From contig CAJFGR010000006.1 in the NCBI GenBank assembly GCA_904377845.1, forward strand, positions 17,092 through 81,091: a stretch of 64,000 nucleotides of DNA, given 5' to 3'. Source of the DNA: an uncultured Ruminococcus sp. (lineage in GTDB: Bacteria; Bacillota; Clostridia; Lachnospirales; Lachnospiraceae). Positions 1-64,000 of this stretch are shown here, in pieces; positions within the stretch are counted from its first letter, which is position 1, and the number at the start of each line of letters is the position of its first letter. Under the pieces are notes generated by a model. That model made no database searches, was not told the DNA's origin, and saw only the letters and a program-made list of their open reading frames with translations. The position numbers and the translations under genes were made by a program.

Positions 1-1548
1 GACCACTGTGATCCCTATGGATACGGGATGGAGCTGCGGCCGAATACAGCGTCCATCATCCGGGATATGGATACATATCAGTTTCATGATGATAAATGGA
101 TGAAAAAAAGATCGGATCACAGGAAACAGCCGCTGAATATTTATGAACTGCATTTCGGCTCCTTTAAGAAGCCGTCGGATGAACCGGACGCTTGGTACGA
201 TTATGAGGAGATGGCGGATATCCTGATTCCGTATCTGAAAGAGAACGGGTACAATTATCTGGAGATTATGCCTCTTTGCGAATATCCCTGCGATGAATCA
301 TGGGGGTATCAGGGAACAGGATTTTTCAGTCCGACTTCCAGATACGGGACAGCGGATCAGCTGAAGGGTTTTGTGGATGCCTGCCACAAAAATGAGATCG
401 GCATTATTCTTGACTTTGTCCCCGTGCACTTCGCGGTGGACGGCTATGCGCTGGCAAATTATGACGGGACGGCGCTGTATGAGTATCCCCATTCGGATGT
501 GGGAGACAGTGAGTGGGGCAGCAGGAATTTCATGCATTCCCGCGGGGAAGTGCGGAGCTTCCTTCAGTCCGCGGCGGAATACTGGCTGGAGGAATACCAT
601 ATGGACGGCCTGCGGATGGATGCGATCAGCCGCGCAATCTACTGGCAGGGAATGCCGGAGCGGGGCGTGAATTCCAATGCGGTCGAATTTTTAAGGTATA
701 TGAATCAGGGATTAAAAGAACGCCACCCGTCGGTCATACTGGCGGCGGAGGATTCCACTTCATTTCCGGGAGTCACGAAACCGGTGAAAGAGGGCGGACT
801 CGGCTTTGATTATAAATGGGATATGGGCTGGATGAACGATACGCTGGATTATTTCCGGACAGCGCCTGAATATCGCGCAAGAGATTATCACAAGCTGACG
901 TTTTCCATGATGTACTACTATGATGAGCGGTATCTGCTCCCCCTGTCACATGACGAAGTTGTACACGGCAAGGCGACGATCCTCCAGAAAATGTACGGGG
1001 ATTATGAAATGAAATTCCCGCAGGCGAGGGCGTTTTATATGTACATGTACGCGCATCCGGGCAAGAAGCTCAACTTCATGGGAAATGAACTGGGACATTT
1101 CAGGGAGTGGGATGAAAAGAGAGAGCTGGACTGGAATCTTCTCGACTACCCGGCTCATCAGGATTTCCACAGATTTATGGAAGACCTGAACCGCTTCTAT
1201 CTGGAACACCCGGCATTTTCTGAAATGGATTATGATGCGGAAGGCTTCGAGTGGCTGGAATGTCATGCAGAGGAAAAATGCGTCTATGTATTCGAGCGGA
1301 GAAGTGAAAAGGAGCGGATCATGGCAGTCTTTAACTTCTCTGACGAGGAGCAGGAGATTGAGATCCGGAGCAAAGATATAAAGGAACTGAAAAAAGTGTT
1401 CAGCAGTGAATATAAAGGTTACGGAGGGGCGGAAGAGAAGCAGAGCAAGGCTGTAAAGATCAAAAAGGGCAGCTGTTCATTCCGGCTGAAACCTTTTTCG
1501 GCAGAATACTATGATGCCAGAGGTATTTCCCCCAACATCATATCATAA
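1..1548 (+). CDS. glgB: 1,4-alpha-glucan branching enzyme, 5'-truncated by window edge
   Basis: The reading frame is open from base 1 (DPYGYGMELRPNTASI), so the start and most of the N-terminal CBM48 region lie outside the window. It makes alpha-1,6 branches in glycogen (GH13). Seen: the GH13 barrel with nucleophile Asp in GLRMDA (codon at 619), acid/base Glu in AAEDST (748) and the SHDEVVHG motif with its Asp at 952, then a C-terminal all-beta domain. What is present looks intact to the stop at 1548. It ends at a hairpin shared with the convergent AraC gene. Other glg genes are probably upstream of the window. Confidence 0.95.
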   Translation, partial: DHCDPYGYGMELRPNTASIIRDMDTYQFHDDKWMKKRSDHRKQPLNIYELHFGSFKKPSDEPDAWYDYEEMADILIPYLKENGYNYLEIMPLCEYPCDESWGYQGTGFFSPTSRYGTADQLKGFVDACHKNEIGIILDFVPVHFAVDGYALANYDGTALYEYPHSDVGDSEWGSRNFMHSRGEVRSFLQSAAEYWLEEYHMDGLRMDAISRAIYWQGMPERGVNSNAVEFLRYMNQGLKERHPSVILAAEDSTSFPGVTKPVKEGGLGFDYKWDMGWMNDTLDYFRTAPEYRARDYHKLTFSMMYYYDERYLLPLSHDEVVHGKATILQKMYGDYEMKFPQARAFYMYMYAHPGKKLNFMGNELGHFREWDEKRELDWNLLDYPAHQDFHRFMEDLNRFYLEHPAFSEMDYDAEGFEWLECHAEEKCVYVFERRSEKERIMAVFNFSDEEQEIEIRSKDIKELKKVFSSEYKGYGGAEEKQSKAVKIKKGSCSFRLKPFSAEYYDARGISPNIIS

Positions 1549-1581
1549 GACCAGACAAAATACAGGCGACAGCGGACAAAG

Positions 1582-1627
1582 AAAAGGGACAGGAAATAAA
1601 TCAGAATGGATTTATTCTGTCCCTTTT
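1582..1627. terminator. bidirectional terminator between glgB and the AraC gene
   Basis: A long inverted repeat has arms AAAAGGGACAG and CTGTCCCTTTT, extended by AAATAAAT/ATTTATT around a short loop. A-rich and T-rich ends give a U-tract in both directions. The last codons and stop of the convergent AraC gene (1612) lie inside the stem. Confidence 0.85.
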
Positions 1628-2466
1628 CCTGTGACCTGATTCCGGCTCTTTTTTCTGTATATTGAGGGCGCGTCTTCGAATTCTTTTTTGAACAGCCTTG
1701 AAAAAGCAAGCTGATCGTCAAAGCCCAGAGAGCCGGAGATCACAGAAATCGGAAGCGCGGTGGTCGTCAGAAGACGGCAGGCTTTCTTCAGCTTCAGATC
1801 CATCAGATATTTTTTCGGAGACACGCCGAATTTTTCGTGGAAAATACGGGTCATATAATTCGGGTGGATACCGAAGTTCTTAGCCACATCTTTTAATACA
1901 ATTTTCTCTGCATAGTTCGTATCAAGATAAAACTTTACCTCATCTGCGACAGAATCCTTTCCCCAGCTTTCTTCCTGAAACCCGATGTCTTCAAAAAGCC
2001 GGGACATAATGGAGTAGAGGATGCCGTTTGCCTGGAAAAACTGGCTGGTGGGATTTCCGCCCATGGCAAGAATCTCAAATATGGATTTTTTATATTTCTC
2101 TACATCCAGCCCGTGGATAATATAAACGTCATCTATGGACGTCATGATCTGGTAGAGGTATGTCTCTGAATTAATTCCCAGAAAGGAGATCCATGCATAA
2201 CACCATGGATCTTCTTTTGATGCCTCATAATAGGAAATCCTGCCGGACGGGATGAGAAATGCATCTCCTGCGGAAAGGTGAAATACGTGCTCATTGATAT
2301 GCAGCACACCTTTGCCTTTCAGCACAAAATGAATAAGCTGGTAGGAGCGGAATTTCGGCCCGTAGCTGTATCCGGGAGCGCACTCTTCGTATCCTGCGCT
2401 GTAAAAGGAAAGGTCAGAGGTGGATTTATACAATAATGAATGTTGTGTTTCTTTATATTCTCTCAT
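1612..2466 (-). CDS. AraC-family transcriptional regulator (cupin sensor)
   Basis: About 284 residues. The N-terminal half is a cupin-type sugar-sensing domain (FVLKGKGVLHINEH, AGDAFLIPSG). The C-terminal ~100 residues carry the two AraC helix-turn-helices (LKDVAKNFGIHPNYMTRIFHEKFG; ISGSLGFDDQLAFSRLFKKE, given here in part). The frame stays open upstream to 2622, but MREYKE at 2466 fits the usual start of the family. A TATAAT box sits only 6 bases from this ATG, so the message may be nearly leaderless. It is divergent from the PTS sucrose/raffinose operon and is its likely activator, by position. Confidence 0.88.
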   Translation of the reverse strand: MREYKETQHSLLYKSTSDLSFYSAGYEECAPGYSYGPKFRSYQLIHFVLKGKGVLHINEHVFHLSAGDAFLIPSGRISYYEASKEDPWCYAWISFLGINSETYLYQIMTSIDDVYIIHGLDVEKYKKSIFEILAMGGNPTSQFFQANGILYSIMSRLFEDIGFQEESWGKDSVADEVKFYLDTNYAEKIVLKDVAKNFGIHPNYMTRIFHEKFGVSPKKYLMDLKLKKACRLLTTTALPISVISGSLGFDDQLAFSRLFKKEFEDAPSIYRKKSRNQVTGKGTE

Positions 2467-2472
2467 GTGCCT

Positions 2473-2543
2473 ATTATAACTTATAAAGTTAGTTTTTTCC
2501 ATATTTTTTATTTGAAATGCTATAGGAAATATGCGGAATATGG
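2473..2543. promoter_or_regulatory. AraC/PTS-operon intergenic control region
   Basis: On the minus strand TATAAT covers 2478-2473, just before the AraC ATG. It overlaps a dyad AACTT-ATA-AAGTT at 2478-2490. Nearer the operon is an imperfect direct repeat, GGAAATATG (2525-2533) and GGAATATGG (2535-2543), the kind of tandem half-site AraC proteins use. I see no good -35/-10 pair for the operon, which fits an activator-dependent promoter. Functional roles are inferred. Confidence 0.4.
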
Positions 2544-2595
2544 TGTTAAATATAGCTAAAGGCGCCGGAGAATAATACAGAGAGGAGCTGAGAGG

Positions 2596-3990
2596 TTGGG
2601 AAAACGAAGACAGCAGTATCATCTGGAACCTGATAGAGGGTTATTGAATGATCCGAACGGACTTACATACTTCAAAGGCAAATATTACGTTTTCTTTCAG
2701 TGGAACAGGTTTTCCAAAGATCATTCCTATAAGGAATGGGGACTTTTCACATCAAAGGATATGATCCGATGGAACTTTGAGGGGAGCGCGCTTCTGCCGG
2801 ACCAGTACTGTGACAAGGACGGGACCTATTCGGGAAGCGGATATGTAATAAATGACAGATTATATTTGTTTTATACTGGTAACACAAAAAAGCAGGGCGT
2901 GCGGAAAAGCTATCAGTGCATGGCGGTTTCCGATGACGGCAGAAAATTCCTGAAACTTGGGAGCGTGCTTGAGACGCCCGCTGAATATACGGAACATTTC
3001 CGGGATCCGAAGGTGCTTGGCACGGAAAACAACGGCTATTATATGCTGGCAGGCGGTCAGAGAAAATCGGGCATGGGAGCACTTGCAATCTGCCATTCTG
3101 ACGACGGACTGAATTGGAAATATGCGGGAATGCCTGCAGTGACAGAAAAGTATGAGATGATCGAATGTCCGGATCTGTTTAAACTGGGAGAAAACTATGT
3201 TCTTCTGTATAATCCGCAGAGCCGGGATAACGAAAAGGATATTCCGCTGGACAGCTTTTCGGCTGTGAAGATCATTGATTTTAATGAAGAGAAGGGTACT
3301 TTTTCAGATAGCGATCTGGATCAGAATTATGCCCGAATGGATCAGGGGTTTGACTTTTATGCGCCGCAGACATTTGAAGACGGCAGCGGACGCCGGATCC
3401 TGTATGCGTGGATGTCCCGTATGGATGATGCACAGGAAAAAATTTTTGCAGCAGGAGAACCGAATATCCACTGTCTGACTCTTCCGAGAGAACTTAAGGT
3501 GGAAGACGGCAGACTGCTTCAGAAGCCGGTCAGGGAACTGAGACAGATGCTGGGAGAAGAAGTGAAAGCTGTGAGGCAGGAAAAGCCGGCCGCAGAAGCT
3601 GGAGAAGGTTTCACAGCAGAATATGCACTGAGAGGGCGTGCGTTCTGTATGTCGATCGATACGGGAAAAACAGACTGGAGCCGGGAATTTAAGATCGTCT
3701 TCCATGGCGGAGAATCTTCTCTGAGTTACCGCCCCGAAGATCAGCTCGTAATATTTACCAGAAAAAACTGGGTGACGGAAAAGCCGGAGTCAAAGGAATG
3801 CCGGATCAACGGATTTAAAAATGCCGAAATCTGGGCAGACCGGTCCAGTATGGAGATATTCATAAACAGCGGGAAAACGGTATTTACATCGAGAGTATGG
3901 ACAGAGGAGTCCGCTCCGAAGATAGAAATATCGGGAATTCCGGAAGAGATGCAGATAGAAGTTCATGAGATAGATAAAGAGATTCTGTAG
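2596..3990 (+). CDS. GH32 sucrose(-6-phosphate) hydrolase / beta-fructosidase
   Basis: 464 residues, TTG start; AGGAG at 2583-2587 lies 8 bases upstream and decides it. It hydrolyses beta-fructofuranosidic bonds. Seen: LLNDPNG with nucleophile Asp19, FRDPKV with the stabilising Asp near 138, and ECPDLF with acid/base Glu near 190, then the C-terminal beta-sandwich. There is no signal peptide, so it is cytoplasmic. It is first in an operon with PTS EIIA and EIIBC, so sucrose-6-phosphate is the likely substrate. The region after YFFQW (RFSKDHSYKEWG) differs from textbook ScrB, so the exact substrate is less sure than the family. Confidence 0.9.
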   Translation: MGKRRQQYHLEPDRGLLNDPNGLTYFKGKYYVFFQWNRFSKDHSYKEWGLFTSKDMIRWNFEGSALLPDQYCDKDGTYSGSGYVINDRLYLFYTGNTKKQGVRKSYQCMAVSDDGRKFLKLGSVLETPAEYTEHFRDPKVLGTENNGYYMLAGGQRKSGMGALAICHSDDGLNWKYAGMPAVTEKYEMIECPDLFKLGENYVLLYNPQSRDNEKDIPLDSFSAVKIIDFNEEKGTFSDSDLDQNYARMDQGFDFYAPQTFEDGSGRRILYAWMSRMDDAQEKIFAAGEPNIHCLTLPRELKVEDGRLLQKPVRELRQMLGEEVKAVRQEKPAAEAGEGFTAEYALRGRAFCMSIDTGKTDWSREFKIVFHGGESSLSYRPEDQLVIFTRKNWVTEKPESKECRINGFKNAEIWADRSSMEIFINSGKTVFTSRVWTEESAPKIEISGIPEEMQIEVHEIDKEIL

Positions 3991-4010
3991 AAAGGAACGG
4001 AGGTTTTACG

Positions 4011-4514
4011 ATGTTATTTTTCAAAAAGAATAAGAAAGAAGACAATAAGAAGCCGGACAGCCAAGTATTATGCGCACCTGTAACGGGGGAAATGGTAAGT
4101 CTTGAAGAGGTGCCTGACCCGGTGTTCTCTTCCGGAACGATGGGGAAAGGCGTCGGATTTCAGCCTGAAAAGAATGAAATATGCGCTCCGTGTGACGGTA
4201 AGATCATTATGATTGCGGATACACTTCACGCATTCGGCATGGAGACAGAGTGCGGCGCGGAGCTTCTGATCCACATCGGTCTGGATACCGTTGACCTGAA
4301 CGGAGAAGGATTTAAGAAACTGGCGCGGGAGGGACAGAAAGTTTCCTGCGGAACACCGGTTATATCCGCTGACATGGCCTTTATGAAAGAGAAAGGCATT
4401 GTAATGACAACGCCTATGGTTGTGACGAACAGTGATGAGTTCGAACTGGAGATTCGTGACTGCGGCGATGTGGCAGCAGGAGAGACTGAAGTGATGGTAT
4501 GCAGAAGGAAATAA
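4011..4514 (+). CDS. PTS glucose-type EIIA protein
   Basis: 167 residues, a stand-alone Crr-like EIIA that takes phosphate from HPr and passes it to EIIB. Seen: ADTLHAFGM (His73) and ELLIHIGLDTV (His88, the phosphorylated histidine), with the usual PVTGEM start of the fold near residue 23. It has a short basic N-terminal tail and the usual length. A GGAGG site precedes the ATG, 20 bases after the GH32 stop, and the EIIBC gene follows by 34 bases. It most likely serves that permease. Confidence 0.93.
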   Translation: MLFFKKNKKEDNKKPDSQVLCAPVTGEMVSLEEVPDPVFSSGTMGKGVGFQPEKNEICAPCDGKIIMIADTLHAFGMETECGAELLIHIGLDTVDLNGEGFKKLAREGQKVSCGTPVISADMAFMKEKGIVMTTPMVVTNSDEFELEIRDCGDVAAGETEVMVCRRK

Positions 4515-4548
4515 GAGTAAAGTAGAAAATAACAGGAGGGAATATAAC

Positions 4549-5946
4549 ATGACAGATAAAGAACTGGCTGTAAAAATCGTTGAACTTGTCGGCGGAAAAG
4601 AAAATATCGTATCCGTCCGTCATTGTGCTACAAGGTTGAGAATTATCGTATCTGATAAAGAAAAGATTCAGACAAAGGAAGTGGAAAATCTGGACAAAGT
4701 AAAAGGATCCTTTTTTAATTCCGGACAGTATCAGATCATCCTCGGCACAGGACTGGTAAACAGGATCTATGATGAGACTGTAAAGATTACCGGCGGCGCG
4801 GATGCCGGAGAATCATCTGAAGAGAAAAAGGAAGTTGTGTACGGAAATAAATTCCAGAGAGCCATCCGTATGTTTTCGGATGTATTCGTTCCGATCATTC
4901 CGGTGCTGGTCGCTACAGGTCTCTTTATGGGACTCAGAGGTCTTCTGACACAGGATGCGGTTCTCGGGCTGTTCGGCATGACGCCGGATGATGTGCCGGC
5001 ATCGTTGCTGACATTTACCCAGATCCTGACGGATACAGCGTTCTCATTCCTGCCGGCTCTGGTGTGCTGGTCCACATTCCGCAACTTTGGCGGCAGCCCG
5101 GTCATCGGAATCGTACTCGGACTTATGCTGGTAAGCTCCAATCTCCCCAGCTCCTATGATGTGGGATCAGGTGCGGCAGAACCTCTGATGTTCTTCGGTT
5201 TCATCCCGGTAGCCGGATACCAGGGCTCTGTACTTCCAGCGTTTGTAACAGGTATCATTACTGCCAAATTTGAAAAATGGCTGCGCAAACATATACCGGA
5301 TGCGATTGATCTGATCGTTACGCCGTTTATCACTCTTCTCGTAGGAATCGTACTTGCACTGTTTGCGATCGGACCGGTTCTGCACTATGTTGAAAACGGA
5401 GTGCTGTTCGTAGTGGAAAAGCTTCTGTTCCTGCCAATGGGAATCGGCGGCCTGATCTACGGATCCTTTGGACAGCTTCTAGGTATTTTCGGTATTCATC
5501 ATATCCTGAACTTCCTTGAGATCAGTATGCTTGCACAGGATGGATGGAATTACTTAAACCCGATCGGAACCTGCGGTAATGTGGCTCAGGCAGGAGCTGT
5601 TCTGGCTGTTGCTATCAAAGCGGCTTCCAACAAGACAAAACAGGTGGCATATCCGTCCTGTCTGTCCGCTCTTCTCGGAATTACAGAGCCTGCTGTGTTC
5701 GGTGTGAACTTAAGATTTGTAAAGCCGTTCATCATGTCAATGATCGGCGGAGGCGTCGGCGGTTTCCTTGCCTCTCTGTTTAATCTGAGGGCAACAGGAA
5801 TGTCTATCACAGGTATTCCGGGTACACTGCTGTACTTAAATGAACAGCTGCCCCTCTATATTCTTGTAAATGTAGTGTCATTTGCAGTAGCGTTTGTACT
5901 CACATTTATGTTCGGATTTAATAAGAAGATGGAAGAAAACCAGTAA
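4549..5946 (+). CDS. PTS sucrose-type EIIBC permease
   Basis: 465 residues. The EIIB domain spans about 1-80 with phospho-Cys26 in RHCATRLR; the membrane EIIC domain with about ten hydrophobic segments spans about 105-460 and includes GITEPAVFGVNL. This arrangement is that of the sucrose/trehalose/beta-glucoside class, which imports and phosphorylates disaccharide. There is no fused EIIA; that role falls to the gene just upstream. The GH32 and GH36 neighbours point to sucrose or a raffinose-type sugar. The start has GGAGG at good spacing. Confidence 0.92.
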   Translation: MTDKELAVKIVELVGGKENIVSVRHCATRLRIIVSDKEKIQTKEVENLDKVKGSFFNSGQYQIILGTGLVNRIYDETVKITGGADAGESSEEKKEVVYGNKFQRAIRMFSDVFVPIIPVLVATGLFMGLRGLLTQDAVLGLFGMTPDDVPASLLTFTQILTDTAFSFLPALVCWSTFRNFGGSPVIGIVLGLMLVSSNLPSSYDVGSGAAEPLMFFGFIPVAGYQGSVLPAFVTGIITAKFEKWLRKHIPDAIDLIVTPFITLLVGIVLALFAIGPVLHYVENGVLFVVEKLLFLPMGIGGLIYGSFGQLLGIFGIHHILNFLEISMLAQDGWNYLNPIGTCGNVAQAGAVLAVAIKAASNKTKQVAYPSCLSALLGITEPAVFGVNLRFVKPFIMSMIGGGVGGFLASLFNLRATGMSITGIPGTLLYLNEQLPLYILVNVVSFAVAFVLTFMFGFNKKMEENQ

Positions 5947-5974
5947 CAGAATAAACGAAATGGAGAATACGGGT

Positions 5975-8152
5975 ATGGATATTACAATTCATCAGAACGG
6001 ACAGATCATACATATCAGAAACAGTCAGATCAGTTATGTGATGGAAGTTGTTGACGGCAGATACCTTGTACACAGATATTTCGGAAAATCGATCCGCAGA
6101 TACCGGGGGATGGGAGTCCCCCGGTATTTTAAACGCGGATACAGTACGGAACATGAGTGCGGGCAGGAATATGTATCTTTTGACGATTTCCCCTTTGAAT
6201 ACCCTCTTCGCGGGCACGGTGATTTCCGTATGCCGGCATTTGCCGTGACGCAGGAAAACGGTCTGACGTATTCTGACCTTATCTTTCAAAGCGTAAAGGT
6301 ATGGGACGGCAAACCGCAGATCGAAGGACTACCGTCACTGAATGCCGGGAGCCGGGAGGCAAAGACAGTTGAAATCATATGCGCAGATCCGAAGATCGGG
6401 CTTAAAGTAACACTTTATTACACAGTGATCGGAGAAATCGGAGCTGTGATCCGGCATCAGAAAATAGAAAATACAGGAGATCAGGTGCTGTATCTCCAGA
6501 ATGCGCAGAGCTTCTCGATGGAGCTGCCGGCACGGGAGTATGACTTTCTGTCTCTGTACGGCACACACGCAAAAGAAGGAAACAGGGACCGTTTCCGGCT
6601 TCATCACGGAGTCCAGAGAATCGGGAGTGTGCGGGGCAGCAGCAGTTCCCAGCATCAGCCTTTCTTCGCCCTGATGAGTCCGGACGCGTCGGAGGAAAAA
6701 GGAGAGGTCTATGGTTTTCATCTGATTTACAGTGGAAATTTTCTGGCTCAGGCAGAGCGGGATCAGTTCGGAAATGTGAGAGCGCAGATGGGGATTCATC
6801 CGGATACATTCTGCTGGAAGCTGGCGCCGGGAGAAGCATTTGAGACGCCGGAGGCTGTGCTCAATTACAGCGGCGGAGGTCTGAACCAGATGAGCCATAA
6901 TTTCCACAGGCTGTACCGGGAGCATCTCTTTCCGGGGAACTTTGCAGGCAAGACGCGTCCGATCCTGCTGAATTCGTGGGAAGCGATGTACTATGACGTC
7001 AGTCTGGAGAAAATCGAAATTCAGGCTGATCTGGCCAAGAAACTCGGAATGGAACTTTTCGTGCTGGATGACGGATGGTTCCGGGCGGGCAATGACAGCC
7101 GCAGCTCTATGGGAGACTGGATCTGTAATGAGAAAAAACTGCCCGGCGGTATTGCAAAAGCAGCAGAGATCGTGCACGGGAAAGGCTTGAAATTCGGGCT
7201 CTGGTTCGAGCCGGAAGCAGTCAGCCGGAAGAGCCGCCTTTATGAGATACATCCGGACTGGGCATTAAATGTGCCGGGATACCACATGACAGAAGGCCGG
7301 CACGAGTACTTGCTGGATCTCTCCAGGGAAGACGTGAGAGACTATCTGAAAGGAATGCTCGACTCCTATCTGAAAAGCGGAGATATCGACTATATTAAGT
7401 GGGATATGAACCGTCCGCTGACGGATGTAAATTCCGTCCTGCTGTCTGCTGACAGAAAAGGAGAGGCAAGCCACCGATATATCCTCGGACTCTATGACAT
7501 CCTGGGGTGGTTAAAAGAAACTTATCCGTCAGTCCTTGTAGAAGGATGCTCAAGCGGCGGAGCAAGATTTGACCCGGGGATGCTGTACTATGTATCCCAG
7601 AACTGGGCGAGTGACAATACGGACGCCTTTGACCGGCTGACGATCCAGTCCGGATTCAGTCTGTTATATCCGCCTGAAGTGATAGGCGCACACGTAAGTA
7701 TCACCCCCAATCACCAGACCGGGAGAGTCACGCCTCTGGATACAAGATATCAGGCGGCAAGACTGTTCAATCTCGGATACGAACTGGACCTGACGAAATG
7801 TTCGGAAGAGGAAAAAGAAAAAATCCGGCATCAGACGGAAGAACACAGAAAAGAGCAGGAACAGCTTATGGGAGGGACATTTTACCGGCATGACGTCCCC
7901 AATGACAACTATGTCATGTGGTCTGTGGTGACGGAGAAAGTATGCGCTGCGGTGATCTTCCAGAAGTTCTTTGATCCCCTCTGTTCGCACGGGCAGTTCC
8001 GCCTGCTGGGGCTTGATCCGGAAGCGGATTATGAAGATGCAGAGTCGGGAAAAATATGGGGCGGAGATGAACTGATGCAGATCGGGCTCACGGTCCCGCT
8101 TGTGAAGGAGGATTTCCATGCATTTGCAGTGATATTAAGAAGAAAGGTATGA
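5975..8152 (+). CDS. GH36 alpha-galactosidase
   Basis: 725 residues, cytoplasmic. It releases alpha-1,6 galactose from melibiose or raffinose-family sugars. Seen: the N-terminal beta-supersandwich, the barrel with nucleophile Asp477 in IKWDMNR, the CSSGGARFD loop, and acid/base Asp547 in SDNTDA; length and positions match characterised bacterial GH36 enzymes. ATG 5975 is preferred over 5960 and the upstream 5894 because only it has GGAG (5962-5965) 9 bases upstream; it then follows the EIIBC stop by 28 bases. With sucrose PTS and GH32 genes it suggests raffinose breakdown. Last gene before a convergent terminator. Confidence 0.93.
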   Translation: MDITIHQNGQIIHIRNSQISYVMEVVDGRYLVHRYFGKSIRRYRGMGVPRYFKRGYSTEHECGQEYVSFDDFPFEYPLRGHGDFRMPAFAVTQENGLTYSDLIFQSVKVWDGKPQIEGLPSLNAGSREAKTVEIICADPKIGLKVTLYYTVIGEIGAVIRHQKIENTGDQVLYLQNAQSFSMELPAREYDFLSLYGTHAKEGNRDRFRLHHGVQRIGSVRGSSSSQHQPFFALMSPDASEEKGEVYGFHLIYSGNFLAQAERDQFGNVRAQMGIHPDTFCWKLAPGEAFETPEAVLNYSGGGLNQMSHNFHRLYREHLFPGNFAGKTRPILLNSWEAMYYDVSLEKIEIQADLAKKLGMELFVLDDGWFRAGNDSRSSMGDWICNEKKLPGGIAKAAEIVHGKGLKFGLWFEPEAVSRKSRLYEIHPDWALNVPGYHMTEGRHEYLLDLSREDVRDYLKGMLDSYLKSGDIDYIKWDMNRPLTDVNSVLLSADRKGEASHRYILGLYDILGWLKETYPSVLVEGCSSGGARFDPGMLYYVSQNWASDNTDAFDRLTIQSGFSLLYPPEVIGAHVSITPNHQTGRVTPLDTRYQAARLFNLGYELDLTKCSEEEKEKIRHQTEEHRKEQEQLMGGTFYRHDVPNDNYVMWSVVTEKVCAAVIFQKFFDPLCSHGQFRLLGLDPEADYEDAESGKIWGGDELMQIGLTVPLVKEDFHAFAVILRRKV

Positions 8153-8171
8153 AAAAGCCTGTTTGATCTGC

Positions 8172-8213
8172 AGACAGACGGAAACGGCCTATACGGCCAG
8201 CTTCCGTCTGTCT
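8172..8213. terminator. bidirectional hairpin between GH36 and MATE genes
   Basis: Perfect 12-bp arms AGACAGACGGAA and TTCCGTCTGTCT enclose a second small stem with GGCC. The right arm lies inside the 3' end of the convergent MATE gene (stop at 8189). U-runs are poor on both sides, so termination strength is uncertain. Confidence 0.6.
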
Positions 8214-9493
8214 ACGACCGGTTTTAGAACTACGGCAAGAAATGCCGCCAGTATCCTCGCGATAACCGTACTCCACCAGACCATGATCTGTCCGCCGAAA
8301 AGAGGTGGGAGGATAAGCATAAGAACCAGCATAAGTACAGGTTCAATATAAGTCAGGACATAAGAAAGAGTACTCTCTTCCACGGCGTAGAAGCTTGCCG
8401 TAGTTACCCGGGTGACCGCTACAAAAGGAACAGAGATCAGGAAGATCGGCATAATTCTGGCAATTTCCATATTAACTTCAGGAGATGAGCCGAAGAGGAC
8501 ACCGATATGATTTCTTGCTGCAAAGAGAATGACACAGCTTATAACGGCGAGAAAAATACCGCATCCGTATGCCAGCCTTCGTATACTTTTCAGCCTGTTC
8601 AGGCTTTTTTCTCCGTAATAACGGCTGATGATAGGCTGACTTCCGTCTCCGACGCCCTGAAAGAGCAGATATACGATACATATGATATATGCGATGCACG
8701 CATAGACCGCCACGGCCTGATCTCCCCCGTATAATATGCAGAACCTGTTTATGATGATCAGCGATATGTTCGGAGTCATTGTAAGCCCGAACGGGGAAAC
8801 GCCTACTTTGAGCACGGATTTTGACAGTGCTCTCAGTTTTGAAATTTCAATATGCAGGGTAAACATTTTCTCGCGCAGGAAATATGCAAGGGCGAACAGG
8901 AGTGTTACCCCCTGCCCGAGGATCGTTGCCAGCGCCGCGCCGGTGAGACCCTGTCCGAATACCCAGACAAACAGGTAGTCAAGGACAACATTGGTGATAA
9001 ATCCCGCGATCATGGATATCATGGCATAGAGCGGGCCTCCGTGGTTGCGGATAAAGGGAACGAGCCCCGTGCTGAGGATCTGTAATACCGCCCCCAGTGC
9101 GATGACAGTATTATATTCTGCGCCCAGAGAAAGCAGTTCTCCCTCAGCTCCCAGAAGACGCAGGATGGGAGTGTTAAAACCCAAAGTCAGTACAGTCAGG
9201 ATCACGCTGCAGATGATCAGCATCCACAGAGTGACTGCCGTGAAATTTCCAGCGCGTTCTTCTTTTTTCTCAGCCATACTGATGGAGTAGTAGACGGCTC
9301 CGCCTATGCCGATCCCGGTGCCCGCAGCCTGAAGAACGGCGGAGACAGGATATGCCACGTTTATGGCGGAAAGTCCGATATCTCCCACGCTGTGTCCCAC
9401 AAAAAAGCCGTCCACGATCGCATAGATCCCGGATAATGCAAAGGACAGGACGGAGGGGATCACATATTTCAGGAAAGTCTTCATCTCACTCAT
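8189..9493 (-). CDS. MATE-family multidrug/cation efflux transporter
   Basis: 434 residues with about twelve hydrophobic segments in two similar halves, typical of the MATE/DinF superfamily that exports drugs or metabolites against a Na+ or H+ gradient. The N-terminus (VIPSVLSFALSGIYAIVDG) is the usual first helix, and IVDGFFVGH and VLDYLFVWVFG sit at family positions. The ATG has AAGGAG about 11 bases upstream. It has its own strong promoter (9566-9594) and a palindrome in its leader, so it is a single-gene unit under local control. Substrate unknown. Confidence 0.9.
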   Translation of the reverse strand: MSEMKTFLKYVIPSVLSFALSGIYAIVDGFFVGHSVGDIGLSAINVAYPVSAVLQAAGTGIGIGGAVYYSISMAEKKEERAGNFTAVTLWMLIICSVILTVLTLGFNTPILRLLGAEGELLSLGAEYNTVIALGAVLQILSTGLVPFIRNHGGPLYAMISMIAGFITNVVLDYLFVWVFGQGLTGAALATILGQGVTLLFALAYFLREKMFTLHIEISKLRALSKSVLKVGVSPFGLTMTPNISLIIINRFCILYGGDQAVAVYACIAYIICIVYLLFQGVGDGSQPIISRYYGEKSLNRLKSIRRLAYGCGIFLAVISCVILFAARNHIGVLFGSSPEVNMEIARIMPIFLISVPFVAVTRVTTASFYAVEESTLSYVLTYIEPVLMLVLMLILPPLFGGQIMVWWSTVIARILAAFLAVVLKPVVDRRKLAV

Positions 9494-9529
9494 ACAGTTT
9501 GGTTCTCCTTTTCAGCTCTTTTTCAAATG

Positions 9530-9540
9530 GTCGATTCGAC
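9530..9540. promoter_or_regulatory. palindrome in the leader of the MATE gene
   Basis: GTCGA-T-TCGAC, an 11-base palindrome, lies between the predicted transcription start (about 9559) and the MATE ATG (9493). Placed just downstream of a near-consensus promoter, it could be a repressor site. No regulator gene is adjacent. Confidence 0.4.
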
Positions 9541-9565
9541 AATTTTATTGCCTCAGACAGCGGAT

Positions 9566-9594
9566 ATTATATGGAGCATAAATTCTTATGTCAA
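9566..9594 (-). promoter_or_regulatory. sigma-A promoter of the MATE gene
   Basis: On the minus strand: TTGACA (9594-9589), 17-base spacer, TATAAT (9571-9566). Both boxes match consensus exactly. Confidence 0.85.
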
Positions 9595-9885
9595 GTAATG
9601 TATGCCGCCCATTCCTGTTTTTTACAAATACAGAATATATCGGGCCAATGTGTGATTTAACTGATTGAAAGACCTGATAATAGACTGATTACAGCAGAAT
9701 ATGTCCTTTAGGTCGACAGGACATGCACAGTCTGTTGCTATTCTGACTAAAATACTTAAAATAAGAGCATAAGTTTTGTGAAAAAGTAATTACTTATCCG
9801 GCTCTATGGAGCTGAAAGCAATCTTATGATCCGGCCGGTATGCGCAGTCACCGGAGACAACAGAATGAATGGGAGGTAGAAACTT
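9595..9885. promoter_or_regulatory. upstream region of the GH3/GH2 operon
   Basis: About 290 bases with no supportable gene. It contains an inverted repeat ATGTCCT-N10-AGGACAT at 9701-9724, a possible operator, and AT-rich DNA at 9740-9790. No convincing -35/-10 pair for the operon was found, so an activator may be needed. Confidence 0.4.
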
Positions 9886-12882
9886 ATGAAACGATCCAGA
9901 TTATGGACAGGTCTGGCATCTGCGTGCTCCTTTTTACTTACCGCCTCGATTTTGGGGATGAACTGTATGATGAGTTATGCAGGAACGGTCAACGGCGCTC
10001 TGGGCATATCGACCAGCAGGGTAGTAAATGAAGATGGTGCGGACGCAGAAGATACGACTTATTTTGAGAGTGAGTACGGCGAGCTCAACGCAGAGAACCT
10101 GCAGACACTGATTTCCGATACTTATGCGGAAAGCGTGACAGAGCAGGAGGAAGGCTCCGTCCTTTTGAAAAATGAAGACAATGCCCTGCCCCTTTCAGAG
10201 GATGAGACAAGGGTTACACTTTTCGGACACGCGGTGGCACAGCCGCTTTACAAGAATTCATCTGCAGGATCCAGCGGTTATAAGGGCGAGTATTGCATCG
10301 ATCTCTATACGGCACTGACAGATGCGGGATTTGAGATCAATGATACACTCTATGATGCGTATGTGAATAGTGACACAACACGAGGCAGTGGAGCAACCAG
10401 ACCTGTTGCAGGAGAAGAAAGTGTATGGTCGCTCGGAGAAGAAGACAGTTCTTTCTATACGGAAGAAATCCAGCAGTCATGGCAGGATGATTACAATGAT
10501 GTGGCAATTGTAATGTTTGCAAGAGAAGGAGGCGAAGGTGGTGAAATTCAGACGGAAGACCCAACAGGAATCAGCCAGCTTGCACTTCATCAGGAAGAGA
10601 AGGATCTGTTGCAGATGATTAAAGACTCGGGAAAGTTTGAGAAAACAATCGTTCTGATCAACAGCGGCAATGCAATGGAACTGGGATGGCTGGATGAATA
10701 TGATGTGGATGCGTGCCTGTGGATCGGACTGCCCGGACAGAGAGGCTTTGAGGCTGTGGCAAATATTCTTACAGGTGCAGCTAATCCTTCCGGACATCTC
10801 TCTGATACATATGCGGTGAATTCGCTTTCAGCACCGGCGGTTGTAAACGGAAGCTACAACAATCAGAACTGGACGAATCTGGATTATGTTCTGGAAAATT
10901 CCGATGAGACGGACAGCAGTATTTCATGGTACACGGTACAGGCGGAAGGCATTTATATCGGATATAAATATTATGAGACAAGATATGAGGATCTGATTCT
11001 CGGACAGGGAAATGCAGACTCTGTAAACGGATCTTCCACTGGAGAAGCATGGAATTATACTGACGAAGTTTCCTATCCGTTCGGATACGGTCTGTCTTAT
11101 ACAACATTCGATCAGACTCTGGACAGTGTGGAAGTGACAGATGACACGGTCACAGTTACCGTAACGGTTACAAACACAGGCGATGTAGCAGGAAAATCTG
11201 TTGTACAGGTCTACGCACAGACCCCGTACGGAGATTATGAGAAAAAGAACCTTGTGGAAAAATCGGCAATCCAGCTTGTAAACTTTGACAAGACAGATGT
11301 GCTGGAACCGGGTGAGTCAGAGACGGTTACGATAGAATGTGACAAGTACCTTCTTGCAAGCTATGATTATACTAATGCACAGGGCTATATTATGAGTGAA
11401 GGCGATTACTATATTTCTGTCGGCGACAATGCACATGACGCCCTGAATAATGTGCTGGCGGCAAAGGGCGCTTCAGGTATGGTAGATGTGACAGGGGCGC
11501 CGGCAGCAGGCTCTGCAGACAAGACCTATACGTGGTCTGAGGAGTTTGACGATACGACATACAGGACTTCCCAGTATACGGACGAAGAAGTGACGAATCA
11601 GTTTGCAGACTGCGACATTAATTACTGGCAGGAAGATTCTGTGACGTATCTCAGCAGAAATGACTGGGATGGAACATATCCTACAGCTCCGACTCAGGTA
11701 GAGGCAACAGATGAAATGATTGAAGTACTCAACGGTGATTACTATGAGAAGCCGGAAGATGCAGGATCAGTAAGCGATTACACGCTTGGAGACAATCAGG
11801 ATATTCCGCTGGCAGCGCTCATCGGTGCAGACTTTGATGATGAGGCGTGGGAAGAATATCTGAATCAGTTCACGCTGGAAGAACTGGCGACAATACCGGC
11901 GGATAACTTCGGAACAGCAGAGATCCCGAGTGTGGGAAAACCGGCGATTCTTGCAGGTGACGGACCGGACGGCGTAGGTGGAACTTTTAATGCAGAAGAG
12001 TACGGCGATGACAGAGACAACTGTGCGTTCCCGTGTGAAAATATCCTTGCATCTACATTTAATAAAGATCTGATGCTGCGAAGAGGAGAGCTCATGGGTG
12101 AAGAAGCGCTGTATCTCGGAATGGCTTATGTGTGGATGCCGGGAGTCAATCTTCACAGAACACCATTTGGTGGAAGAAACTTTGAATATTACTCAGAGGA
12201 TGCAAATATGAGTTATCTGTGTTCTGCACAGACAGTGCAGGGTATGGCGTCCAAAGGCGTTCATGCAGGAGCAAAGCACCTTACAGGAAATGATCAGGAG
12301 AACAACAGAGAGGGAATCAGCGTATTCTTTAATGAACAGGCTTTCCGCGAAGGATCTCTAAGAGGCTGTGAGGGAGCGTTAACACAGGAAAACAGCCTGG
12401 CAGTTATGCATGCGTTCAACCGGCTTGGAATGAAATGGAGTTCGGCGAGCGAGGCGCTCTGTACTCAGGTCGTAAGAAACGAATGGGGATTCATAGGAAT
12501 TGAAGAGACTGACGCGATTGCAGGCGGAAGTACATTTAAACTTCATTTCCCATCTACTCTTGCAGCAGGTACAAATGTTTACTGCCTTGACTTCTCAGGC
12601 GACAGCACAACGGCTCTTGTAAATGCAATTGAGGAAAATGACGACGGATATCTTCTCGGCAAGCTCAGAGAGACGGCACATTATTATCTGTATGCAATTG
12701 CCAACAGTTCAGTTATGAACGGGTACAGTACAGACTCTGTCGTAGAATCAGTAATACCATGGTGGCAGCCGGCTATGTATGTTATCATAGGAGTATTTGC
12801 AGTACTTGATATCTTCCTGATCGTTATGCTTGTCCGTGGAAAGAGAAAGGACACTGTCCGTGTTGAGGAGGTGCAGAAATAA
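9886..12882 (+). CDS. GH3 beta-glucosidase, circularly permuted, secreted and membrane-anchored
   Basis: 998 residues, GGGAGG 9 bases before the ATG. The N-terminus is a signal peptide ending near MSYAG; a hydrophobic helix at about 960-985 followed by RGKRK anchors the C-terminus, so the enzyme sits outside the cell. Domain order is reversed from standard GH3: the alpha/beta sandwich comes first (about 75-360), then fibronectin-III (about 400-500), then the catalytic barrel (about 640-930). The barrel has GDGPDG, GGRNFEYYSED, KHLTGNDQE and the nucleophile region GFIGIEETDA (Asp876). This order is known for some rumen beta-glucosidases. ETD replaces the common MSD/MTD. Confidence 0.88.
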   Translation: MKRSRLWTGLASACSFLLTASILGMNCMMSYAGTVNGALGISTSRVVNEDGADAEDTTYFESEYGELNAENLQTLISDTYAESVTEQEEGSVLLKNEDNALPLSEDETRVTLFGHAVAQPLYKNSSAGSSGYKGEYCIDLYTALTDAGFEINDTLYDAYVNSDTTRGSGATRPVAGEESVWSLGEEDSSFYTEEIQQSWQDDYNDVAIVMFAREGGEGGEIQTEDPTGISQLALHQEEKDLLQMIKDSGKFEKTIVLINSGNAMELGWLDEYDVDACLWIGLPGQRGFEAVANILTGAANPSGHLSDTYAVNSLSAPAVVNGSYNNQNWTNLDYVLENSDETDSSISWYTVQAEGIYIGYKYYETRYEDLILGQGNADSVNGSSTGEAWNYTDEVSYPFGYGLSYTTFDQTLDSVEVTDDTVTVTVTVTNTGDVAGKSVVQVYAQTPYGDYEKKNLVEKSAIQLVNFDKTDVLEPGESETVTIECDKYLLASYDYTNAQGYIMSEGDYYISVGDNAHDALNNVLAAKGASGMVDVTGAPAAGSADKTYTWSEEFDDTTYRTSQYTDEEVTNQFADCDINYWQEDSVTYLSRNDWDGTYPTAPTQVEATDEMIEVLNGDYYEKPEDAGSVSDYTLGDNQDIPLAALIGADFDDEAWEEYLNQFTLEELATIPADNFGTAEIPSVGKPAILAGDGPDGVGGTFNAEEYGDDRDNCAFPCENILASTFNKDLMLRRGELMGEEALYLGMAYVWMPGVNLHRTPFGGRNFEYYSEDANMSYLCSAQTVQGMASKGVHAGAKHLTGNDQENNREGISVFFNEQAFREGSLRGCEGALTQENSLAVMHAFNRLGMKWSSASEALCTQVVRNEWGFIGIEETDAIAGGSTFKLHFPSTLAAGTNVYCLDFSGDSTTALVNAIEENDDGYLLGKLRETAHYYLYAIANSSVMNGYSTDSVVESVIPWWQPAMYVIIGVFAVLDIFLIVMLVRGKRKDTVRVEEVQK

Positions 12883-13280
12883 TGAAAGAAAAGCTTGAAA
12901 CAAAAGCCGTGGGATTTTACTTTATCGTGTTAGCTGCCCTGCTGGGCGTTATTTCTCTGGTACGGTATGCAGTCTGGGCGCCGGCGCATGACGCGATGGA
13001 TGTGTTGACAATGGCGGCGCTCGTAATAGGGATTGTCATAGGGATCATTCTCATGGTAAAAGACAATGATTATCTGGTTATTGTGATGACTGTGTGTTAC
13101 AGTATAGCAACAGTGAAACTCCTGACAGATTCAGTCGGATCTTTTGTGGATGCGATCCAGGGAATCAATATGTTCGGCGACTCTTCCCAGGTTGGGACGA
13201 TCATATCTATCGCCGCGGTGATGGGAGTAAGCATTCTGCTCTCAATCATATCAGGATTTTTAAAACGAGTGAAAGAATAA
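12882..13280 (+). CDS. small four-helix membrane protein, function unknown
   Basis: 132 residues with four predicted membrane segments (about 11-30, 42-62, 66-88, 106-127) and a basic C-terminus (LKRVKE). Its ATG overlaps the GH3 stop by one base (TAATG), so the two are translationally coupled. I recognise no family. Coupling to a membrane-anchored glucosidase suggests a partner or anchor role, which is inference only. Confidence 0.7.
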   Translation: MKEKLETKAVGFYFIVLAALLGVISLVRYAVWAPAHDAMDVLTMAALVIGIVIGIILMVKDNDYLVIVMTVCYSIATVKLLTDSVGSFVDAIQGINMFGDSSQVGTIISIAAVMGVSILLSIISGFLKRVKE

Positions 13281-13295
13281 ATGCATAGATAAAGT

Positions 13296-13329
13296 CTCCC
13301 CTGGGGCGCATAAAAGTGTTCCGGGGGAG
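13296..13329 (+). terminator. weak hairpin after the small membrane protein gene
   Basis: CTCCCC and GGGGAG arms enclose about 22 bases and are followed by TTTCTGG. It lies between the membrane protein and the GH2 gene and may cause partial termination inside the operon. Confidence 0.35.
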
Positions 13330-13359
13330 TTTCTGGCTGAAAAAAGAGGAATAAAGATT

Positions 13360-15732
13360 ATGAATAAAATATCATTTAACAATGCATGGCTCTGTTACAG
13401 GACCGGCCATCCGGAAGAGAGCTTTTCGACGGATGTGCCCCATGACGCCATGCTTCTCGACGGAAAAAGTGAGACGAGTCCGGGCGGAGTCAATACCGGA
13501 TGGTATGACGCGCAGGACTATACATATGAGAAAAATTTCTTTGTGCCTGCAGAGTGGAATGGGAAAGATCTGATTCTGGAATTTGAAGGCGTCTATCGGA
13601 AAGCTACGGTGTTGGTAAACGGGCAGAAAGCGGCTTATCATGATTACGGATACACAGGATTTTATATCGATATCTCGAAATTTGTGTCATATGGAGAAGA
13701 GAATCATCTGAAGGTTGAAGTGGTTAACAGTGATCAGCCTAACAGCAGATGGTATTCGGGAACAGGAATTTACCGCCCTGTGTGGCTGTATATACTGCCG
13801 ATGAAGCATATCAAAATGGACGGGAACCGTGTTACTACACTGGATTATAAGACGCGCAGCATATCAGTATCTGTGGAGACCGAAGGAGACGGAGATCTCC
13901 TGTTCGAGGTATTTGATCAGGATCGGGTGATCGCAGAGAAGAAATGTATGTCAGAAAATGGACAGGCATTATGGGAGACAAGCATACCGGCTGCAGAGCT
14001 CTGGTCGCCGGAATCGCCGAAGCTGTATACGTGCCGTGTGACCTTTGGCGAGGATGTCCGGGAAGTGAAATTCGGGATCCGCACGGTAGAGTGCAGCCCG
14101 GATAAAGGTTTCTGCATTAATGGAGAGAGGGTGATCTTAAGGGGAGCCTGCATCCATCACGATAACGGACTGCTCGGGGCCTGTGCATATGATTTCGCTG
14201 AGAGAAGAAAAATCCGTATTCTGAAAGAGAACGGTTATAATGCGATACGCAGTGCCCATAATCCATGTTCTAAAGCAATGCTCGATACATGCGACGATAT
14301 GGGGATGCTTGTTATGGACGAATATATCGATGTGTGGTATATCCATAAGACGAAGTATGATTATGCAACAGAGGTGGAGAAGAATTTTAGACAAGATCTG
14401 GCGGATATCGTGGCAAAAGATTACAATCATCCGTCTGTGGTCCTTTATTCTACGGGAAATGAAGTGTCGGAGACTGCACAGAAAAAAGGAATCCGACTGT
14501 GTGGAGAGCTGACCGGGAGATTTCACGAGCTGGATCCGACACGTCCTGTTACATGCGGGATCAATATCTTCTTTAATTTCTTAAGCTCCATGGGATTTGG
14601 TGTATATAGTGATAAAAAAGCCGATCAGGCAGTGGAAAATGTGAAAAAGAAGAAGGCTGTGGGGAGTGAATTCTTTAATAAGCTGTCAGGGATTATGGGA
14701 GCGGACTTCATGAAATTCGGCGCTACACTGTATCCCTGCGATCTTAAGACAAAAGATGCTTTCGCCAAAATGGACATCGCGGGATATAACTATGGAATTA
14801 ACCGATATATCCATGATCTGAAGAAATATCCGGATCGTATGATTCTCGGAAGCGAGACCTTCTGTTCGGACGCGTACAGATTCTGGGAACTGGCAAAAGA
14901 GAATAAGCGGATCATTGGCGATTTTGTCTGGGCTGGGATGGATTATCTCGGAGAAGTGGGAATCGGTTCATGGGAATATAAGGATTATGCTCCACGTTTC
15001 GACAGCGGACTCGGATGGGTGAGCGCAGGTTCCGGCAGGATCGACCTGACCGGAAAACCGCTGGCGGAGATGGCATATACAAGGGTTGCGTTCGGTCTGC
15101 AGGATATTGCCATCGGAGTGATACCGGTGGACAATACAAACAGTCCCCATTCACCGTCTGCATGGAAGATGACTAATGCGGTAGAGAGCTGGTCATGGAA
15201 CGGCTGTGACGGAAAAGAAGCAAAAGTGGAGATATATGCACGTGCTCATCATGTATCCTTGTATATCAATGGAAAATGTGTGGGAACAAGACAGATGAAG
15301 CATGACTGCCGAGCCATATTTAAGACGGTTTATCAGCCGGGAGAGATCCGCGCGGAGGCATTTGACGCACATGGAAATAAAATTGCGGAATGCTCGCTGA
15401 AAACGGCAGGAGAAGAGACTAAGCTTACACTGGAACCGGAACTGAAAAGTGTGACACCGGATGATCTGCTCTACGTGCGGATGAAATATACAGATGAGAA
15501 AGGAACAGTCAAACCGCTTGCCAGAGGAAGCATCAAGGTGAATGTCAGAGGAGGAAAGATGATCGGTATCGGAAGTGCCTGCCCTTACTATGAGAAGAGT
15601 TACCTTGGAGATACAGCGGATACATATTACGGGGAGGCGCTGGCTGTTATCCGTCCGGATAAAAACGGCAAGATTATAGTGGATGCACAGAGCAGATATG
15701 GAGACGCTCAGACGGAGGTGGACGTGCTATGA
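13360..15732 (+). CDS. GH2 family beta-galactosidase/beta-glucuronidase-like enzyme
   Basis: 790 residues, no signal peptide. The N-terminal jelly roll contains GWYDAQDYTYEK and RWYSGTGIYRPVWL. An immunoglobulin-like domain follows, then the barrel with GACIHHDNG, IRSAHNP, acid/base Glu in STGNEVSE and nucleophile Glu in LGSETFCSD, then C-terminal beta domains (DUF4982-like by position). These are GH2 hallmarks; beta-galactosidase is the commonest activity, but glucuronidase or others cannot be excluded from sequence alone. It is followed with a 4-base overlap by a GtrA-like gene and lies 79 bases after the small membrane protein. Confidence 0.88.
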   Translation: MNKISFNNAWLCYRTGHPEESFSTDVPHDAMLLDGKSETSPGGVNTGWYDAQDYTYEKNFFVPAEWNGKDLILEFEGVYRKATVLVNGQKAAYHDYGYTGFYIDISKFVSYGEENHLKVEVVNSDQPNSRWYSGTGIYRPVWLYILPMKHIKMDGNRVTTLDYKTRSISVSVETEGDGDLLFEVFDQDRVIAEKKCMSENGQALWETSIPAAELWSPESPKLYTCRVTFGEDVREVKFGIRTVECSPDKGFCINGERVILRGACIHHDNGLLGACAYDFAERRKIRILKENGYNAIRSAHNPCSKAMLDTCDDMGMLVMDEYIDVWYIHKTKYDYATEVEKNFRQDLADIVAKDYNHPSVVLYSTGNEVSETAQKKGIRLCGELTGRFHELDPTRPVTCGINIFFNFLSSMGFGVYSDKKADQAVENVKKKKAVGSEFFNKLSGIMGADFMKFGATLYPCDLKTKDAFAKMDIAGYNYGINRYIHDLKKYPDRMILGSETFCSDAYRFWELAKENKRIIGDFVWAGMDYLGEVGIGSWEYKDYAPRFDSGLGWVSAGSGRIDLTGKPLAEMAYTRVAFGLQDIAIGVIPVDNTNSPHSPSAWKMTNAVESWSWNGCDGKEAKVEIYARAHHVSLYINGKCVGTRQMKHDCRAIFKTVYQPGEIRAEAFDAHGNKIAECSLKTAGEETKLTLEPELKSVTPDDLLYVRMKYTDEKGTVKPLARGSIKVNVRGGKMIGIGSACPYYEKSYLGDTADTYYGEALAVIRPDKNGKIIVDAQSRYGDAQTEVDVL

Positions 15733-16319
15733 AAGAGAAGTGGGAACAGTTTCAGAAAAAACACCCCAAAGCCGCAAAGTGGCTCTATCAGATATTTTAC
15801 TTCTGGGTGTTCAGTATGGGGGTAACGATCCTTCAGTATCTGATGTTTACATTTTTTCCGTATCTGTTCGGCATCGGGCTGGCGGGAACAGAGTTTATGT
15901 GGCCTCAGATCCCGATACATTTTGCGGGCTTTGACTATAAATGGAATATTCTCGGATACGAGGTGGCTAGAAATGCCGCCGGCGAAGTGGTGATCGGCGG
16001 AGGGCTCGGGTACTTTATCAGTTATGAGCTGGGAACATTCCTTGCCCAATGCGTGAATTTCCCTCTCCAGAGAAATATCACATTTAAGAGCCACGGTAAT
16101 CTTGCCTGGCAGATCATGTGGTACTTTATTGCGTGGGTATTGATATCGCTTGTGTGTAATGCGGTAAACGGGCTGTGGATGCCGATTGCCCAGAATTATT
16201 TCGCACCGGCTGTCTATAACATTCTTGTGACTTTTATCACGGGCGGGGTTTCCATGGTGATCTATTTCTTTGTTTATAAGATCATCTTTCCGGAAGGTGA
16301 GGCAAAAAAAGCAGTATAA
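15729..16319 (+). CDS. GtrA-like membrane protein
   Basis: 196 residues, four membrane segments. The stretch FLAQCVNFPLQRNITFKS between helices 2 and 3 matches the GtrA/PF04138 signature (small flippase-like proteins linked to polyprenyl-phosphate sugar transfer). A longer extracellular loop (about 45-85) is unusual for the family. The ATG overlaps the GH2 stop (ATGA), so expression is coupled. Role in surface glycan handling is inferred. Confidence 0.75.
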   Translation: MKEKWEQFQKKHPKAAKWLYQIFYFWVFSMGVTILQYLMFTFFPYLFGIGLAGTEFMWPQIPIHFAGFDYKWNILGYEVARNAAGEVVIGGGLGYFISYELGTFLAQCVNFPLQRNITFKSHGNLAWQIMWYFIAWVLISLVCNAVNGLWMPIAQNYFAPAVYNILVTFITGGVSMVIYFFVYKIIFPEGEAKKAV

Positions 16320-16380
16320 TGTTATAATGAACAAAATCTGTTACTAAAGGATGGAAAAATCAGCGAGGCGGGAACTGTTT

Positions 16381-17091
16381 ATGATAAAAATTGCGGTAAT
16401 CGATGACGAGATAGAAGAGCGGGAAAGGTTGCTCGGGTATTATCAGAGGCTTAAAGCAGAAGTGAGAGATGAGCTTGAGATCCGCACTTTTGTTTCGGGA
16501 GATGAATTCCTCGGAGAAAGTGAAGAATCCTATGATCTGATCTGTCTGGATATTGATATGGAGGGGCGTGACGGTATCGAGACAGCGAAGGAAATACGGG
16601 AAAAAGACGGGCAGGTGCTCATTATATTTGTAACGAATATGGCGCAGATGGCAATACGTGGATATGAAGTGCAGGCACTGGATTTTGTGATTAAGCCGGT
16701 CAATTATTATTCCTTTGCCATGAAGATGACAAATGCGTTCAATATCATCAGAAACCGAAAGACTAGGAACATCATTCTGACAACACCCGGCGGAATGCAG
16801 AGAATCTCCACGGATGATCTTTATTATGTGGAAGTTGCTGGACATTATCTGTATTACCACACAAATAACGGTGTATTCCGGCAGAAAGCATCAATGAAGG
16901 AAATCGAGGATAAACTTGCCGGACTGTCGTTTAAGAGGTGCAATAACTGTTATCTTGTGAACTTAAAGTACGTCAGCTCTGTTAACAAAGACGACTTGCA
17001 GGTAGGCGGAGACAGGCTGAAGATCAGCAGACCGAGGAAGAAAGAATTTCTGCAGTCGCTGGCAAATTATATGGGAGGAATCGACTTATGA
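16381..17091 (+). CDS. LytTR-type response regulator (AgrA/VirR class)
   Basis: 236 residues. The receiver domain (about 1-118) has acidic residues IDDE near 7-10 and phospho-Asp57 in CLDID, with Lys in VIKPV; the C-terminal LytTR DNA-binding domain (about 138-234) has MQRISTDDLYYVEVAGHY and FKRCNNCYLVNLKYV. ATG 16381 is chosen over the in-frame 16351 because a purine-rich GAGGCGGGA precedes it. The kinase gene follows with a 4-base overlap. LytTR regulators usually control surface or quorum-type functions. Confidence 0.9.
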   Translation: MIKIAVIDDEIEERERLLGYYQRLKAEVRDELEIRTFVSGDEFLGESEESYDLICLDIDMEGRDGIETAKEIREKDGQVLIIFVTNMAQMAIRGYEVQALDFVIKPVNYYSFAMKMTNAFNIIRNRKTRNIILTTPGGMQRISTDDLYYVEVAGHYLYYHTNNGVFRQKASMKEIEDKLAGLSFKRCNNCYLVNLKYVSSVNKDDLQVGGDRLKISRPRKKEFLQSLANYMGGIDL

Positions 17092-18377
17092 TGATGGAAG
17101 TCTGGAATGATATATCCTACATGGTGGTACTGCTCGCGGCGTGTATGATCTTCATTATTCCGATGTGCCGGAAAAAAGGATTTTGGATCCGTTCGGGAAT
17201 TATGGGGATCCTGCTTCTTGCTCTTGCCTATATCGAGAATTCACAGTGGGGGATTCCGCCCGTTGGTATTCTTCACTTCGTGTACTGGGCGGCATATCTG
17301 AGCGCAAGTTGCGTATTTATCTGGGTGTGCATGGGACAGGGACCGCTACGGGCGGCCTATTGTGCCATATTTGCCTGTGCGGTTCAGCATATTGCATATG
17401 ATTTTTACCTGATTTACGCGATGCTCGGCGGAAAAAGTAATGTAATAATTGTTCTTATCTACATTATTGTTTATGCTGCGGCTTATGTGTTTGTGGCGAG
17501 AAAGCTTCCGGAAGGAGATGGTATCGTAGTCAGTAAGAAATCCTTGTTTCCTATGGCGACGATCATCATGCTTGTTCTTGTCCTGAGTATAATGGATGAT
17601 TCCTTTATCGCCGGCTTTGAGGCGGGCAGTCTGCACCGTGTGATCTACCGGATCATCGATGCTTTGTGCTGCTTCTATGTGCTGTGGGTGCAGATCAGCC
17701 AGAAAGAGCTGATGAAGCTGCAGAATGAACTGTCGGGAATTAATGCGGCATGGCGCCTTCAGAAAGAACAGTATGAAATGACGGGTGATACGATTGAGAA
17801 CATTAACAGGAAATGCCATGATCTGAAACATCAGATACGGGCGCTGCGAAATATGGCTGACGGTCAGGAGAGAGAAGAGTATCTGGATGAACTTGAAAAT
17901 GATATTATGATCTATGATACCGCGCTTCAGACGGGAAACCGCGCACTCGATATTGTACTCATGGAGAAAGCGCTTTTCTGTAAAAATCATGGAATCAACT
18001 GGACATGCATGGCAGACGGAGCCAGACTTGATTTTATGAAAGTTGAGGATATTTACGCTATCTTCGGAAATGCTCTGGACAATGCGATCCGTGCCGTCAT
18101 GGAGCTGGAGGATGCAATGAAACGGGTTATCAGCGTAAAGATTGTCATCCAGAACAGCATCCTTATGATTCAGATCCAGAACTATTATAAAGGCAGCCTG
18201 CATTTTGAAAACGGGCTGCCGCTGACTACAAAGAAAAATAAAAGAGATCACGGGTACGGAATGAAAAGTATTCAGCATACTGCAGAAAAGTATGACGGCA
18301 CTATTACGGTAAGTACAGAGAACACAATTTTTATGTTGCAGATACTGATACCGGTAGCTGAAGCGAAAAGTGCATGA
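17088..18377 (+). CDS. GHKL-family sensor histidine kinase (AgrC/VirS class)
   Basis: 429 residues. Six hydrophobic segments occupy about 1-205, then a dimerisation helix with the phospho-acceptor His in KCHDLKHQIRALRN, and a GHKL ATPase domain (about 320-425) with the N-box region FGNALDNAIRAV and a short GYGMKSI G-box. It overlaps the response regulator gene by 4 bases and surely pairs with it. No AgrB/AgrD-like peptide genes are visible next to it, so the signal is unknown. Confidence 0.9.
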   Translation: MMMEVWNDISYMVVLLAACMIFIIPMCRKKGFWIRSGIMGILLLALAYIENSQWGIPPVGILHFVYWAAYLSASCVFIWVCMGQGPLRAAYCAIFACAVQHIAYDFYLIYAMLGGKSNVIIVLIYIIVYAAAYVFVARKLPEGDGIVVSKKSLFPMATIIMLVLVLSIMDDSFIAGFEAGSLHRVIYRIIDALCCFYVLWVQISQKELMKLQNELSGINAAWRLQKEQYEMTGDTIENINRKCHDLKHQIRALRNMADGQEREEYLDELENDIMIYDTALQTGNRALDIVLMEKALFCKNHGINWTCMADGARLDFMKVEDIYAIFGNALDNAIRAVMELEDAMKRVISVKIVIQNSILMIQIQNYYKGSLHFENGLPLTTKKNKRDHGYGMKSIQHTAEKYDGTITVSTENTIFMLQILIPVAEAKSA

Positions 18378-18380
18378 TGG

Positions 18381-18401
18381 CCGGAGAGTTTGTCTCTCCG
18401 G
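18381..18401. terminator. hairpin between kinase and mazG
   Basis: Perfect stem CCGGAGAG-TTTGT-CTCTCCGG between convergent genes. It lacks a clear U-run on either strand, so termination is likely but not certain. Confidence 0.55.
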
Positions 18402-18413
18402 CTCTTGAGAGTC

Positions 18414-18887
18414 CTAATCAAATCCTTTCCGCTCCTTTGCCTTATCGATAAGTTCTTTCGCCTCCTCGAATGCTTCGGGGAGGTATTCTTCTGTCCATTC
18501 TTTTCCGGCTTTCTCTTTTTTCTTGATTTCATTCCAGCTTTCCTGAGACCCGTCGGTGCCTGGGCCGTCCGAATCGCCGAAGACGTGCGGGTGGCGGCGT
18601 ACCATCTTGTCGATGATGGACTGGATCACGTCATCCATGGTGAAGAGACCTTCCTCCTCCGCGATCCGGGCGTGGAGCACTACCTGCATGAGCAGGTCGC
18701 CCAGCTCTTCTTTCAGATTGTCGGCGTCTCCGGTCTGATCCAGAATATTGATTCCGCAGATTACTTCGGCTGCTTCCTCGATACACGTCTTTTTCAGACT
18801 CATATGGGTCTGCGCGCGGTCCCAGGGGCATCCGTCCGGAGCACGCAGGCGCGCGATAACCTCTTCAAATTCTTCAAATTTTGTCAT
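18414..18887 (-). CDS. mazG: MazG-family nucleoside triphosphate pyrophosphohydrolase, single domain
   Basis: 157 residues. It has the MazG N-domain signature RLRAPDGCPWDRAQTH, the metal-binding EEAAEV and ELGDLLMQVVLHA helices, and MVRRHPHVFGD. Full MazG has two such domains (about 260 residues); this has one, as in many Clostridia. It hydrolyses non-canonical or excess NTPs to NMP and PPi, cytosolic. It has its own promoter at 18935-18963. Confidence 0.9.
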   Translation of the reverse strand: MTKFEEFEEVIARLRAPDGCPWDRAQTHMSLKKTCIEEAAEVICGINILDQTGDADNLKEELGDLLMQVVLHARIAEEEGLFTMDDVIQSIIDKMVRRHPHVFGDSDGPGTDGSQESWNEIKKKEKAGKEWTEEYLPEAFEEAKELIDKAKERKGFD

Positions 18888-18934
18888 TTTTTCTCCTATG
18901 CTTCGTAATCACTATTTGCTTATACACTCTTTTT

Positions 18935-18963
18935 ATCTTACTACGTTTGAAAGAGAGGTACAA
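18935..18963 (-). promoter_or_regulatory. promoter of mazG
   Basis: On the minus strand TTGTAC (18963-18958), 17-base spacer, TAAGAT (18940-18935), about 48 bases before the ATG. Confidence 0.6.
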
Positions 18964-18983
18964 GGCGGAGAGCATGAAATAAA

Positions 18984-19021
18984 GAAAAGATCCCGTCAAT
19001 AAGGATGAACGGGATCTTTTC
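18984..19021 (-). terminator. terminator of the ABC importer operon
   Basis: Perfect 13-bp arms GAAAAGATCCCGT and ACGGGATCTTTTC with a 12-base loop. On the minus strand the stem is followed by a T-rich run. It lies 14 bases after the ATPase stop. Confidence 0.9.
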
Positions 19022-19034
19022 TTAAGGAATGTAT

Positions 19035-20135
19035 TTATGCTTCTGTGTAATTCACACCTGTCTCTTTATCAAAGAAGTGCATCTTTGACGGCATGAATAC
19101 GAAGTTGATTCTGTCGCCGATCTGGCTGATTTCATATTTGGATACACGGGCTACGGCCTGAGCACCGCCGAAGTTGAAATACAGGTTGTTCTCATTACCC
19201 ATAACCTCTGTGTCTGTAATGACTGCGTGCTGGGCGTTGTCTTTGTTGAGCTCCATGTTCTGTGCATCCATCTTGATATCCTCGCCACGGATGCCGAGTA
19301 CCATTTCGCCCTGACGTCCGTTCAGTTTCTTCATCATGCCCTCGGACAGTGTCATTGTGCTGCCATCATTGAATTTCACGGTGTCTTTGTCAACTGTCAC
19401 ATTGAAGAAGTTCATCTGCGGGGATCCGATGAATCCTGCTACGAACTGGTTTACCGGGTGATCGTAGAGCTCCATCGGTTTTCCAACCTGCTGGATCACA
19501 CCGTCTTTCATGATAACGATACGGTCAGCCATTGTCATAGCCTCGACCTGATCGTGTGTTACATAGATCGTAGTAGCGCCGATCTGTCTGTGGAGCTTGC
19601 TGATCTCGGTTCTCATGCTGACACGGAGTTTCGCATCAAGGTTTGAGAGAGGCTCATCCATGAGGAACACTTTGGAGTTCTTTACGATCGCACGTCCGAG
19701 TGCTACTCTCTGGCGCTGGCCGCCGGAGAGGTTTTTCGGTTTGCGGTAGCGGTATTCTTCCAGTCCGAGGATTTTGATCGCCCAGTCTACTTTCTGTTTG
19801 ATCTGGTCTGCAGGCATTTTCATATTCTTCAGACCGTATCCGATGTTCTTCTCAACTGTCATATGAGGATAGAGGGCGTAGTTCTGGAATACCATTGAAA
19901 TGCCTCTGTCTCTCGGAGCTACATCGTTTACTTTTTTGCCGTCGATATAGAGCTCGCCGCCTGTGATCTCCTCAAAACCGGCGATCATACGGAGAGTTGT
20001 CGATTTTCCGCAGCCGGACGGGCCGACAAATGCGATGAATTCTTTTTCCTCTATATTAAGAGTGAAGTTGTCTACTGTATTCTTATTTGATCCGGGATAC
20101 ATTTTACATACATTTTTAAATTCTATAAAACTCAT
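19035..20135 (-). CDS. msmK: sugar ABC importer ATP-binding protein (MsmK/UgpC type)
   Basis: 366 residues. Walker A is GPSGCGKST, signature LSGGQRQR, Walker B VFLMDEPLSNLD, then a C-terminal OB-fold regulatory domain (from about 240) typical of MalK/MsmK. ATG 20135 is preferred over 20171 because AGGAAGG lies 8 bases upstream and because it begins at the conserved MSFIEFKNV. It follows the permease gene by 4 bases and ends the operon. Such ATPases can be shared among several sugar importers, which matters because the binding protein of this operon is broken. Confidence 0.93.
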   Translation of the reverse strand: MSFIEFKNVCKMYPGSNKNTVDNFTLNIEEKEFIAFVGPSGCGKSTTLRMIAGFEEITGGELYIDGKKVNDVAPRDRGISMVFQNYALYPHMTVEKNIGYGLKNMKMPADQIKQKVDWAIKILGLEEYRYRKPKNLSGGQRQRVALGRAIVKNSKVFLMDEPLSNLDAKLRVSMRTEISKLHRQIGATTIYVTHDQVEAMTMADRIVIMKDGVIQQVGKPMELYDHPVNQFVAGFIGSPQMNFFNVTVDKDTVKFNDGSTMTLSEGMMKKLNGRQGEMVLGIRGEDIKMDAQNMELNKDNAQHAVITDTEVMGNENNLYFNFGGAQAVARVSKYEISQIGDRINFVFMPSKMHFFDKETGVNYTEA

Positions 20136-20139
20136 TTCC

Positions 20140-20991
20140 TTATCCTTCCTTTGAACCTGTTGATGTAACACCTTCTACAATCTGTTTTGAGAACAGGGAG
20201 TAGATGATGATGACTGGTATTGTGATCAGGGTAATAACTGCAAGCGTCTGCCCCATTGTTGTATTCTCATTGGATGTAATAGAGTTCAAACCGATCTGAG
20301 CGGTCAGCAGGTCGCTTGATGTAAATACCAGTGACGGCCAGAGGTAATCGTTCCATACATTCAGGAAAGTGAATACGCTGACGGTTGCAACAACTGTTTT
20401 TGACATTGGCAGAACCATGGTGAAGAAGTATTTCACCGGGCCGCAGTAGTCAAGCTGTGCTGCCTCGTATACATCGTCCGGCAGGCTGACGAATACCTGA
20501 CGGAACAGGAAGATGTTGAACGGGTTTACGATCAGCGGCAGTATATAACCGACGATCGTGTTCAGGAGACCGGCTTTCGCGATGATCAGGAAATGGATCG
20601 TGATGACCGTCTCTGTCGGTACGATCAGGAGCATGATGATGATCATGAGCCACTGATCGCGGAACGGGAAATTGATCTTGGCAAGAGCATATCCGGCAAG
20701 GCCGTTTACGATAATGCTCAGGACGATCAGGATCGCCGCGTATAAAAGTGTGTTACCCATATATCTCAGGAAACTTGTATTCGTGATGATGGAAACATAG
20801 TTGTCAAAGAAGTTTCCGTTTAATGCCGGCGGGATAAACGCCGCAATGGAATTCATGTCCGCTGTGATCGCTGCATCCGTTTTAAAGGAGTTTGCAAGCA
20901 TCCAGATGACCGGGAACAGGAAGAAGATCGAGAGCACCAGCAGGACAGCTACAAGGATCCAGTTAATTCGCTTTTGCTTTTTTGTTACCAT
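20140..20991 (-). CDS. msmG: sugar ABC importer permease (MsmG/MalG type)
   Basis: 283 residues, six membrane segments, with the EAAQLDYCGPVKYFFTMVLP coupling loop (EAA-type motif) that docks on the ATPase. The start region (VTKKQKRINWILVAVLL) is typical of the second permease in these operons. Its start overlaps the end of the upstream permease by 29 bases. Confidence 0.93.
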   Translation of the reverse strand: MVTKKQKRINWILVAVLLVLSIFFLFPVIWMLANSFKTDAAITADMNSIAAFIPPALNGNFFDNYVSIITNTSFLRYMGNTLLYAAILIVLSIIVNGLAGYALAKINFPFRDQWLMIIIMLLIVPTETVITIHFLIIAKAGLLNTIVGYILPLIVNPFNIFLFRQVFVSLPDDVYEAAQLDYCGPVKYFFTMVLPMSKTVVATVSVFTFLNVWNDYLWPSLVFTSSDLLTAQIGLNSITSNENTTMGQTLAVITLITIPVIIIYSLFSKQIVEGVTSTGSKEG

Positions 20992-21862
20992 GTTTTCTCT
21001 CCTCCTTGTCCTTAGTCAGTACATTCTGGATGATCGTCAGGATGACGACGAATACGGTAAATACGATTGCCATTGTGGATGCAAGACCCATCTCCCAGTT
21101 GACTGTACCGGTTTCATAAATGTCGTACACAAGTGTGTAAGTTGAATGATCAGGACCTCCGCCTGTCATAACCATCGGCTGTACCAGCATACGGAACGCG
21201 CCGATCGTGACTGTGATAAATACGAAGATACACAGCGGTTTCAGTTCCGGGAGTGTGATATCTTTGAATTTCTGCCAGCCGCTTGCGTGGTCCATCTCAG
21301 CCGCCTCATAGAGTGCGGGATTGATGTTCTGCAGACCGCCAAGAAAGATGATCATCTGGTAGCCGACACCCTGCCATACACTCATGATCGCGATGGAGGG
21401 AAGTGCCTGATCGGCACTGTGGATAAACGGCTGCGGGTCGATACCGAAGTTCCCGAGCAGCGTATTTAAAATACCTTCCGGGCTGTAGATCTGCATCCAC
21501 AGTGTGGATACAACAGCCAGAGACATAACTACAGGTACGAAAAACGCTACTTTAAAATATTTCTTGCAGTGCGCCGCTTTGTTGATCGCCAGCGCCAGTA
21601 CCAGTGCTCCGATACACTGAAGCGGTACAATTATGATAACAAATTTTACGGTGTTTAAAAATGACTGTACAAAAAGGTCGTCTTTAAAAATATTTATGTA
21701 GTTTTCCAGTTCCACAAAATGCGTCAGCTCAGGATTCAGTGCGAAGTAATCGGTAAAACTGAATCCGAGTGTAAGCAGCATCGGCAGGAATAAAAACAGT
21801 GTCAGCAGTACAAGTGCAGGCCCGAAAAACGCCATTCCTAAGATTGAATTCTTTTTCTTCAT
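20963..21862 (-). CDS. msmF: sugar ABC importer permease (MsmF/MalF type)
   Basis: 299 residues, six membrane segments; EAA loop EAAEMDHASGWQKFKDITLP. The start follows the remnant stop of the binding-protein gene (21867) by only 4 bases. Family: CUT1 carbohydrate importers for oligosaccharides. It looks intact although the binding-protein gene upstream in the operon is damaged. Confidence 0.93.
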   Translation of the reverse strand: MKKKNSILGMAFFGPALVLLTLFLFLPMLLTLGFSFTDYFALNPELTHFVELENYINIFKDDLFVQSFLNTVKFVIIIVPLQCIGALVLALAINKAAHCKKYFKVAFFVPVVMSLAVVSTLWMQIYSPEGILNTLLGNFGIDPQPFIHSADQALPSIAIMSVWQGVGYQMIIFLGGLQNINPALYEAAEMDHASGWQKFKDITLPELKPLCIFVFITVTIGAFRMLVQPMVMTGGGPDHSTYTLVYDIYETGTVNWEMGLASTMAIVFTVFVVILTIIQNVLTKDKEERKHGNKKAKAN

Positions 21863-21866
21863 ATTT

Positions 21867-23065
21867 TTATTCCCTCGTATAACGTTCCAATTTCTGATCT
21901 ATTCGTTCCACAGCTTTGTCAAGCTCCTGATCCACATCCTTTCCACTCAGAGCCACGCTTTCCAATACCTCTTGGAAGCTGGTGCTCACTTGCGGATATA
22001 CCGGAGTCTTCGGACGGGGATGCCCGTAAGTACTCAGCTGATTGTAGAGAGCGCTGTAGCACCTTCGATATCCTTTGTTTCAGAGGATGCGGCAAATGCC
22101 CATGAGCCGGTCGGCGTATATGTTTCGCCATCCCAGTTATCGCTGACGATATAAGGAGCGACTCCGAGATTGATGTCGGGATAGCTTGTGTATATCGTAT
22201 TGACTTCCCATGCTCCGTCGAATTTGAAAGCAGCCCGTCCGCTCTCAAAGAGATTATCAATAGGAGCCTGAGACATATAGCCGTTTTCCACGATGGTCCG
22301 GAAATATTCCATAGCTGCTTTTGTCTGATCCGAATTGAAATAACCGTCCACGGTCAGTCCGTCATCGCTGACAAGCTCGCCGCCGCCGGACCATACAAAC
22401 GGAGCGTAGTAGTAGATACTTGTCTCGCCCACCGGGAATGTCATGTCAAGCGGGTAACCGCCTTTCTCATCCATGATCGGTTTGAGCTCCTCGAGAATAT
22501 CAAGAAATTCTGACCATGTCCACGGATGGTCTGCATCCGGAATCTCGATTCCGGCTTCCTCGATGATGTCTTTATTATAGTAGAATCCCACTCTGGACTC
22601 CATGACACCGAGGGCATAAAGATCGTCGTTAACCGTTCCCTGCTCGATGATCGAGGGAAGATATTCGCTTTCTTCTTCCTCTGTCAGATCAGCCAGAGGC
22701 TGGATGATACCGTTGGCTGCGTATGCGGATATGTTCGGTCCGTCTACTGTAAGCACGTCCGGCAGTCCGCCTGCCATGACGGAAGCATTTACTTTATCAG
22801 AGTAACCGCCGCCGCTGTCATTTCTCGGCACGAACTCAATGTCTGCAAAATACTGTCCGTCATAAGCCTCATTAAAAGTTTCTACCGATTCTTTGTAAGC
22901 CTGACCCTCCTCAGTGTCCTCGATTGAGTGAACCCATATGGAGAGGTACTCTTCGCCCTCGTCATATCCTGCGATATCTCCCGGCTCAGGATCTTTCTGG
23001 TGACAGCCGGATAGACAGGCCGCAGCGAAGAGTGTGACCGTCAGGTACAGCAATCGTCTTTTCAT
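21867..23065 (-). pseudogene. msmE: sugar ABC importer substrate-binding lipoprotein, internal deletion plus frameshift
   Basis: The gene starts normally: GGAGGAG before the ATG, signal peptide and lipobox LSGC (MKRRLLYLTVTLF to CHQKD), and about 335 residues of extracellular solute-binding fold up to DIEGATA. The frame then stops at 22034. Reading on in another frame gives the expected C-terminus, LYNQLSTYGHPRPKTPVYP, then VSTSFQEVLESVAL and a final helix, ending TAA at 21867-21869. The segment normally between these parts (my estimate 50-70 residues) is absent. So a deletion near 22040-22055 removed internal sequence and shifted the frame. A working sugar receptor is unlikely. Confidence 0.85.
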
Positions 23066-23102
23066 TCCATCTCCTCCTTTTTATTGATGAATGTTTATAT
23101 GA

Positions 23103-23134
23103 AACCGTTGCGTTACCGGTTAAGTAACCGGTTA
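23103..23134. promoter_or_regulatory. tandem LacI-type operators
   Basis: Three 10-base motifs with central CG lie in a row: AACCGTTGCG (23103-23112), TTACCGGTTA (23113-23122) and TAACCGGTTA (23125-23134). The last two form a perfect inverted repeat ACCGGTTA-AG-TAACCGGT. A fourth copy, GAACGGTTAC, lies at 23186-23195. They fill the divergent space between the importer operon and the lacI-type gene and are the likely binding sites of that regulator. Confidence 0.75.
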
Positions 23135-23138
23135 TTTA

Positions 23139-23168
23139 TTGATTTTTTGATTCATATTCTGATATACT
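23139..23168 (+). promoter_or_regulatory. promoter of the LacI-family gene
   Basis: TTGATT (23139-23144), 18-base spacer, TATACT (23163-23168). It lies between operator copies, so the regulator probably controls its own gene and the GH32 gene behind it. Confidence 0.65.
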
Positions 23169-23239
23169 GTAATCATTCAGAGATAGAACGGTTACCTGAA
23201 AAACCACAGTTCTGTCCATAATATGTGAGGCGTAACAAT

Positions 23240-24265
23240 ATGAAAACAAAGAAAGTAACATTTGCAGATATTGCAAAGTATACCGGATTTTCCAAAACAA
23301 CGATCTCCAGATATTTTAACGATCCGGATTCGCTGACTTTGGAGAACCAACAGAAGATTGCCGATGCGCTGGACGCACTTGATTACAAGGAAAATAAGGT
23401 GGGAAGGATCCTTGCCAGCGGCAGAACAGAGTTTATAGGACTTATTATTCCGAACCTTTATATGCACTATTATTCAGAGATGTTGAACCAGATTCTTGCT
23501 ACTTATGAAACTTATGGATATAAATTCCTTGTTTTTGCGGGAAATGAAAAGGCGGATGTTGAGAGAAAATATATTGAAGAGCTGATGGCTTACAATATAG
23601 AAGGAATGATCGTATTAAGTCCGACAATCCCCTCTGAGGAGCTTGCATCCTATAATGTGCCGGTGGTAGGAATCGAGAGAGAAGACAGGTACATATCCAG
23701 CGTCAATACAGACAATTATATGGGAGGTGTGCAGGCGGCCAGTCTTCTGAGAAAGAGTGACTGTGATATCCTGATCCATGTAAACGGTAATATTCCGGAC
23801 ACATCTCCGGCTTCAGGACGTATCAAAGGCTTTGTAGATGTCTGCGAGGAATACAATGTTCCATATGAACTGATCCTGACACATCTGGGAAACACATTTG
23901 AAAAAAACAGAAATAAAATAGAAGAAATTGTGGCGCTTCTTGAGAAAAAGTATCCGGACAAGAAGAAAGGAATTTTTATGCCCAATGATACCCATGCCAA
24001 TGTACTGCTGAATTACCTGTTCCAGAAATATGGAAAGCTTCCGGAAACATATCAGATTATCGGTTTCGATAATTCTCCGATTTCCAGAGAAGCTGTTATT
24101 CCGACGAGCACAGTGGGACAGCAGATTTCTCTGATTGCAAATGAAGCAATGAAAATACTGTCGGATCAGATGGAGGAGCGGAAAAAAAGAAGACCTGCTC
24201 CCTTAAAGGAACCGGTACATAAGATCATTCCGCCGATTCTGATCCGCAGGGAAACTACGGCGTAA
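23240..24265 (+). CDS. msmR: LacI-family transcriptional regulator of the oligosaccharide locus
   Basis: 341 residues. The N-terminal helix-turn-helix is VTFADIAKYTGFSKTTISRY with hinge region to about 60, followed by a periplasmic-binding-like sensor domain (about 65-335). ATG 23240 is chosen over GTG 23225 because GAGG sits 9 bases upstream. It is divergent from the ABC importer and upstream of a GH32 gene, the layout of fructo-oligosaccharide (msm) loci, so it probably represses both until a sugar is bound. Confidence 0.88.
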   Translation: MKTKKVTFADIAKYTGFSKTTISRYFNDPDSLTLENQQKIADALDALDYKENKVGRILASGRTEFIGLIIPNLYMHYYSEMLNQILATYETYGYKFLVFAGNEKADVERKYIEELMAYNIEGMIVLSPTIPSEELASYNVPVVGIEREDRYISSVNTDNYMGGVQAASLLRKSDCDILIHVNGNIPDTSPASGRIKGFVDVCEEYNVPYELILTHLGNTFEKNRNKIEEIVALLEKKYPDKKKGIFMPNDTHANVLLNYLFQKYGKLPETYQIIGFDNSPISREAVIPTSTVGQQISLIANEAMKILSDQMEERKKRRPAPLKEPVHKIIPPILIRRETTA

Positions 24266-24345
24266 GCAAAACTTCCGGAGTAATCCGGTTCAATTTAATA
24301 TGTTTTAAATATATAAAGAAAATATACAAAAAGGAGACCAGACGC

Positions 24346-25836
24346 ATGAGCCAGATTTTACGTGATGCAAGAAGATATGAAGAAGCGAGAGAAAGACAGA
24401 TAAAGGATGAGCCGAGACCGGCGTTTCATCTGTCGACCCGGGTGGGGTGGCTGAACGATCCGAACGGATTTTCTTATTATAATGGAGAATATCATCTGTT
24501 CTATCAGTATCATCCTTATAATTCCCACTGGGGACCGATGCACTGGGGACACGCGGTGAGCAGTGACCTGCTTCACTGGAAATATCTGCCGGCAGCACTT
24601 GCTCCGGATACAGATTATGACAGGGACGGCTGTTTCTCAGGCAGCGCTGTCAGTCTGGATGACGGCAGGCAGATGCTGATGTACACCGGAGTAGTCAAGG
24701 AGACCCAGCCGGACGGAAGTACAAGAGAAGTGCAGAGACAGTGTATTGCCATAGGAGACGGGACAGATTATATGAAATATTCAGGAAATCCGGTTCTTGA
24801 TGAAAATGATCTCCCTGAAGGAGGAAGCCGGTTTGATTTCCGAGATCCGAAGATCTGGCGGACGCCCGACGGCACATTCCGCTGTGTGGCAGGAAACTGT
24901 ACGCCGGACAAAGATGGAAGGATCCTTCTTTTCAGCAGTGAGGACGGTCTGAAGTGGAAGTTTGAAAAAACACTGATCAGCAATAACGGACGTTTCGGAC
25001 GGATGTGGGAATGCCCGGATTTTTTTGAACTGGACGGCAAACAGGTTCTTCTTGTCAGCCCGCAGGATATGCTTCCGCAGGGGTTTGAATACCATAATGG
25101 AAATGGAACCGTATGCATTATAGGAAATTACGATAACGAGACAGATACATTCATTGAAGAGAATAATCAGGCGATTGATTACGGAATCGACTTTTATGCT
25201 CCGCAGACCGTGGTGGCGCCGGACGGACGGCGGATTATGATCGGTTGGATGCAGAACTGGGATACCTGTAATCTGCATTCCCCGGAGCGCCCGTGGTTCG
25301 GGCAGATGAGCCTGCCAAGAGAACTTTCCGTGAAAAATGGACGCCTGATCCAGAAGCCGGTCCGTGAACTTGAGCAGATGCGGACCAATAAGGTGAGTTA
25401 TGAAAATGTGGAGGTGTCTGATGTGATCCGGCTTGATGGTATGAAAGGACGCCGGATCGATATGGAACTGACGCTTCGCCCGGCAGAAGGAGAAGAGATG
25501 TACCGCAAGTTCGCCGTACGTTTTGCCCAGAATGATACCTGCCATACGGCTGTCAGCTTCCGTCCCCACGAATCCATCCTGAAAGTTGACCGGAAGTTTT
25601 CAGGCTCCAGAAGAGCGATCATTCATCAGCGCAGAAGTCGGGTCAACAGCGAAAACGGCAGGATTACAATGCGCATCATACTGGATAATTTCAGTGTTGA
25701 GATATTTGTAAACGACGGGGAACAGGTTCTCTCGGCGACACTGTATACAGACCTTTCCGCAGATGGAATTTCTTTCTACGCAGATGGAAAAGCATTGATC
25801 GATGTTGTGAAATATGATCTTGCATTCGAATCATAA
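24346..25836 (+). CDS. GH32 beta-fructofuranosidase (sucrose / fructo-oligosaccharide hydrolase)
   Basis: 496 residues, cytosolic. Nucleophile Asp38 in WLNDPNGF; FYQYHP and HWGPMHWGHA; FRDPKI and WECPDFF (acid/base Glu); C-terminal beta-sandwich. This is the standard ScrB/BfrA architecture, fuller than the first GH32 in the window. AAAGGAG lies well placed before the ATG. It follows the LacI gene by 80 bases and ends at a strong terminator. By analogy with msm/bfrA loci it would cut sucrose or short fructans imported by the ABC system. Confidence 0.92.
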   Translation: MSQILRDARRYEEARERQIKDEPRPAFHLSTRVGWLNDPNGFSYYNGEYHLFYQYHPYNSHWGPMHWGHAVSSDLLHWKYLPAALAPDTDYDRDGCFSGSAVSLDDGRQMLMYTGVVKETQPDGSTREVQRQCIAIGDGTDYMKYSGNPVLDENDLPEGGSRFDFRDPKIWRTPDGTFRCVAGNCTPDKDGRILLFSSEDGLKWKFEKTLISNNGRFGRMWECPDFFELDGKQVLLVSPQDMLPQGFEYHNGNGTVCIIGNYDNETDTFIEENNQAIDYGIDFYAPQTVVAPDGRRIMIGWMQNWDTCNLHSPERPWFGQMSLPRELSVKNGRLIQKPVRELEQMRTNKVSYENVEVSDVIRLDGMKGRRIDMELTLRPAEGEEMYRKFAVRFAQNDTCHTAVSFRPHESILKVDRKFSGSRRAIIHQRRSRVNSENGRITMRIILDNFSVEIFVNDGEQVLSATLYTDLSADGISFYADGKALIDVVKYDLAFES

Positions 25837-25871
25837 TAGTGTGAGTTTTATGGTATAGAACAGTTTTTTAC

Positions 25872-25910
25872 AGAGCAGAGTATCTATGAGAGGTATTCTG
25901 CTCTTTTATT
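25872..25910 (+). terminator. rho-independent terminator after the GH32 gene
   Basis: AGAGCAGAGTATC pairs with GGTATTCTGCTCT, followed by TTTTATT. Confidence 0.85.
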
Positions 25911-25941
25911 AACAATTTTTTAACAATGATTTCGAAAAATA

Positions 25942-25970
25942 TTGCCGAAAATCGCCCGTTCCGTTATAAT
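25942..25970 (+). promoter_or_regulatory. promoter of the 5-oxoprolinase cluster
   Basis: TTGCCG (25942-25947), 17-base spacer, TATAAT (25965-25970), 36 bases before the transporter ATG. Confidence 0.75.
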
Positions 25971-26006
25971 TTAACCATTAGTCTTAATATGAAAGGATGA
26001 GAAATT

Positions 26007-27227
26007 ATGGAAAAGACAAACAAAAAAAGCCTCAGCGTCCTGATCGGCGCTGCCTTTCTGATGGCAACTTCTGCCATCGGACCCGGATTCCTCACCCAGA
26101 CGGGAACATTTACAGGGAGCCTGAAAGCGAGTTTCGGATTCGTAATTCTGATCTCGGTCATACTTTCGGCAATTGTCCAGCTCAATGTGTGGCGCGTGCT
26201 CTGCGTCTCAGGCATGAGAGGACAGGACGTGGCGAACAAGGTGCTCCCCGGACTCGGCTATGTGGTAGCGTTTCTGGTTGTTGCAGGCGGACTTGTATTC
26301 AATATCGGTAACGTAGGCGGAGGAGCCCTTGGATTTAACACTCTGCTTGGCATACCGGAGAAAGTCGGCTGCTTTATCGCAGGCGGCGTTGCGATCGTGA
26401 TCTTCCTGATGAAAAACGCGCTGAATGCCATGGATACACTGACAAAGATCCTCGGCGGCATCATGATCGTCGTGATCTTCGTTGTGATCGTTATCGTTCA
26501 GCCGCCGCTTGGGATGGCGCTCAAAGAGACCGTCATGCCGACGGCTCCTATGGATGACCTCGGAACGGCTATTTTGACGCTCCTTGGCGGTACGGTCGGA
26601 GGATATATCACATTTTCCGGCGCTCACCGTCTGATCGACGCGGGAATCACAAAGAAAGAGAATCTCAAAGAGATCAACAAGAGTTCTGTCATGGGAATCG
26701 GCATCGCCACCATCGTGCGCGTGTTCCTGTTCCTTGCGATTCTTGGCGTCGTAGTTGCGACAGCTACATCACCGGCGCATACGCTTGATCCGGATAATCC
26801 GGCGGCAGACGCGTTCCGCATCGGTGCAGGCGAGATCGGATACCGCTTCTTCGGACTGGTTCTGCTCTGCGCGGCGATCACGTCGATCGTGGGCTGCGCG
26901 TATACTTCCGTGTCTTTCTTAAAGACATTCCACAAGAATATTGCAAAGCATGAAAATGCGATCATTGTAGCGTTTATCGCGCTGAGCACAGTCATTATGG
27001 CAGTCCTCGGAACACCGGCAGTCCTGCTCGTCCTTGCAGGCGCGGTGAACGGTCTGATCCTGCCCATCACGCTCGGTGTGTGTCTGATCGCCTCCAAGAA
27101 GAAATCAATCATGGGCGAAGACTATAAGCACCCGACATGGCTTCTGATCTGCGGTATCGTGGTCGTGATCGTATCCGCATACCTCGGGATCACGACGTTT
27201 GGATCGAACTTAAGCCAGCTTCTCTGA
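26007..27227 (+). CDS. NRAMP-related transporter of the 5-oxoprolinase cluster (YcsG-like)
   Basis: 406 residues, about eleven membrane helices, NRAMP/LeuT fold by sequence (SAIGPGFLTQTG in helix 1). Annotation pipelines call such proteins divalent metal transporters. Yet the metal-binding motifs are missing: where NRAMPs have DPGN this reads FTGS, and where helix 6 has MPH it reads GAH. Together with its place as first gene of a pxp cluster (as ycsG in Bacillus subtilis), uptake of 5-oxoproline or another organic solute is as likely as metal transport. AAAGGA precedes the ATG. Confidence 0.8.
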   Translation: MEKTNKKSLSVLIGAAFLMATSAIGPGFLTQTGTFTGSLKASFGFVILISVILSAIVQLNVWRVLCVSGMRGQDVANKVLPGLGYVVAFLVVAGGLVFNIGNVGGGALGFNTLLGIPEKVGCFIAGGVAIVIFLMKNALNAMDTLTKILGGIMIVVIFVVIVIVQPPLGMALKETVMPTAPMDDLGTAILTLLGGTVGGYITFSGAHRLIDAGITKKENLKEINKSSVMGIGIATIVRVFLFLAILGVVVATATSPAHTLDPDNPAADAFRIGAGEIGYRFFGLVLLCAAITSIVGCAYTSVSFLKTFHKNIAKHENAIIVAFIALSTVIMAVLGTPAVLLVLAGAVNGLILPITLGVCLIASKKKSIMGEDYKHPTWLLICGIVVVIVSAYLGITTFGSNLSQLL

Positions 27228-27250
27228 TATAGAAAGGCGGGAGATTTAAA

Positions 27251-27979
27251 ATGAATGAAATCAAAATCTGTACTGCCGGGGATTCCTCTCTCCTGATCGA
27301 ATTCGGTCAGGAGATCTCCCCGGAGATCAACGCGCAGATCACGGCGCTGGTACGCATGATCAGGGCGCAGCATATCGAGGGTGTCACGGATATGATCCCC
27401 GCTTTCGCATCTCTGCTGATCAATTACGATCCCAGAGTGGTAAGCTATGCCGGCCTTCGCGCGCGCATGGAGAAGCTTCTGAAACTGGAGATCAGCGGGG
27501 AGGCTTCGGAATCAAGGATCTTTGAGATCCCGGTGTGCTACGGTGGAGAGTACGGCCCGGATCTTCAGAATATTGCAGATCACGCGGGACTGACTCCGGA
27601 AGAAGTGATCAAGATCCACAGCTCGGAAGACTATCTGATCTATATGCTCGGATTCCTTCCGGGATTCTCCTATCTGGGAGGTCTGGACGAGCGTATCCAC
27701 ACACCGAGGCTTGCCAACCCGAGGATCCGCATCCCGGCGGGAAGCGTCGGGATCGGAGGCTCCCAGACCGGCATTTATCCGCTGGATTCCCCGGGAGGAT
27801 GGCAGCTTCTCGGCATGACGCCGGTGAAGACTTATGATCCGGGAAGAGAAGTACCGATCCTTTTTGAAGCGGGAGACTATATACGGTTCGTTCCTGTATC
27901 TGAGGAGGAATATCTGGAAATAAAGAGACAGGTGGATGAGGGCACATACCAGTGTACGATCCATCAGAAAGGGGTGTAA
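27251..27979 (+). CDS. pxpB: 5-oxoprolinase subunit PxpB (KipI-like)
   Basis: 242 residues with the family core YMLGFLPGFSYLGGLDERI and the proline/glycine-rich RIPAGSVGIGGSQTGIYPL. PxpB with PxpC and PxpA hydrolyses 5-oxo-L-proline to glutamate using ATP. The same fold (AHS1) forms half of the carboxyltransferase region in urea carboxylase. It lies 23 bases after the transporter gene and 3 bases before pxpC. Confidence 0.93.
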   Translation: MNEIKICTAGDSSLLIEFGQEISPEINAQITALVRMIRAQHIEGVTDMIPAFASLLINYDPRVVSYAGLRARMEKLLKLEISGEASESRIFEIPVCYGGEYGPDLQNIADHAGLTPEEVIKIHSSEDYLIYMLGFLPGFSYLGGLDERIHTPRLANPRIRIPAGSVGIGGSQTGIYPLDSPGGWQLLGMTPVKTYDPGREVPILFEAGDYIRFVPVSEEEYLEIKRQVDEGTYQCTIHQKGV

Positions 27980-27982
27980 TCG

Positions 27983-28987
27983 ATGGGCTTTCGTGTTTTA
28001 AAAGGCGGGATGCTGACTACAGTGCAGGATCTCGGGAGAACCGGCTACCAGAGCCAGGGCTTCAGCGTGTCGGGCGTCATGGATGTGCGCTCCTTCAAGA
28101 TCGCCAACCTGCTCCTTGACAATCCGGAGAATGAAGCGGTGTTGGAATTTACGCTGATGGGGCCGAGCCTTGAGTTTACCTCAGAGACGATCATCGCCAT
28201 CACCGGCGGGGATTTCCAGCCCCGTGTGAACAAGAAGCCGGTGAAGATGTACACGGCTCTCTACATGCACAAAGGAGATGTGCTCGACTTTGCGGGATGC
28301 CGCACCGGAAGCAGAGGATACATTGCATTTTCCAGTTATCTGGACATCCCGGTCGTCATGGGAAGCCGTTCGACGAATATCAAATGCGGCATCGGAGGCT
28401 TCAAGGGACGCAGGCTTAAAGACGGAGACTATATCGGTTTCCGGATCAAGAGAAGATATCTGCCGTATTTCCTCTCAAGAAGCCTTGACCTGGATGAGTT
28501 TGACTATGAGGACGTGACGCTGCGCGTTGTGATGGGACCTCAGGAGGATGTGTTCACCGCCGCGGGCAGGGAGACATTCCTGAATTCGGAGTATACGGTC
28601 ACCAGTGATTTCGACAGGATGGGATGCAGGCTGGAAGGGCCGTTTATCGCCTACAAGACTACGGCAGACATCATATCAGACGGCATCGCGTTCGGTTCCG
28701 TACAGGTGCCAAGCCATGGGAAACCTATCGTGCTTCTGTCCGACCGGCAGACAACCGGCGGATACGCGAAGATCGCGACCGTGATCTCAGTAGATATCCC
28801 GAAGCTTGCACAGTGTAAGACTGACAACAAGGTGCGCTTTCAGGCGGTAACGGTAGAGGAAGCCCAGCAGCTTCTGTTGGACGAAGTGGCAGAGATTAAT
28901 GAACTGCGCAGACAGATCTATCAGCCCTGTAAAGAAGTGCTCGAGTGCCGCCTCGTTGCAAAGCGTCTCAGCAGGCTGTTTCAGTAA
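27983..28987 (+). CDS. pxpC: 5-oxoprolinase subunit PxpC (KipA-like, AHS2 domain)
   Basis: 334 residues; N-terminal VLKGGMLTTVQDLGRTGYQ and MDVRSFKIANLLLDNPENE are family signatures, with SHGKPIVLLSDRQTTGGYAK near 245. The partner of PxpB; together they form the AHS1/AHS2 pair. The gene follows pxpB by 3 bases with GGGGTG as ribosome site. Confidence 0.93.
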   Translation: MGFRVLKGGMLTTVQDLGRTGYQSQGFSVSGVMDVRSFKIANLLLDNPENEAVLEFTLMGPSLEFTSETIIAITGGDFQPRVNKKPVKMYTALYMHKGDVLDFAGCRTGSRGYIAFSSYLDIPVVMGSRSTNIKCGIGGFKGRRLKDGDYIGFRIKRRYLPYFLSRSLDLDEFDYEDVTLRVVMGPQEDVFTAAGRETFLNSEYTVTSDFDRMGCRLEGPFIAYKTTADIISDGIAFGSVQVPSHGKPIVLLSDRQTTGGYAKIATVISVDIPKLAQCKTDNKVRFQAVTVEEAQQLLLDEVAEINELRRQIYQPCKEVLECRLVAKRLSRLFQ

Positions 28988-29009
28988 ACGAATATAAGGA
29001 GAGAACGAT

Positions 29010-29432
29010 ATGGATTTGGAAAAGATTGAAAAACTGGTGAATATTATTGAGAAATCTTCCATGTTGGAATTCAGCATACAGGAAGGGGATACAAAGATAA
29101 AGATGAGCCGCAGGGGAAGCGCAGGCGCTCCGGGAGAACCGCTCACGGTCGTCAAGACAGAAGCGCCGGCCGAGGAGACTGTGGACGAGCATTATATCAT
29201 ATCTCCTATCGTGGGTACATTCTACTCGGCTCCGTCGCCGGATGCAGAGGCGTTTGTCAAAGTCGGCGATGTGGTAAAGGCAGGGCAGACCGTATGTATC
29301 CTTGAGGCAATGAAACTGATGAATGAGATCGAGAGTGATTATGACTGCGAGATCGAGGCAGTTCTCGTCAGCAATGAACAGAAAGTAGAGTACGGGCAGC
29401 CGCTCTTCAAGGTAAAGAAGCTGTCGGACTAA
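29010..29432 (+). CDS. accB: biotin carboxyl carrier protein
   Basis: 140 residues. The C-terminal biotinyl domain (about 62-138) has EAMKLMNEIESD with biotin-accepting Lys102; an N-terminal helix and a charged linker precede it. It follows pxpC by 22 bases and precedes the biotin carboxylase. No AccA/AccD carboxyltransferase genes are in the cluster, so it probably serves the pxp complex rather than fatty acid synthesis. Confidence 0.93.
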   Translation: MDLEKIEKLVNIIEKSSMLEFSIQEGDTKIKMSRRGSAGAPGEPLTVVKTEAPAEETVDEHYIISPIVGTFYSAPSPDAEAFVKVGDVVKAGQTVCILEAMKLMNEIESDYDCEIEAVLVSNEQKVEYGQPLFKVKKLSD

Positions 29433-29444
29433 GGAGGAGTGCTG

Positions 29445-30791
29445 ATGTTTCAGAAAATATTGATCGCAAACCGCGGAGAGATTGCCGTCAGGATCATCCG
29501 TGCCTGCCGGAATATGGGAATCCGCAGTGTGGCGGTTTATTCAAAGGAAGATAAGGACAGCCTTCACGTACAGCTTGCAGACCAGAGAATCTGTATCGGC
29601 GAGGGGCCGGCAAAGAACAGTTACCTGAACATGGAACGCATCGTGACGGCAGCTCTTAATATGGGCGCTGATGCGATCCATCCGGGATTCGGATTTCTGT
29701 CGGAGAACGCGGATTTTGTCCGGCTCTGCGAGAAGAACGGGTTGACCTTTATCGGGCCGAAAGCGGACGTGATCGACAGTATGGGAAATAAGTCCCATGC
29801 GCGTAAAACGATGATGGAAGCAGGAGTGCCGGTCGTACCGGGTACAAAAGATCCGGTGTATGATGCAGAGACCGGTATCAAGCTTGCGGAAGAGATCGGA
29901 TATCCGGTCATGATCAAAGCGTCTTCGGGCGGCGGCGGAAAGGGAATGCGTGTGGCAAAATCCGCCGATGAGTTTGAATTCCAGTTTAATATGGCCCAGA
30001 GAGAGTCTGCCAATGCATTCGGCGACGACACCATGTACATTGAGAAATTCATTGAGAATCCGCGCCACGTGGAGATCCAGATCATGGGGGATAAATTCGG
30101 CAATGTGGTGGCTCTCGGCGAACGTGACTGTTCGGTGCAGAGAAATCATCAGAAGCTGATCGAGGAGTCTCCGTCTCCGGCCATTAATGATGAGATCAGA
30201 AATGCAATGAACCGGGATGCTGTTCTTGCGGCAAAGACGGTAAACTATACCAATGCGGGAACAATAGAGTTTATTCTTGACCCGAAAGGGACGTATTATT
30301 TCATGGAGATGAACACCCGGATCCAGGTGGAGCACGGTGTTACAGAGATGGTCACGGGTACAGACCTGATCATCGAGCAGATCAGGGTGGCTATGGGAGA
30401 ACCTCTTAGCTTTAATCAGGAAGGAATCCGTCTGAATGGCCATGCCATCGAGTGCCGGATCAACGCGGAGATTCCGGAAAAGAACTTTATGCCCAGCCCC
30501 GGTGTGGTGAAGCACCTCCACCTCCCGGCAGGAAACGGTGTGCGGGTGGATACGGCGCTCTACACCGGTTACAGGATCCCTTCGGAGTATGATTCCATGA
30601 TCGCGAAAGTTATCGTACACGCGCCGAACCGCAATGCTGCGATCCAGAAGATGCGGTCTGCACTGGACGAGATGGTGATCATAGGAGTTGAGACGAATCT
30701 GGACTTCCAGTACCAGATCATGCGGAATCCGGAGTTCTGTGCAGGTAACGCGGATACCGGATTTATTGAGCGGATGCTCAGACTGGATTAA
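29445..30791 (+). CDS. accC: biotin carboxylase
   Basis: 448 residues. ATP-grasp fold with N-terminal FQKILIANRGEIAVRI, glycine loop SSGGGGKGMR, HVEIQIMGD, EMNTRIQVEHGVTEM and the C-terminal ECRINAE region. It carboxylates biotin on the carrier using ATP and bicarbonate. ATG 29445 has GGAGG 7 bases upstream; the in-frame GTG 29439 does not. It lies between the carrier and pxpA genes, within one transcription unit. Confidence 0.93.
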   Translation: MFQKILIANRGEIAVRIIRACRNMGIRSVAVYSKEDKDSLHVQLADQRICIGEGPAKNSYLNMERIVTAALNMGADAIHPGFGFLSENADFVRLCEKNGLTFIGPKADVIDSMGNKSHARKTMMEAGVPVVPGTKDPVYDAETGIKLAEEIGYPVMIKASSGGGGKGMRVAKSADEFEFQFNMAQRESANAFGDDTMYIEKFIENPRHVEIQIMGDKFGNVVALGERDCSVQRNHQKLIEESPSPAINDEIRNAMNRDAVLAAKTVNYTNAGTIEFILDPKGTYYFMEMNTRIQVEHGVTEMVTGTDLIIEQIRVAMGEPLSFNQEGIRLNGHAIECRINAEIPEKNFMPSPGVVKHLHLPAGNGVRVDTALYTGYRIPSEYDSMIAKVIVHAPNRNAAIQKMRSALDEMVIIGVETNLDFQYQIMRNPEFCAGNADTGFIERMLRLD

Positions 30792-30815
30792 TCAGAGAAA
30801 GAAGAGTGAATGAAT

Positions 30816-31586
30816 ATGTACAAAGTTGATTTAAACAGCGACCTTGGAGAGAGCTTCGGCCGTTATACACTGGGGATGGATGAGAAGATCATCCCGCTGA
30901 TCTCTTCGGCGAATATCGCCTGCGGATTCCATGCGTCAGATCCTGTCGTGATGATGGAGTCTGTCAGCAGAACAAAAGCAGCCGGCATCCGTATCGGAGC
31001 ACATCCGGGATTCCCGGATCTGATGGGATTCGGCCGCAGAAATATGGCGGTTTCCCCGGCGGAGGCAAAGGCGTACACACTGTATCAGATCAGTGCTCTG
31101 GGCGGTATGTGCCAGGCACAGGGAATGAAGCTGCAGCACGTGAAGCCCCATGGTGCGCTGTATAATATGGCGGCGAAGGACTACGACCTGTCCCTTGCCA
31201 TCTGCGAGGCCATCAAAGAGTATGATCCGGAGCTGATCGTCATGGGTCTTTCCGGAAGCGAGACGATCCGCGCGGCAAAGGACTGCGGATTAAAGACAGC
31301 CAGCGAAGTGTTCGCAGACCGCGGTTATGAGGAGGACGGAAGTCTGGTAAACCGCAGAAAAGAAGGCGCATTTATCCGTGATGAAGAGGAAGCGATCGCC
31401 AGAGTGATCCGTATGGTGAAAGAAGGAAAAGTTACCGCCGTGACAGGAAAAGATATCGAGATCCAGGCGGATTCTGTGTGCGTGCACGGGGACGGTGAGA
31501 AAGCGCTCCTGTTTGTGGAGAAGATCCGCAGTGCGCTGAAAGCAGAAGGAATAGAGATCGCTCCGTTAAGCGAGATCTGCCGGTAA
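30816..31586 (+). CDS. pxpA: 5-oxoprolinase subunit PxpA (LamB/YcsF family)
   Basis: 256 residues; begins YKVDLNSDLGESFG, then SSANIACGFHASDP and HPGFPDLMGFGRR, the hallmark motifs of the family, and KPHGALYN. Third subunit of ATP-dependent 5-oxoprolinase. ATG 30816 is preferred over 30810 because GAAGAG is 9 bases upstream of the former. Last gene of the cluster, before a shared terminator. Confidence 0.93.
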   Translation: MYKVDLNSDLGESFGRYTLGMDEKIIPLISSANIACGFHASDPVVMMESVSRTKAAGIRIGAHPGFPDLMGFGRRNMAVSPAEAKAYTLYQISALGGMCQAQGMKLQHVKPHGALYNMAAKDYDLSLAICEAIKEYDPELIVMGLSGSETIRAAKDCGLKTASEVFADRGYEEDGSLVNRRKEGAFIRDEEEAIARVIRMVKEGKVTAVTGKDIEIQADSVCVHGDGEKALLFVEKIRSALKAEGIEIAPLSEICR

Positions 31587-31622
31587 GAAATTACACGGTG
31601 AGAGAATAAATGTTTAGAATAG

Positions 31623-31663
31623 GAACTGGCAGCAGCCGATTAATCTTCGACTCCTGCCAGTTC
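31623..31663. terminator. terminator between pxpA and the YczE-like gene
   Basis: GAACTGGCAG and CTGCCAGTTC (10-bp perfect arms) followed by TTTCATTTTTG on the plus strand. The right arm is inside the 3' end of the convergent gene. Confidence 0.75.
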
Positions 31664-32374
31664 TTTCATTTTTGAATATGTAAAATGATTAAATACCGCT
31701 ATGGTACGCCCCACTCCGATCATAGCCAGAACGGTTCCGACGCCCACACCCACAAGATGTCCGGCAAATACAAAACTTAAAACTATAGTGATGGTTATAT
31801 TCGTGAGATCAAAACAGTTCTTCGTAAAGCCCACGCTTTTGTGGATCGTATCGGCGATGGCCTGCACGATGCCGTCGCCGGGGTTCGGAACAATGCGCAT
31901 ATTGAGCGACATGGCGGCGCCGATGCCGGTCAGAATGATGGCGATGACGAGGACAATTACCCGGATAGCCATTTCACCTGCTGTGCTCTGCCGGTCTGAA
32001 TACAGATCTGGTATAATTGCGGAAAATACGTTCAGGAAACGGGTGAAGATGAGGCTTAAAGGGATCTGAAGAAAATCTAACAGCAAGATAAACTTCAGGT
32101 CGGCCTTTCCTGCATGAGCGAGGACGCCGCCAGACTTTTTTGTATATTTCCTGTCACGGATCAGATGGAGGATTATTTCGATCATAACAAACAGACTGTA
32201 CAGTGCCAGAGTCATATTTCCGAAGTTGTGATCAAATATTTCTGAGATACTGTAAGCAACCGATATGATCGGTGAGACGCCGAGTCCTGTCTTTGTGTTC
32301 AGAGTAAGTCCGAGCGCGAGCACAAGAAGCCCGAGGGCATAGAACAGAACCCGGAAGAAAACTGGTTTCTTCAT
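31640..32374 (-). CDS. YczE/YitT-like integral membrane protein
   Basis: 244 residues, about five membrane helices. The first is followed by LGLTLNTKTGLGVSPI, and a later segment reads AAMSLNMRIVPNPGDG; these paired motifs typify the YczE family of uncharacterised membrane proteins. ATG 32374 is preferred over 32392 because AGGG lies about 8 bases upstream. It is divergent from the HTH/ATPase fusion gene. Function unknown. Confidence 0.8.
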   Translation of the reverse strand: MKKPVFFRVLFYALGLLVLALGLTLNTKTGLGVSPIISVAYSISEIFDHNFGNMTLALYSLFVMIEIILHLIRDRKYTKKSGGVLAHAGKADLKFILLLDFLQIPLSLIFTRFLNVFSAIIPDLYSDRQSTAGEMAIRVIVLVIAIILTGIGAAMSLNMRIVPNPGDGIVQAIADTIHKSVGFTKNCFDLTNITITIVLSFVFAGHLVGVGVGTVLAMIGVGRTIAVFNHFTYSKMKELAGVED

Positions 32375-32473
32375 ATATTTCCCTGCCTTCATTGTAAAAA
32401 TCGTACTTTTCTATTTTAGGGACGCAGGGCTGCTTTGTCAAATCGTCGGGAACGGATTCTGTATGGATTACTG

Positions 32474-32502
32474 TTGTAAGTATGATAATAGTATGATATA
32501 GT
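32474..32502 (+). promoter_or_regulatory. promoter of the HTH/HATPase/DUF4325 gene with spacer repeat
   Basis: TTGTAA (32474-32479), 17-base spacer, TATAGT (32497-32502). The spacer holds a direct repeat GTATGATA-ATA-GTATGATA with an 11-base period, about one helical turn, which suggests a regulator site on the promoter. Confidence 0.55.
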
Positions 32503-32550
32503 TATAAAAATAGAATTTATAGTTAAAATTTATAAGAACAAGGTGGTAAT

Positions 32551-33597
32551 ATGTCGTTCACTGAGGCAAAGAGAAACGCAATCCGGAAATATATGCTGGA
32601 CAAGATACGATGTGATGATGCGGATTTTATAAAAAAGACTGCTGAGAATTTTGAAATATCTGAGACATCCGTGCGCAGGTATATTAAGGATTGCCTGGAT
32701 AAGGGGATAGTGACGGAAGACGCAGAAAGGAAGACCGGCCTTTTCCTTACGGCAGTGACAGAACAGTGGAATATGGTAAATGCAGGTATGCTGGAAGAAG
32801 ATGACCTGTACTGGACGCATATCAGCCCTTTTCTCGGTGAATTGCCTGACAATGTACAGGATATCTGGTACTATGCATTTACGGAAATCATGAATAATGC
32901 AATTGACCATTCCGGCGGGGATCAGATCAGGTTCGGAATACAGAAAGATGCCCTCTATACGGAAATTTCAATTACAGATAATGGTGTAGGAATATTTCAT
33001 AATATACAAGATTATTTCAGAAAGAAGTCAGGAATATCATTAAATTCTGAGCAGGCCGCCATGGAGCTGTATAAAGGAAGGCTGACTACAGATCCGGCCA
33101 GACATTCAGGAGAGGGGATTTTCTTTGTATCGAAAATGCTTTCGGAGTTTGCCGTCTGGTCTGATAATACGGTCTATTCTTACCGGTGTGATGACAGAGA
33201 CCGGTTTGTACAGTCACATTTGATTTCTTATTATACAAAGATGGAGGGGATAGGGACGATGGCTGTGATGAAACTGGAAAATGAAACAAAAAGGACTTCG
33301 AGGGAGATTTTCGATGCATTTGCTCCGTTGGAAGAAGGTTTTGTAAAGACGATGATCCCGATGAAAGAGATGTGCCCGCTGGGCGATCCGGTAGCCAGAT
33401 CGCAGGCAAGGCGGATCCTTCGGCGTCTGGACGAATTCCGGGAGATTATTTTTGATTTTTATGATATTGATTTCATGGGGCAGGGGTTTGCAGATGAAGT
33501 ATTCCGCGTCTTTCAGGATCAGCATCCGGATATTACGCTGACTGTGATCAATGCGAATGAATCGGTGCTGGGGATGATCCGGCACGTAAAGCGCTGA
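32551..33597 (+). CDS. HTH - histidine-kinase-like ATPase - STAS-like DUF4325 fusion protein
   Basis: 348 residues in three parts. About 1-70 is helix-turn-helix-like (FEISETSVRRYIKDCLDKGI). About 95-225 is a GHKL-type ATPase with N-box EIMNNAIDHSGG, G1 ITDNGVGIF and a G2-like SGEGIFFVSKML. About 265-345 is an alpha/beta STAS-like DUF4325 domain (EIIFDFYDIDFMGQGFADEV). There is no histidine phospho-acceptor domain and no membrane segment. The layout recalls anti-sigma kinase and anti-anti-sigma switches placed in one chain with a DNA-binding module. Target genes unknown. Confidence 0.8.
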   Translation: MSFTEAKRNAIRKYMLDKIRCDDADFIKKTAENFEISETSVRRYIKDCLDKGIVTEDAERKTGLFLTAVTEQWNMVNAGMLEEDDLYWTHISPFLGELPDNVQDIWYYAFTEIMNNAIDHSGGDQIRFGIQKDALYTEISITDNGVGIFHNIQDYFRKKSGISLNSEQAAMELYKGRLTTDPARHSGEGIFFVSKMLSEFAVWSDNTVYSYRCDDRDRFVQSHLISYYTKMEGIGTMAVMKLENETKRTSREIFDAFAPLEEGFVKTMIPMKEMCPLGDPVARSQARRILRRLDEFREIIFDFYDIDFMGQGFADEVFRVFQDQHPDITLTVINANESVLGMIRHVKR

Positions 33598-33634
33598 AAA
33601 GCAGACGAGAATGAAAAAGAAAAGGAGAAAAAAG

Positions 33635-33940
33635 ATGAAATACCGTGAACTTGGAAACACAGGATTAAAAGTAGTAAAGAGCGGCAATATCGAAGTTCTT
33701 ATGTTCAGCGTGAATCCGTGTTATGACCTGCAGCCTGCAAGTGAGGATGTAGAGGAACTGTGGGCAGAGAAGAATTATGAGGAACATCTTGTGAACATGG
33801 ATCTGGAACGACAGGAACACTATGAGGTGCTCCCGCATCATGCCGGGGGGATCCGGTGCGGGGCGTGCGAGACACGATCTCCGTTTAAGATGGAGATCAT
33901 GGAAAATATGAGACAGGCGGCAGAGATATTCGGGAAATAA
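33635..33940 (+). pseudogene. aldo/keto reductase scar with two internal deletions
   Basis: 101 residues from ATG 33635 (AAAGGAG upstream). Three separate pieces of a ferredoxin-type aldo/keto reductase are joined in frame: the N-terminus MKYRELGNTGLKV, a middle piece NIEVLMFSVNPCYDLQPA to NMDLERQ, and the extreme C-terminus EHYEVLPHHAGG to CGACETRSPF and AAEIFGK. A full enzyme is normally well over 300 residues, so most of the barrel, including the catalytic residues, is gone. In the last iron-sulfur motif the usual second Cys (CETRCPF) is Ser. The frame is still open, so a short peptide could be made, but not an enzyme. Confidence 0.8.
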
Positions 33941-33996
33941 AAGTTATGGACATCGATCAGATATCAGTGCTACAATATCCCGGGAGGATGACAGAT

Positions 33997-34476
33997 ATGG
34001 GTAAAAAAGACGAAAAGACAAATGTCATGAGGATATTGGAACGGAAGAAGATCGCTTACCAGAGCTATAATTATCTGAGCACCGGAGCCATAAGCGGTAC
34101 GGAAGTAGCTAAGGCGCTGGATGAGGATCCGGATATTGTGTTCAAGACACTGGTTACTGTAGGCAAGTCAAAGGAACACTATGTGTTTGTAATTCCGGTG
34201 GAAAAGGAGCTGAATTTAAAGAAAGCAGCAAAGAGTGTGGGAGAGAAAAGCATCGAAATGATCAAACAGAAAGAACTTCTGCCTCTGACCGGATATGTCC
34301 ACGGCGGCTGTTCGCCCATCGGCATGAAGAAGCAGTTTACCACGACGATTGACAAGAGCGCTGAGGATCATGAGAAAATCATCTTCAGTGCAGGTAAGAT
34401 CGGATACCAGGTTGAAGTAGCACTTGCAGATCTTGCGAAAGTGGTGCGCTTTCAGCTGGCAGAAGTGGCAGAATAA
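33997..34476 (+). CDS. ybaK: YbaK/EbsC-family Cys-tRNA(Pro) deacylase
   Basis: 159 residues, the usual family length. Seen: KTLVTVGKSKEHYVFVIPVE and GGCSPIGMKKQFTT, typical YbaK/ProX motifs. It clears mischarged Cys-tRNA(Pro). ATG 33997 is chosen since GGAGG (33983-33987) lies 9 bases upstream; the ATGs at 33946 and 33988 lack such spacing. Followed by its own terminator. Confidence 0.9.
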   Translation: MGKKDEKTNVMRILERKKIAYQSYNYLSTGAISGTEVAKALDEDPDIVFKTLVTVGKSKEHYVFVIPVEKELNLKKAAKSVGEKSIEMIKQKELLPLTGYVHGGCSPIGMKKQFTTTIDKSAEDHEKIIFSAGKIGYQVEVALADLAKVVRFQLAEVAE

Positions 34477-34499
34477 GAGTAAAGTAAATGAAAGAATAT

Positions 34500-34531
34500 A
34501 AGACCGTTTCCTGAAAAAGGAGCGGTCTTTT
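34500..34531 (+). terminator. rho-independent terminator after ybaK
   Basis: AAGACCG pairs with CGGTCTT, with TTCC/GGA inside the stem, and runs into TTTTT. Confidence 0.85.
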
Positions 34532-34590
34532 TCCATATCTTTAATTTGTACAAAAATGGCAAAAGAATTCCAAGATATTAAATATAAGAT

Positions 34591-34599
34591 TGTTATAAT
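34591..34599 (+). promoter_or_regulatory. extended -10 promoter of the methyltransferase remnant/RACo unit
   Basis: TGTTATAAT, a TATAAT box (34594-34599) with an upstream TG, without a good -35. Confidence 0.5.
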
Positions 34600-34635
34600 T
34601 CAAGAAAAAGTAAAATATATCAGGAGAAAATCACT

Positions 34636-34812
34636 ATGGAGTTCAATATGAAACAATGGATCGCAGACTGTATCAGTTCACCGGTAAAAAAGGCAATGCC
34701 AATCCTCTCTTTTCCGGGAGTACAGCTTACCGGACATTCGGTTGACGAGATGGTACGTGACGGACACCTTCAGGCAATGTGTATAGAAGAATGCTTCCGT
34801 CTGTACAGATAA
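34636..34812 (+). pseudogene. N-terminal fragment of a UroD-type (corrinoid) methyltransferase
   Basis: A 58-codon frame with a good AGGAGA site begins MEFNMKQWIADCI and SSPVKKAMPILSFPGVQLTG, the N-terminus of uroporphyrinogen-decarboxylase-like methyltransferases of corrinoid systems. After about HLQA (near 34775) homology ends abruptly and the frame runs into the start of the RACo-type gene, stopping at 34812. So nearly the whole methyltransferase (normally about 350 residues), and perhaps a corrinoid-protein gene, is missing, and the promoter and ribosome site now sit directly before the activator gene. Confidence 0.75.
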
Positions 34813-36344
34813 CTGTCATGACAGAAAACGGAGAAATTACAGTCAGCGGCAGGAAAAAAGATTCTCTGCTTACAACCCTGCGGGAACATGATATTTTTAT
34901 TCCGGCAGTATGCGCGGGACGAGGTGTATGTGGAAAATGTGCAGTACGTTTTGTAGAAGGTGTGACTCCTGTTACAGAGAAAGATAAACTCTTCTTTACA
35001 AAAGAAAAGCTGGAGGAAGGCTACAGACTGTCATGCTGTGCATATCCGCAGCATTCGTGTACAGTTGTTGTGAATGAGAGTGTGGAAAACCGTTTTTTTG
35101 TCCTCACAGACGATGCGGATAACGGATTAGAGGAATCAGCGCCGTCAGACATGGAAAATAATTACGGAATTGCGGCAGACATCGGGACTACGACGATTGC
35201 AATGCAGATGATCAGAATGCCGGAGATGATAACTGCGGGTGTGTATACTGATATTAACCGGCAGCGGGCTTATGGTGCGGATGTGATCAGCAGGATCGAA
35301 GCGTCTAATACAGGAAAGAAAGAAGAATTAAAAAACAGTATCCGCAGGCAGTTAAAAGAAGGCATCACATCTTTGACAAAAGATAAAGATGGTGTTGTAA
35401 AGCAAATGATTATCGGCGGAAATACAGCAATGATCCATTTACTTATGGGGTATTCATGTGAGACTCTGGGGGTATATCCGTTTACACCGGTCAATATTTC
35501 CGCAATCCATACATCATACGGGGAAATGTTCGGTAAAGGGGAATATGATTTTGATATTACAATCTGCCCGGGGATCTCGGCTTATGTAGGAGGGGATATC
35601 ACTGCCGGACTTTATGCACTTGATTTTGATAAAATGGAAAGACCCTGTGCATTGATCGATCTGGGAACGAACGGTGAGATGGCAGTTGGCTGCCGGGATA
35701 AGCTTCTCGTTACATCAACTGCCGCAGGACCTGCGTTCGAAGGCGGAAATATTGTCTGCGGCACAGGAAGTATTCCGGGAGCTGTATGCGGCGTAGACAT
35801 AACAGGTGATCAGGTGAAACTGAGGACGATCGGAGATGAAGTCCCGTCCGGAATCTGCGGAACCGGAGTGATCGAAGCGGTATATGAGCTTAAGAAAAGC
35901 GGGATTATTGACGAGACAGGTCTGATGGAGGAACCGTATTTTGACGAGGGTTTTTTACTATACGGGGGCGGCACTGAAATCAGGCTGTACCAGAAAGATA
36001 TCAGGGAGATCCAGCTGGCCAAATCTGCTGTCCGGGCCGGATTCGAGACACTGCTTCTAAGATACGGGATTACGTATAACGAGATCGACCGGATCTATAT
36101 TGCCGGAGGATTCGGACATCAAATGAATGCCGCCAAGGCAGCCGACATTGGTCTTCTGCCGAAAGAATGTCTGGACAGGATCACGGCGGCAGGCAATACG
36201 TGTCTGAGGGGAATAACAGCATATCTGTCAGATGATGCGGCAGAGTTACGGATGAGAGATCTGGCAGAGAAGGCAGAGGAAGTGCAGCTTTCCAATGACA
36301 GGCAGTTTCAGGAATTATATATGGAATATATGTATTTTGAGTAG
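34791..36344 (+). CDS. RACo-type corrinoid activation/regeneration protein (ferredoxin + ASKHA, DUF4445)
   Basis: About 517 residues. The N-terminal [2Fe-2S] domain has CAGRGVCGKC and a later LSCCAY; the C-terminal region (about 120-500) is an ASKHA ATPase-like domain with YGIAADIGTTTIAM, IIGGNTAMIHLLMG, LIDLGTNGEMAVG and IYIAGGFGHQMNA. Such proteins reductively reactivate corrinoid methyl carriers with ATP. The start is unsure: ATG 34791 or 34818, neither with a good ribosome site, and the gene overlaps the methyltransferase fragment. With its usual partner deleted here, its client must be encoded elsewhere or be lost. Confidence 0.85.
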   Translation: MLPSVQITVMTENGEITVSGRKKDSLLTTLREHDIFIPAVCAGRGVCGKCAVRFVEGVTPVTEKDKLFFTKEKLEEGYRLSCCAYPQHSCTVVVNESVENRFFVLTDDADNGLEESAPSDMENNYGIAADIGTTTIAMQMIRMPEMITAGVYTDINRQRAYGADVISRIEASNTGKKEELKNSIRRQLKEGITSLTKDKDGVVKQMIIGGNTAMIHLLMGYSCETLGVYPFTPVNISAIHTSYGEMFGKGEYDFDITICPGISAYVGGDITAGLYALDFDKMERPCALIDLGTNGEMAVGCRDKLLVTSTAAGPAFEGGNIVCGTGSIPGAVCGVDITGDQVKLRTIGDEVPSGICGTGVIEAVYELKKSGIIDETGLMEEPYFDEGFLLYGGGTEIRLYQKDIREIQLAKSAVRAGFETLLLRYGITYNEIDRIYIAGGFGHQMNAAKAADIGLLPKECLDRITAAGNTCLRGITAYLSDDAAELRMRDLAEKAEEVQLSNDRQFQELYMEYMYFE

Positions 36345-36351
36345 CCGGCCT

Positions 36352-36387
36352 GACCGGAGCCTGTTGGGGCTCCGGTCTTGTTTTTTT
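36352..36387 (+). terminator. rho-independent terminator after the RACo gene
   Basis: GACCGGAGCC and GGCTCCGGTC (perfect 10-bp arms) followed by TTGTTTTTTT. Confidence 0.92.
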
Positions 36388-36388
36388 G

Positions 36389-36417
36389 GTGACATGACCC
36401 TGAGGATATGATATATT
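36389..36417 (+). promoter_or_regulatory. promoter of the peptide/nickel ABC operon
   Basis: GTGACA (36389-36394), 17-base spacer, TATATT (36412-36417), about 40 bases before the first permease gene. Confidence 0.6.
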
Positions 36418-36458
36418 TATCAAAGAGTTGTTTTCAGAAGAGAGGAGAGTGAGGTCTG

Positions 36459-37391
36459 ATGTTTCGATATACATACAAACGCATACTGACAGGCATCCTC
36501 TCACTTTTTGTGCTTGTGACCGTGACATTTTTCCTTGTCCGGGTTATCCCCGGAAGCCCGTTCCAGCGCGGCGGGGTGTCCGAACAGGTAGTCGAGACGA
36601 TTGAACAGGAATACGGACTGAACGAGCTGATCCTGTCGCAGTATTTCTCCTATCTGGGAAATGTAGTGCAGGGAGATCTGGGCATCTCCTATCAGGATCC
36701 TGCCACACAGGTGTCGGACATCATAACGAGGGCATGGCCGGTCACGGCTTCTATCGGAATTACGGCACTGGCAGTATCAGTGATTCTGGGAACCGGGCTC
36801 GGTATATGGAGAGCTGTGTCAAAACGTCGATGGATCAGAGAAATTATCTCGGCAGGGGGGATGCTGGCAGCAGGAATTCCGAGTTTTGCGGCGGCGATTC
36901 TCCTGCTTTTAGTATTCAGCGTGAAGCTGAAATGGCTGCCGGCGTCCGGGCTTTTAAGTCCTGTCCACTATATTCTGCCGGTGACGGCACTGGCGCTCTA
37001 TCCGGCGGCGATGATCGCAAGACTGGTCGGAAATACACTGGACGGGGAACTTCAGAAAGATTATGTATTGTTTGCAAGGGCGAAAGGGCTGGGGAAAGGC
37101 CGGATTATTTTCACCCATGCCCTTAAGAACGCTTATCTTCCGGTTCTTAATTACATCGGACCTGCTTCTGCGTCTCTGCTCACCGGAAGCTTTGTTATTG
37201 AAAGTATTTTTACGATTCCGGGCCTGGGCCGGGAATTTGTAAGTTCCATTACCAATCGTGACTATACTCTGATTCTCGGTCTGACCATTTTTATGGGAGC
37301 CGTGGTGATCGTTGTTAATCTGATCACAGATCTGCTGTGCGCATGGCTGGATCCTCAGACACGCAGGGCATATCGGGAAGAGAGAACATAA
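36459..37391 (+). CDS. peptide/nickel-type ABC permease (DppB/OppB)
   Basis: 310 residues, six membrane helices. Family landmarks: RVIPGSPF near residue 28, the FARAKGLGKGRIIFTHALKN coupling loop and SFVIESIFTIPGLGREFV. First gene of an operon with DppC-like, fused ATPase and binding-protein genes. It imports oligopeptides, or nickel in some relatives. GAGGAGAG stands before the ATG. Confidence 0.92.
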   Translation: MFRYTYKRILTGILSLFVLVTVTFFLVRVIPGSPFQRGGVSEQVVETIEQEYGLNELILSQYFSYLGNVVQGDLGISYQDPATQVSDIITRAWPVTASIGITALAVSVILGTGLGIWRAVSKRRWIREIISAGGMLAAGIPSFAAAILLLLVFSVKLKWLPASGLLSPVHYILPVTALALYPAAMIARLVGNTLDGELQKDYVLFARAKGLGKGRIIFTHALKNAYLPVLNYIGPASASLLTGSFVIESIFTIPGLGREFVSSITNRDYTLILGLTIFMGAVVIVVNLITDLLCAWLDPQTRRAYREERT

Positions 37392-37435
37392 GACAACAGT
37401 GCAGCTCAGAATTGTATACGAAAGGAGGAGAAGCC

Positions 37436-38296
37436 ATGCTGCGGCGGATACGACAGCACTGGAAAAACTACATAGGTACGAGCCGCATGGCACTCATCGG
37501 ATGCATTATTCTGGGCATATGGATCGTGCTTGCAATTGCGGTGCCGCTGTTCGGACCGTGGTCTTTTTCCGAGCAGAATGCCGGGATACGAAATCAGACA
37601 AGTTCTTTGATGCACTGGTTCGGAACCGACCGTTTCGGGCGTGACCTGTTTACCCGTGTATGGTATGGAGCGGGAATCAGTCTGGCCGTCGGCATTATCA
37701 GCACGATTATAAACGGCATCATCGGAGTGCTCTACGGCGCGGTATCCGGTTATGCGGGAAAGCGCACGGATATGGTGCTCATGCGGATCGCGGATATCAT
37801 TTCTGCGATTCCGTCTATGCTGTATGTGATCCTGATTACTCTTGTCATGGGAGCAGGGGTCGGCAGCATGATACTGGGGCTGTGCATTGCCGGCTGGATC
37901 GGCATGGCGCGGATCGTCAGAGGAGAGATCATAAAACTCAAAGAGACGGAGTATGCCTACGCCGCACGGATGGAAGGCATAAAGCCTCTGCGCATCCTGC
38001 TCCGGCATCTCCTGCCCAACACAGCGGGGACAATTGTAGTCAATATGATCTTTCTTGTACCCCAGGCAATCTTTACCGAGGCTTTCTTAAGCTTTCTCGG
38101 AGTGGGGATCGCCGCACCGGCGGCCAGTCTGGGGACGATTATTCAGGAGGCAAGAAGCCAGATGATGCTCTATCCGTATCAGATGATATATCCGCTTATC
38201 GTGCTCTGTGTTATGCTTCTTGCTCTCAATATGGTAGGAACTGCAGTGGAACAGAGAGTGGGCAGGCATTCGGGAAAAGGAACAGATATCAAATGA
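37436..38296 (+). CDS. peptide/nickel-type ABC permease (DppC/OppC)
   Basis: 286 residues. It shows HWFGTDRFGRDLFTRVWYG, the DppC signature after helix 1, and the coupling loop AARMEGIKPLRILLRHLLPN. GGAGGAG lies before ATG 37436; the longer frame from 37337 overlaps the upstream gene without a ribosome site and is rejected. Its stop overlaps the ATPase start by 4 bases. Confidence 0.92.
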   Translation: MLRRIRQHWKNYIGTSRMALIGCIILGIWIVLAIAVPLFGPWSFSEQNAGIRNQTSSLMHWFGTDRFGRDLFTRVWYGAGISLAVGIISTIINGIIGVLYGAVSGYAGKRTDMVLMRIADIISAIPSMLYVILITLVMGAGVGSMILGLCIAGWIGMARIVRGEIIKLKETEYAYAARMEGIKPLRILLRHLLPNTAGTIVVNMIFLVPQAIFTEAFLSFLGVGIAAPAASLGTIIQEARSQMMLYPYQMIYPLIVLCVMLLALNMVGTAVEQRVGRHSGKGTDIK

Positions 38297-40134
38297 GTGT
38301 ACTGGATGTAAAAAATCTGAGCGTACAGTATCAGACGGAAAACGGCGCTTCAGAGATTATAAAAGACATCAGTTTCAAAGTGGAGAAAGGCGAGATTGCA
38401 GGGCTTGTAGGAGAGTCCGGCTCCGGAAAGAGCACGGCTATGCTGGCAGTAATGGGACTTCTGGGAGAACGTGCGGTGATCAGGTCTGATCAGATCACAG
38501 TCGGAGGAGAGAAACCTGTGCCGGGGAAAAACGTGGCTATGATCTTTCAGGACTCTTTAAGCTGTCTGAACCCGTCCGTCAAGATCGGACGGCAGATCAG
38601 GGAGACGGTGCGGGCGCGGCGGAAATGCAGCAGAAAAGAAGCGGCGGCACGTGCAGAAGAACTGCTGGATATGGTAGGAATCCGCAATCCTGCATTCAGG
38701 ATGGGACAGTATCCGTTTGAGTTGTCCGGCGGGATGCGGCAGAGAGTGGTGCTTGCCATAGCGCTGGCCTGTGAACCGGAGCTTATCATTGCAGATGAAC
38801 CGACCACAGCTCTTGACGCCCTCGTGCAGGCACAGATCCTGCTGCTCTTTAAGCGGATTGTCCGCGAGACGGAGACTTCTATGCTCCTTGTGAGCCACGA
38901 TATGGGTGTGACGGCCGCCATATGCAGCAGAGTGTATGTTTTGCACAGAGGCAGGATCGTGGAGCAGGGTACTTCGGAAGATATTTTTTATTCTCCCGCA
39001 GAGGAATATACGAAACGTCTTATAAATGACGCGCGGGGCGGCAGGCTGCCCGCAAGTGGGCGAAAAACTGCAGAAAATGCAGCCGGCGGTGCTATGGACG
39101 CAAACGCAGCAGATACTGTTTTCAGCATGGAGCACGTGACAAAGATCTTTGATGAGAGCGAGGGCATCCGTGATCTTTCGCTGGAGATACGAAAGGGAGA
39201 AATTTTTGCCCTTGTAGGCGAGAGCGGGAGCGGCAAGACGACCGTTGCAAGGATACTCACCGGAATACTGCGAGAAGACAGGGGAACGCTGTACTATCGC
39301 GGAACTCCGCTGAGCCGGGACAGACGTATGGATGCATTTGCCGGAAGAGTGCAGATGGTCTTTCAGGATCCGTATGCATCATTAAATCCCTGCCTCACCG
39401 TGCGCGAAGCGCTGGAGGAGGCGCTTGAAGCTGTTATGCACAGAGAAGGCGGAACAGCCCGCTACAAGTCGGAAAGGCGATCGGCGTGCCGCAGCCGGGA
39501 GAAAGCCCGGATGACGGAGAAGATCGACAGGATGCTTCAGCTTACCGGCCTTTCACCGGCAGACGCAGACCGTTATCCGCGGGATTTTTCCGGCGGCCAG
39601 CGGCAGCGCATCGGGATTGCCCGAGCCCTGATCGTGGAACCGGAGCTCCTTGTGTGTGACGAGGCTCTCTCATCGCTGGATGCGACCACACGGGAGCAGA
39701 TACTGGAACTGATCTTCCGGATCCAGAGAAAGATCGGATTTGCCTGTCTGTTTATTTCCCATGATATCCACGTGGTACGCAGAATCAGTGACCGGATCGG
39801 CGTCATGTACGGCGGTCATATCGTGGAGGCGGGAGCGACAAAGCAGATATGTTCTGATCCGTGGCATCCTTATACAAAACAGCTGATCGAGGCCGTGCCG
39901 GAACCCGATCCTCTCAGGGCGGCAAAGATCAAGGCTGCCCCGGCAAAGGACGGTACGGGATTTAATCAGTCCGGCTGCCCGTTCGCCGGCAGATGCGGCT
40001 ACGCTTTAGAGTGCTGCGGCCAAGTAATCCCCGAAAGCTATTCATTTGCGAGAAGGGAAGTATCCTGCTTCCTGTATTCGGACAGATACAGCGGCAGGAG
40101 AAGCAGCGATTACAGGATGACATCGCAGATTTAA
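38293..40134 (+). CDS. fused dual ABC ATPase (DppD-DppF) of the peptide/nickel importer
   Basis: 613 residues holding two complete ATPase halves. The first (about 1-255) has GESGSGKST, FELSGGMRQR and a DEPTTALD Walker B; the second (about 275-595) has GESGSGKTT, DFSGGQRQR and CDEALSSLDA, with the oligopeptide-specific C-terminal CPFAGRCGYALECC. In most bacteria these are two genes, dppD and dppF. The true start is ATG 38293, overlapping the DppC stop (ATGA); the frame is open much further upstream, but that part lies over the permease gene. Confidence 0.9.
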   Translation: MSVLDVKNLSVQYQTENGASEIIKDISFKVEKGEIAGLVGESGSGKSTAMLAVMGLLGERAVIRSDQITVGGEKPVPGKNVAMIFQDSLSCLNPSVKIGRQIRETVRARRKCSRKEAAARAEELLDMVGIRNPAFRMGQYPFELSGGMRQRVVLAIALACEPELIIADEPTTALDALVQAQILLLFKRIVRETETSMLLVSHDMGVTAAICSRVYVLHRGRIVEQGTSEDIFYSPAEEYTKRLINDARGGRLPASGRKTAENAAGGAMDANAADTVFSMEHVTKIFDESEGIRDLSLEIRKGEIFALVGESGSGKTTVARILTGILREDRGTLYYRGTPLSRDRRMDAFAGRVQMVFQDPYASLNPCLTVREALEEALEAVMHREGGTARYKSERRSACRSREKARMTEKIDRMLQLTGLSPADADRYPRDFSGGQRQRIGIARALIVEPELLVCDEALSSLDATTREQILELIFRIQRKIGFACLFISHDIHVVRRISDRIGVMYGGHIVEAGATKQICSDPWHPYTKQLIEAVPEPDPLRAAKIKAAPAKDGTGFNQSGCPFAGRCGYALECCGQVIPESYSFARREVSCFLYSDRYSGRRSSDYRMTSQI

Positions 40135-40202
40135 AGTAGTAGTTCAGTCATTGGACGGTACAGCGAATTGTTATGACATAGATAGAAACGAGGAGGCACG
40201 AT

Positions 40203-41819
40203 ATGAAGAAAAAACTGACAGCAGCATTACTTACACTGACTCTGCTCTGTACGGGCGCACTGAGCGGCTGTGTAACGGCAGACCCTTCAGCTGAGGCAGG
40301 AGAGAAAGGAATCACGGTAGCCATCAGCAGCGACACAGGAACAATGGATCCGGCAGGTTCCATCGCCCTGACTTATCTGGCCTATTCGGTAAGCGCTCTG
40401 GATGAGCTGCTCACGTATAATGAGAGCGGTGAGATTGAGTACCGGGCGGCGGAAAGCTACGAGGTGAATGATGATTCCACGGTCTGGACCTTTCATCTGA
40501 GAGAGGATGCGCTCTGGTCGGACGGTTCTCCTGTGACGTCTGCCGACTTTATGAATACCATCACGCGCGCGCTGGATCCTGCTTCCGGGAGCGGATATGC
40601 AAATTATCTGTTCCCCATTGAGAATGCGGAGGCGATCTATAACGGTGAGGCGGATATGGAATCCCTGGGCGTGGAGACGCCGGACGACTATACGATTGTA
40701 TTCCATCTGGCGGAACCGTGCGTCTATTTCCTTGATCTGCTGCGGCTCCCCGTCTATACGCCGTCCTGCTCGGAATATGCGGATTCTGTGGACAGCGGAT
40801 GGGACAGAGATCCGGAGACGAGTCTGTCTAACGGACCTTTCTGCCTGGCGGAATATGTGCCGGATCAGTATTTCGTTCTTGAGAAGAATGAAAACTACTG
40901 GAATGCGGATGCGGTGAATCTGGATACGATCACCTACCGTTTTTTTGATGATACCCAGTCCATGGCAAATGCATATGAGGCGGGAGAGGCAGACGTGGCG
41001 ACTTCTCTTTCTTCTACAGTAATGGAAGCGTATGAGGGAACAGACGACTTGTTTGTGACCGATCAGATCGCCACACGGTACATTTACATGAACCTGAATG
41101 TGGAGCCTTTAAATGACGTCCGGGTCAGAGAGGCAATCAATCTCGCCATCAACAGAGAGGAGCTCTGCCAGATCGTGGGAAGCGACACAGAGCCCACTTA
41201 CAATCTGGTGGCGAAATATATGAAAGATAAGAACACGGGAGAGTATTTTGTGGACGAGGCAGAGCAGCCTTTTGAGGAAGATGTGGAAAAAGCGCAGGAG
41301 CTGCTGGCGGAGGCAGGATATCCGAATGGGGAGGGATTCCCGGAGCTCACGTACAACTATCCCACACTGGAGATGGATTCCGATACAGCTCAGGTGATTC
41401 AAGAGCAGTTGAAGGAAAACCTGAACATCACGATCAATCTTGAAGCGCAGGAACTTCAGGCAAATTATTCCACGAGATATGCGGGTGACTTTGACCTGTG
41501 CCGCATGAACTGGACGGCGGACTTTGCAGATCCGTATACGTACCTGTCCATGCTGTTGTCCAACAGCACATATAACTGCAGCGGCATCAACGATCCGGAA
41601 TATGATTCCATTGTCGCGGCGTCTAATTCCGAGTCGGATCCGGCAAAACGATCGGAACTGCTTCATCAGGCGGAGCAGCTTGCAGTGGGAGAGCAGTTCT
41701 ACATCATCCCGCTGTTTGCCATGAAGAGTGTAAATCTTGTAAATCCGGATATTACCGGCATCCGGCAGATCCCGGCAAGCGGAGCCCTGGAGTACCGGTA
41801 TGCGGATATTGATATCTGA
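40203..41819 (+). CDS. peptide/nickel ABC importer substrate-binding lipoprotein (OppA/DppA family)
   Basis: 538 residues. Lipoprotein signal with lipobox LSGC near residue 23, then an SBP family 5 fold: GTMDPAGS, WTFHLREDALWSDGSPVTSADF (given in part), LSNGPFCLAEYVPDQ, and RVREAINLAINREEL. It is intact, unlike the sugar-binding protein gene earlier. It follows the ATPase gene by 68 bases with GAGGAGG. No histidine-rich nickel site was noticed, so peptides are the safer guess. Confidence 0.92.
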   Translation: MKKKLTAALLTLTLLCTGALSGCVTADPSAEAGEKGITVAISSDTGTMDPAGSIALTYLAYSVSALDELLTYNESGEIEYRAAESYEVNDDSTVWTFHLREDALWSDGSPVTSADFMNTITRALDPASGSGYANYLFPIENAEAIYNGEADMESLGVETPDDYTIVFHLAEPCVYFLDLLRLPVYTPSCSEYADSVDSGWDRDPETSLSNGPFCLAEYVPDQYFVLEKNENYWNADAVNLDTITYRFFDDTQSMANAYEAGEADVATSLSSTVMEAYEGTDDLFVTDQIATRYIYMNLNVEPLNDVRVREAINLAINREELCQIVGSDTEPTYNLVAKYMKDKNTGEYFVDEAEQPFEEDVEKAQELLAEAGYPNGEGFPELTYNYPTLEMDSDTAQVIQEQLKENLNITINLEAQELQANYSTRYAGDFDLCRMNWTADFADPYTYLSMLLSNSTYNCSGINDPEYDSIVAASNSESDPAKRSELLHQAEQLAVGEQFYIIPLFAMKSVNLVNPDITGIRQIPASGALEYRYADIDI

Positions 41820-41890
41820 GCAGGCCTTCAGCGGGAAACGCTGTATCGGATGACTGAACTTATTGCAGTAAAATGGTGGAGATAATGAGT

Positions 41891-42712
41891 ATGGATGACA
41901 AATCAATTGCAAATATGGCCGTACTTGCCGGAGAGATCATGCTGCGAAGCGGAGCAGAGACTTACCGGGTGGAGGATACGATCAAACATATCCTTGACAC
42001 TGCCGGCGGAGCCGGTGCCCCGGGAACAGGAATCGGCGGATCAGAGAGTGCCGGCGCGGTACGGACAGAGTCTCTTGTTATGCTGACAGGGATCATTGTT
42101 ACGATCGAAAGACCGGGACAGGAGGCAATAACTGTCATGCGCAGAGTGCACGACAGGGGAACCAATATGCACCGAATTGTGGAAGTAAATGAAATCTCAA
42201 GGAAATACTGCGCAGGAGATCTGTCGGCGGAGGAAACATGGGAGAGACTCGAAAATATAAAAGGCAGACAATACACGGTCTGGATGTATAATGTTGCTAC
42301 CGTGCTTGTGCCGGCCGGGTTTGCCCCGCTGTTTGGCGGCGGACTCCGGGAGATTTTTGCCGCCGGGGCTGTGGGAATCCTGCTGGCAGTTATCATGACA
42401 ATCGGCAAGAGAATGCGGATCAGCAGTTTTATCCTGAATATGATCTGTGCAGGCGGTGTCGCCGCGGCTGCGATGGTGCTCAAAGCGTGGTATCCGATCC
42501 TGAATATGGACACGGTGATCATCAGCGGTATTATGCCCCTCGTGCCGGGAGTGGCGATCACCAATGCGATACGGGATACTCTGCGGGGAGATTACATTTC
42601 CGGAGGAGCGCGGGCGCTGGAAGCTTTTGTGACAGCTGCGGCTGTGGCGATCGGAGCCGGCGTCGGGATCGCGGCGATGAATGTATTATGGCGGGGAGGT
42701 GGCCTGCTATGA
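41891..42712 (+). CDS. threonine/serine exporter N-domain protein (ThrE family, DUF1212)
   Basis: 273 residues. The cytosolic N-part has LAGEIMLRSGAETYRVEDTI and RVHDRGTNMHRIVEVNEISR, then about five membrane helices including SGIMPLVPGVAITNAIRD. ATG 41891 gives 9 bases to GGTGGAG, better than 41885. Its partner domain is the next gene, overlapping by 4 bases, so the exporter is split in two chains. Confidence 0.9.
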   Translation: MDDKSIANMAVLAGEIMLRSGAETYRVEDTIKHILDTAGGAGAPGTGIGGSESAGAVRTESLVMLTGIIVTIERPGQEAITVMRRVHDRGTNMHRIVEVNEISRKYCAGDLSAEETWERLENIKGRQYTVWMYNVATVLVPAGFAPLFGGGLREIFAAGAVGILLAVIMTIGKRMRISSFILNMICAGGVAAAAMVLKAWYPILNMDTVIISGIMPLVPGVAITNAIRDTLRGDYISGGARALEAFVTAAAVAIGAGVGIAAMNVLWRGGGLL

Positions 42713-43179
42713 TAGAACTTTTTCTTGTGACGGCAGGATGCTTTATTGCGGTCATGGGATTTGCATTGCTTGTGGAGACTCCGAAGAAATATATTCTGCA
42801 GGCGGGAATCGCGGGCGCAGGCGGAGGATGGGGCTATTTTTTCAGCATACAGCGGGGAATGGACGTGGTGGCAGCCAGTTTTCTTTCAGCCCTTGTAATT
42901 TCTCTGCTTGCGCATACATTTGCGAGGATTTTCAAAGCGCCGGTCACAGTATTTTTGATTGCAGGGATTCTGCCGACTGTACCCGGGGCGGGAATGTACC
43001 GGACCGTCTACTATATCATAACAGACAACAGAGCACAGTCCTCTTATTATCTGATGCAGACGCTGGAGATCGCGGGAGTGATCGCCCTTGCAATATTTAT
43101 CGTTGATTCCCTTTTCAGGATCCGTCTGCGGAAATACAGGAAACCGGCAGGAGAAAGTACAGGTGAGAGAAAGAGATGA
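42709..43179 (+). CDS. threonine/serine exporter C-domain protein (DUF3815/YjjB-like)
   Basis: 156 residues, about four or five membrane helices, with AGILPTVPGAGMYRTVYY matching the pore motif repeated in the partner protein. It overlaps both neighbours by 4 bases (ATGA), so exporter halves and the cobinamide kinase-like gene are translated as a coupled unit. The frame extends upstream to 42487, but that region is the end of the partner gene. Confidence 0.9.
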   Translation: MIELFLVTAGCFIAVMGFALLVETPKKYILQAGIAGAGGGWGYFFSIQRGMDVVAASFLSALVISLLAHTFARIFKAPVTVFLIAGILPTVPGAGMYRTVYYIITDNRAQSSYYLMQTLEIAGVIALAIFIVDSLFRIRLRKYRKPAGESTGERKR

Positions 43180-44213
43180 TGGAACTGGTCACAGGAGGCA
43201 GCGGCAGCGGAAAATCCGCCTATGCGGAGGCGGTAATCTGCGAAAAACACAGACTGCTGCGTGAGACAACAGAAAACGCTCCTCTTTACTATATAGCGGA
43301 TATGGTTCCCTATGGACGGGAGACAGAGAAGAAGATAGAAGCCCATCGGAAAATGCGCTCAGGCAAAGGCTTTGCGACCCTTGAGTGGTACGTGGATCTG
43401 CCGGGAAAACTTTCGGATCCGGATTCGCCCATCCGGGGAGACGCCTGCGTCCTGCTGGAGTGTATATCCAATCTTACGGCCAATGAAATGTACGAACCAG
43501 GGGGCGCGGAAAACACAGGACAAGATACGGTGGAGAGTGTCATAAAAGGCGTGCGGATGTTAAAAGAACGCTGCGCACATCTTGTTGTGGTGACGAACGA
43601 TGTGTTCCGGGAATCCGTGCCTGATTCGGAAGAGATGACGGTATACAAAGACAATCTGGGGACGATCAGCCGTGCTCTGGCTGAGATGGCGGACCGGGTG
43701 ACAGAAGTGGTGTTCGGGGTGCCGGTCTGCATAAAACCTGATTCATATAAGGCGGCCGGAATCCGGGAACAGCTGAACGGTATCGGTGCGGCGGAAGACA
43801 AATCGGAAGAAATCTCGGAAGAGAAAGGACGGCACGGGATGAAATTTATAACAGGCGGCGCATATCAGGGGAAATATGAATATGCAAAAAAATTGTATCC
43901 GGATGCAGAATGGGCGGACGGAGCCGGATGCTCTCTCCAGGAGCTTCTGTCCTGCGGGGGAGTCGATCACTTTCACCTCTTTGTGAGAAGATGGCTTCAG
44001 GAGGAAAAGGCACCGAAGAAGCTGACGGAAGCGATCCTTGATAAAAACAGAGACCTCATTATCGTGTGTGATGAGATCGGATGCGGACTTGTGCCGGTGG
44101 ACGCTTTTGAGAGAGAGTACAGAGAATCCGTCGGGCGCATCTGTACTGAACTTGCAAAAAATGCGGATGAAGTGTACCGTGTAACGTGCGGCATCGGCAA
44201 TAGAATCAGATAG
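43176..44213 (+). CDS. cobU: tandem CobU-like protein (adenosylcobinamide kinase/guanylyltransferase fused to a second CobU-like domain)
   Basis: 345 residues. The N-half (about 1-200) is a full CobU: Walker A GGSGSGKSAYAE, the HRKMRSGKG site of guanylylation, LLECISNLTANEM, and VVVTNDVFRESVP. The C-half (about 220-345) starts a second time with MKFITGGAYQGKYEYAK and ends with IIVCDEIGCGLVPVDAF and EYRESVGRICTELAKNADEV, but lacks the middle with the guanylylated His. CobU activates cobinamide during B12 assembly or salvage. The second copy has lost part of the Walker lysine context (GAYQGKYE) and may be structural. Coupled to the exporter gene upstream. Confidence 0.85.
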   Translation: MMELVTGGSGSGKSAYAEAVICEKHRLLRETTENAPLYYIADMVPYGRETEKKIEAHRKMRSGKGFATLEWYVDLPGKLSDPDSPIRGDACVLLECISNLTANEMYEPGGAENTGQDTVESVIKGVRMLKERCAHLVVVTNDVFRESVPDSEEMTVYKDNLGTISRALAEMADRVTEVVFGVPVCIKPDSYKAAGIREQLNGIGAAEDKSEEISEEKGRHGMKFITGGAYQGKYEYAKKLYPDAEWADGAGCSLQELLSCGGVDHFHLFVRRWLQEEKAPKKLTEAILDKNRDLIIVCDEIGCGLVPVDAFEREYRESVGRICTELAKNADEVYRVTCGIGNRIR

Positions 44214-44238
44214 AATGGGCAGAGAAAGGAGTCAGGAT

Positions 44239-44907
44239 ATGCTGAATGAACTGGAGCAGGTACTTCCTGCTGATATTGAAAAGAGAAGTTTTGAGATCAT
44301 CACAGAAGAACTGGGAGACAAAGAACTGATCCCGGGGACAGAGCCTGTTGTAAAGCGATGTATCCATACAAGCGCGGATTTCGACTATGCGGATAATCTT
44401 GTGTTTTCCGACAACGTGGCAGAACGGGCGCTCAGTGCGATCCAAAATGGCGCATCTATTGTAACAGATACTCAGATGGCGAAAGCCGGGATCAATAAGA
44501 AGCGGCTGGCACAGTACGGCGGAGAAGTCTACTGCTTTATGTCTGATGAGGACGTGGCGCAGGCGGCAAAGGAGAACGGCACGACCCGGGCAGCGGCGTG
44601 TATGGACAAGGCGGCATCCCTGTATCGGGACGGAAGAATCAGAAAGCAGAACGGGGAACAGGAAAGCGGGCTGATCTTTGCTATTGGAAACGCGCCTACC
44701 GCACTCGTGCGTCTCTATGAACTGATCAATGAAGGGAAACTCAAACCCGAGCTGATCATCGCGGCGCCGGTAGGATTTGTCAATGTGGTACAGTCGAAAG
44801 AACTGATCCTGACGCTGAAAGATATACCCTATATTGTGGCGAGAGGACGAAAAGGCGGAAGCAATATTGCGGCGTGCATCTGTAATTCGCTGCTGTATAT
44901 GCTATGA
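44239..44907 (+). CDS. cbiC: precorrin-8X / cobalt-precorrin-8 methylmutase
   Basis: 222 residues. Catalytic His43 in CIHTSADFDY, followed by NGASIVTDTQMAKAGI and AIGNAPTALVRLYEL, all family hallmarks. It moves the C-11 methyl group to C-12 to give (cobalt-)hydrogenobyrinate in B12 synthesis. ATG 44239 has AAAGGAG 7 bases upstream; 44215 does not. It follows the CobU gene by 25 bases. The other cbi genes are not in this window. Confidence 0.93.
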   Translation: MLNELEQVLPADIEKRSFEIITEELGDKELIPGTEPVVKRCIHTSADFDYADNLVFSDNVAERALSAIQNGASIVTDTQMAKAGINKKRLAQYGGEVYCFMSDEDVAQAAKENGTTRAAACMDKAASLYRDGRIRKQNGEQESGLIFAIGNAPTALVRLYELINEGKLKPELIIAAPVGFVNVVQSKELILTLKDIPYIVARGRKGGSNIAACICNSLLYML

Positions 44908-44973
44908 TTTTGAACTCTGCAGGCCGAATCCCCGGAATGTGCCGGCATGGCTGATTTGAATGGAGTGTATAAG

Positions 44974-45426
44974 ATGGACAGACCTTATTTCCCGATGTTT
45001 ATAGACCTTACGGATAAAAAGATACTGGTGGCGGGCGGCGGAACGATCGCCCTGCGCCGTGTCAGGACGCTGCTTAAGTTCGGGGCGGATATTCATGTGA
45101 TCGCGCCGGAATTCTGCGAAGAACTGTCACAGATGGAAAAAGAAGGAAAGATCACGGCAGAACACAGAGAATACCGCACCGGGGATATCGACGGCGCGCA
45201 GATCGTTCTGGCGGCTACGGATGATCATGAGGTGAACCGGCAGATATGGAAAGAGTGCCGGGCTGCCGGTGTTTTAGTAAATGTGGCGGATGATAAAAAA
45301 CTGTGCGATTTCTATTTCCCTTCGGTGGTGCTGACGGATGAAGCAGTCATCGGGATCAACTGCGGGGGCATGGATCATGCAAAAGTGAAAGAGACGCGGA
45401 TCAAGATAGAGAAGGCGGTCAGATAG
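44974..45426 (+). CDS. precorrin-2 dehydrogenase / sirohydrochlorin ferrochelatase (Met8/CysG-N type)
   Basis: 150 residues. An N-terminal NAD-binding fold (ILVAGGGTIALRRVRTLLKF) and VLAATDDHEVNRQIWKEC and VNVADDKKLCDFYFPSVV are family marks. It oxidises precorrin-2 to sirohydrochlorin, a branch point to siroheme and B12. Shorter than CysG, it has little of the ferrochelatase/dimerisation C-terminus, as in many Clostridia. ATG 44974 has GGAG 10 bases upstream. A very long hairpin follows the stop by 6 bases. Confidence 0.88.
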   Translation: MDRPYFPMFIDLTDKKILVAGGGTIALRRVRTLLKFGADIHVIAPEFCEELSQMEKEGKITAEHREYRTGDIDGAQIVLAATDDHEVNRQIWKECRAAGVLVNVADDKKLCDFYFPSVVLTDEAVIGINCGGMDHAKVKETRIKIEKAVR

Positions 45427-45432
45427 AGATTC

Positions 45433-45518
45433 CACCAGTTCAGCCATCTATCTGTCAGAATCCGGATCTTTATGCGAGCATAAATCCGAACTCTGCCAGA
45501 TAGATGGCTGAACTGGTG
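45433..45518. repeat. long hairpin (86 bases, 22 bp perfect at the base)
   Basis: Left arm 45433-45475 and right arm 45478-45518 are inverted copies: the outer 22 bp are perfect (CACCAGTTCAGCC start, GGCTGAACTGGTG end), the inner part has a few mismatches, and the tip TTTATGC-GA-GCATAAA pairs again. There is no U-run and no clear target-site duplication. It may be a MITE-like element, a processing stem or an unusual terminator. Confidence 0.8.
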
Positions 45519-45537
45519 CATAAATATAAATAAATGA

Positions 45538-45566
45538 TTGCCAAAACTTTATATTTTGTTTATAAT
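45538..45566 (+). promoter_or_regulatory. promoter of the symporter gene
   Basis: TTGCCA (45538-45543), 17-base spacer, TATAAT (45561-45566). The leader to the ATG at 45682 is about 110 bases long. Confidence 0.75.
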
Positions 45567-45681
45567 TAGTCCCATATTGTGTCTTGGGATACTTCTGACC
45601 CCGTTGTGACAGCATGGTTTACGAGGCACAGAGAAAAAGATGCCGGATCTCCGGTATCGTATACAGAAAGGACAATATGGA

Positions 45682-47177
45682 ATGGGAGATACTTTACAGA
45701 TTCTGACTGCCATGATCATCTATATGGCGGCGGTCATCATTATAGGAGTTACATTTGCGAGGAAGGCAAATGCAAGTTCAGACGCTTATTTCCTCGGCGG
45801 GAGAAGTCTCGGCCCGTGGGTGACGGCTATGAGTGCGGAGGCGTCTGATATGTCCGGATGGCTCCTTATGGGCCTGCCGGGCGTTGCGTACTGGTGCGGT
45901 ATCGCAGACGCGGCATGGACAGCCATCGGACTGGCTGCGGGTACATATATCAACTGGCTGATTGTATCCAAACGTCTGCGTCGTTACAGTGAGAAAGCCG
46001 GCAATGCGATCACGCTGCCGGAATATTTTTCCAATCGTTTTCACGAGAAGAAAAAGGTTATCATGACGATTGCGGCAGTATTTATCCTGATCTTTTTTAC
46101 TGTGTATGCGGCAAGCTGCCTTGTGACCTGCGGCAAGCTGTTTTCCACATTATTTGGTCTTCCGTATATTCCGATGATGATCGTGGGCGCGGTGTTCGTA
46201 CTGATCTATACGATCATCGGCGGTTTCCTCGCGGAGAGCGCTTCGGACTTCATGCAGGCGATCGTTATGATCGTGGCTCTTGGCGTGATCGTGCTTGTGG
46301 GAACTTATGCGGCAGGCGGTCTCGGAGCAGTCATTGACAACGTGAAAGATATACCGGGATTCCTTGAATTCTTTGGCATGGCGACGCCCCAGACCGTGGA
46401 CGGCGTACAGCAGACGGCAAACGGTGTGCCGCTGTTCGGGGAGGCAGCTCCCTACGGGATCATTTCTGTTGTATCCATGCTGGCATGGGGACTGCACGCT
46501 CACGGCGTATTGCTACGGTGTGGGTGCTGATCTCGCTTACGATAGCTGTATTTATCGGTGTAATGGGGCGCGCCCTCTATCCGACGGCGCTGACGACCTC
46601 GGCAGACGCGGAGAATGTGTTTATCCTTCTGTCAACAAATCTGCTTCCTCCGCTGATCGCAGGTTTTGTGATGGCAGGGATCCTTGCAGCGACGATCAGT
46701 TCCTCGGATTCGTATCTGCTCATCGCAGCGTCCGCATTTGCAAAGAATATCTATCAGGGGCTGTTCCGCAAGAAAGCTTCTGACCGTGAGGTGCTCAATA
46801 TCTCAAGGCTGACGCTGCTTTTGATCGCTATCGTGGCGATCATCATCGCACTGGATGAGAACAGTGTCATCTTCACGATCGTAAGCTTCGCATGGGCGGG
46901 ATTCGGCGCTACATTTGGGCCGCTGATGCTCTTCAGTCTGTTCTGGAAGAGGACGACAAGAGCAGGCGCGATTGCCGGTATGCTTGGCGGTGCGGGAATG
47001 GTATTTGTGTGGAATCTGCTTGTACGTCCGTTGGGCGGCATCTGGGATATCTATGAACTCCTGCCGGCATTTATCTTCTCCTGTCTGTGCATTGTAGTGG
47101 TATCACTGTTATCACCGAAGCCGTCGCAGGAGATCGAGAGAGAATTTGAAGAAGTAAAAGCGATGGGAAAGAAATAA
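45682..47177 (+). pseudogene. putP: sodium/solute symporter (PutP type), internal deletion with frameshift
   Basis: The first frame (AAAGGA 9 bases before ATG 45682) encodes normal sodium:solute symporter helices with SAEASDMSGWLLMGLPG and SDFMQAIVM, up to VVSMLAWGL at 46494. It then reads HAHGVLLRCGC and stops at 46530. The rest of the protein continues in another frame from about 46497 (RSRRIATVWVLIS) through SSSDSYLLIAASAFAKNIYQ to the stop at 47177. In PutP about 22 residues (a GYFG.PH helix piece and loop) lie between WGL and RRI; here they are missing. So roughly 65 bases were lost and the frame shifted. The transporter is probably dead. Confidence 0.85.
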
Positions 47178-47203
47178 TAAGAAATAATACAAGATTCAAT
47201 GTG

Positions 47204-47239
47204 GGACAGCAGTTGACAAGACTGCTGTCCTGTGTTTTT
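47204..47239 (+). terminator. rho-independent terminator after the symporter
   Basis: GGACAGCAGT-TGACAAG-ACTGCTGTCC followed by TGTGTTTTT. Confidence 0.88.
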
Positions 47240-47308
47240 ATAGCATTGTAGGAAATATATCAAAAATCCGGCGCCATCTGTGCACCGGAAGAGAAAGGAG
47301 AGTTTCTT

Positions 47309-48697
47309 GTGTCAGTTACAGGTGCAGTGATGGTTCCCCATCCGCCTCTGATCGTGCCGGAGATCGGACACGGGGAGGAACGTAAGATACAGGTTACGAT
47401 AGATTCCTATCATCGTGCCGCACAGAAGATCGCAAAGTGGAAGCCGGATACAGTTGTTGTGATATCACCTCATTCCGTGATGTATGCAGACTATTTTCAC
47501 ATTTCGCCGGGGAACGGGGCGAAAGGAAACTTTGCCCGGTTCCGTGCGCCTCAGGTAAAATTCCAGGCGGACTATGACACAGAGTTCGTGCAGATGCTCT
47601 GCCAGGAGGCGGAAGCCAGAGACATCCCTGCGGGAACACTGGGAGAGCGGGATAAAAGTCTGGATCACGGAACGATGGTCCCTCTCTATTTTCTGGATCA
47701 GTATGATACAGATTATAAGCTGGTGCGCATCGGTCTGTCGGGCCTGCCTTTGACAAAGCATTATGAGCTGGGACAGTGCATCAAAAAGGCTGCGGAACTT
47801 CTGGAGCGGAATACAGTGGTCATCGGAAGCGGTGATCTGTCGCATAAGTTAAAGGAGAACGGACCTTACGGATTTCAGAAAGAAGGACCGGAGTATGACG
47901 AACGGATCATGGATGTGATGGGAAGGGCTGCGTTCGGAGAATTGTTTGACTTCTCAGAGAATTTCTGTGAGAAGGCGGCAGAGTGCGGTCACCGGTCGTT
48001 TACGATCATGGCCGGAGCCCTTGACGGTCTTGCGGTGAAGACGGAGAAACTGTCCCATGAAGGTACGTTCGGCGTGGGGTACGGCGTGTGTATCTACGAA
48101 GTATCGGGCAGAGATACGAACCGGTATTTTCTGGAAGAATACCGCCAGAGAGAAGAAGAAAAGGCAAGAAAGAGAAAAAACGCCGAGGATCCGTTTGTAC
48201 GGCTGGCAAGAAAGACGATAGAGACATATGTGCGAACAGGTGAGAAGATCAGCGTGCCGGAGGGACTCCCGGAGGAGATGTATTCCCGTCGGGCGGGAGT
48301 GTTCGTATCACTGAAAAAGGACGGAAGGCTTAGGGGCTGCATCGGTACGATCGCGCCGGTCCGAGGCAGTATAGCGGAAGAGATCATTGAAAATGCCATC
48401 AGCGCAGCTATAAAAGATCCCAGATTCCATGCTGTTGAGCCGGACGAGCTTGAACATCTTGTGTACAGTGTGGATGTACTGGGGGATGCAGAGAAGATCA
48501 GTTCTCCGGAAGAACTGGATGTGAAGCGTTACGGTGTCATTGTGAGCAGAGGGTACAGACGGGGACTGCTCCTGCCGGATCTTGAAGGCGTGGATACGGC
48601 GGAAGACCAGGTCGAGATTGCCAGACAGAAAGCAGGAATTCCAGAAGATGCGGAGGATATCACTCTGGAGCGCTTTGAGGTGGTGAGACATTATTGA
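47309..48697 (+). CDS. AmmeMemoRadiSam proteins B and A in one chain (MEMO-like + AMMECR1)
   Basis: 462 residues, GTG start with AAAGGAG upstream. About 1-265 is a MEMO/LigB-extradiol-dioxygenase-like domain (VMVPHPPLIVPEIG, VISPHSVMYAD, LDHGTMVPLYFL, VIGSGDLSHKL). About 290-460 is an AMMECR1 domain (GVFVSLKKDGRLRGCIGTI, SVDVLGDAEKISSPEELDV). The radical SAM partner starts 4 bases inside its end. The three-part AmmeMemoRadiSam set is widespread in anaerobes and archaea; its reaction is, to my knowledge, not firmly established. MEMO-like His residues suggest metal binding. Confidence 0.9.
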   Translation: MSVTGAVMVPHPPLIVPEIGHGEERKIQVTIDSYHRAAQKIAKWKPDTVVVISPHSVMYADYFHISPGNGAKGNFARFRAPQVKFQADYDTEFVQMLCQEAEARDIPAGTLGERDKSLDHGTMVPLYFLDQYDTDYKLVRIGLSGLPLTKHYELGQCIKKAAELLERNTVVIGSGDLSHKLKENGPYGFQKEGPEYDERIMDVMGRAAFGELFDFSENFCEKAAECGHRSFTIMAGALDGLAVKTEKLSHEGTFGVGYGVCIYEVSGRDTNRYFLEEYRQREEEKARKRKNAEDPFVRLARKTIETYVRTGEKISVPEGLPEEMYSRRAGVFVSLKKDGRLRGCIGTIAPVRGSIAEEIIENAISAAIKDPRFHAVEPDELEHLVYSVDVLGDAEKISSPEELDVKRYGVIVSRGYRRGLLLPDLEGVDTAEDQVEIARQKAGIPEDAEDITLERFEVVRHY

Positions 48698-49608
48698 AGA
48701 CAGAGATCAGCAAGGAAGAGATCAGCAAGACAGAGATCAGCAAGGAAGAGATCAGCAGCAATGGTCGGAAAATCGTGGGAACGGCAGCCGCCTGTCCGGT
48801 CTGTCCCCATCACTGCAGATTAATGGACGGCCAGTACGGCAGATGTGGAGCGAGAAAGAACGAGAACGGGAAAATTATCTGTGACAATTACGGAAAGGTG
48901 ACAGCTCTGGCGCTGGATCCGATAGAGAAAAAGCCGTTAAGGTATTTCTTCCCGGGGAGCATGATCCTGTCCGTGGGGAGTTACGGCTGTAATCTGTCCT
49001 GCCCGTTCTGCCAGAATCATGAGATTTCCATGGCAAGATCGGAAAATACCGGCTGGCGCATGATGAGGCCGGAGGAGCTTGCGGATCTGGCGGAAGACTG
49101 CCGCGGCAGGGGGAATATCGGCGTGGCATTTACCTACAATGAGCCGCTGGCAGGATACGAGTTCGTCCGGGATACTGCCCGTCTGGTCCATGAGCGCGGG
49201 ATGAAAAACGTGCTGGTCACCAACGGGACGGCTAAGCTTCCGGTACTGGAGGAACTGCTGCCGTATATCGACGCCATGAATATCGACCTGAAGGGATTTA
49301 CAGAGGAGTATTACCGGAAACTGGGAGGTAGCCTTGAGACGGTGAAAGAGTTTATCCGGCGTGCCGCGAAAGAGTGCCATGTGGAACTGACAACCCTGAT
49401 CGTGCCGGGAGAGAATGACTCTGCGGAGGAGATGGAGCGGGAGGCGGAATGGATCGCATCTGTGGACTCTGAAATCGTGCTCCATGTGACAAGATTTTTC
49501 CCGAGATACCGGATGACGGATCGGAAGGCCACGGATGTAGAAGAAGTATACCGGCTCCGGGATGCTGCAGGAAAGTATCTGAAATATGTATATACGGGAA
49601 ACTGCTGA
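48694..49608 (+). CDS. AmmeMemoRadiSam system radical SAM enzyme
   Basis: 304 residues. TTG start at 48694 overlaps the preceding stop. The first 21 residues are a repeat (KTEIS-KEEIS twice); then a Cys-rich segment (CPVCPHHCRL, GRCGARK), the radical SAM cluster motif in YGCNLSCPFCQNH, NEPLAGYEFVRD and MNIDLKGFTEEYYRKLGG. Related to pyruvate formate-lyase activating enzymes. If translation instead began further in, the repeat would be leader; the only near alternatives are rare start codons, so TTG is favoured through coupling. Target unknown. Confidence 0.88.
   Translation: MKTEISKEEISKTEISKEEISSNGRKIVGTAAACPVCPHHCRLMDGQYGRCGARKNENGKIICDNYGKVTALALDPIEKKPLRYFFPGSMILSVGSYGCNLSCPFCQNHEISMARSENTGWRMMRPEELADLAEDCRGRGNIGVAFTYNEPLAGYEFVRDTARLVHERGMKNVLVTNGTAKLPVLEELLPYIDAMNIDLKGFTEEYYRKLGGSLETVKEFIRRAAKECHVELTTLIVPGENDSAEEMEREAEWIASVDSEIVLHVTRFFPRYRMTDRKATDVEEVYRLRDAAGKYLKYVYTGNC
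48697..48756 (+). repeat. 30-base tandem repeat, two copies, in the radical SAM gene start
   Basis: Two perfect 30-base copies (48697-48726, 48727-48756), each built of two 15-base near-copies (AAGACAGAGATCAGC and AAGGAAGAGATCAGC). It encodes KTEISKEEIS twice. Copy number could vary in frame, changing only the N-terminal tail. Confidence 0.95.
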
Positions 49609-49619
49609 ATGAAGAACCG

Positions 49620-49657
49620 TCTAAACAAAATCTAAACGCCTGCCCGGCGAATATTAT
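49620..49657 (+). promoter_or_regulatory. putative activator-dependent promoter with direct repeat
   Basis: TCTAAAC at 49620-49626 and again at 49631-49637, an exact 11-base period as used by OmpR-family regulators, overlapping where a -35 would be. TATTAT (49652-49657) is the -10. It drives the 35-residue ORF at 49713. A KdpE-type regulator gene lies 2 kb downstream and is one candidate. Confidence 0.5.
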
Positions 49658-49712
49658 CACTCTCTTAATGAAAGAAAGGCTATGATAAAGATAAGAAAAG
49701 AGGGTGATCGAT

Positions 49713-49820
49713 ATGTTGAAAGATTTGTTATTATTCCTGCTCATGATGGCAGGCGGAGCATACGGATTATGGATCATGCGCGGAGTGATAAAGGGAAGTC
49801 AGGAAAAGAAAGCCGCTTAA
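49713..49820 (+). CDS. 35-residue single-helix membrane peptide
   Basis: Starts MLKDLLLFLLMMAGGAYG and ends with basic GSQEKKAA; AGAGGGTGAT precedes the ATG. One membrane helix (about 3-24). It has its own promoter and is closed by a terminator, so it is a separate small transcript. It does not clearly match KdpF despite the nearby kdpDE-like genes. Its stop lies within a 12-base palindrome CCGCTTAAGCGG (49813-49824). Confidence 0.6.
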   Translation: MLKDLLLFLLMMAGGAYGLWIMRGVIKGSQEKKAA

Positions 49821-49850
49821 GCGGGTATAATTATATATGATCCAAGATGA

Positions 49851-49890
49851 AAAACAGCCTCTCGGGAAATTTACTCCGAGGGGCTGTTTT
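49851..49890 (+). terminator. terminator after the 35-residue ORF
   Basis: AAAACAGCCTCTCGG pairs with CCGAGGGGCTGTTTT (one G-U pair), 10-base loop, ending in TTTTT. It lies 24 bases before the toxin start, so it could also be part of the toxin leader if the TATAAT at 49826-49831 is used. Confidence 0.85.
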
Positions 49891-49914
49891 TAAAATATGG
49901 TTGAAATCGAACTT

Positions 49915-50028
49915 ATGAGTGATTTTGAAATGCTCTCCATTGTACTGATGATACTCGGTATTGTTGTTACAATCTTAATTGCATACATCGATCACATGAA
50001 AAAGTACATCGATCACATGAAAAAGTAA
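49915..50028 (+). CDS. predicted type I toxin, holin-like membrane peptide (Hol_Tox-like)
   Basis: 37 residues from ATG 49915: MSDFEMLSIVLMILGIV, then TILIAYIDHMKK repeated in part. One membrane helix after an acidic start and a basic tail resembles the putative holin-like toxin family found in many Clostridia. The tail YIDHMKK is present twice because of a 21-base tandem duplication (49986-50027). An in-frame ATG at 49897 would add six residues; neither has a clear ribosome site, common for these toxins. The 3' end is overlapped by a predicted antisense RNA. Family assignment is from memory of the pattern. Confidence 0.65.
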   Translation: MSDFEMLSIVLMILGIVVTILIAYIDHMKKYIDHMKK

Positions 50029-50060
50029 CCGCCCCACGCCAAAGGATTGCGGTTACTTTT
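50021..50060. terminator. shared bidirectional terminator of toxin and antisense RNA
   Basis: Perfect 12-bp arms AAAAGTAACCGC (50021-50032) and GCGGTTACTTTT (50049-50060), 16-base loop. The left arm includes the toxin stop codon. Confidence 0.85.
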
Positions 50061-50110
50061 CGTAACTAATATATTTTGGAACTAACCGCTTATCGGTAGT
50101 GCCTGTTTCT
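50021..50110 (-). ncRNA. predicted antisense RNA antitoxin
   Basis: A near-consensus promoter on the minus strand (50145-50117) would start an RNA near 50110 that runs toward the toxin gene and ends at the hairpin 50060-50021, whose minus-strand copy is followed by TTTTT. The RNA would be about 90 bases and pair with the 3' end of the toxin message. This is the usual layout of type I toxin-antitoxin loci such as txpA/RatA. No expression evidence. Confidence 0.6.
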
Positions 50111-50116
50111 ATAGTT

Positions 50117-50145
50117 ATATTAGCAAAGTGTGCAGAGAATGTCAA
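50117..50145 (-). promoter_or_regulatory. strong promoter of the antisense RNA
   Basis: On the minus strand TTGACA (50145-50140), 17-base spacer, TAATAT (50122-50117). Confidence 0.8.
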
Positions 50146-50182
50146 ATTGTTCAGGTGTTCATTGTACGGCTCAAGAACCACA

Positions 50183-50211
50183 TTGTCAAACTAGAGGCAA
50201 AGTGATAATAT
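50183..50211 (+). promoter_or_regulatory. promoter of the kdpD-like gene
   Basis: TTGTCA (50183-50188), 17-base spacer, TAATAT (50206-50211), 40 bases before the start codon. Confidence 0.75.
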
Positions 50212-50251
50212 CAGAGAGAAAAAGAGGCGTTATGCAGGGAGAATGAAGCAG

Positions 50252-51748
50252 ATGGAGAAGATAAGTGGACGGATCAGGAAAATCATGTACAGAGAGAAAC
50301 TGCTAGATCTGGGACGGACGGCGGCGATCGTACTGGCGGCAGCTCTTATCGGTCTTTACCTGAACCGTGCCGGAGTCATGAAAGAAAACATCCTGATGGT
50401 ACTGCTGATCGGCGTGATCCTGACAGGCGCCTTTACGGCGGGATATGAGTACGGCGTGATCGGGGCGGTGGCAAGTGTGCTGATCTTCAACTATTTCTTC
50501 ACCGTGCCGGTCCATACATTTGCGATCATGAATCCGGACGATGTGGTGCTGATGATCTTTTTCCTGATCGTATCGTTCATCTCGTCGGCGATGACGGCGC
50601 GTTTCCGCAGGCAGGTGGCGATCGCGGAGGAAAATGAAAGGACAGCCCGACGTATGTCGGAACTCTCGGAGCGCTTTATCAATGTCACGGGAACGGAACG
50701 GATCACGGAACTTGGCCTTTCCTATATCAAAGAAAATACCGGCTATGATGCTGCCGTCAGGCTGGACGGACACAGTACAGCCGGACAGCCGGACACGGCA
50801 GGGGCGGTCCTGTTCCCGATCAGAGGCATTGCCCGTAAGACGGGAGAGATCATTGTCTTTACGAAAGACCGGGGGCTTGGTGCGGAGCAGGAAATTTTCA
50901 TACGCGCCGTGGCGGGGCAGATGGGGATCGCTCTTGACCGGGAGAGGATCTATGAGAAGCAGGAGAAGACGAAGCTTCAGGTAGAGCGGGAGCATCTGAA
51001 GAGCAGTATGCTGCGCAGCATATCCCATGACTTCCGGACGCCGCTGACGGGGATCATCGGCGACTGCGACCTGATCCTGCAGCGTCATGTGACCGGGCCT
51101 GAAGAGCAGGATGAGCTTTTAATGGATATCCGGGAACAGAGTATGTGGCTGACCCGCACGATGGAGAATATCCTGAGTATGACGAAGATCGAGAGCGGCG
51201 CGGATTTTATCAGCAGGAGAGAAGAAGTGGTGGAAGACCTTGTGTATGAGGCGGAGAGCCATGTGAGCGGACTCAGGGAACACAGGAGATTTCAGGATTC
51301 CATGCCCGAAGAAGTGCTGATCGCGGATGTGGACGCAAGGCTGATCGTGCAGGTGCTGGTAAACCTGTTGGATAATGCGGTAAAGCATACGAAAGAGAAC
51401 GGACTGATCCGGCTGAATGTGTCGTATCAGGACGGCAGGGCGTACTTTGTCGTGGAGGATAACGGACCGGGGATCGAGCCGGGGCAGGAGGAGACGATCT
51501 TCGGAGAATTTGTCTCCCTTGCAGGCAGAGGACCCGACCAGAAGCACGGGATGGGGCTGGGGCTTGCCATATGCAGGGAAGTCGTAAAGGCCCATGGAGG
51601 CGAGATCCGTGCGGAGAACCGGCCGGAGGGCGGAGCCAGATTTGTCTTCTGGCTGAATGCGCAGCCGGCAGTACAAATGGAAGAAATGGAAGAAGAATAC
51701 GGGGGAACAGAACGGGATGGAAGAGAAGCAGACCATATTGATCGTTGA
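50252..51748 (+). CDS. kdpD: short KdpD-like sensor histidine kinase lacking the N-terminal KdpD/USP domains
   Basis: 498 residues. Four membrane helices of DUF4118 type (about 20-115, with FNYFFTVPVHTF), a GAF-like domain (about 145-245), phospho-His259 in SISHDFRTPLTG, and ATPase boxes NLLDNAVKHTKENG, VEDNGPGIEP and GMGLGLAICREVV. Full KdpD is about 900 residues and has a cytosolic N-terminal half that senses K+/c-di-AMP; that half is absent. ATG 50252 has GGGAGA at usable spacing; 50243 overlaps it. The regulator gene overlaps its end. No kdpFABC is in the window. Confidence 0.88.
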   Translation: MEKISGRIRKIMYREKLLDLGRTAAIVLAAALIGLYLNRAGVMKENILMVLLIGVILTGAFTAGYEYGVIGAVASVLIFNYFFTVPVHTFAIMNPDDVVLMIFFLIVSFISSAMTARFRRQVAIAEENERTARRMSELSERFINVTGTERITELGLSYIKENTGYDAAVRLDGHSTAGQPDTAGAVLFPIRGIARKTGEIIVFTKDRGLGAEQEIFIRAVAGQMGIALDRERIYEKQEKTKLQVEREHLKSSMLRSISHDFRTPLTGIIGDCDLILQRHVTGPEEQDELLMDIREQSMWLTRTMENILSMTKIESGADFISRREEVVEDLVYEAESHVSGLREHRRFQDSMPEEVLIADVDARLIVQVLVNLLDNAVKHTKENGLIRLNVSYQDGRAYFVVEDNGPGIEPGQEETIFGEFVSLAGRGPDQKHGMGLGLAICREVVKAHGGEIRAENRPEGGARFVFWLNAQPAVQMEEMEEEYGGTERDGREADHIDR

Positions 51749-52403
51749 GGACGACAAATACATTATCCATTTTATATCGATGAGCCTGAAGGAAGAGAAC
51801 TATACATTCTGGACGGCAAAGTCCGTAAAAGAGGCGTTAAGCCTTTTCTATGCCAACCGGCCGGATCTGGTGATCCTCGATCTGGGACTGCCGGACGGCG
51901 ACGGTCTGGACGTGGTCAGAAGTATCCGGGAGATCGCTTCCACCCCGATCATCGTTGTGTCGGCACGGCAGGAGGAACCGGAGAAGATAAGGCTTCTGGA
52001 TGCCGGAGCAGACGATTATGTGACAAAGCCGTTCTATATGGGAGAGCTTCTGGCGAGGATCCGCGCCGCCTTAAGAAAAAGGGAAAACCGTCCTGCGGAT
52101 CAGGACTTGCGCTTTACAGACGGGGATCTTCTTGTGGACTACGAAAGACGGCGTGTGGAAGTGGACGGACAGGAAGTCCATCTCACGCCCATCGAGTATA
52201 AGATCCTGCTCCTTCTGATTGCCAACAGGGGGAAAGTCCTGACACATCATTATATCTTAAAAGAAGTGTGGGGATATGCAGAGGGCGTGGAGGCAGGAAC
52301 CCTGCGTGTGTTCATGGCGACTCTCCGCAGGAAGATCGAGAAGAATCCGTCCCGGCCGCAGCATATCATTACGGAAGTAGGCGTGGGATACCGGTTTAAA
52401 TAG
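51717..52403 (+). CDS. kdpE: KdpE-like response regulator (OmpR family)
   Basis: 228 residues. Receiver domain with EDD at 11-13, phospho-Asp55 in VILDLGLPDGDG and Lys in YVTKPF; winged-helix domain (about 130-226) with HLTPIEYKILLLLIANRGKV and RVFMATLRRKIEKNP. ATG 51717 has GGGGGA 10 bases upstream; the start lies inside the kinase gene, overlap 32 bases. It pairs with the short KdpD. Targets may include potassium transport genes elsewhere or the direct-repeat promoter at 49620. Confidence 0.9.
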   Translation: MEEKQTILIVEDDKYIIHFISMSLKEENYTFWTAKSVKEALSLFYANRPDLVILDLGLPDGDGLDVVRSIREIASTPIIVVSARQEEPEKIRLLDAGADDYVTKPFYMGELLARIRAALRKRENRPADQDLRFTDGDLLVDYERRRVEVDGQEVHLTPIEYKILLLLIANRGKVLTHHYILKEVWGYAEGVEAGTLRVFMATLRRKIEKNPSRPQHIITEVGVGYRFK

Positions 52404-52446
52404 AAAAAATTAAAAGCCCATATGGGAGTCAGGAGATAACGATAGG

Positions 52447-55191
52447 ATGAAGTATTCACTGGATTTAAAAAAATACGCGGCGCTGGCGCGCAGGACCGCA
52501 GCGGAAGGATGCGTGCTGCTGGAAAACAGGGAGGGCGCGCTTCCTTTGAAAAAGGGTGCGAAGACGGCTGTTTTCGGGAGAGCGGCCTTTAACTATTATA
52601 AAAGCGGTCTGGGATCGGGAGGACTGGTCAATACAAGATACACGGTCAGTATTCTGGACGCGCTGAAAAAGGAAGACACGATCTTGGTAGACGCGCGGCT
52701 GGAGGAGATCTATAAAGAATGGATCGCAGACCACCCGTATGACCGGGGAAACGGATGGGGAAAGGTGCCATGGTTTCAAAAAGAGATGCCCGTCACAGAA
52801 GAAATGCTTGAGATTGCCCGAAGCTGCGACATCTCGCTGGTGATCATCGGAAGGACCGCAGGCGAAGATGAAGATAATACGGATCAGCCGGGGAGCTGGC
52901 TGCTGACCGAAGAGGAAGAAAGTCTGATCAGACAGGTTACAGAGAACAGCCGGTGTACGGCGGTGCTTCTGAACACCGGGAATATCATCGATATGAGCTG
53001 GGTGAAAAAATATGCGCCGCAGGCAGTGATGTATGTCTGGCAGGGCGGACAGGAGGGCGGAAACGCTGTTGCCGACGTACTGACCGGAAGAGTAAATCCC
53101 TGCGGCAGACTCTCAGATACCATTGCCGACGGGATCGGCGCGTATCCGTCCACGGAAAATTTTGGCGATGTAACCAGAAATTATTACAGAGAAGACGTCT
53201 ATGTGGGATACCGGTATTTCGAGACATTCGAAAAAGAACGCGTGTTATATCCGTTCGGATACGGACTGTCCTACACTTCCTTTGACATACAGCCAGAGAT
53301 CGCCGGCAGAAATAAAGAGTCAGTGACCATACAGTCTGTGGTGAAAAATACGGGAACAGCGCCTGGCAGGGAGGTCCTACAGGTCTATGCAGAAGTTCCG
53401 CAGGGAATGCTGGGAAATCCGCTGAGAAAGCTGATCGGATTTGCCAAGACGAAGGAACTGGCGCCGGGAAGCGCAGAGACAGTCAGATTGGAGATCCCCA
53501 AATATACATTCGCCTCATATGATGATTCGGGAAAGACGGGAGATAAATCCTGCTATGTGCTTGAAGCGGGCGTTTACAGGATCTATGCCGGCGGCAATGT
53601 AAGGGACGCGGCATATGCAGGAGAATTCTATGAGGATCATCAGGTGCTTGAGCGTCTGGAGGAGCGCTGCGCTCCGGTGCGGGCGTTTAACCGGATGCGG
53701 CCGCAGATCAGAGACGGAAAGGTAAGCCTCTGCTATGAAGAGACACCTCTTAAAAGTGCAGAGATCCGCCGGGATGTTCCCGGAGAGATACCATATACCG
53801 GAGACAGGGGATATAAGCTGAAAGACGTTTTTGAAGGAAAGGTCACGATGCAGCAGTTCATCGCGCAATTGCCCGATGAGGAACTGATCACGATGTTCCG
53901 CGGGGAGGGTATGTGCAGCGGGCGTGTCACGCCCGGTACGGCCTCGGCGTTCGGCGGAGTAAGCGAAGGGCTTGAAGAGTTCGGGATCCCTGCCGTGTGC
54001 TGTGCAGACGGCCCGTCCGGCATACGGATGGACTGCGGCACGAAAGCATTCCTGCTCCCCTGCGGGACACTGCAGGGATGTACGTTTGATCCGGAGCTGA
54101 TCCAGAGCCTGTATGAGATGACCGGCCTTGAACTGCGCCTGAATCAAGTGGATTCCCTGCTGGGGCCGGGAATGAATATACACCGGAACCCGCTGAACGG
54201 CCGGAACTTTGAATATATTTCAGAAGACCCGCTCCTGACCGGAAAGATCGCCGCGGCTCAGACCCGTGGGATGGGGGAGATGAAGATCGGGAATACGATC
54301 AAACATTTCTGCTGCAATAACCAGGAAGCAGGACGCAGCACTTCCGACTCGGTCGTCTCGGAACGCGCGATGCGGGAAATATATCTGAAAGGATTTGAGA
54401 TTGCGGTGAAAGAGGGCGGCGCCCGCTCGGTCATGACAAGCTACGGCGCTGTGAACGGTCTGTGGACGTCGGGAAATGAAGAATTATGCACGGGCATTCT
54501 CAGAGATGAATGGGGATTCCGGGGGATCGTGATGACAGACTGGTGGGCGAAAGCCAATTATCCGGGAAAAGATGCTTCCACAGAAGCAAAGACGCCTATG
54601 CTCCTTGCGCAGAATGACCTCTATATGTGCGTTCCATGTCCGGCCGAAAACCCGGAGCACGACGATGTGGAGGAGATGCTTGCGGCGGGGAAACTGAGCC
54701 GGGGATATCTGCAGCGGACAGCCGTCAACATCTTATCATATATTCTTGAGACCCCGGCCATGGTCCGGCAGATGGACGCTGTAAGTCCGGACGAAAAAGC
54801 GGCGGCAGCGGAACTAAAGGCTGCGGACAGGATCGATGACGAGATAGAGTATTATGAAATGAAAGACACAGGTCTGGAGTATGACGCTGCAAAACTGGAT
54901 CCGCAGCAGGGGCGGTCAGATCAGTTCGGGATTATAACAAAGACCGGGGGAGAGCTTATGATCTCTATGGAGATGTGCGCAGACCTGACCCCGTTCGCTC
55001 AGATACCGGTATCTGTATTCTGCAATGAGGAATATCGCGGCGTGATCCAGATCAATGGAACGGAGGGCAGATGGATCACACGGGAGAAGAATCTCGGGAT
55101 GATCCGGCAGGGGGAAAACGCGATCCGGTTCTTCTACGGTGCAGACGGGCTGCAGATCGGAGAGCTCCGCCTGCGTGTCATTCCCCGATAA
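52447..55191 (+). CDS. GH3 beta-glucosidase, circularly permuted, cytosolic
   Basis: 914 residues, no signal peptide. As in the first GH3 of this window the domain order is reversed: sandwich domain first (about 10-265), fibronectin-III (about 280-400), then the barrel (about 460-780) with CADGPSGIRMD, GRNFEYISEDP, KHFCCNNQE and nucleophile Asp698 in GIVMTDWWAKA, and finally a beta-sandwich tail (about 825-914). Catalytic motifs are canonical. AGGAG lies before the ATG; a palindrome CCCATATGGG (52417-52426) sits in the gap after kdpE. Likely hydrolyses imported beta-glucosides. Confidence 0.9.
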   Translation: MKYSLDLKKYAALARRTAAEGCVLLENREGALPLKKGAKTAVFGRAAFNYYKSGLGSGGLVNTRYTVSILDALKKEDTILVDARLEEIYKEWIADHPYDRGNGWGKVPWFQKEMPVTEEMLEIARSCDISLVIIGRTAGEDEDNTDQPGSWLLTEEEESLIRQVTENSRCTAVLLNTGNIIDMSWVKKYAPQAVMYVWQGGQEGGNAVADVLTGRVNPCGRLSDTIADGIGAYPSTENFGDVTRNYYREDVYVGYRYFETFEKERVLYPFGYGLSYTSFDIQPEIAGRNKESVTIQSVVKNTGTAPGREVLQVYAEVPQGMLGNPLRKLIGFAKTKELAPGSAETVRLEIPKYTFASYDDSGKTGDKSCYVLEAGVYRIYAGGNVRDAAYAGEFYEDHQVLERLEERCAPVRAFNRMRPQIRDGKVSLCYEETPLKSAEIRRDVPGEIPYTGDRGYKLKDVFEGKVTMQQFIAQLPDEELITMFRGEGMCSGRVTPGTASAFGGVSEGLEEFGIPAVCCADGPSGIRMDCGTKAFLLPCGTLQGCTFDPELIQSLYEMTGLELRLNQVDSLLGPGMNIHRNPLNGRNFEYISEDPLLTGKIAAAQTRGMGEMKIGNTIKHFCCNNQEAGRSTSDSVVSERAMREIYLKGFEIAVKEGGARSVMTSYGAVNGLWTSGNEELCTGILRDEWGFRGIVMTDWWAKANYPGKDASTEAKTPMLLAQNDLYMCVPCPAENPEHDDVEEMLAAGKLSRGYLQRTAVNILSYILETPAMVRQMDAVSPDEKAAAAELKAADRIDDEIEYYEMKDTGLEYDAAKLDPQQGRSDQFGIITKTGGELMISMEMCADLTPFAQIPVSVFCNEEYRGVIQINGTEGRWITREKNLGMIRQGENAIRFFYGADGLQIGELRLRVIPR

Positions 55192-55234
55192 AAGGGGATT
55201 TTCCGGATAACCCTCCTGGTCTGTTTGTCAGGGA

Positions 55235-55972
55235 TCAAAGATCATTATGGACTGACAGTCCCTTTGTCAGTGCTTCCAGTATATCATAAATTTCTCCTGA
55301 CCTTGCATAAAGCTGATATTCCGGTTCATGGATATCCTGAAGATAATGAGCGTCGGAGCAGCAGATCACATTGCAATTCTCAAAATATGGGTGCTCACGC
55401 CTGATCCGGTGGAGATTTTTAAAGTCATGGAACTCCGCGCAGGTAAACGTACTGCCGGGAGGTACGAAGCCAAGATTGGAGAGCAGGCTCGTGGAAGCCT
55501 TATCCACATGGGCGGGATATGCGATGCCCTGGAAGGATCCAACCAACGGGAACACATCGTCGAAAGAGATAGAAGTAGCATTGATGAGGAGATTTTTCAC
55601 AGTTCCGGTCACTTCGTCTCTCTCATCCATGATCTGCTGCTTCCCGAAGATATCTTCCCGGTTTGGAAACGGCAGCAGCTTCTCATATATAAGGGCGTCA
55701 AAGCGAAGGGCGTCATCCAGCGTGGGAAAGAGGCAGATTACATGAACTTCTTCCTGGGTTGTCAGTTCCATGCCGGGGATCACGGTCACGCCGTACTTTT
55801 CTCCGTGGTATATGGCGGCGGGACAGTTCCTGCAGGAATTATGGTCTGTAAGGGCAATCACGTCCAGCCCTTTGACCGCGGCCATCCCTACAATATTGGC
55901 GGGGGTCATGTCATCGTCCCCGCAGGGGGAGAGGCAGGAGTGGATATGCAGATCATAATAGAGCGGGATCAT
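55235..55972 (-). CDS. PHP-domain phosphoesterase
   Basis: 245 residues; metal-binding motifs YYDLHIHSCLSPCGD, ALTDHNSCRN, HVICLFPT, YPAHVDKAS and CCSDAHYLQDI belong to the PHP (polymerase and histidinol phosphatase) family. Last gene of the minus-strand operon with two DRTGG proteins, an ATPase-fold protein and a sensory-type hydrogenase. Such PHP genes recur beside this hydrogenase type; a role in nucleotide or protein dephosphorylation is inferred. Start overlaps the preceding stop (ATGA). Confidence 0.85.
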   Translation of the reverse strand: MIPLYYDLHIHSCLSPCGDDDMTPANIVGMAAVKGLDVIALTDHNSCRNCPAAIYHGEKYGVTVIPGMELTTQEEVHVICLFPTLDDALRFDALIYEKLLPFPNREDIFGKQQIMDERDEVTGTVKNLLINATSISFDDVFPLVGSFQGIAYPAHVDKASTSLLSNLGFVPPGSTFTCAEFHDFKNLHRIRREHPYFENCNVICCSDAHYLQDIHEPEYQLYARSGEIYDILEALTKGLSVHNDL

Positions 55973-56301
55973 GATTCGCCCGCCTCGTGGATCTCGAGGG
56001 CAATATCAAAGACCGGAAGCTCCGTTGCGAGTATGGCGATCCCTTCCTCTTCGGCCTTTTCCAGAGTCCCCTCATCCATCCCTATGCCCTCTGCCAGTAC
56101 GATACAGGCCACGTCCGCAAGGGTGGCTACGGCGAGGGTGTTTTTGTTTCCCATGACAGTGACCCAGACGCTGTCGGCAGGGGCCTTTCCCATAGCGATG
56201 CTCAAAAGATCGCAGCAGAATACTTTTGATATCTCACGTGTTGGATCTCCTTTTACCAGAACTTTGCATTCCGGAAGTTCCAGTACAGTCTGTAATTTCA
56301 T
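55969..56301 (-). CDS. DRTGG-domain protein (second copy)
   Basis: 110 residues; DRTGG-like alpha/beta fold with KVFCCDLLSIAMGKAPADS, VWVTVMGNKNTLAVATLAD and EEGIAILATELPVFDIA. DRTGG domains are associated with CBS and kinase-like sensors and probably bind a ligand. It lies 50 bases after the hydrogenase-like gene and overlaps the PHP gene. It is similar in plan to the DRTGG gene that starts the operon. Confidence 0.8.
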   Translation of the reverse strand: MKLQTVLELPECKVLVKGDPTREISKVFCCDLLSIAMGKAPADSVWVTVMGNKNTLAVATLADVACIVLAEGIGMDEGTLEKAEEEGIAILATELPVFDIALEIHEAGES

Positions 56302-56351
56302 ATGTCATGACCTCTCTTTCTTTTTATGCCCGGCAGACAGAAACCTGATGA

Positions 56352-57764
56352 TCAGTTCTGTCCGGAGCGCCGGTAGTTTCCCGGCACTCCGAATGAGGCC
56401 AGCTCCGTGGTCAGTTCTTTGATATATCTGCGGAGCATTTCATCTTCCTCCTCGGACAACGGCTTTCCGGTTTTCTCGCCCTGTGTCAGCGACTCGATCT
56501 TCTGGGACAGGTCGGCGATATTGGAACGCAGGACGTAGATACAGTCGTTAGGGGTCGCTTCCCCGCGCACGATATCCTCAGCCAGTGTCTGGCAGGTCGG
56601 AGCTCCGCAGGAGCCGCAGTCAAGTCCCGGGAACCGGGCGGTCAGTTTCTCTACGTCGCTCATCATTTTCAGGCTTTCCTTGAATGTATTTCCAAGGCGG
56701 AAGACGGGCTCGTATTCGATATCGTCCGCCCAGTATATATTCCGGAGTTCTGGAGTGTCATCGAGATGATTTTTCGACACGGGCTGATATTTCGTCAGGC
56801 GTTTTGTCTTTGCCATGGCGATGTAGGCGTTCTCCACGGTGAGCGTGCCGCCGACACAGCCGCCGCTGCAGGCGTTCAGCTCTACGAATGTGAGCCCGTG
56901 GAGTTTCTCGTCTTCGAGTTCCTCCAGCACTCTTAAGATATTTACGATGCCGTCCGCCGCAAGGTAGCTGTCCGTGAGAAGACCGCCCGCCTCTCCGCCT
57001 GCATTGCTCCAGCCGATGCCGATGCGTCCGGAATGGGAGAGCGGCTTTAACTGGCTCTCGTCATGTTTCATATGGGGCAGCAGGAGCGGATATACATCTT
57101 TGATCGCTACTACATTGTCGATATTGCTTTTTTCGATCCCGAGAGGAGCTTTTGCGTAGGATACTTTGGACGGGCAGGGCGATATAAAGATGATGCCGAT
57201 CTCCTCCGGCTTCAGCCCGGTCTTCTTCATCGCCTGCGCCCGTGCGATCTCCGCCGCAGCCTCCACCGGCGCTTTGATGGGCAGGAGACGGGAGATAAGT
57301 GCGGGAAATTTCACCCGGATCAGCCGGATCACGGACGGACAGGCGGAGCTGATAAAAGGCGCTTCGTCCATATGCTGCTTGATATATGATCTGGAAGCCT
57401 CGGACACCAGTTCCGCAGCCGCGCTCACCTCATATACATCGTCAAAGCCTAGCTTCAGCAGCGCATTTAACACAATATCTGTATTTGTCAGATTATTATA
57501 CTGCGCATAGAGCGACGGCGCAGGAAGAGCAACCGTATATTTGAAATTATTTATAACGGAGAGCGGATCATATACCGGAATCTTGGCGTGGTGCGGGCAG
57601 TAGCGGATGCAACGGCCGCAGTCGATGCAGAACTTATCTATGATATGCGCCTTGCCGTTATGCACGCGGATCGCCTGGGTGGGGCAGTACTTGATGCAGT
57701 TGATGCAGCCCTGGCAGGCGGATTCCCTAAGCCTTACGGAACGTATGAATTTGTTTGTGCCCAC
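56352..57764 (-). CDS. sensory-type [FeFe] hydrogenase-like protein (HydS/group C-like)
   Basis: 470 residues. N-terminal double [4Fe-4S] ferredoxin (Cys17/20/23/27 and 46/49/52/56), then an H-cluster domain (about 75-345) with divergent motifs: SSACPSV where catalytic enzymes have TSCCPxW, SPCPSKVSYA, and LNACSGGCVGG. All four cluster cysteines remain, but the proton-relay Cys position is Ala. About 370-435 is a further Fe-S domain (DCGSCGAPTCQTLAEDI, then a distal Cys). There is no PAS domain. The operon context (HATPase, DRTGG, PHP) favours sensing or regulation over bulk H2 production. Confidence 0.85.
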   Translation of the reverse strand: MGTNKFIRSVRLRESACQGCINCIKYCPTQAIRVHNGKAHIIDKFCIDCGRCIRYCPHHAKIPVYDPLSVINNFKYTVALPAPSLYAQYNNLTNTDIVLNALLKLGFDDVYEVSAAAELVSEASRSYIKQHMDEAPFISSACPSVIRLIRVKFPALISRLLPIKAPVEAAAEIARAQAMKKTGLKPEEIGIIFISPCPSKVSYAKAPLGIEKSNIDNVVAIKDVYPLLLPHMKHDESQLKPLSHSGRIGIGWSNAGGEAGGLLTDSYLAADGIVNILRVLEELEDEKLHGLTFVELNACSGGCVGGTLTVENAYIAMAKTKRLTKYQPVSKNHLDDTPELRNIYWADDIEYEPVFRLGNTFKESLKMMSDVEKLTARFPGLDCGSCGAPTCQTLAEDIVRGEATPNDCIYVLRSNIADLSQKIESLTQGEKTGKPLSEEEDEMLRRYIKELTTELASFGVPGNYRRSGQN

Positions 57765-57778
57765 AGACAGTTCCTCCT

Positions 57779-58201
57779 TTACAGATTGACTTTCATTGTG
57801 ATCGTTGTCCCCTGTCCTACTACAGTGTCGATATGCATCTCATCGGAATACCGTTTCATATTCGGAAGCCCCATCCCCGCCCCGAAGCCGAGGGAGCGCA
57901 CTTCTTCCCGGGCAGTGGAGAATCCTTCCTGCATGGCCTGCTCGATGTCGGGGATGCCGGGACCTGTATCCGCAAGGATCATGGTAATGTCCTTATCCGA
58001 TATTGTGACCGTGATGGTGCCGCCGTCCGCGTGGATGACCATATTGATCTCTCCCTCATACATGGCGATCGCTGTTTTGCGGATGACGTCGCTGCTGACG
58101 CCCAGCATCTTCAGCTTGTTTTTGACAGAGCTGCTGGCCTCGCCCGCACGGGTAAAATCATTTCCGTCGATGACATAAGTAAAGACAAGCTGATCCCCCA
58201 T
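57779..58201 (-). CDS. anti-sigma-type HATPase protein
   Basis: 140 residues; GHKL ATPase fold with N-box-like AIAMYEGEINMVIHA, G1 ILADTGPGIPD and GFGAGMGLPNMKRYSD. RsbW/SpoIIAB-like proteins of this size are serine kinases or anti-sigma factors. It abuts the DRTGG gene (0 bases) and lies 14 bases before the hydrogenase-like gene, so it probably passes on or gates the sensor signal. Confidence 0.85.
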   Translation of the reverse strand: MGDQLVFTYVIDGNDFTRAGEASSSVKNKLKMLGVSSDVIRKTAIAMYEGEINMVIHADGGTITVTISDKDITMILADTGPGIPDIEQAMQEGFSTAREEVRSLGFGAGMGLPNMKRYSDEMHIDTVVGQGTTITMKVNL

Positions 58202-58546
58202 TCAGGCACCTCCTCTGAGTCCGTTTTCATACAGGATGCCGCAGGTGGTGAACATATAATGCTTCGTGGCAAGAACGGCGATAGACTTGCCTCTCGCCAG
58301 CGCCAGCATATTTTCATCCGGCATCTTGCCGCGGACGAAGATAATGCAGCAGATATCGAGCATCTCAGCTGTGCGTACGACCTGCGGATTGCAGAGACCG
58401 GTGATGAGTACGGAACATTTCCCGCAGTATGCAAGGACGTCGCTCATCATATCCGCTGAAAAAACAAACTGTGCATCTAAGTCGGCAAGTTCCTCGCCGT
58501 ACAGAAACTGTGCGTCAAGCACTTTCTGCATATCTCTGATCGTCAT
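58202..58546 (-). CDS. DRTGG-domain protein (first gene of the sensory operon)
   Basis: 114 residues; DRTGG fold with FVFSADMMSDVLAYCGKCS, VLITGLCNPQVVRTAEMLD and SIAVLATKHYMFTTCGILY. ATG 58546 is chosen because GGGAGG is just upstream; the longer frame to 58585 would start inside the leader hairpin. It has a promoter at 58630-58658. Confidence 0.82.
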   Translation of the reverse strand: MTIRDMQKVLDAQFLYGEELADLDAQFVFSADMMSDVLAYCGKCSVLITGLCNPQVVRTAEMLDICCIIFVRGKMPDENMLALARGKSIAVLATKHYMFTTCGILYENGLRGGA

Positions 58547-58581
58547 AAGCCCTCCCAAAAGATCAAAACCGAACATTGACT

Positions 58582-58619
58582 GCATCGGCCCGGCTGCCGG
58601 AAACAGGCGGCGCCGATGC
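58582..58619 (-). promoter_or_regulatory. GC-rich hairpin in the leader of the sensory operon
   Basis: GCATCGGC and GCCGATGC (perfect 8 bp) enclose a second stem GCTGCC/GGCGGC. It lies between the transcription start (about 58623) and the first ATG (58546) of the minus-strand operon. No U-run, so control or stability is more likely than termination. Confidence 0.6.
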
Positions 58620-58629
58620 TGTTTCAGTC

Positions 58630-58658
58630 AGTATAACATCTGGATATGGAAAAGACAA
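58630..58658 (-). promoter_or_regulatory. promoter of the sensory hydrogenase operon
   Basis: On the minus strand TTGTCT (58658-58653), 17-base spacer, TATACT (58635-58630). Confidence 0.7.
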
Positions 58659-58674
58659 TAATTGCATAAACAGA

Positions 58675-58694
58675 AATAGTATAATGATACTATT
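58675..58694. promoter_or_regulatory. operator-like palindrome between the two hydrogenase operons
   Basis: AATAGTAT-AATG-ATACTATT, perfect 8-bp arms with a 4-base centre. It lies just upstream of the minus-strand promoter and within the shared control region. It does not match the Rex consensus (TTGTTAAN4TTAACAA). Confidence 0.6.
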
Positions 58695-58812
58695 AGCGGA
58701 AAATTCAGTAAAAAAATATACAATAATAAAATAGACGGAATTTTCATACTTTTAAGTGGCGTATCGGCATATCGTGTGATATCATTGTTTTAATGAGCAT
58801 ACAATGGGCGGG

Positions 58813-58847
58813 AGTCCGGGCCGCACTGTCCTCAGGACCGGGCTTTT
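58813..58847 (+). terminator. terminator-like hairpin in the hydC leader (possible attenuator)
   Basis: AGTCCGGGCC and GGACCGGGCT pair with two G-U pairs, 12-base loop, followed by TTTTG. It stands only 27 bases before the hydC ATG. A TACAAT box (58800-58805) just upstream could be a -10 but lacks a good -35; if transcription starts further up, this hairpin could attenuate the hydrogenase operon. Confidence 0.55.
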
Positions 58848-58873
58848 GCCAAAGCAGAATTGGAGGGTGAAGA

Positions 58874-59368
58874 ATGACAGCTAAGAAAGGAACCGTTCCG
58901 TTTGCCGGAACGAAAGAGCAGGAGGAGGCTCTCGCGAAAGTGATCGATGAGCTCCGGGATGAAAAGGGAGCTCTCATGCCGATCCTGCAGAAAGCACAGG
59001 ACATATACGGATATCTTCCCTATGAGGTCCAGAAGATGATCTCAGATCAGACCGGCATCCCTCTGGAGAAGATCTACGGTGTCACCACATTTTATTCGCA
59101 GTTTACTTTGAATCCGAAAGGCAGATACAGGATTTCTGTCTGTCTTGGTACGGCGTGCTATGTGAAAGGCTCCGGAGATATCTACAATGCTCTGATGGAG
59201 AAGCTGGGCATTGAGGGCGGCCAGTGTACGCCGGACGGAAAGTTCTCACTGGATGCGTGCCGATGCGTGGGAGCCTGCGGACTCGCACCGGTCATGATGG
59301 TCAATGATGAAGTCTACGGACGACTGACGGTGGACGACATTGACGGTATCCTGGCGAAGTACGAATAA
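58874..59368 (+). CDS. hydC: NADH dehydrogenase NuoE-like subunit of trimeric hydrogenase (HydC)
   Basis: 164 residues; thioredoxin-like [2Fe-2S] subunit with VCLGTACYVKG and CRCVGACGLAPVMMVND supplying the cluster cysteines. It passes electrons between the HydB flavin subunit and HydA in NAD-linked, electron-bifurcating hydrogenases. GGAGG lies 9 bases before the ATG. First gene of the plus-strand operon; an ATPase-fold gene follows by 3 bases. Confidence 0.92.
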   Translation: MTAKKGTVPFAGTKEQEEALAKVIDELRDEKGALMPILQKAQDIYGYLPYEVQKMISDQTGIPLEKIYGVTTFYSQFTLNPKGRYRISVCLGTACYVKGSGDIYNALMEKLGIEGGQCTPDGKFSLDACRCVGACGLAPVMMVNDEVYGRLTVDDIDGILAKYE

Positions 59369-59371
59369 GCT

Positions 59372-59932
59372 ATGATGCCGGAAATTTCTCTGAATATTCT
59401 GGATGTTGCCGAAAATTCTGTGCGGGCAAAAGCGTCGCTGATCGAGATCACAGTGTCCGTAAAGACGAAAGAAGATACGCTGACTGTCATTATCCGGGAC
59501 AATGGATGCGGGATGACGGCAGATCAGGTAAAACGCGCACAGGATCCGTTTTTTACAACAAGGACGACGAGAATCGTAGGCCTCGGGCTTCCGTTTTTTA
59601 AGCAGGCAGCGGAGAGCACGGGAGGGACATTCGGGATTGAGTCGGAAAAAGGAATAGGAACTATTGTAAAAGCAGTATTTATCTTATCTCATATTGACAG
59701 GATGCCTCTGGGGGATATCAGTTCCACCATACATACGCTGATCGTGTTCAACGAACAGATCGATTTCAAGTATATTTATGAATATGACGATAAGAGTTTT
59801 ACACTGGATACCCGGGAAATGCGGGAGATGCTGGGCGATGAGATTTCATTTATGGAGCCCGAGGTATCGCTGTTTATCTGGGAGTATCTGGATCATAACA
59901 AGCAGGAGACAGACGGCGGGACTGATATTTAA
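59372..59932 (+). CDS. HATPase-fold protein of the hydrogenase operon
   Basis: 186 residues. Histidine-kinase-like ATPase fold: NILDVAENSVRAKA (N-box), IRDNGCGMTADQV (G1), DPFFTTRTTRIVGLGLPFFK (F and G2 boxes). No phospho-acceptor domain; a C-terminal extension (about 110-186) has no family I recognise. Such genes recur between hydC and hydB in Clostridia; their role is unsettled. It has no clear ribosome site, so it probably depends on coupling to hydC. Confidence 0.83.
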   Translation: MMPEISLNILDVAENSVRAKASLIEITVSVKTKEDTLTVIIRDNGCGMTADQVKRAQDPFFTTRTTRIVGLGLPFFKQAAESTGGTFGIESEKGIGTIVKAVFILSHIDRMPLGDISSTIHTLIVFNEQIDFKYIYEYDDKSFTLDTREMREMLGDEISFMEPEVSLFIWEYLDHNKQETDGGTDI

Positions 59933-59954
59933 GGACAGAACGAGGAGGAATCAT

Positions 59955-60335
59955 ATGAAATCTCTTGAAGAATTACGCGCAATCCGCGCAAAAATGCAGG
60001 GAAAGGTCGGAGTGCGCGCGGAAAATGAAAATCAGATCCGTGTGGTCGTGGGAATGGCGACCTGCGGAATCGCAAGCGGAGCAAGACCGGTCCTGACAGC
60101 GCTTTCTGACGCGGTTCAGGAACAGAATCTGAGCGAAAAGATCTGTGTGACACAGACCGGCTGTATCGGGCTGTGTCAGTACGAACCTATCGTGGAAGTA
60201 ATGGAACCGGGAAAAGAAAAAGTAACTTATGTGAAGATGACTCCCGAGAAGGCTCTGGAGGTGCTGCGTCTTCATCTGATCGGCGGGCAGGTAGTGACGA
60301 AATACACTCTGGGCGCTGCACAGAACAGTCTGTAG
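59955..60335 (+). CDS. thioredoxin-like [2Fe-2S] ferredoxin of the hydrogenase operon
   Basis: 126 residues; MATCGIASGARP and TQTGCIGLCQYEPIVEV hold the four cysteines of a thioredoxin-like [2Fe-2S] ferredoxin. It resembles the N-terminal domain of the following HydB. GGAGGA precedes ATG 59955. A longer overlapping frame from 59778 is spurious, as it lies over the ATPase gene. It may shuttle electrons for the complex. Confidence 0.88.
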   Translation: MKSLEELRAIRAKMQGKVGVRAENENQIRVVVGMATCGIASGARPVLTALSDAVQEQNLSEKICVTQTGCIGLCQYEPIVEVMEPGKEKVTYVKMTPEKALEVLRLHLIGGQVVTKYTLGAAQNSL

Positions 60336-60373
60336 GAAACAGGCGGAACACAGAGAAAAGGAGGCATGAAAAT

Positions 60374-62161
60374 ATGTATCGTTCACACGTGCTTGTCTGC
60401 GGCGGAACCGGATGTACCTCTTCCGGCAGCCAGCGGATCCGGGAGAGACTGGAAAAAGAAATCGCGGCCAACGGGCTGTCTGAAGAAGTCGGTGTTGTCA
60501 AGACCGGATGTTTCGGACTGTGCGCCCTCGGCCCGATCATGATCGTATATCCGGAAGGAACTTTCTATTCTATGGTTCAGGAGGACGACATCCCCGAGAT
60601 CGTCTCTGAACATTTGCTGAAGGGAAGAGTTGTCACGCGTCTGCTCTATGATGAGACGACCAAGACAGACAAGATCATTCCGCTTAATGAGACGAATTTC
60701 TATAAGAAACAGCACAGGGTAGCGTTGAGAAACTGTGGTGTGATCAACCCTGAGAATATTGAAGAATACATCGGAACCGGCGGCTACGAGGCGCTGGGCA
60801 TTGTGCTCACAGAGAAGACTCCGGAGGACGTGATCCAGATCCTTCTGGACAGCGGTCTGAGAGGAAGAGGCGGCGCCGGATTCCCCACAGGATTAAAGTG
60901 GAAGTTTGCCGCGGCAAATGAAGCAGACCAGAAATATGTCTGTTGCAATGCAGATGAGGGAGACCCGGGAGCATTCATGGACCGTTCCATCCTTGAAGGT
61001 GATCCTCATGCTGTGCTGGAGGCAATGGCTATCGCGGGATATGCGATCGGAGCATCGCAGGGATATATCTACGTGCGCGCCGAGTATCCCATCGCAGTAA
61101 AACGTCTTGAGATTGCTATAAATCAGGCGAGAGAATACGGACTGCTCGGGGAAAATATATTTGACAGCGGCTTTAATTTTGATATTGAACTAAGACTCGG
61201 CGCGGGAGCATTTGTCTGTGGAGAGGAAACAGCGCTCATGACGTCCATAGAAGGAAACAGAGGCGAGCCCCGCCCCCGCCCGCCGTTCCCGGCGCTGAAG
61301 GGTCTTTTCCAGAAACCGACCATCTTAAACAACGTGGAAACATTTGCAAATATTCCGCAGATCATCGTAAACGGTCCGGAATGGTTTGCATCCATGGGAA
61401 CGGAAAATTCAAAAGGGACGAAAGTATTCGCTCTGGGCGGTAAGATCCACAATACAGGCCTTGTGGAAGTTCCCATGGGGACGACGCTCCGGGAAATCGT
61501 GGAAGAGATCGGAGGCGGCATTCCGAACGGCAAGAAATTTAAGGCTGCCCAGACCGGCGGACCGTCCGGCGGATGTATCCCCGCAGAGCATCTGGATGTG
61601 CCCATCGATTATGACAACCTGAAGAAGATCGGATCCATGATGGGCTCCGGCGGACTGATCATTATGGATGAGGATACCTGCATGGTGGATATCGCAAAGT
61701 TCTTCCTCGAATTTACCGTGGATGAGTCCTGCGGCAAATGTACGCCCTGCCGGATCGGTACGAGGCGTATGCTGGAGATCCTTGAAAAGATTACAAAAGG
61801 TCAGGCAACCATGGAAGATCTGGATAAGCTGGAAGAGCTCTGTTATCATCTGCAGTCCAGTTCGCTGTGCGCCCTCGGCCAGACAGCGCCCAATCCGGTG
61901 CTCTCTACACTGCGTTATTTCAGGGATGAATATATCGCCCATATTGTTGACAAGAAATGTCCGGCGGGAGTCTGTAAGGACCTGCTGCAGTTTAAGATCG
62001 ATCCGGATAAATGTAAGGGATGTACGCTCTGCGCGAGAACCTGTCCTGCGGATGCGATCATCGGCTCGGTAAGGGAAGTACATATGATCGACTCCGAGAA
62101 GTGCCTGAAATGCGGCGCCTGCATAGAGAAATGCCGGTTCGGCGCGATCTATAAAGAATAA
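60374..62161 (+). CDS. hydB: NuoF-like flavoprotein subunit of trimeric hydrogenase (HydB)
   Basis: 595 residues. N-terminal thioredoxin-like [2Fe-2S] domain (CGGTGCTSSG, TGCFGLCALGPI); NuoF core with GRGGAGFPTGLKW (FMN/NAD site), CCNADEGDPGAFMDRS, GAGAFVCGEETALM; SLBB domain; ESCGKCTPCRIGTRR cluster; C-terminal double [4Fe-4S] (CKGCTLCARTC, CLKCGACIEKC). It is the NAD(H)-reacting, electron-bifurcating subunit. ATG 60374 has GGAGG 9 bases upstream. HydA follows by 15 bases. Confidence 0.94.
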   Translation: MYRSHVLVCGGTGCTSSGSQRIRERLEKEIAANGLSEEVGVVKTGCFGLCALGPIMIVYPEGTFYSMVQEDDIPEIVSEHLLKGRVVTRLLYDETTKTDKIIPLNETNFYKKQHRVALRNCGVINPENIEEYIGTGGYEALGIVLTEKTPEDVIQILLDSGLRGRGGAGFPTGLKWKFAAANEADQKYVCCNADEGDPGAFMDRSILEGDPHAVLEAMAIAGYAIGASQGYIYVRAEYPIAVKRLEIAINQAREYGLLGENIFDSGFNFDIELRLGAGAFVCGEETALMTSIEGNRGEPRPRPPFPALKGLFQKPTILNNVETFANIPQIIVNGPEWFASMGTENSKGTKVFALGGKIHNTGLVEVPMGTTLREIVEEIGGGIPNGKKFKAAQTGGPSGGCIPAEHLDVPIDYDNLKKIGSMMGSGGLIIMDEDTCMVDIAKFFLEFTVDESCGKCTPCRIGTRRMLEILEKITKGQATMEDLDKLEELCYHLQSSSLCALGQTAPNPVLSTLRYFRDEYIAHIVDKKCPAGVCKDLLQFKIDPDKCKGCTLCARTCPADAIIGSVREVHMIDSEKCLKCGACIEKCRFGAIYKE

Positions 62162-62176
62162 GGGAGGGCAGTGAGA

Positions 62177-63904
62177 ATGGAAAATGTAAATTTAAAGATA
62201 AACGGCCTGAATGTAACTGCACCCGCAGGTTCTACGATCCTGGCGGGAATCCGTATCCCTACGCTGTGCTATTTAAAAGAGATTAATGAGATCGGCGCCT
62301 GCCGCATGTGCGTGGTGGAAGTAAAAGGAGCGAGAAATCTGGTGGCAGCGTGTGTCTATCCGGTTTCCGAAGGCATGGAAGTGCTGACGAATACGAAGAA
62401 GCTGCTGGATTCCAGAAGGAGAACGCTGGAGCTGCTCCTGTCCAACCATGATAAGAAATGCCTCTCCTGTGTGCGAAGCGGGCATTGTGAACTTCAGGAA
62501 CTCTGTCAGGAACTGGGCGTGACGGATGAGGATTATTTTGCAGGCGAATCGCCCCATTATGAGCTGGATGAGAGCGCGGTACATATGGTGCGGGATAACA
62601 ACAAGTGCATCCTCTGCCGGAGATGCTCTGCTGTGTGTGAAAAAGTACAGAGCGTGGGCGTTATCGGACCGAATAACAGAGGATTTGCCACATTTATCGG
62701 TTCCCCGTTCAATATGGGACTGGGGGATACGAGCTGCGTATCCTGCGGACAGTGCATCGCCGCCTGTCCTACCGGAGCACTCTATGAGAAAAGCAATATT
62801 GACGACGTGCTGGAAGCGATCGCCGATGAGACGAAACACGTGGTCGTTCAGCCCGCTCCGTCCGTGCGCGCGGCGCTTGGCGAAGAGTTCGGCTATCCTA
62901 TGGGAACAGACGTAGAAGGCAAGATGGCGGCGGCTCTCAGGAGGATCGGATTTGATAAAGTGTTCGATACAGACTTCAGCGCTGACCTTACCATCATGGA
63001 GGAAGCACATGAATTTATTGACCGCGTGCAGAACGGAGGCGTCCTGCCGATGATGACATCCTGCTCGCCGGGATGGATCAAATACTGCGAGCACTATTAT
63101 CCGGATCAGCTGGCGCACCTGTCCAGCTGCAAGTCGCCCCAGCAGATGTTCGGAGCCATCACCAAGACATATTATGCAGAGAAGATGGGAATCGCTCCAG
63201 AAGATATTGTATGCGTCAGTGTTATGCCGTGTACGGCGAAGAAATTTGAGCTTCAGAGAGACGATCAGTATGCGGCGGGAGTGCCGGATGTGGACATCTC
63301 CATCACAACACGCGAACTGGCGCGTCTGATCCGCAAAGTGGGAATCGATTTCCGCAGTCTGCCGGATGAGGGATTTGACGATCCTCTCGGTGAATCTTCA
63401 GGCGCAGGCGTCATCTTCGGAGCGACCGGAGGCGTGATGGAGGCAGCCCTGCGTACGGCTGTGGAGACACTTACGGGAGAGACTCTGGAGAAGGTTGAGT
63501 TCATGGAAGTGCGCGGCACAGACGGTATCAAAGAGGCTACCTACAACGTAGCAGGGACAGACGTGAAAGTCGCAGTTGCCTCCGGACTTTCCAACGCAAA
63601 GGCCATCATGGACAAAGTGCGTTCCGGTGAGGCGGACTATCACTTTATCGAGATCATGTGCTGCCCGGGCGGCTGCGTAAACGGCGGCGGCCAGCCTCAG
63701 GTACACGCAGATGTGCGCAACTTCACGGATGTAAAGGCAGTGCGCGCGAAAGCCCTCTATGATAATGATGCGGCAAAGACGATCAGAAAGTCCCATGAGA
63801 ACCCGTCTATCAAGAGAGTATACAGGGAATATCTGGGCGCGCCGGGAAGCGAGAAGGCACACCATATACTGCATACAAGTTACGTAAAACGAACCATTAA
63901 TTAA
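62177..63904 (+). CDS. hydA: catalytic [FeFe] hydrogenase subunit HydA
   Basis: 575 residues. N-terminal plant-type [2Fe-2S] domain (PTLCYLKEINEIGACRMC), His-ligated cluster (CLSCVRSGHCELQELC), two [4Fe-4S] (CILCRRCSAVC, CVSCGQCIAAC), then the H-cluster domain with TSCSPGW (Cys296; the canonical motif is TSCCPxW), MPCTAKKFE and EIMCCPGGCVNGGGQP. It produces or oxidises H2. ATG 62177 has AGGGAGGG 8 bases upstream. Oddity: after GSTIL the text runs straight to AGIRIPT, where relatives, as I recall them, have about five more residues (EAAR-like helix), suggesting a small in-frame deletion near 62243. Confidence 0.93.
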   Translation: MENVNLKINGLNVTAPAGSTILAGIRIPTLCYLKEINEIGACRMCVVEVKGARNLVAACVYPVSEGMEVLTNTKKLLDSRRRTLELLLSNHDKKCLSCVRSGHCELQELCQELGVTDEDYFAGESPHYELDESAVHMVRDNNKCILCRRCSAVCEKVQSVGVIGPNNRGFATFIGSPFNMGLGDTSCVSCGQCIAACPTGALYEKSNIDDVLEAIADETKHVVVQPAPSVRAALGEEFGYPMGTDVEGKMAAALRRIGFDKVFDTDFSADLTIMEEAHEFIDRVQNGGVLPMMTSCSPGWIKYCEHYYPDQLAHLSSCKSPQQMFGAITKTYYAEKMGIAPEDIVCVSVMPCTAKKFELQRDDQYAAGVPDVDISITTRELARLIRKVGIDFRSLPDEGFDDPLGESSGAGVIFGATGGVMEAALRTAVETLTGETLEKVEFMEVRGTDGIKEATYNVAGTDVKVAVASGLSNAKAIMDKVRSGEADYHFIEIMCCPGGCVNGGGQPQVHADVRNFTDVKAVRAKALYDNDAAKTIRKSHENPSIKRVYREYLGAPGSEKAHHILHTSYVKRTIN

Positions 63905-64000
63905 ATTCCGATTTCTCGTATCGGCTCAGGAGTAGAAAATCATCTGAAAAGTGGTTAAATACGGAATGATCGACTCACGTATCCGCGGACAAAGGAAAGG
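63905..64000. other. downstream tail, nothing assigned
   Basis: 96 bases after hydA. A small inverted repeat CCGAT-N7-ATCGG (63908-63924) without a U-run is the only structure seen. The terminator or next gene lies beyond the window. Confidence 0.5.

Follow-up and report, generated by a model that had tools for sequence, protein, structure and literature searches.

How might a small operon that faces a catalytic hydrogenase operon take part in the control of that hydrogenase? The question is raised by a 64,000-nucleotide stretch (the window) from the genome of an uncultured gut Ruminococcus sp., in which five tightly packed minus-strand genes at 55235–58546 lie opposite the divergent hydABC operon (open reading frames and Pfam), as follows.

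55235–55972, minus strand: PHP, PHP-family metallo-phosphoesterase, 245 aa (Pfam 2.8e-9; metal ligands intact).
55969–56301, minus strand: DRTGG2, DRTGG-domain protein, 110 aa (Pfam 1.2e-5).
56352–57764, minus strand: HydS, [FeFe] hydrogenase assigned to group D (M2e), 470 aa, Ala at the relay Cys position (Pfam, motif census, tree).
57779–58201, minus strand: HATP1, GHKL ATPase assigned to the SpoIIAB/RsbT serine-kinase type, 140 aa, candidate output (HATPase_c 1.3e-12).
58202–58546, minus strand: DRTGG1, DRTGG-domain protein, 114 aa (Pfam DRTGG 2.8e-9).
58547–58873, no strand: divergent intergenic region (promoter scan).
58874–59368, plus strand: HydC, NuoE-like subunit (NCBIfam HoxE/NuoE matches).
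59372–59932, plus strand: HATP2, second GHKL ATPase, within the hydABC operon (HATPase_c 2.7e-15).
59955–60335, plus strand: Fdx2, thioredoxin-like 2Fe-2S protein, 126 aa (open reading frame; start set at the methionine of MKSLEELRAIR).
60371–62161, plus strand: HydB, NuoF-like subunit (Complex1_51K 1.9e-46).
62171–63904, plus strand: HydA, catalytic group A6 [FeFe] hydrogenase (NF040763, 907.4 bits; cut-off 765).

A first-pass annotation had placed the five-gene set here, facing a catalytic hydABC operon, and both points were confirmed, the one by open reading frame coordinates with Pfam support for every domain, the other by open reading frames with NCBIfam and Pfam matches. The PHP and DRTGG2 genes overlap by 4 bases. 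The start of DRTGG1 was set at M14, where the genes of its relatives also begin, an in-frame ATG at 58585 being possible; the 126-residue form of Fdx2 served as search seed. On the hydS side, the promoter scan found on the minus strand at 58658–58630 a −35 element TTGTCT, a 17-base spacer and TGnTATACT, a block kept among aligned relatives, which looks like an ordinary promoter of the extended −10 sigma-A type. Rex control of the divergent region was considered and rejected: scanned with a Rex consensus, the region held no Rex-like site, and the whole window held 2 matches with at most three mismatches against 1.68 expected.

HydS is matched in Pfam by Fe_hyd_lg_C (2.9e-30), FeS (3.9e-13) and ferredoxin clusters. 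It carries the motif SSACPS (residues 139–144) and, as had been claimed, keeps every cluster cysteine: the four of the H-cluster, the eight N-terminal ones and the C-terminal Cx2Cx4Cx16C set (C383, C386, C391, C408) are all present, and the H-cluster cysteines are found in 180/180 group D proteins, window included. The relay position (C299; A141 in the window) holds Ala in 161 of the 180 aligned group D proteins, again window included, and Cys in none; judged from this alignment, Ala here is a family trait of group D. At the M353 position, S195 in the window HydS, the 180 proteins have Ser (119), Thr (60) or Ala (1). Eight conserved residues of T. mathranii HydS (TamHydS; R30, R32, K35, K58, D378, E392, D393, D403) were located by motif spacing, with TamHydS outside the alignment, and seven of them recur in the window HydS, R32 being replaced by His. 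In a tree that has no named TamHydS row, the window type forms its own clade of 20 rows (support 100/100), separate from the A, B and PAS-type rows. Pfam and the motif census assign the window hydrogenase to group D (M2e), like TamHydS. A Pfam scan of HydS found no PAS domain, as had been noted; kinship with Thermotoga HydS is not supported, since the group C type of Thermotoga has a PAS domain and the window type lacks it. The same genome has a separate PAS-bearing group C HydS, with a SpoIIE phosphatase. No relatives of HydS were found on viral contigs. Group D hydrogenases, proposed as sensory since 2012, are already known as putatively sensory, and the window HydS is putatively a slow, sensor-type enzyme with a predicted role in H2 or redox signalling. 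Against this, TamHydS still turns over H2 in vitro (in an excerpt of PMC8163306), and its C-terminal cluster is reported to be unresponsive to H2 (PMC13104023).

The firmest result is the strict co-inheritance of the operon, followed in a class sample of 196 genomes. Among the matches listed, the group D set comprised 99 places with E ≤1.1e-81 plus the window's own genome, rows at 2.5e-42 or worse being left out as group A/C-like; one genome (G188) has two HydS places, which gives 99 HydS genomes. HydS is thus present in 99/196 genomes, HATP1 in 98/196 and DRTGG1 in 98/196 (97 shared with HydS in each case), and PHP in 96/196, all 96 with HydS; HATP2 is found in 97 of the 99 HydS genomes and in 9 others. 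In the lone genome with HATP1 and without HydS, the contig stops 12 bases past HATP1, and in both genomes with HydS and without HATP1, HydS lies at a contig end. Within ±2.5 kb of HydS and on the same strand, loci with enough sequence (the window counted as one) have a HATP1-type HATPase in 175/175 cases, DRTGG1 in 173/174, DRTGG2 in 170/177 and PHP in 164/175. The association of the five genes is far beyond chance, and the set is nearly inseparable; PHP is absent from an otherwise complete locus in G037, which counts against the signalling reading favoured below. Fusions among the five families, which would point to contacts between their products, do not occur in the 180 loci listed. Four extra gene clusters recur in at least 10 of these loci, in 20 (a doubtful open reading frame), 16 (membrane-protein-like), 15 (ABC-ATPase-like) and 11 (metabolic-looking), none of them a clear regulator as judged by eye from the protein starts. 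Nor did neighbour clustering of the 180 loci find a recurrent sigma factor; with its E-value set to 1e-8, it could miss regulators that are small or evolve fast.

HATP1 has a GHKL fold with N-box Glu/Asn and G1 and G2 boxes, and its ATP site is intact: E49, N53, D78xGxG and GFGAGMG are invariant in 175 rows. The nearest fold is SpoIIAB (1til, TM 0.81), and the best PDB and NCBIfam matches are to the same anti-sigma factor. In direct comparison, it scores 55.5 bits against the Lysinibacillus protein that precedes PP2C-STAS-rsbW-sigB, versus 17.3 against RsbW of that operon. HATP1 is assigned on these scores to the SpoIIAB/RsbT serine-kinase type, closer to the RsbT-position protein than to RsbW, and kinase activity is predicted. 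Of its description as an anti-sigma-like ATPase, the ATPase therefore stands and the anti-sigma likeness gives way to RsbT. The view that this separate ATPase is the most likely output gains support from its near-invariant partnership with HydS; a search for a target sigma factor is no longer the main path, because the ATPase resembles RsbT more than RsbW and the neighbouring genes include no recurrent sigma factor.

Pfam finds no RsbR/RsbS-type STAS protein in the operon, which places it outside the stressosome type. The own genome gave two STAS matches only: one lies in a frame of 725 aa, and the other, the sole small STAS protein among them, is SpoIIAA, encoded in its own SpoIIAA-SpoIIAB-sigma F operon. 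The DRTGG proteins therefore become candidate partners of HATP1. A STAS fold for DRTGG1 itself was rejected: its model (pLDDT 89.7) is a DRTGG fold, best matched by 2ioj (DRTGG) and 3l31/3l2b (CBS-DRTGG pyrophosphatase). DRTGG2 is homologous to DRTGG1 (profile match probability 98.3). The conserved Ser of both may be structural and so is no proof of phosphorylation, which counts against the main reading. In PHP, the metal ligands H9, H11, H44, E69, H77, H155, D207 and H209 are conserved at 100% in 164 rows.

Of the 99 HydS genomes, 94 also match group A HydA at 1e-100. The hydS block is co-directional with and ahead of hydC in 49/99 class-sample loci and inserted between hydC and hydBA in 12/99. 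Against a dedicated link, hydABC is absent within 7 kb in 15/99 of these loci, Parabacteroides distasonis has a hydS block without adjacent hydABC, and 27 genomes have, among the listed best places, a high-scoring HydA (700 bits) without HydS. Fisher tests of HydS with HydA, and of groups C and D, ignore relatedness and are not counted as proof.

We favour, at slightly better than even, a reading of the operon as a dedicated H2/redox-signalling module for the bifurcating or NADH-dependent HydABC, in which HydS gates the RsbT-like kinase HATP1. HydS would be an [FeFe] hydrogenase of low turnover that reads out H2 or redox poise through the state of its H-cluster; a conformational change in HydS would gate HATP1, a predicted serine/threonine kinase encoded just before it, which would phosphorylate or sequester a partner. 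The most likely partners would be DRTGG1 and DRTGG2, since the operon supplies HATP1 with no STAS partner; PHP would act as the opposing phosphoesterase, and the outcome would adjust hydABC expression or HydABC activity. The operon is a likely route from an H2 or redox signal to control of the main hydrogenase. From the first-pass interpretation this keeps a PAS-less, sensor-type hydrogenase tied to hydABC with an ATPase as output, and drops the Thermotoga kinship and the sigma target.

The usual substrates of PHP enzymes are small phosphoesters, a point against the favoured reading. PHP could instead be the real output, making or destroying a nucleotide-type messenger bound by the DRTGG proteins, with HATP1 only a scaffold or activator; its invariant ligands, its nearest named families (nucleotide/RNA-type phosphoesterases) and the nearness of DRTGG1 to DRTGG domains, including the nucleotide-regulated CBS-DRTGG pyrophosphatase, speak for this, but the ATP site of HATP1 is complete, and HATP1 is never missing from testable loci whereas PHP is missing in 11/175, so that we regard it as unlikely. 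That HydS is no sensor but assists HydABC in redox reactions or electron transfer at a low rate, with the other genes serving its assembly or upkeep, would suit the conserved clusters and H-cluster ligands and the in vitro activity of TamHydS (PMC8163306, in part); it sits badly with a relay Cys replaced in 180/180, with a kinase-like ATPase as constant partner and with no other gene recurring strongly nearby, and appears quite improbable. Slightly more doubtful still is the first-pass leaning that HATP1 is a true anti-sigma factor, holding a sigma factor until HydS signals: the SpoIIAB matches agree with it, yet the bit scores, the neighbourhoods and the sigma-A-like hydS promoter do not.

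The signalling module favoured above may have a counterpart. The PAS-type group C HydS adjoins a SpoIIE-type phosphatase in 55/64 genomes; in two loci (L045, L046) the group C and group D arms flank one hydABC operon, and in G096 the phosphatase gene lies 46 bases ahead of DRTGG1. These arrangements support a speculative and decidedly unlikely extension, in which H2 sensing in Clostridia would be a STAS-free two-arm partner switch, group D HydS gating the RsbT-like kinase and group C HydS the SpoIIE-type phosphatase, with DRTGG phospho-switch proteins as the shared target of both arms and HydABC output under the control of these proteins.

New here are the near-inseparable gene set, the RsbT-like kinase type of the ATPase, the DRTGG partner candidates and the SpoIIE-type phosphatase beside group C HydS. 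A near-invariant RsbT-like partner makes the group D signalling route directly testable. The matter concerns how Clostridia of the gut and of biofuel production control H2 and redox state; if the reading is true, partner switching would also operate in a system that has no STAS proteins.

Compared with TamHydS, the window module is divergent from hydABC and has Asn, not Leu, at the M497 position. Thermotoga maritima HydS (group C/M2f) shares a non-conserved relay Cys and an extra C-terminal cluster (PMC8163306, in part) but has a PAS domain and falls in a separate clade of the tree. The fold of the DRTGG regulatory domains (AF1212, C. perfringens CBS-DRTGG pyrophosphatase, HprK N-domain) is shared, whereas the window proteins are stand-alone, occur as two paralogues and are tied to HydS. 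With the RsbT/SpoIIAB partner-switch kinases HATP1 shares kinase fold and motifs; unlike those switches and the stressosome, the window operon has DRTGG proteins and a PHP enzyme in place of STAS proteins. The precedent for a gas-sensing protein that controls an RsbT kinase is the O2-sensing stressosome (in an excerpt of PMC4976288); in the window, the putative sensor is an [FeFe] hydrogenase.

The five-gene set around HydS, a group D (M2e) [FeFe] hydrogenase, is real and widespread. The family memberships of its proteins and their co-inheritance are shown; the best reading of the set is a module for H2/redox signalling whose output is an RsbT-like kinase, all signalling steps being ones that we infer. 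The first-pass annotation had placed such a set facing the catalytic hydrogenase operon, and it does lie there, divergent from hydC-HATP2-Fdx2-hydB-hydA (Fdx2, thioredoxin-like 2Fe-2S protein), with these features in and near it:

50243-52403: sensor kinase and response regulator pair resembling KdpD/KdpE (read by eye only)
55235-58546, minus strand: five tandem genes, in order of transcription DRTGG1 (small DRTGG-domain protein), HATP1 (GHKL ATPase), HydS, DRTGG2 (second small DRTGG-domain protein) and PHP (PHP-family phosphoesterase)
58760-58790, hydABC side of the divergent region: conserved block with palindrome TGATATCA (58777-58784)
59372-59932, direction of hydABC: HATP2, a histidine-kinase-like ATPase without phospho-acceptor domain

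DRTGG1 and HATP1 adjoin without a gap, 14 bases separate the end of HATP1 from HydS, and the last two genes, DRTGG2 and PHP, share 4 bases; because the genes abut, overlap or lie so close, a single transcript for all five is likely. The palindrome is a possible operator; of the 11 divergent regions in the alignment, only around half carry it unchanged.

The nearest named relative of the window HydS is that of Mediterraneibacter catenae (93% identity), which makes a Lachnospiraceae genome the probable source of the window. Across 180 aligned relatives, the window included, all four H-cluster cysteines are present in every row and the relay position (C299 equivalent) never holds Cys (0/180), being Ala in 161, Ser in 6, Asp in 5, Asn in 3, Thr in 2, and His, Leu and Phe in 1 each. 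Seven of the eight residues reported conserved in group D are found in the window HydS, R32 being replaced by His (matched to T. mathranii HydS by motif spacing). In a tree of 45 hydrogenases, with group labels assigned in this analysis and rows without named reference hydrogenases, the 20 D-labelled rows form one clade (100/100) separate from A, B and PAS-type C. The genome of the window also carries, on another contig (C21, L235:2053-5065), two tandem [FeFe] hydrogenase-like genes, group B by our label, with an alanyl-tRNA synthetase-like gene (named by reading only) shortly after the pair.

Constancy of the set was assessed in 80 named loci, 99 loci from 196 genomes of the same class, and the window, counting same-strand neighbours within 2.5 kb of HydS at loci with enough sequence: DRTGG1 is present at 173/174, HATP1 at 175/175, DRTGG2 at 170/177 and PHP at 164/175. 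By whole-genome profiles, HydS occurs in 99 of the 196 genomes, HATP1 and DRTGG1 in 98 each (97 with HydS in both cases), PHP in 96 (all with HydS), and HATP2 in 106 (97 with HydS, 9 without). The sole genome with HATP1 and no HydS (G132) has a contig end 12 bases past HATP1; in the two with HydS and no HATP1 (G049, G084), HydS sits at a contig end. PHP is absent from G037, G071 and G177, and since the locus in G037 is otherwise complete, PHP can be lost from the set. In another phylum, Parabacteroides distasonis (L239:6638-10409; record labelled plasmid, yet containing gyrA) has a six-gene block of the same order plus HATP2, without adjacent hydABC, its HydS having Phe at the relay position (SSFCP).

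HATP1 had been labelled an anti-sigma-like ATPase. Its model (pLDDT 92.1) agrees as to fold, with SpoIIAB as best match and RsbW next; as to kind the label is too narrow. The HATP1 profile scores 58.8 bits against a Paraburkholderia 'anti-sigma regulatory factor' adjoining a SpoIIE phosphatase and 55.5 bits against a Lysinibacillus plasmid protein preceding PP2C-STAS-rsbW-sigB, which we take, by position, to be that operon's RsbT, but only 17.3 bits against RsbW of the same operon. Given these scores and the invariance of E49, N53, D78, G80, G82 and GFGAGMG in 175 rows, HATP1 is likely to be a functional RsbT-type kinase and would serve as the output for the H2/redox signal of HydS. No RsbS-like partner was found in the window's own genome (rated 98.87% complete), since its two STAS matches are SpoIIAA, in a SpoIIAA-SpoIIAB-sigma F operon (ORFs read by eye), and one within a 725-aa frame. 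DRTGG1, considered as a STAS protein, is excluded by its DRTGG fold; it is homologous to DRTGG2, and each has an invariant Ser (S48, 173/173; S34, 169/169). In the DRTGG1 model this Ser lies at a helix start and may be structural. The PHP ligand set is kept in all 164 rows examined.

A group C HydS with a PAS domain is also encoded in this genome, on contig C12 (L236:1923-4879); it retains the relay Cys (TTCCPS), has LGPC, and is followed by the gene for a SpoIIE-family phosphatase. With this HydS as query, 64 of the 196 genomes match at 1e-60, and in 55 of the 64 a SpoIIE-type phosphatase lies directly downstream on the same strand; the phosphatase is found at 1e-25 in 59 genomes, 58 of them with group C HydS. 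Five genomes whose sole match is a type of about 880 aa lack the SpoIIE neighbour; this long hydrogenase-like type (L247 and other frames of about 870-920 aa) is not the same as the group C form of 570 aa. Of the genomes searched, 42 have both group C and group D, 22 only C and 57 only D, so D can occur without C. In Muricomes intestini (L045) and Blautia schinkii (L046), hydABC faces the group D block and is followed in turn by group C HydS and its phosphatase; a group C HydS fragment occupies the same place at the edge of two loci (L040, L043), and in G096 the phosphatase gene lies 46 bases ahead of DRTGG1. These gene neighbourhoods suggest a kinase arm (group D) plus a phosphatase arm (group C).

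HydA matches at 1e-100 or better in 94 of the 99 HydS genomes; among the matches listed, 88 of the 99 reach 700 bits or more, as do 27 genomes without HydS. The divergent arrangement of the window recurs at 57 of the 80 named loci. In the class sample (99 loci) the block precedes hydC co-directionally at 49, is nested between hydC and hydBA at 12, follows hydBA at 3 and is divergent at 2; 15 have no hydABC within 7 kb and 18 have incomplete sequence. Among 20 loci from HydS-lacking genomes, picked for high-scoring HydA, HATP2 is present in 6 and was not seen in 14 (stretches examined, some short).

For DRTGG and hydrogenase the open literature gave one paper, with a single mention of each, for an RsbT-hydrogenase link nothing in the titles or listed abstract openings of the four papers that contain both, and for 'sensory hydrogenase' together with SpoIIE no match; earlier descriptions elsewhere are possible. 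Group D was already classed as sensory in 2012, on the grounds that kinases and bifurcating hydrogenases lie nearby (PMC3561251); the same gene order was noted for Thermoanaerobacter (PMC3608648); a histidine-kinase-like ATPase was mentioned in 2020 and the question raised of how the signal is relayed (PMC8163306); groups C and D were said to coexist and perhaps to respond differently (PMC10407848); and a serine phosphatase was placed in the PAS-hydrogenase hfs operon (PMC11837493). The marks published for T. mathranii HydS (group D, M2e; PMC8163306 and PMC13104023) are also those of the window HydS: C299 is replaced by Ala and M353 by Ser, a Cx2Cx4Cx16C motif lies in the C-terminal part and, as the first-pass annotation had claimed, there is no PAS domain (Pfam and motif check).
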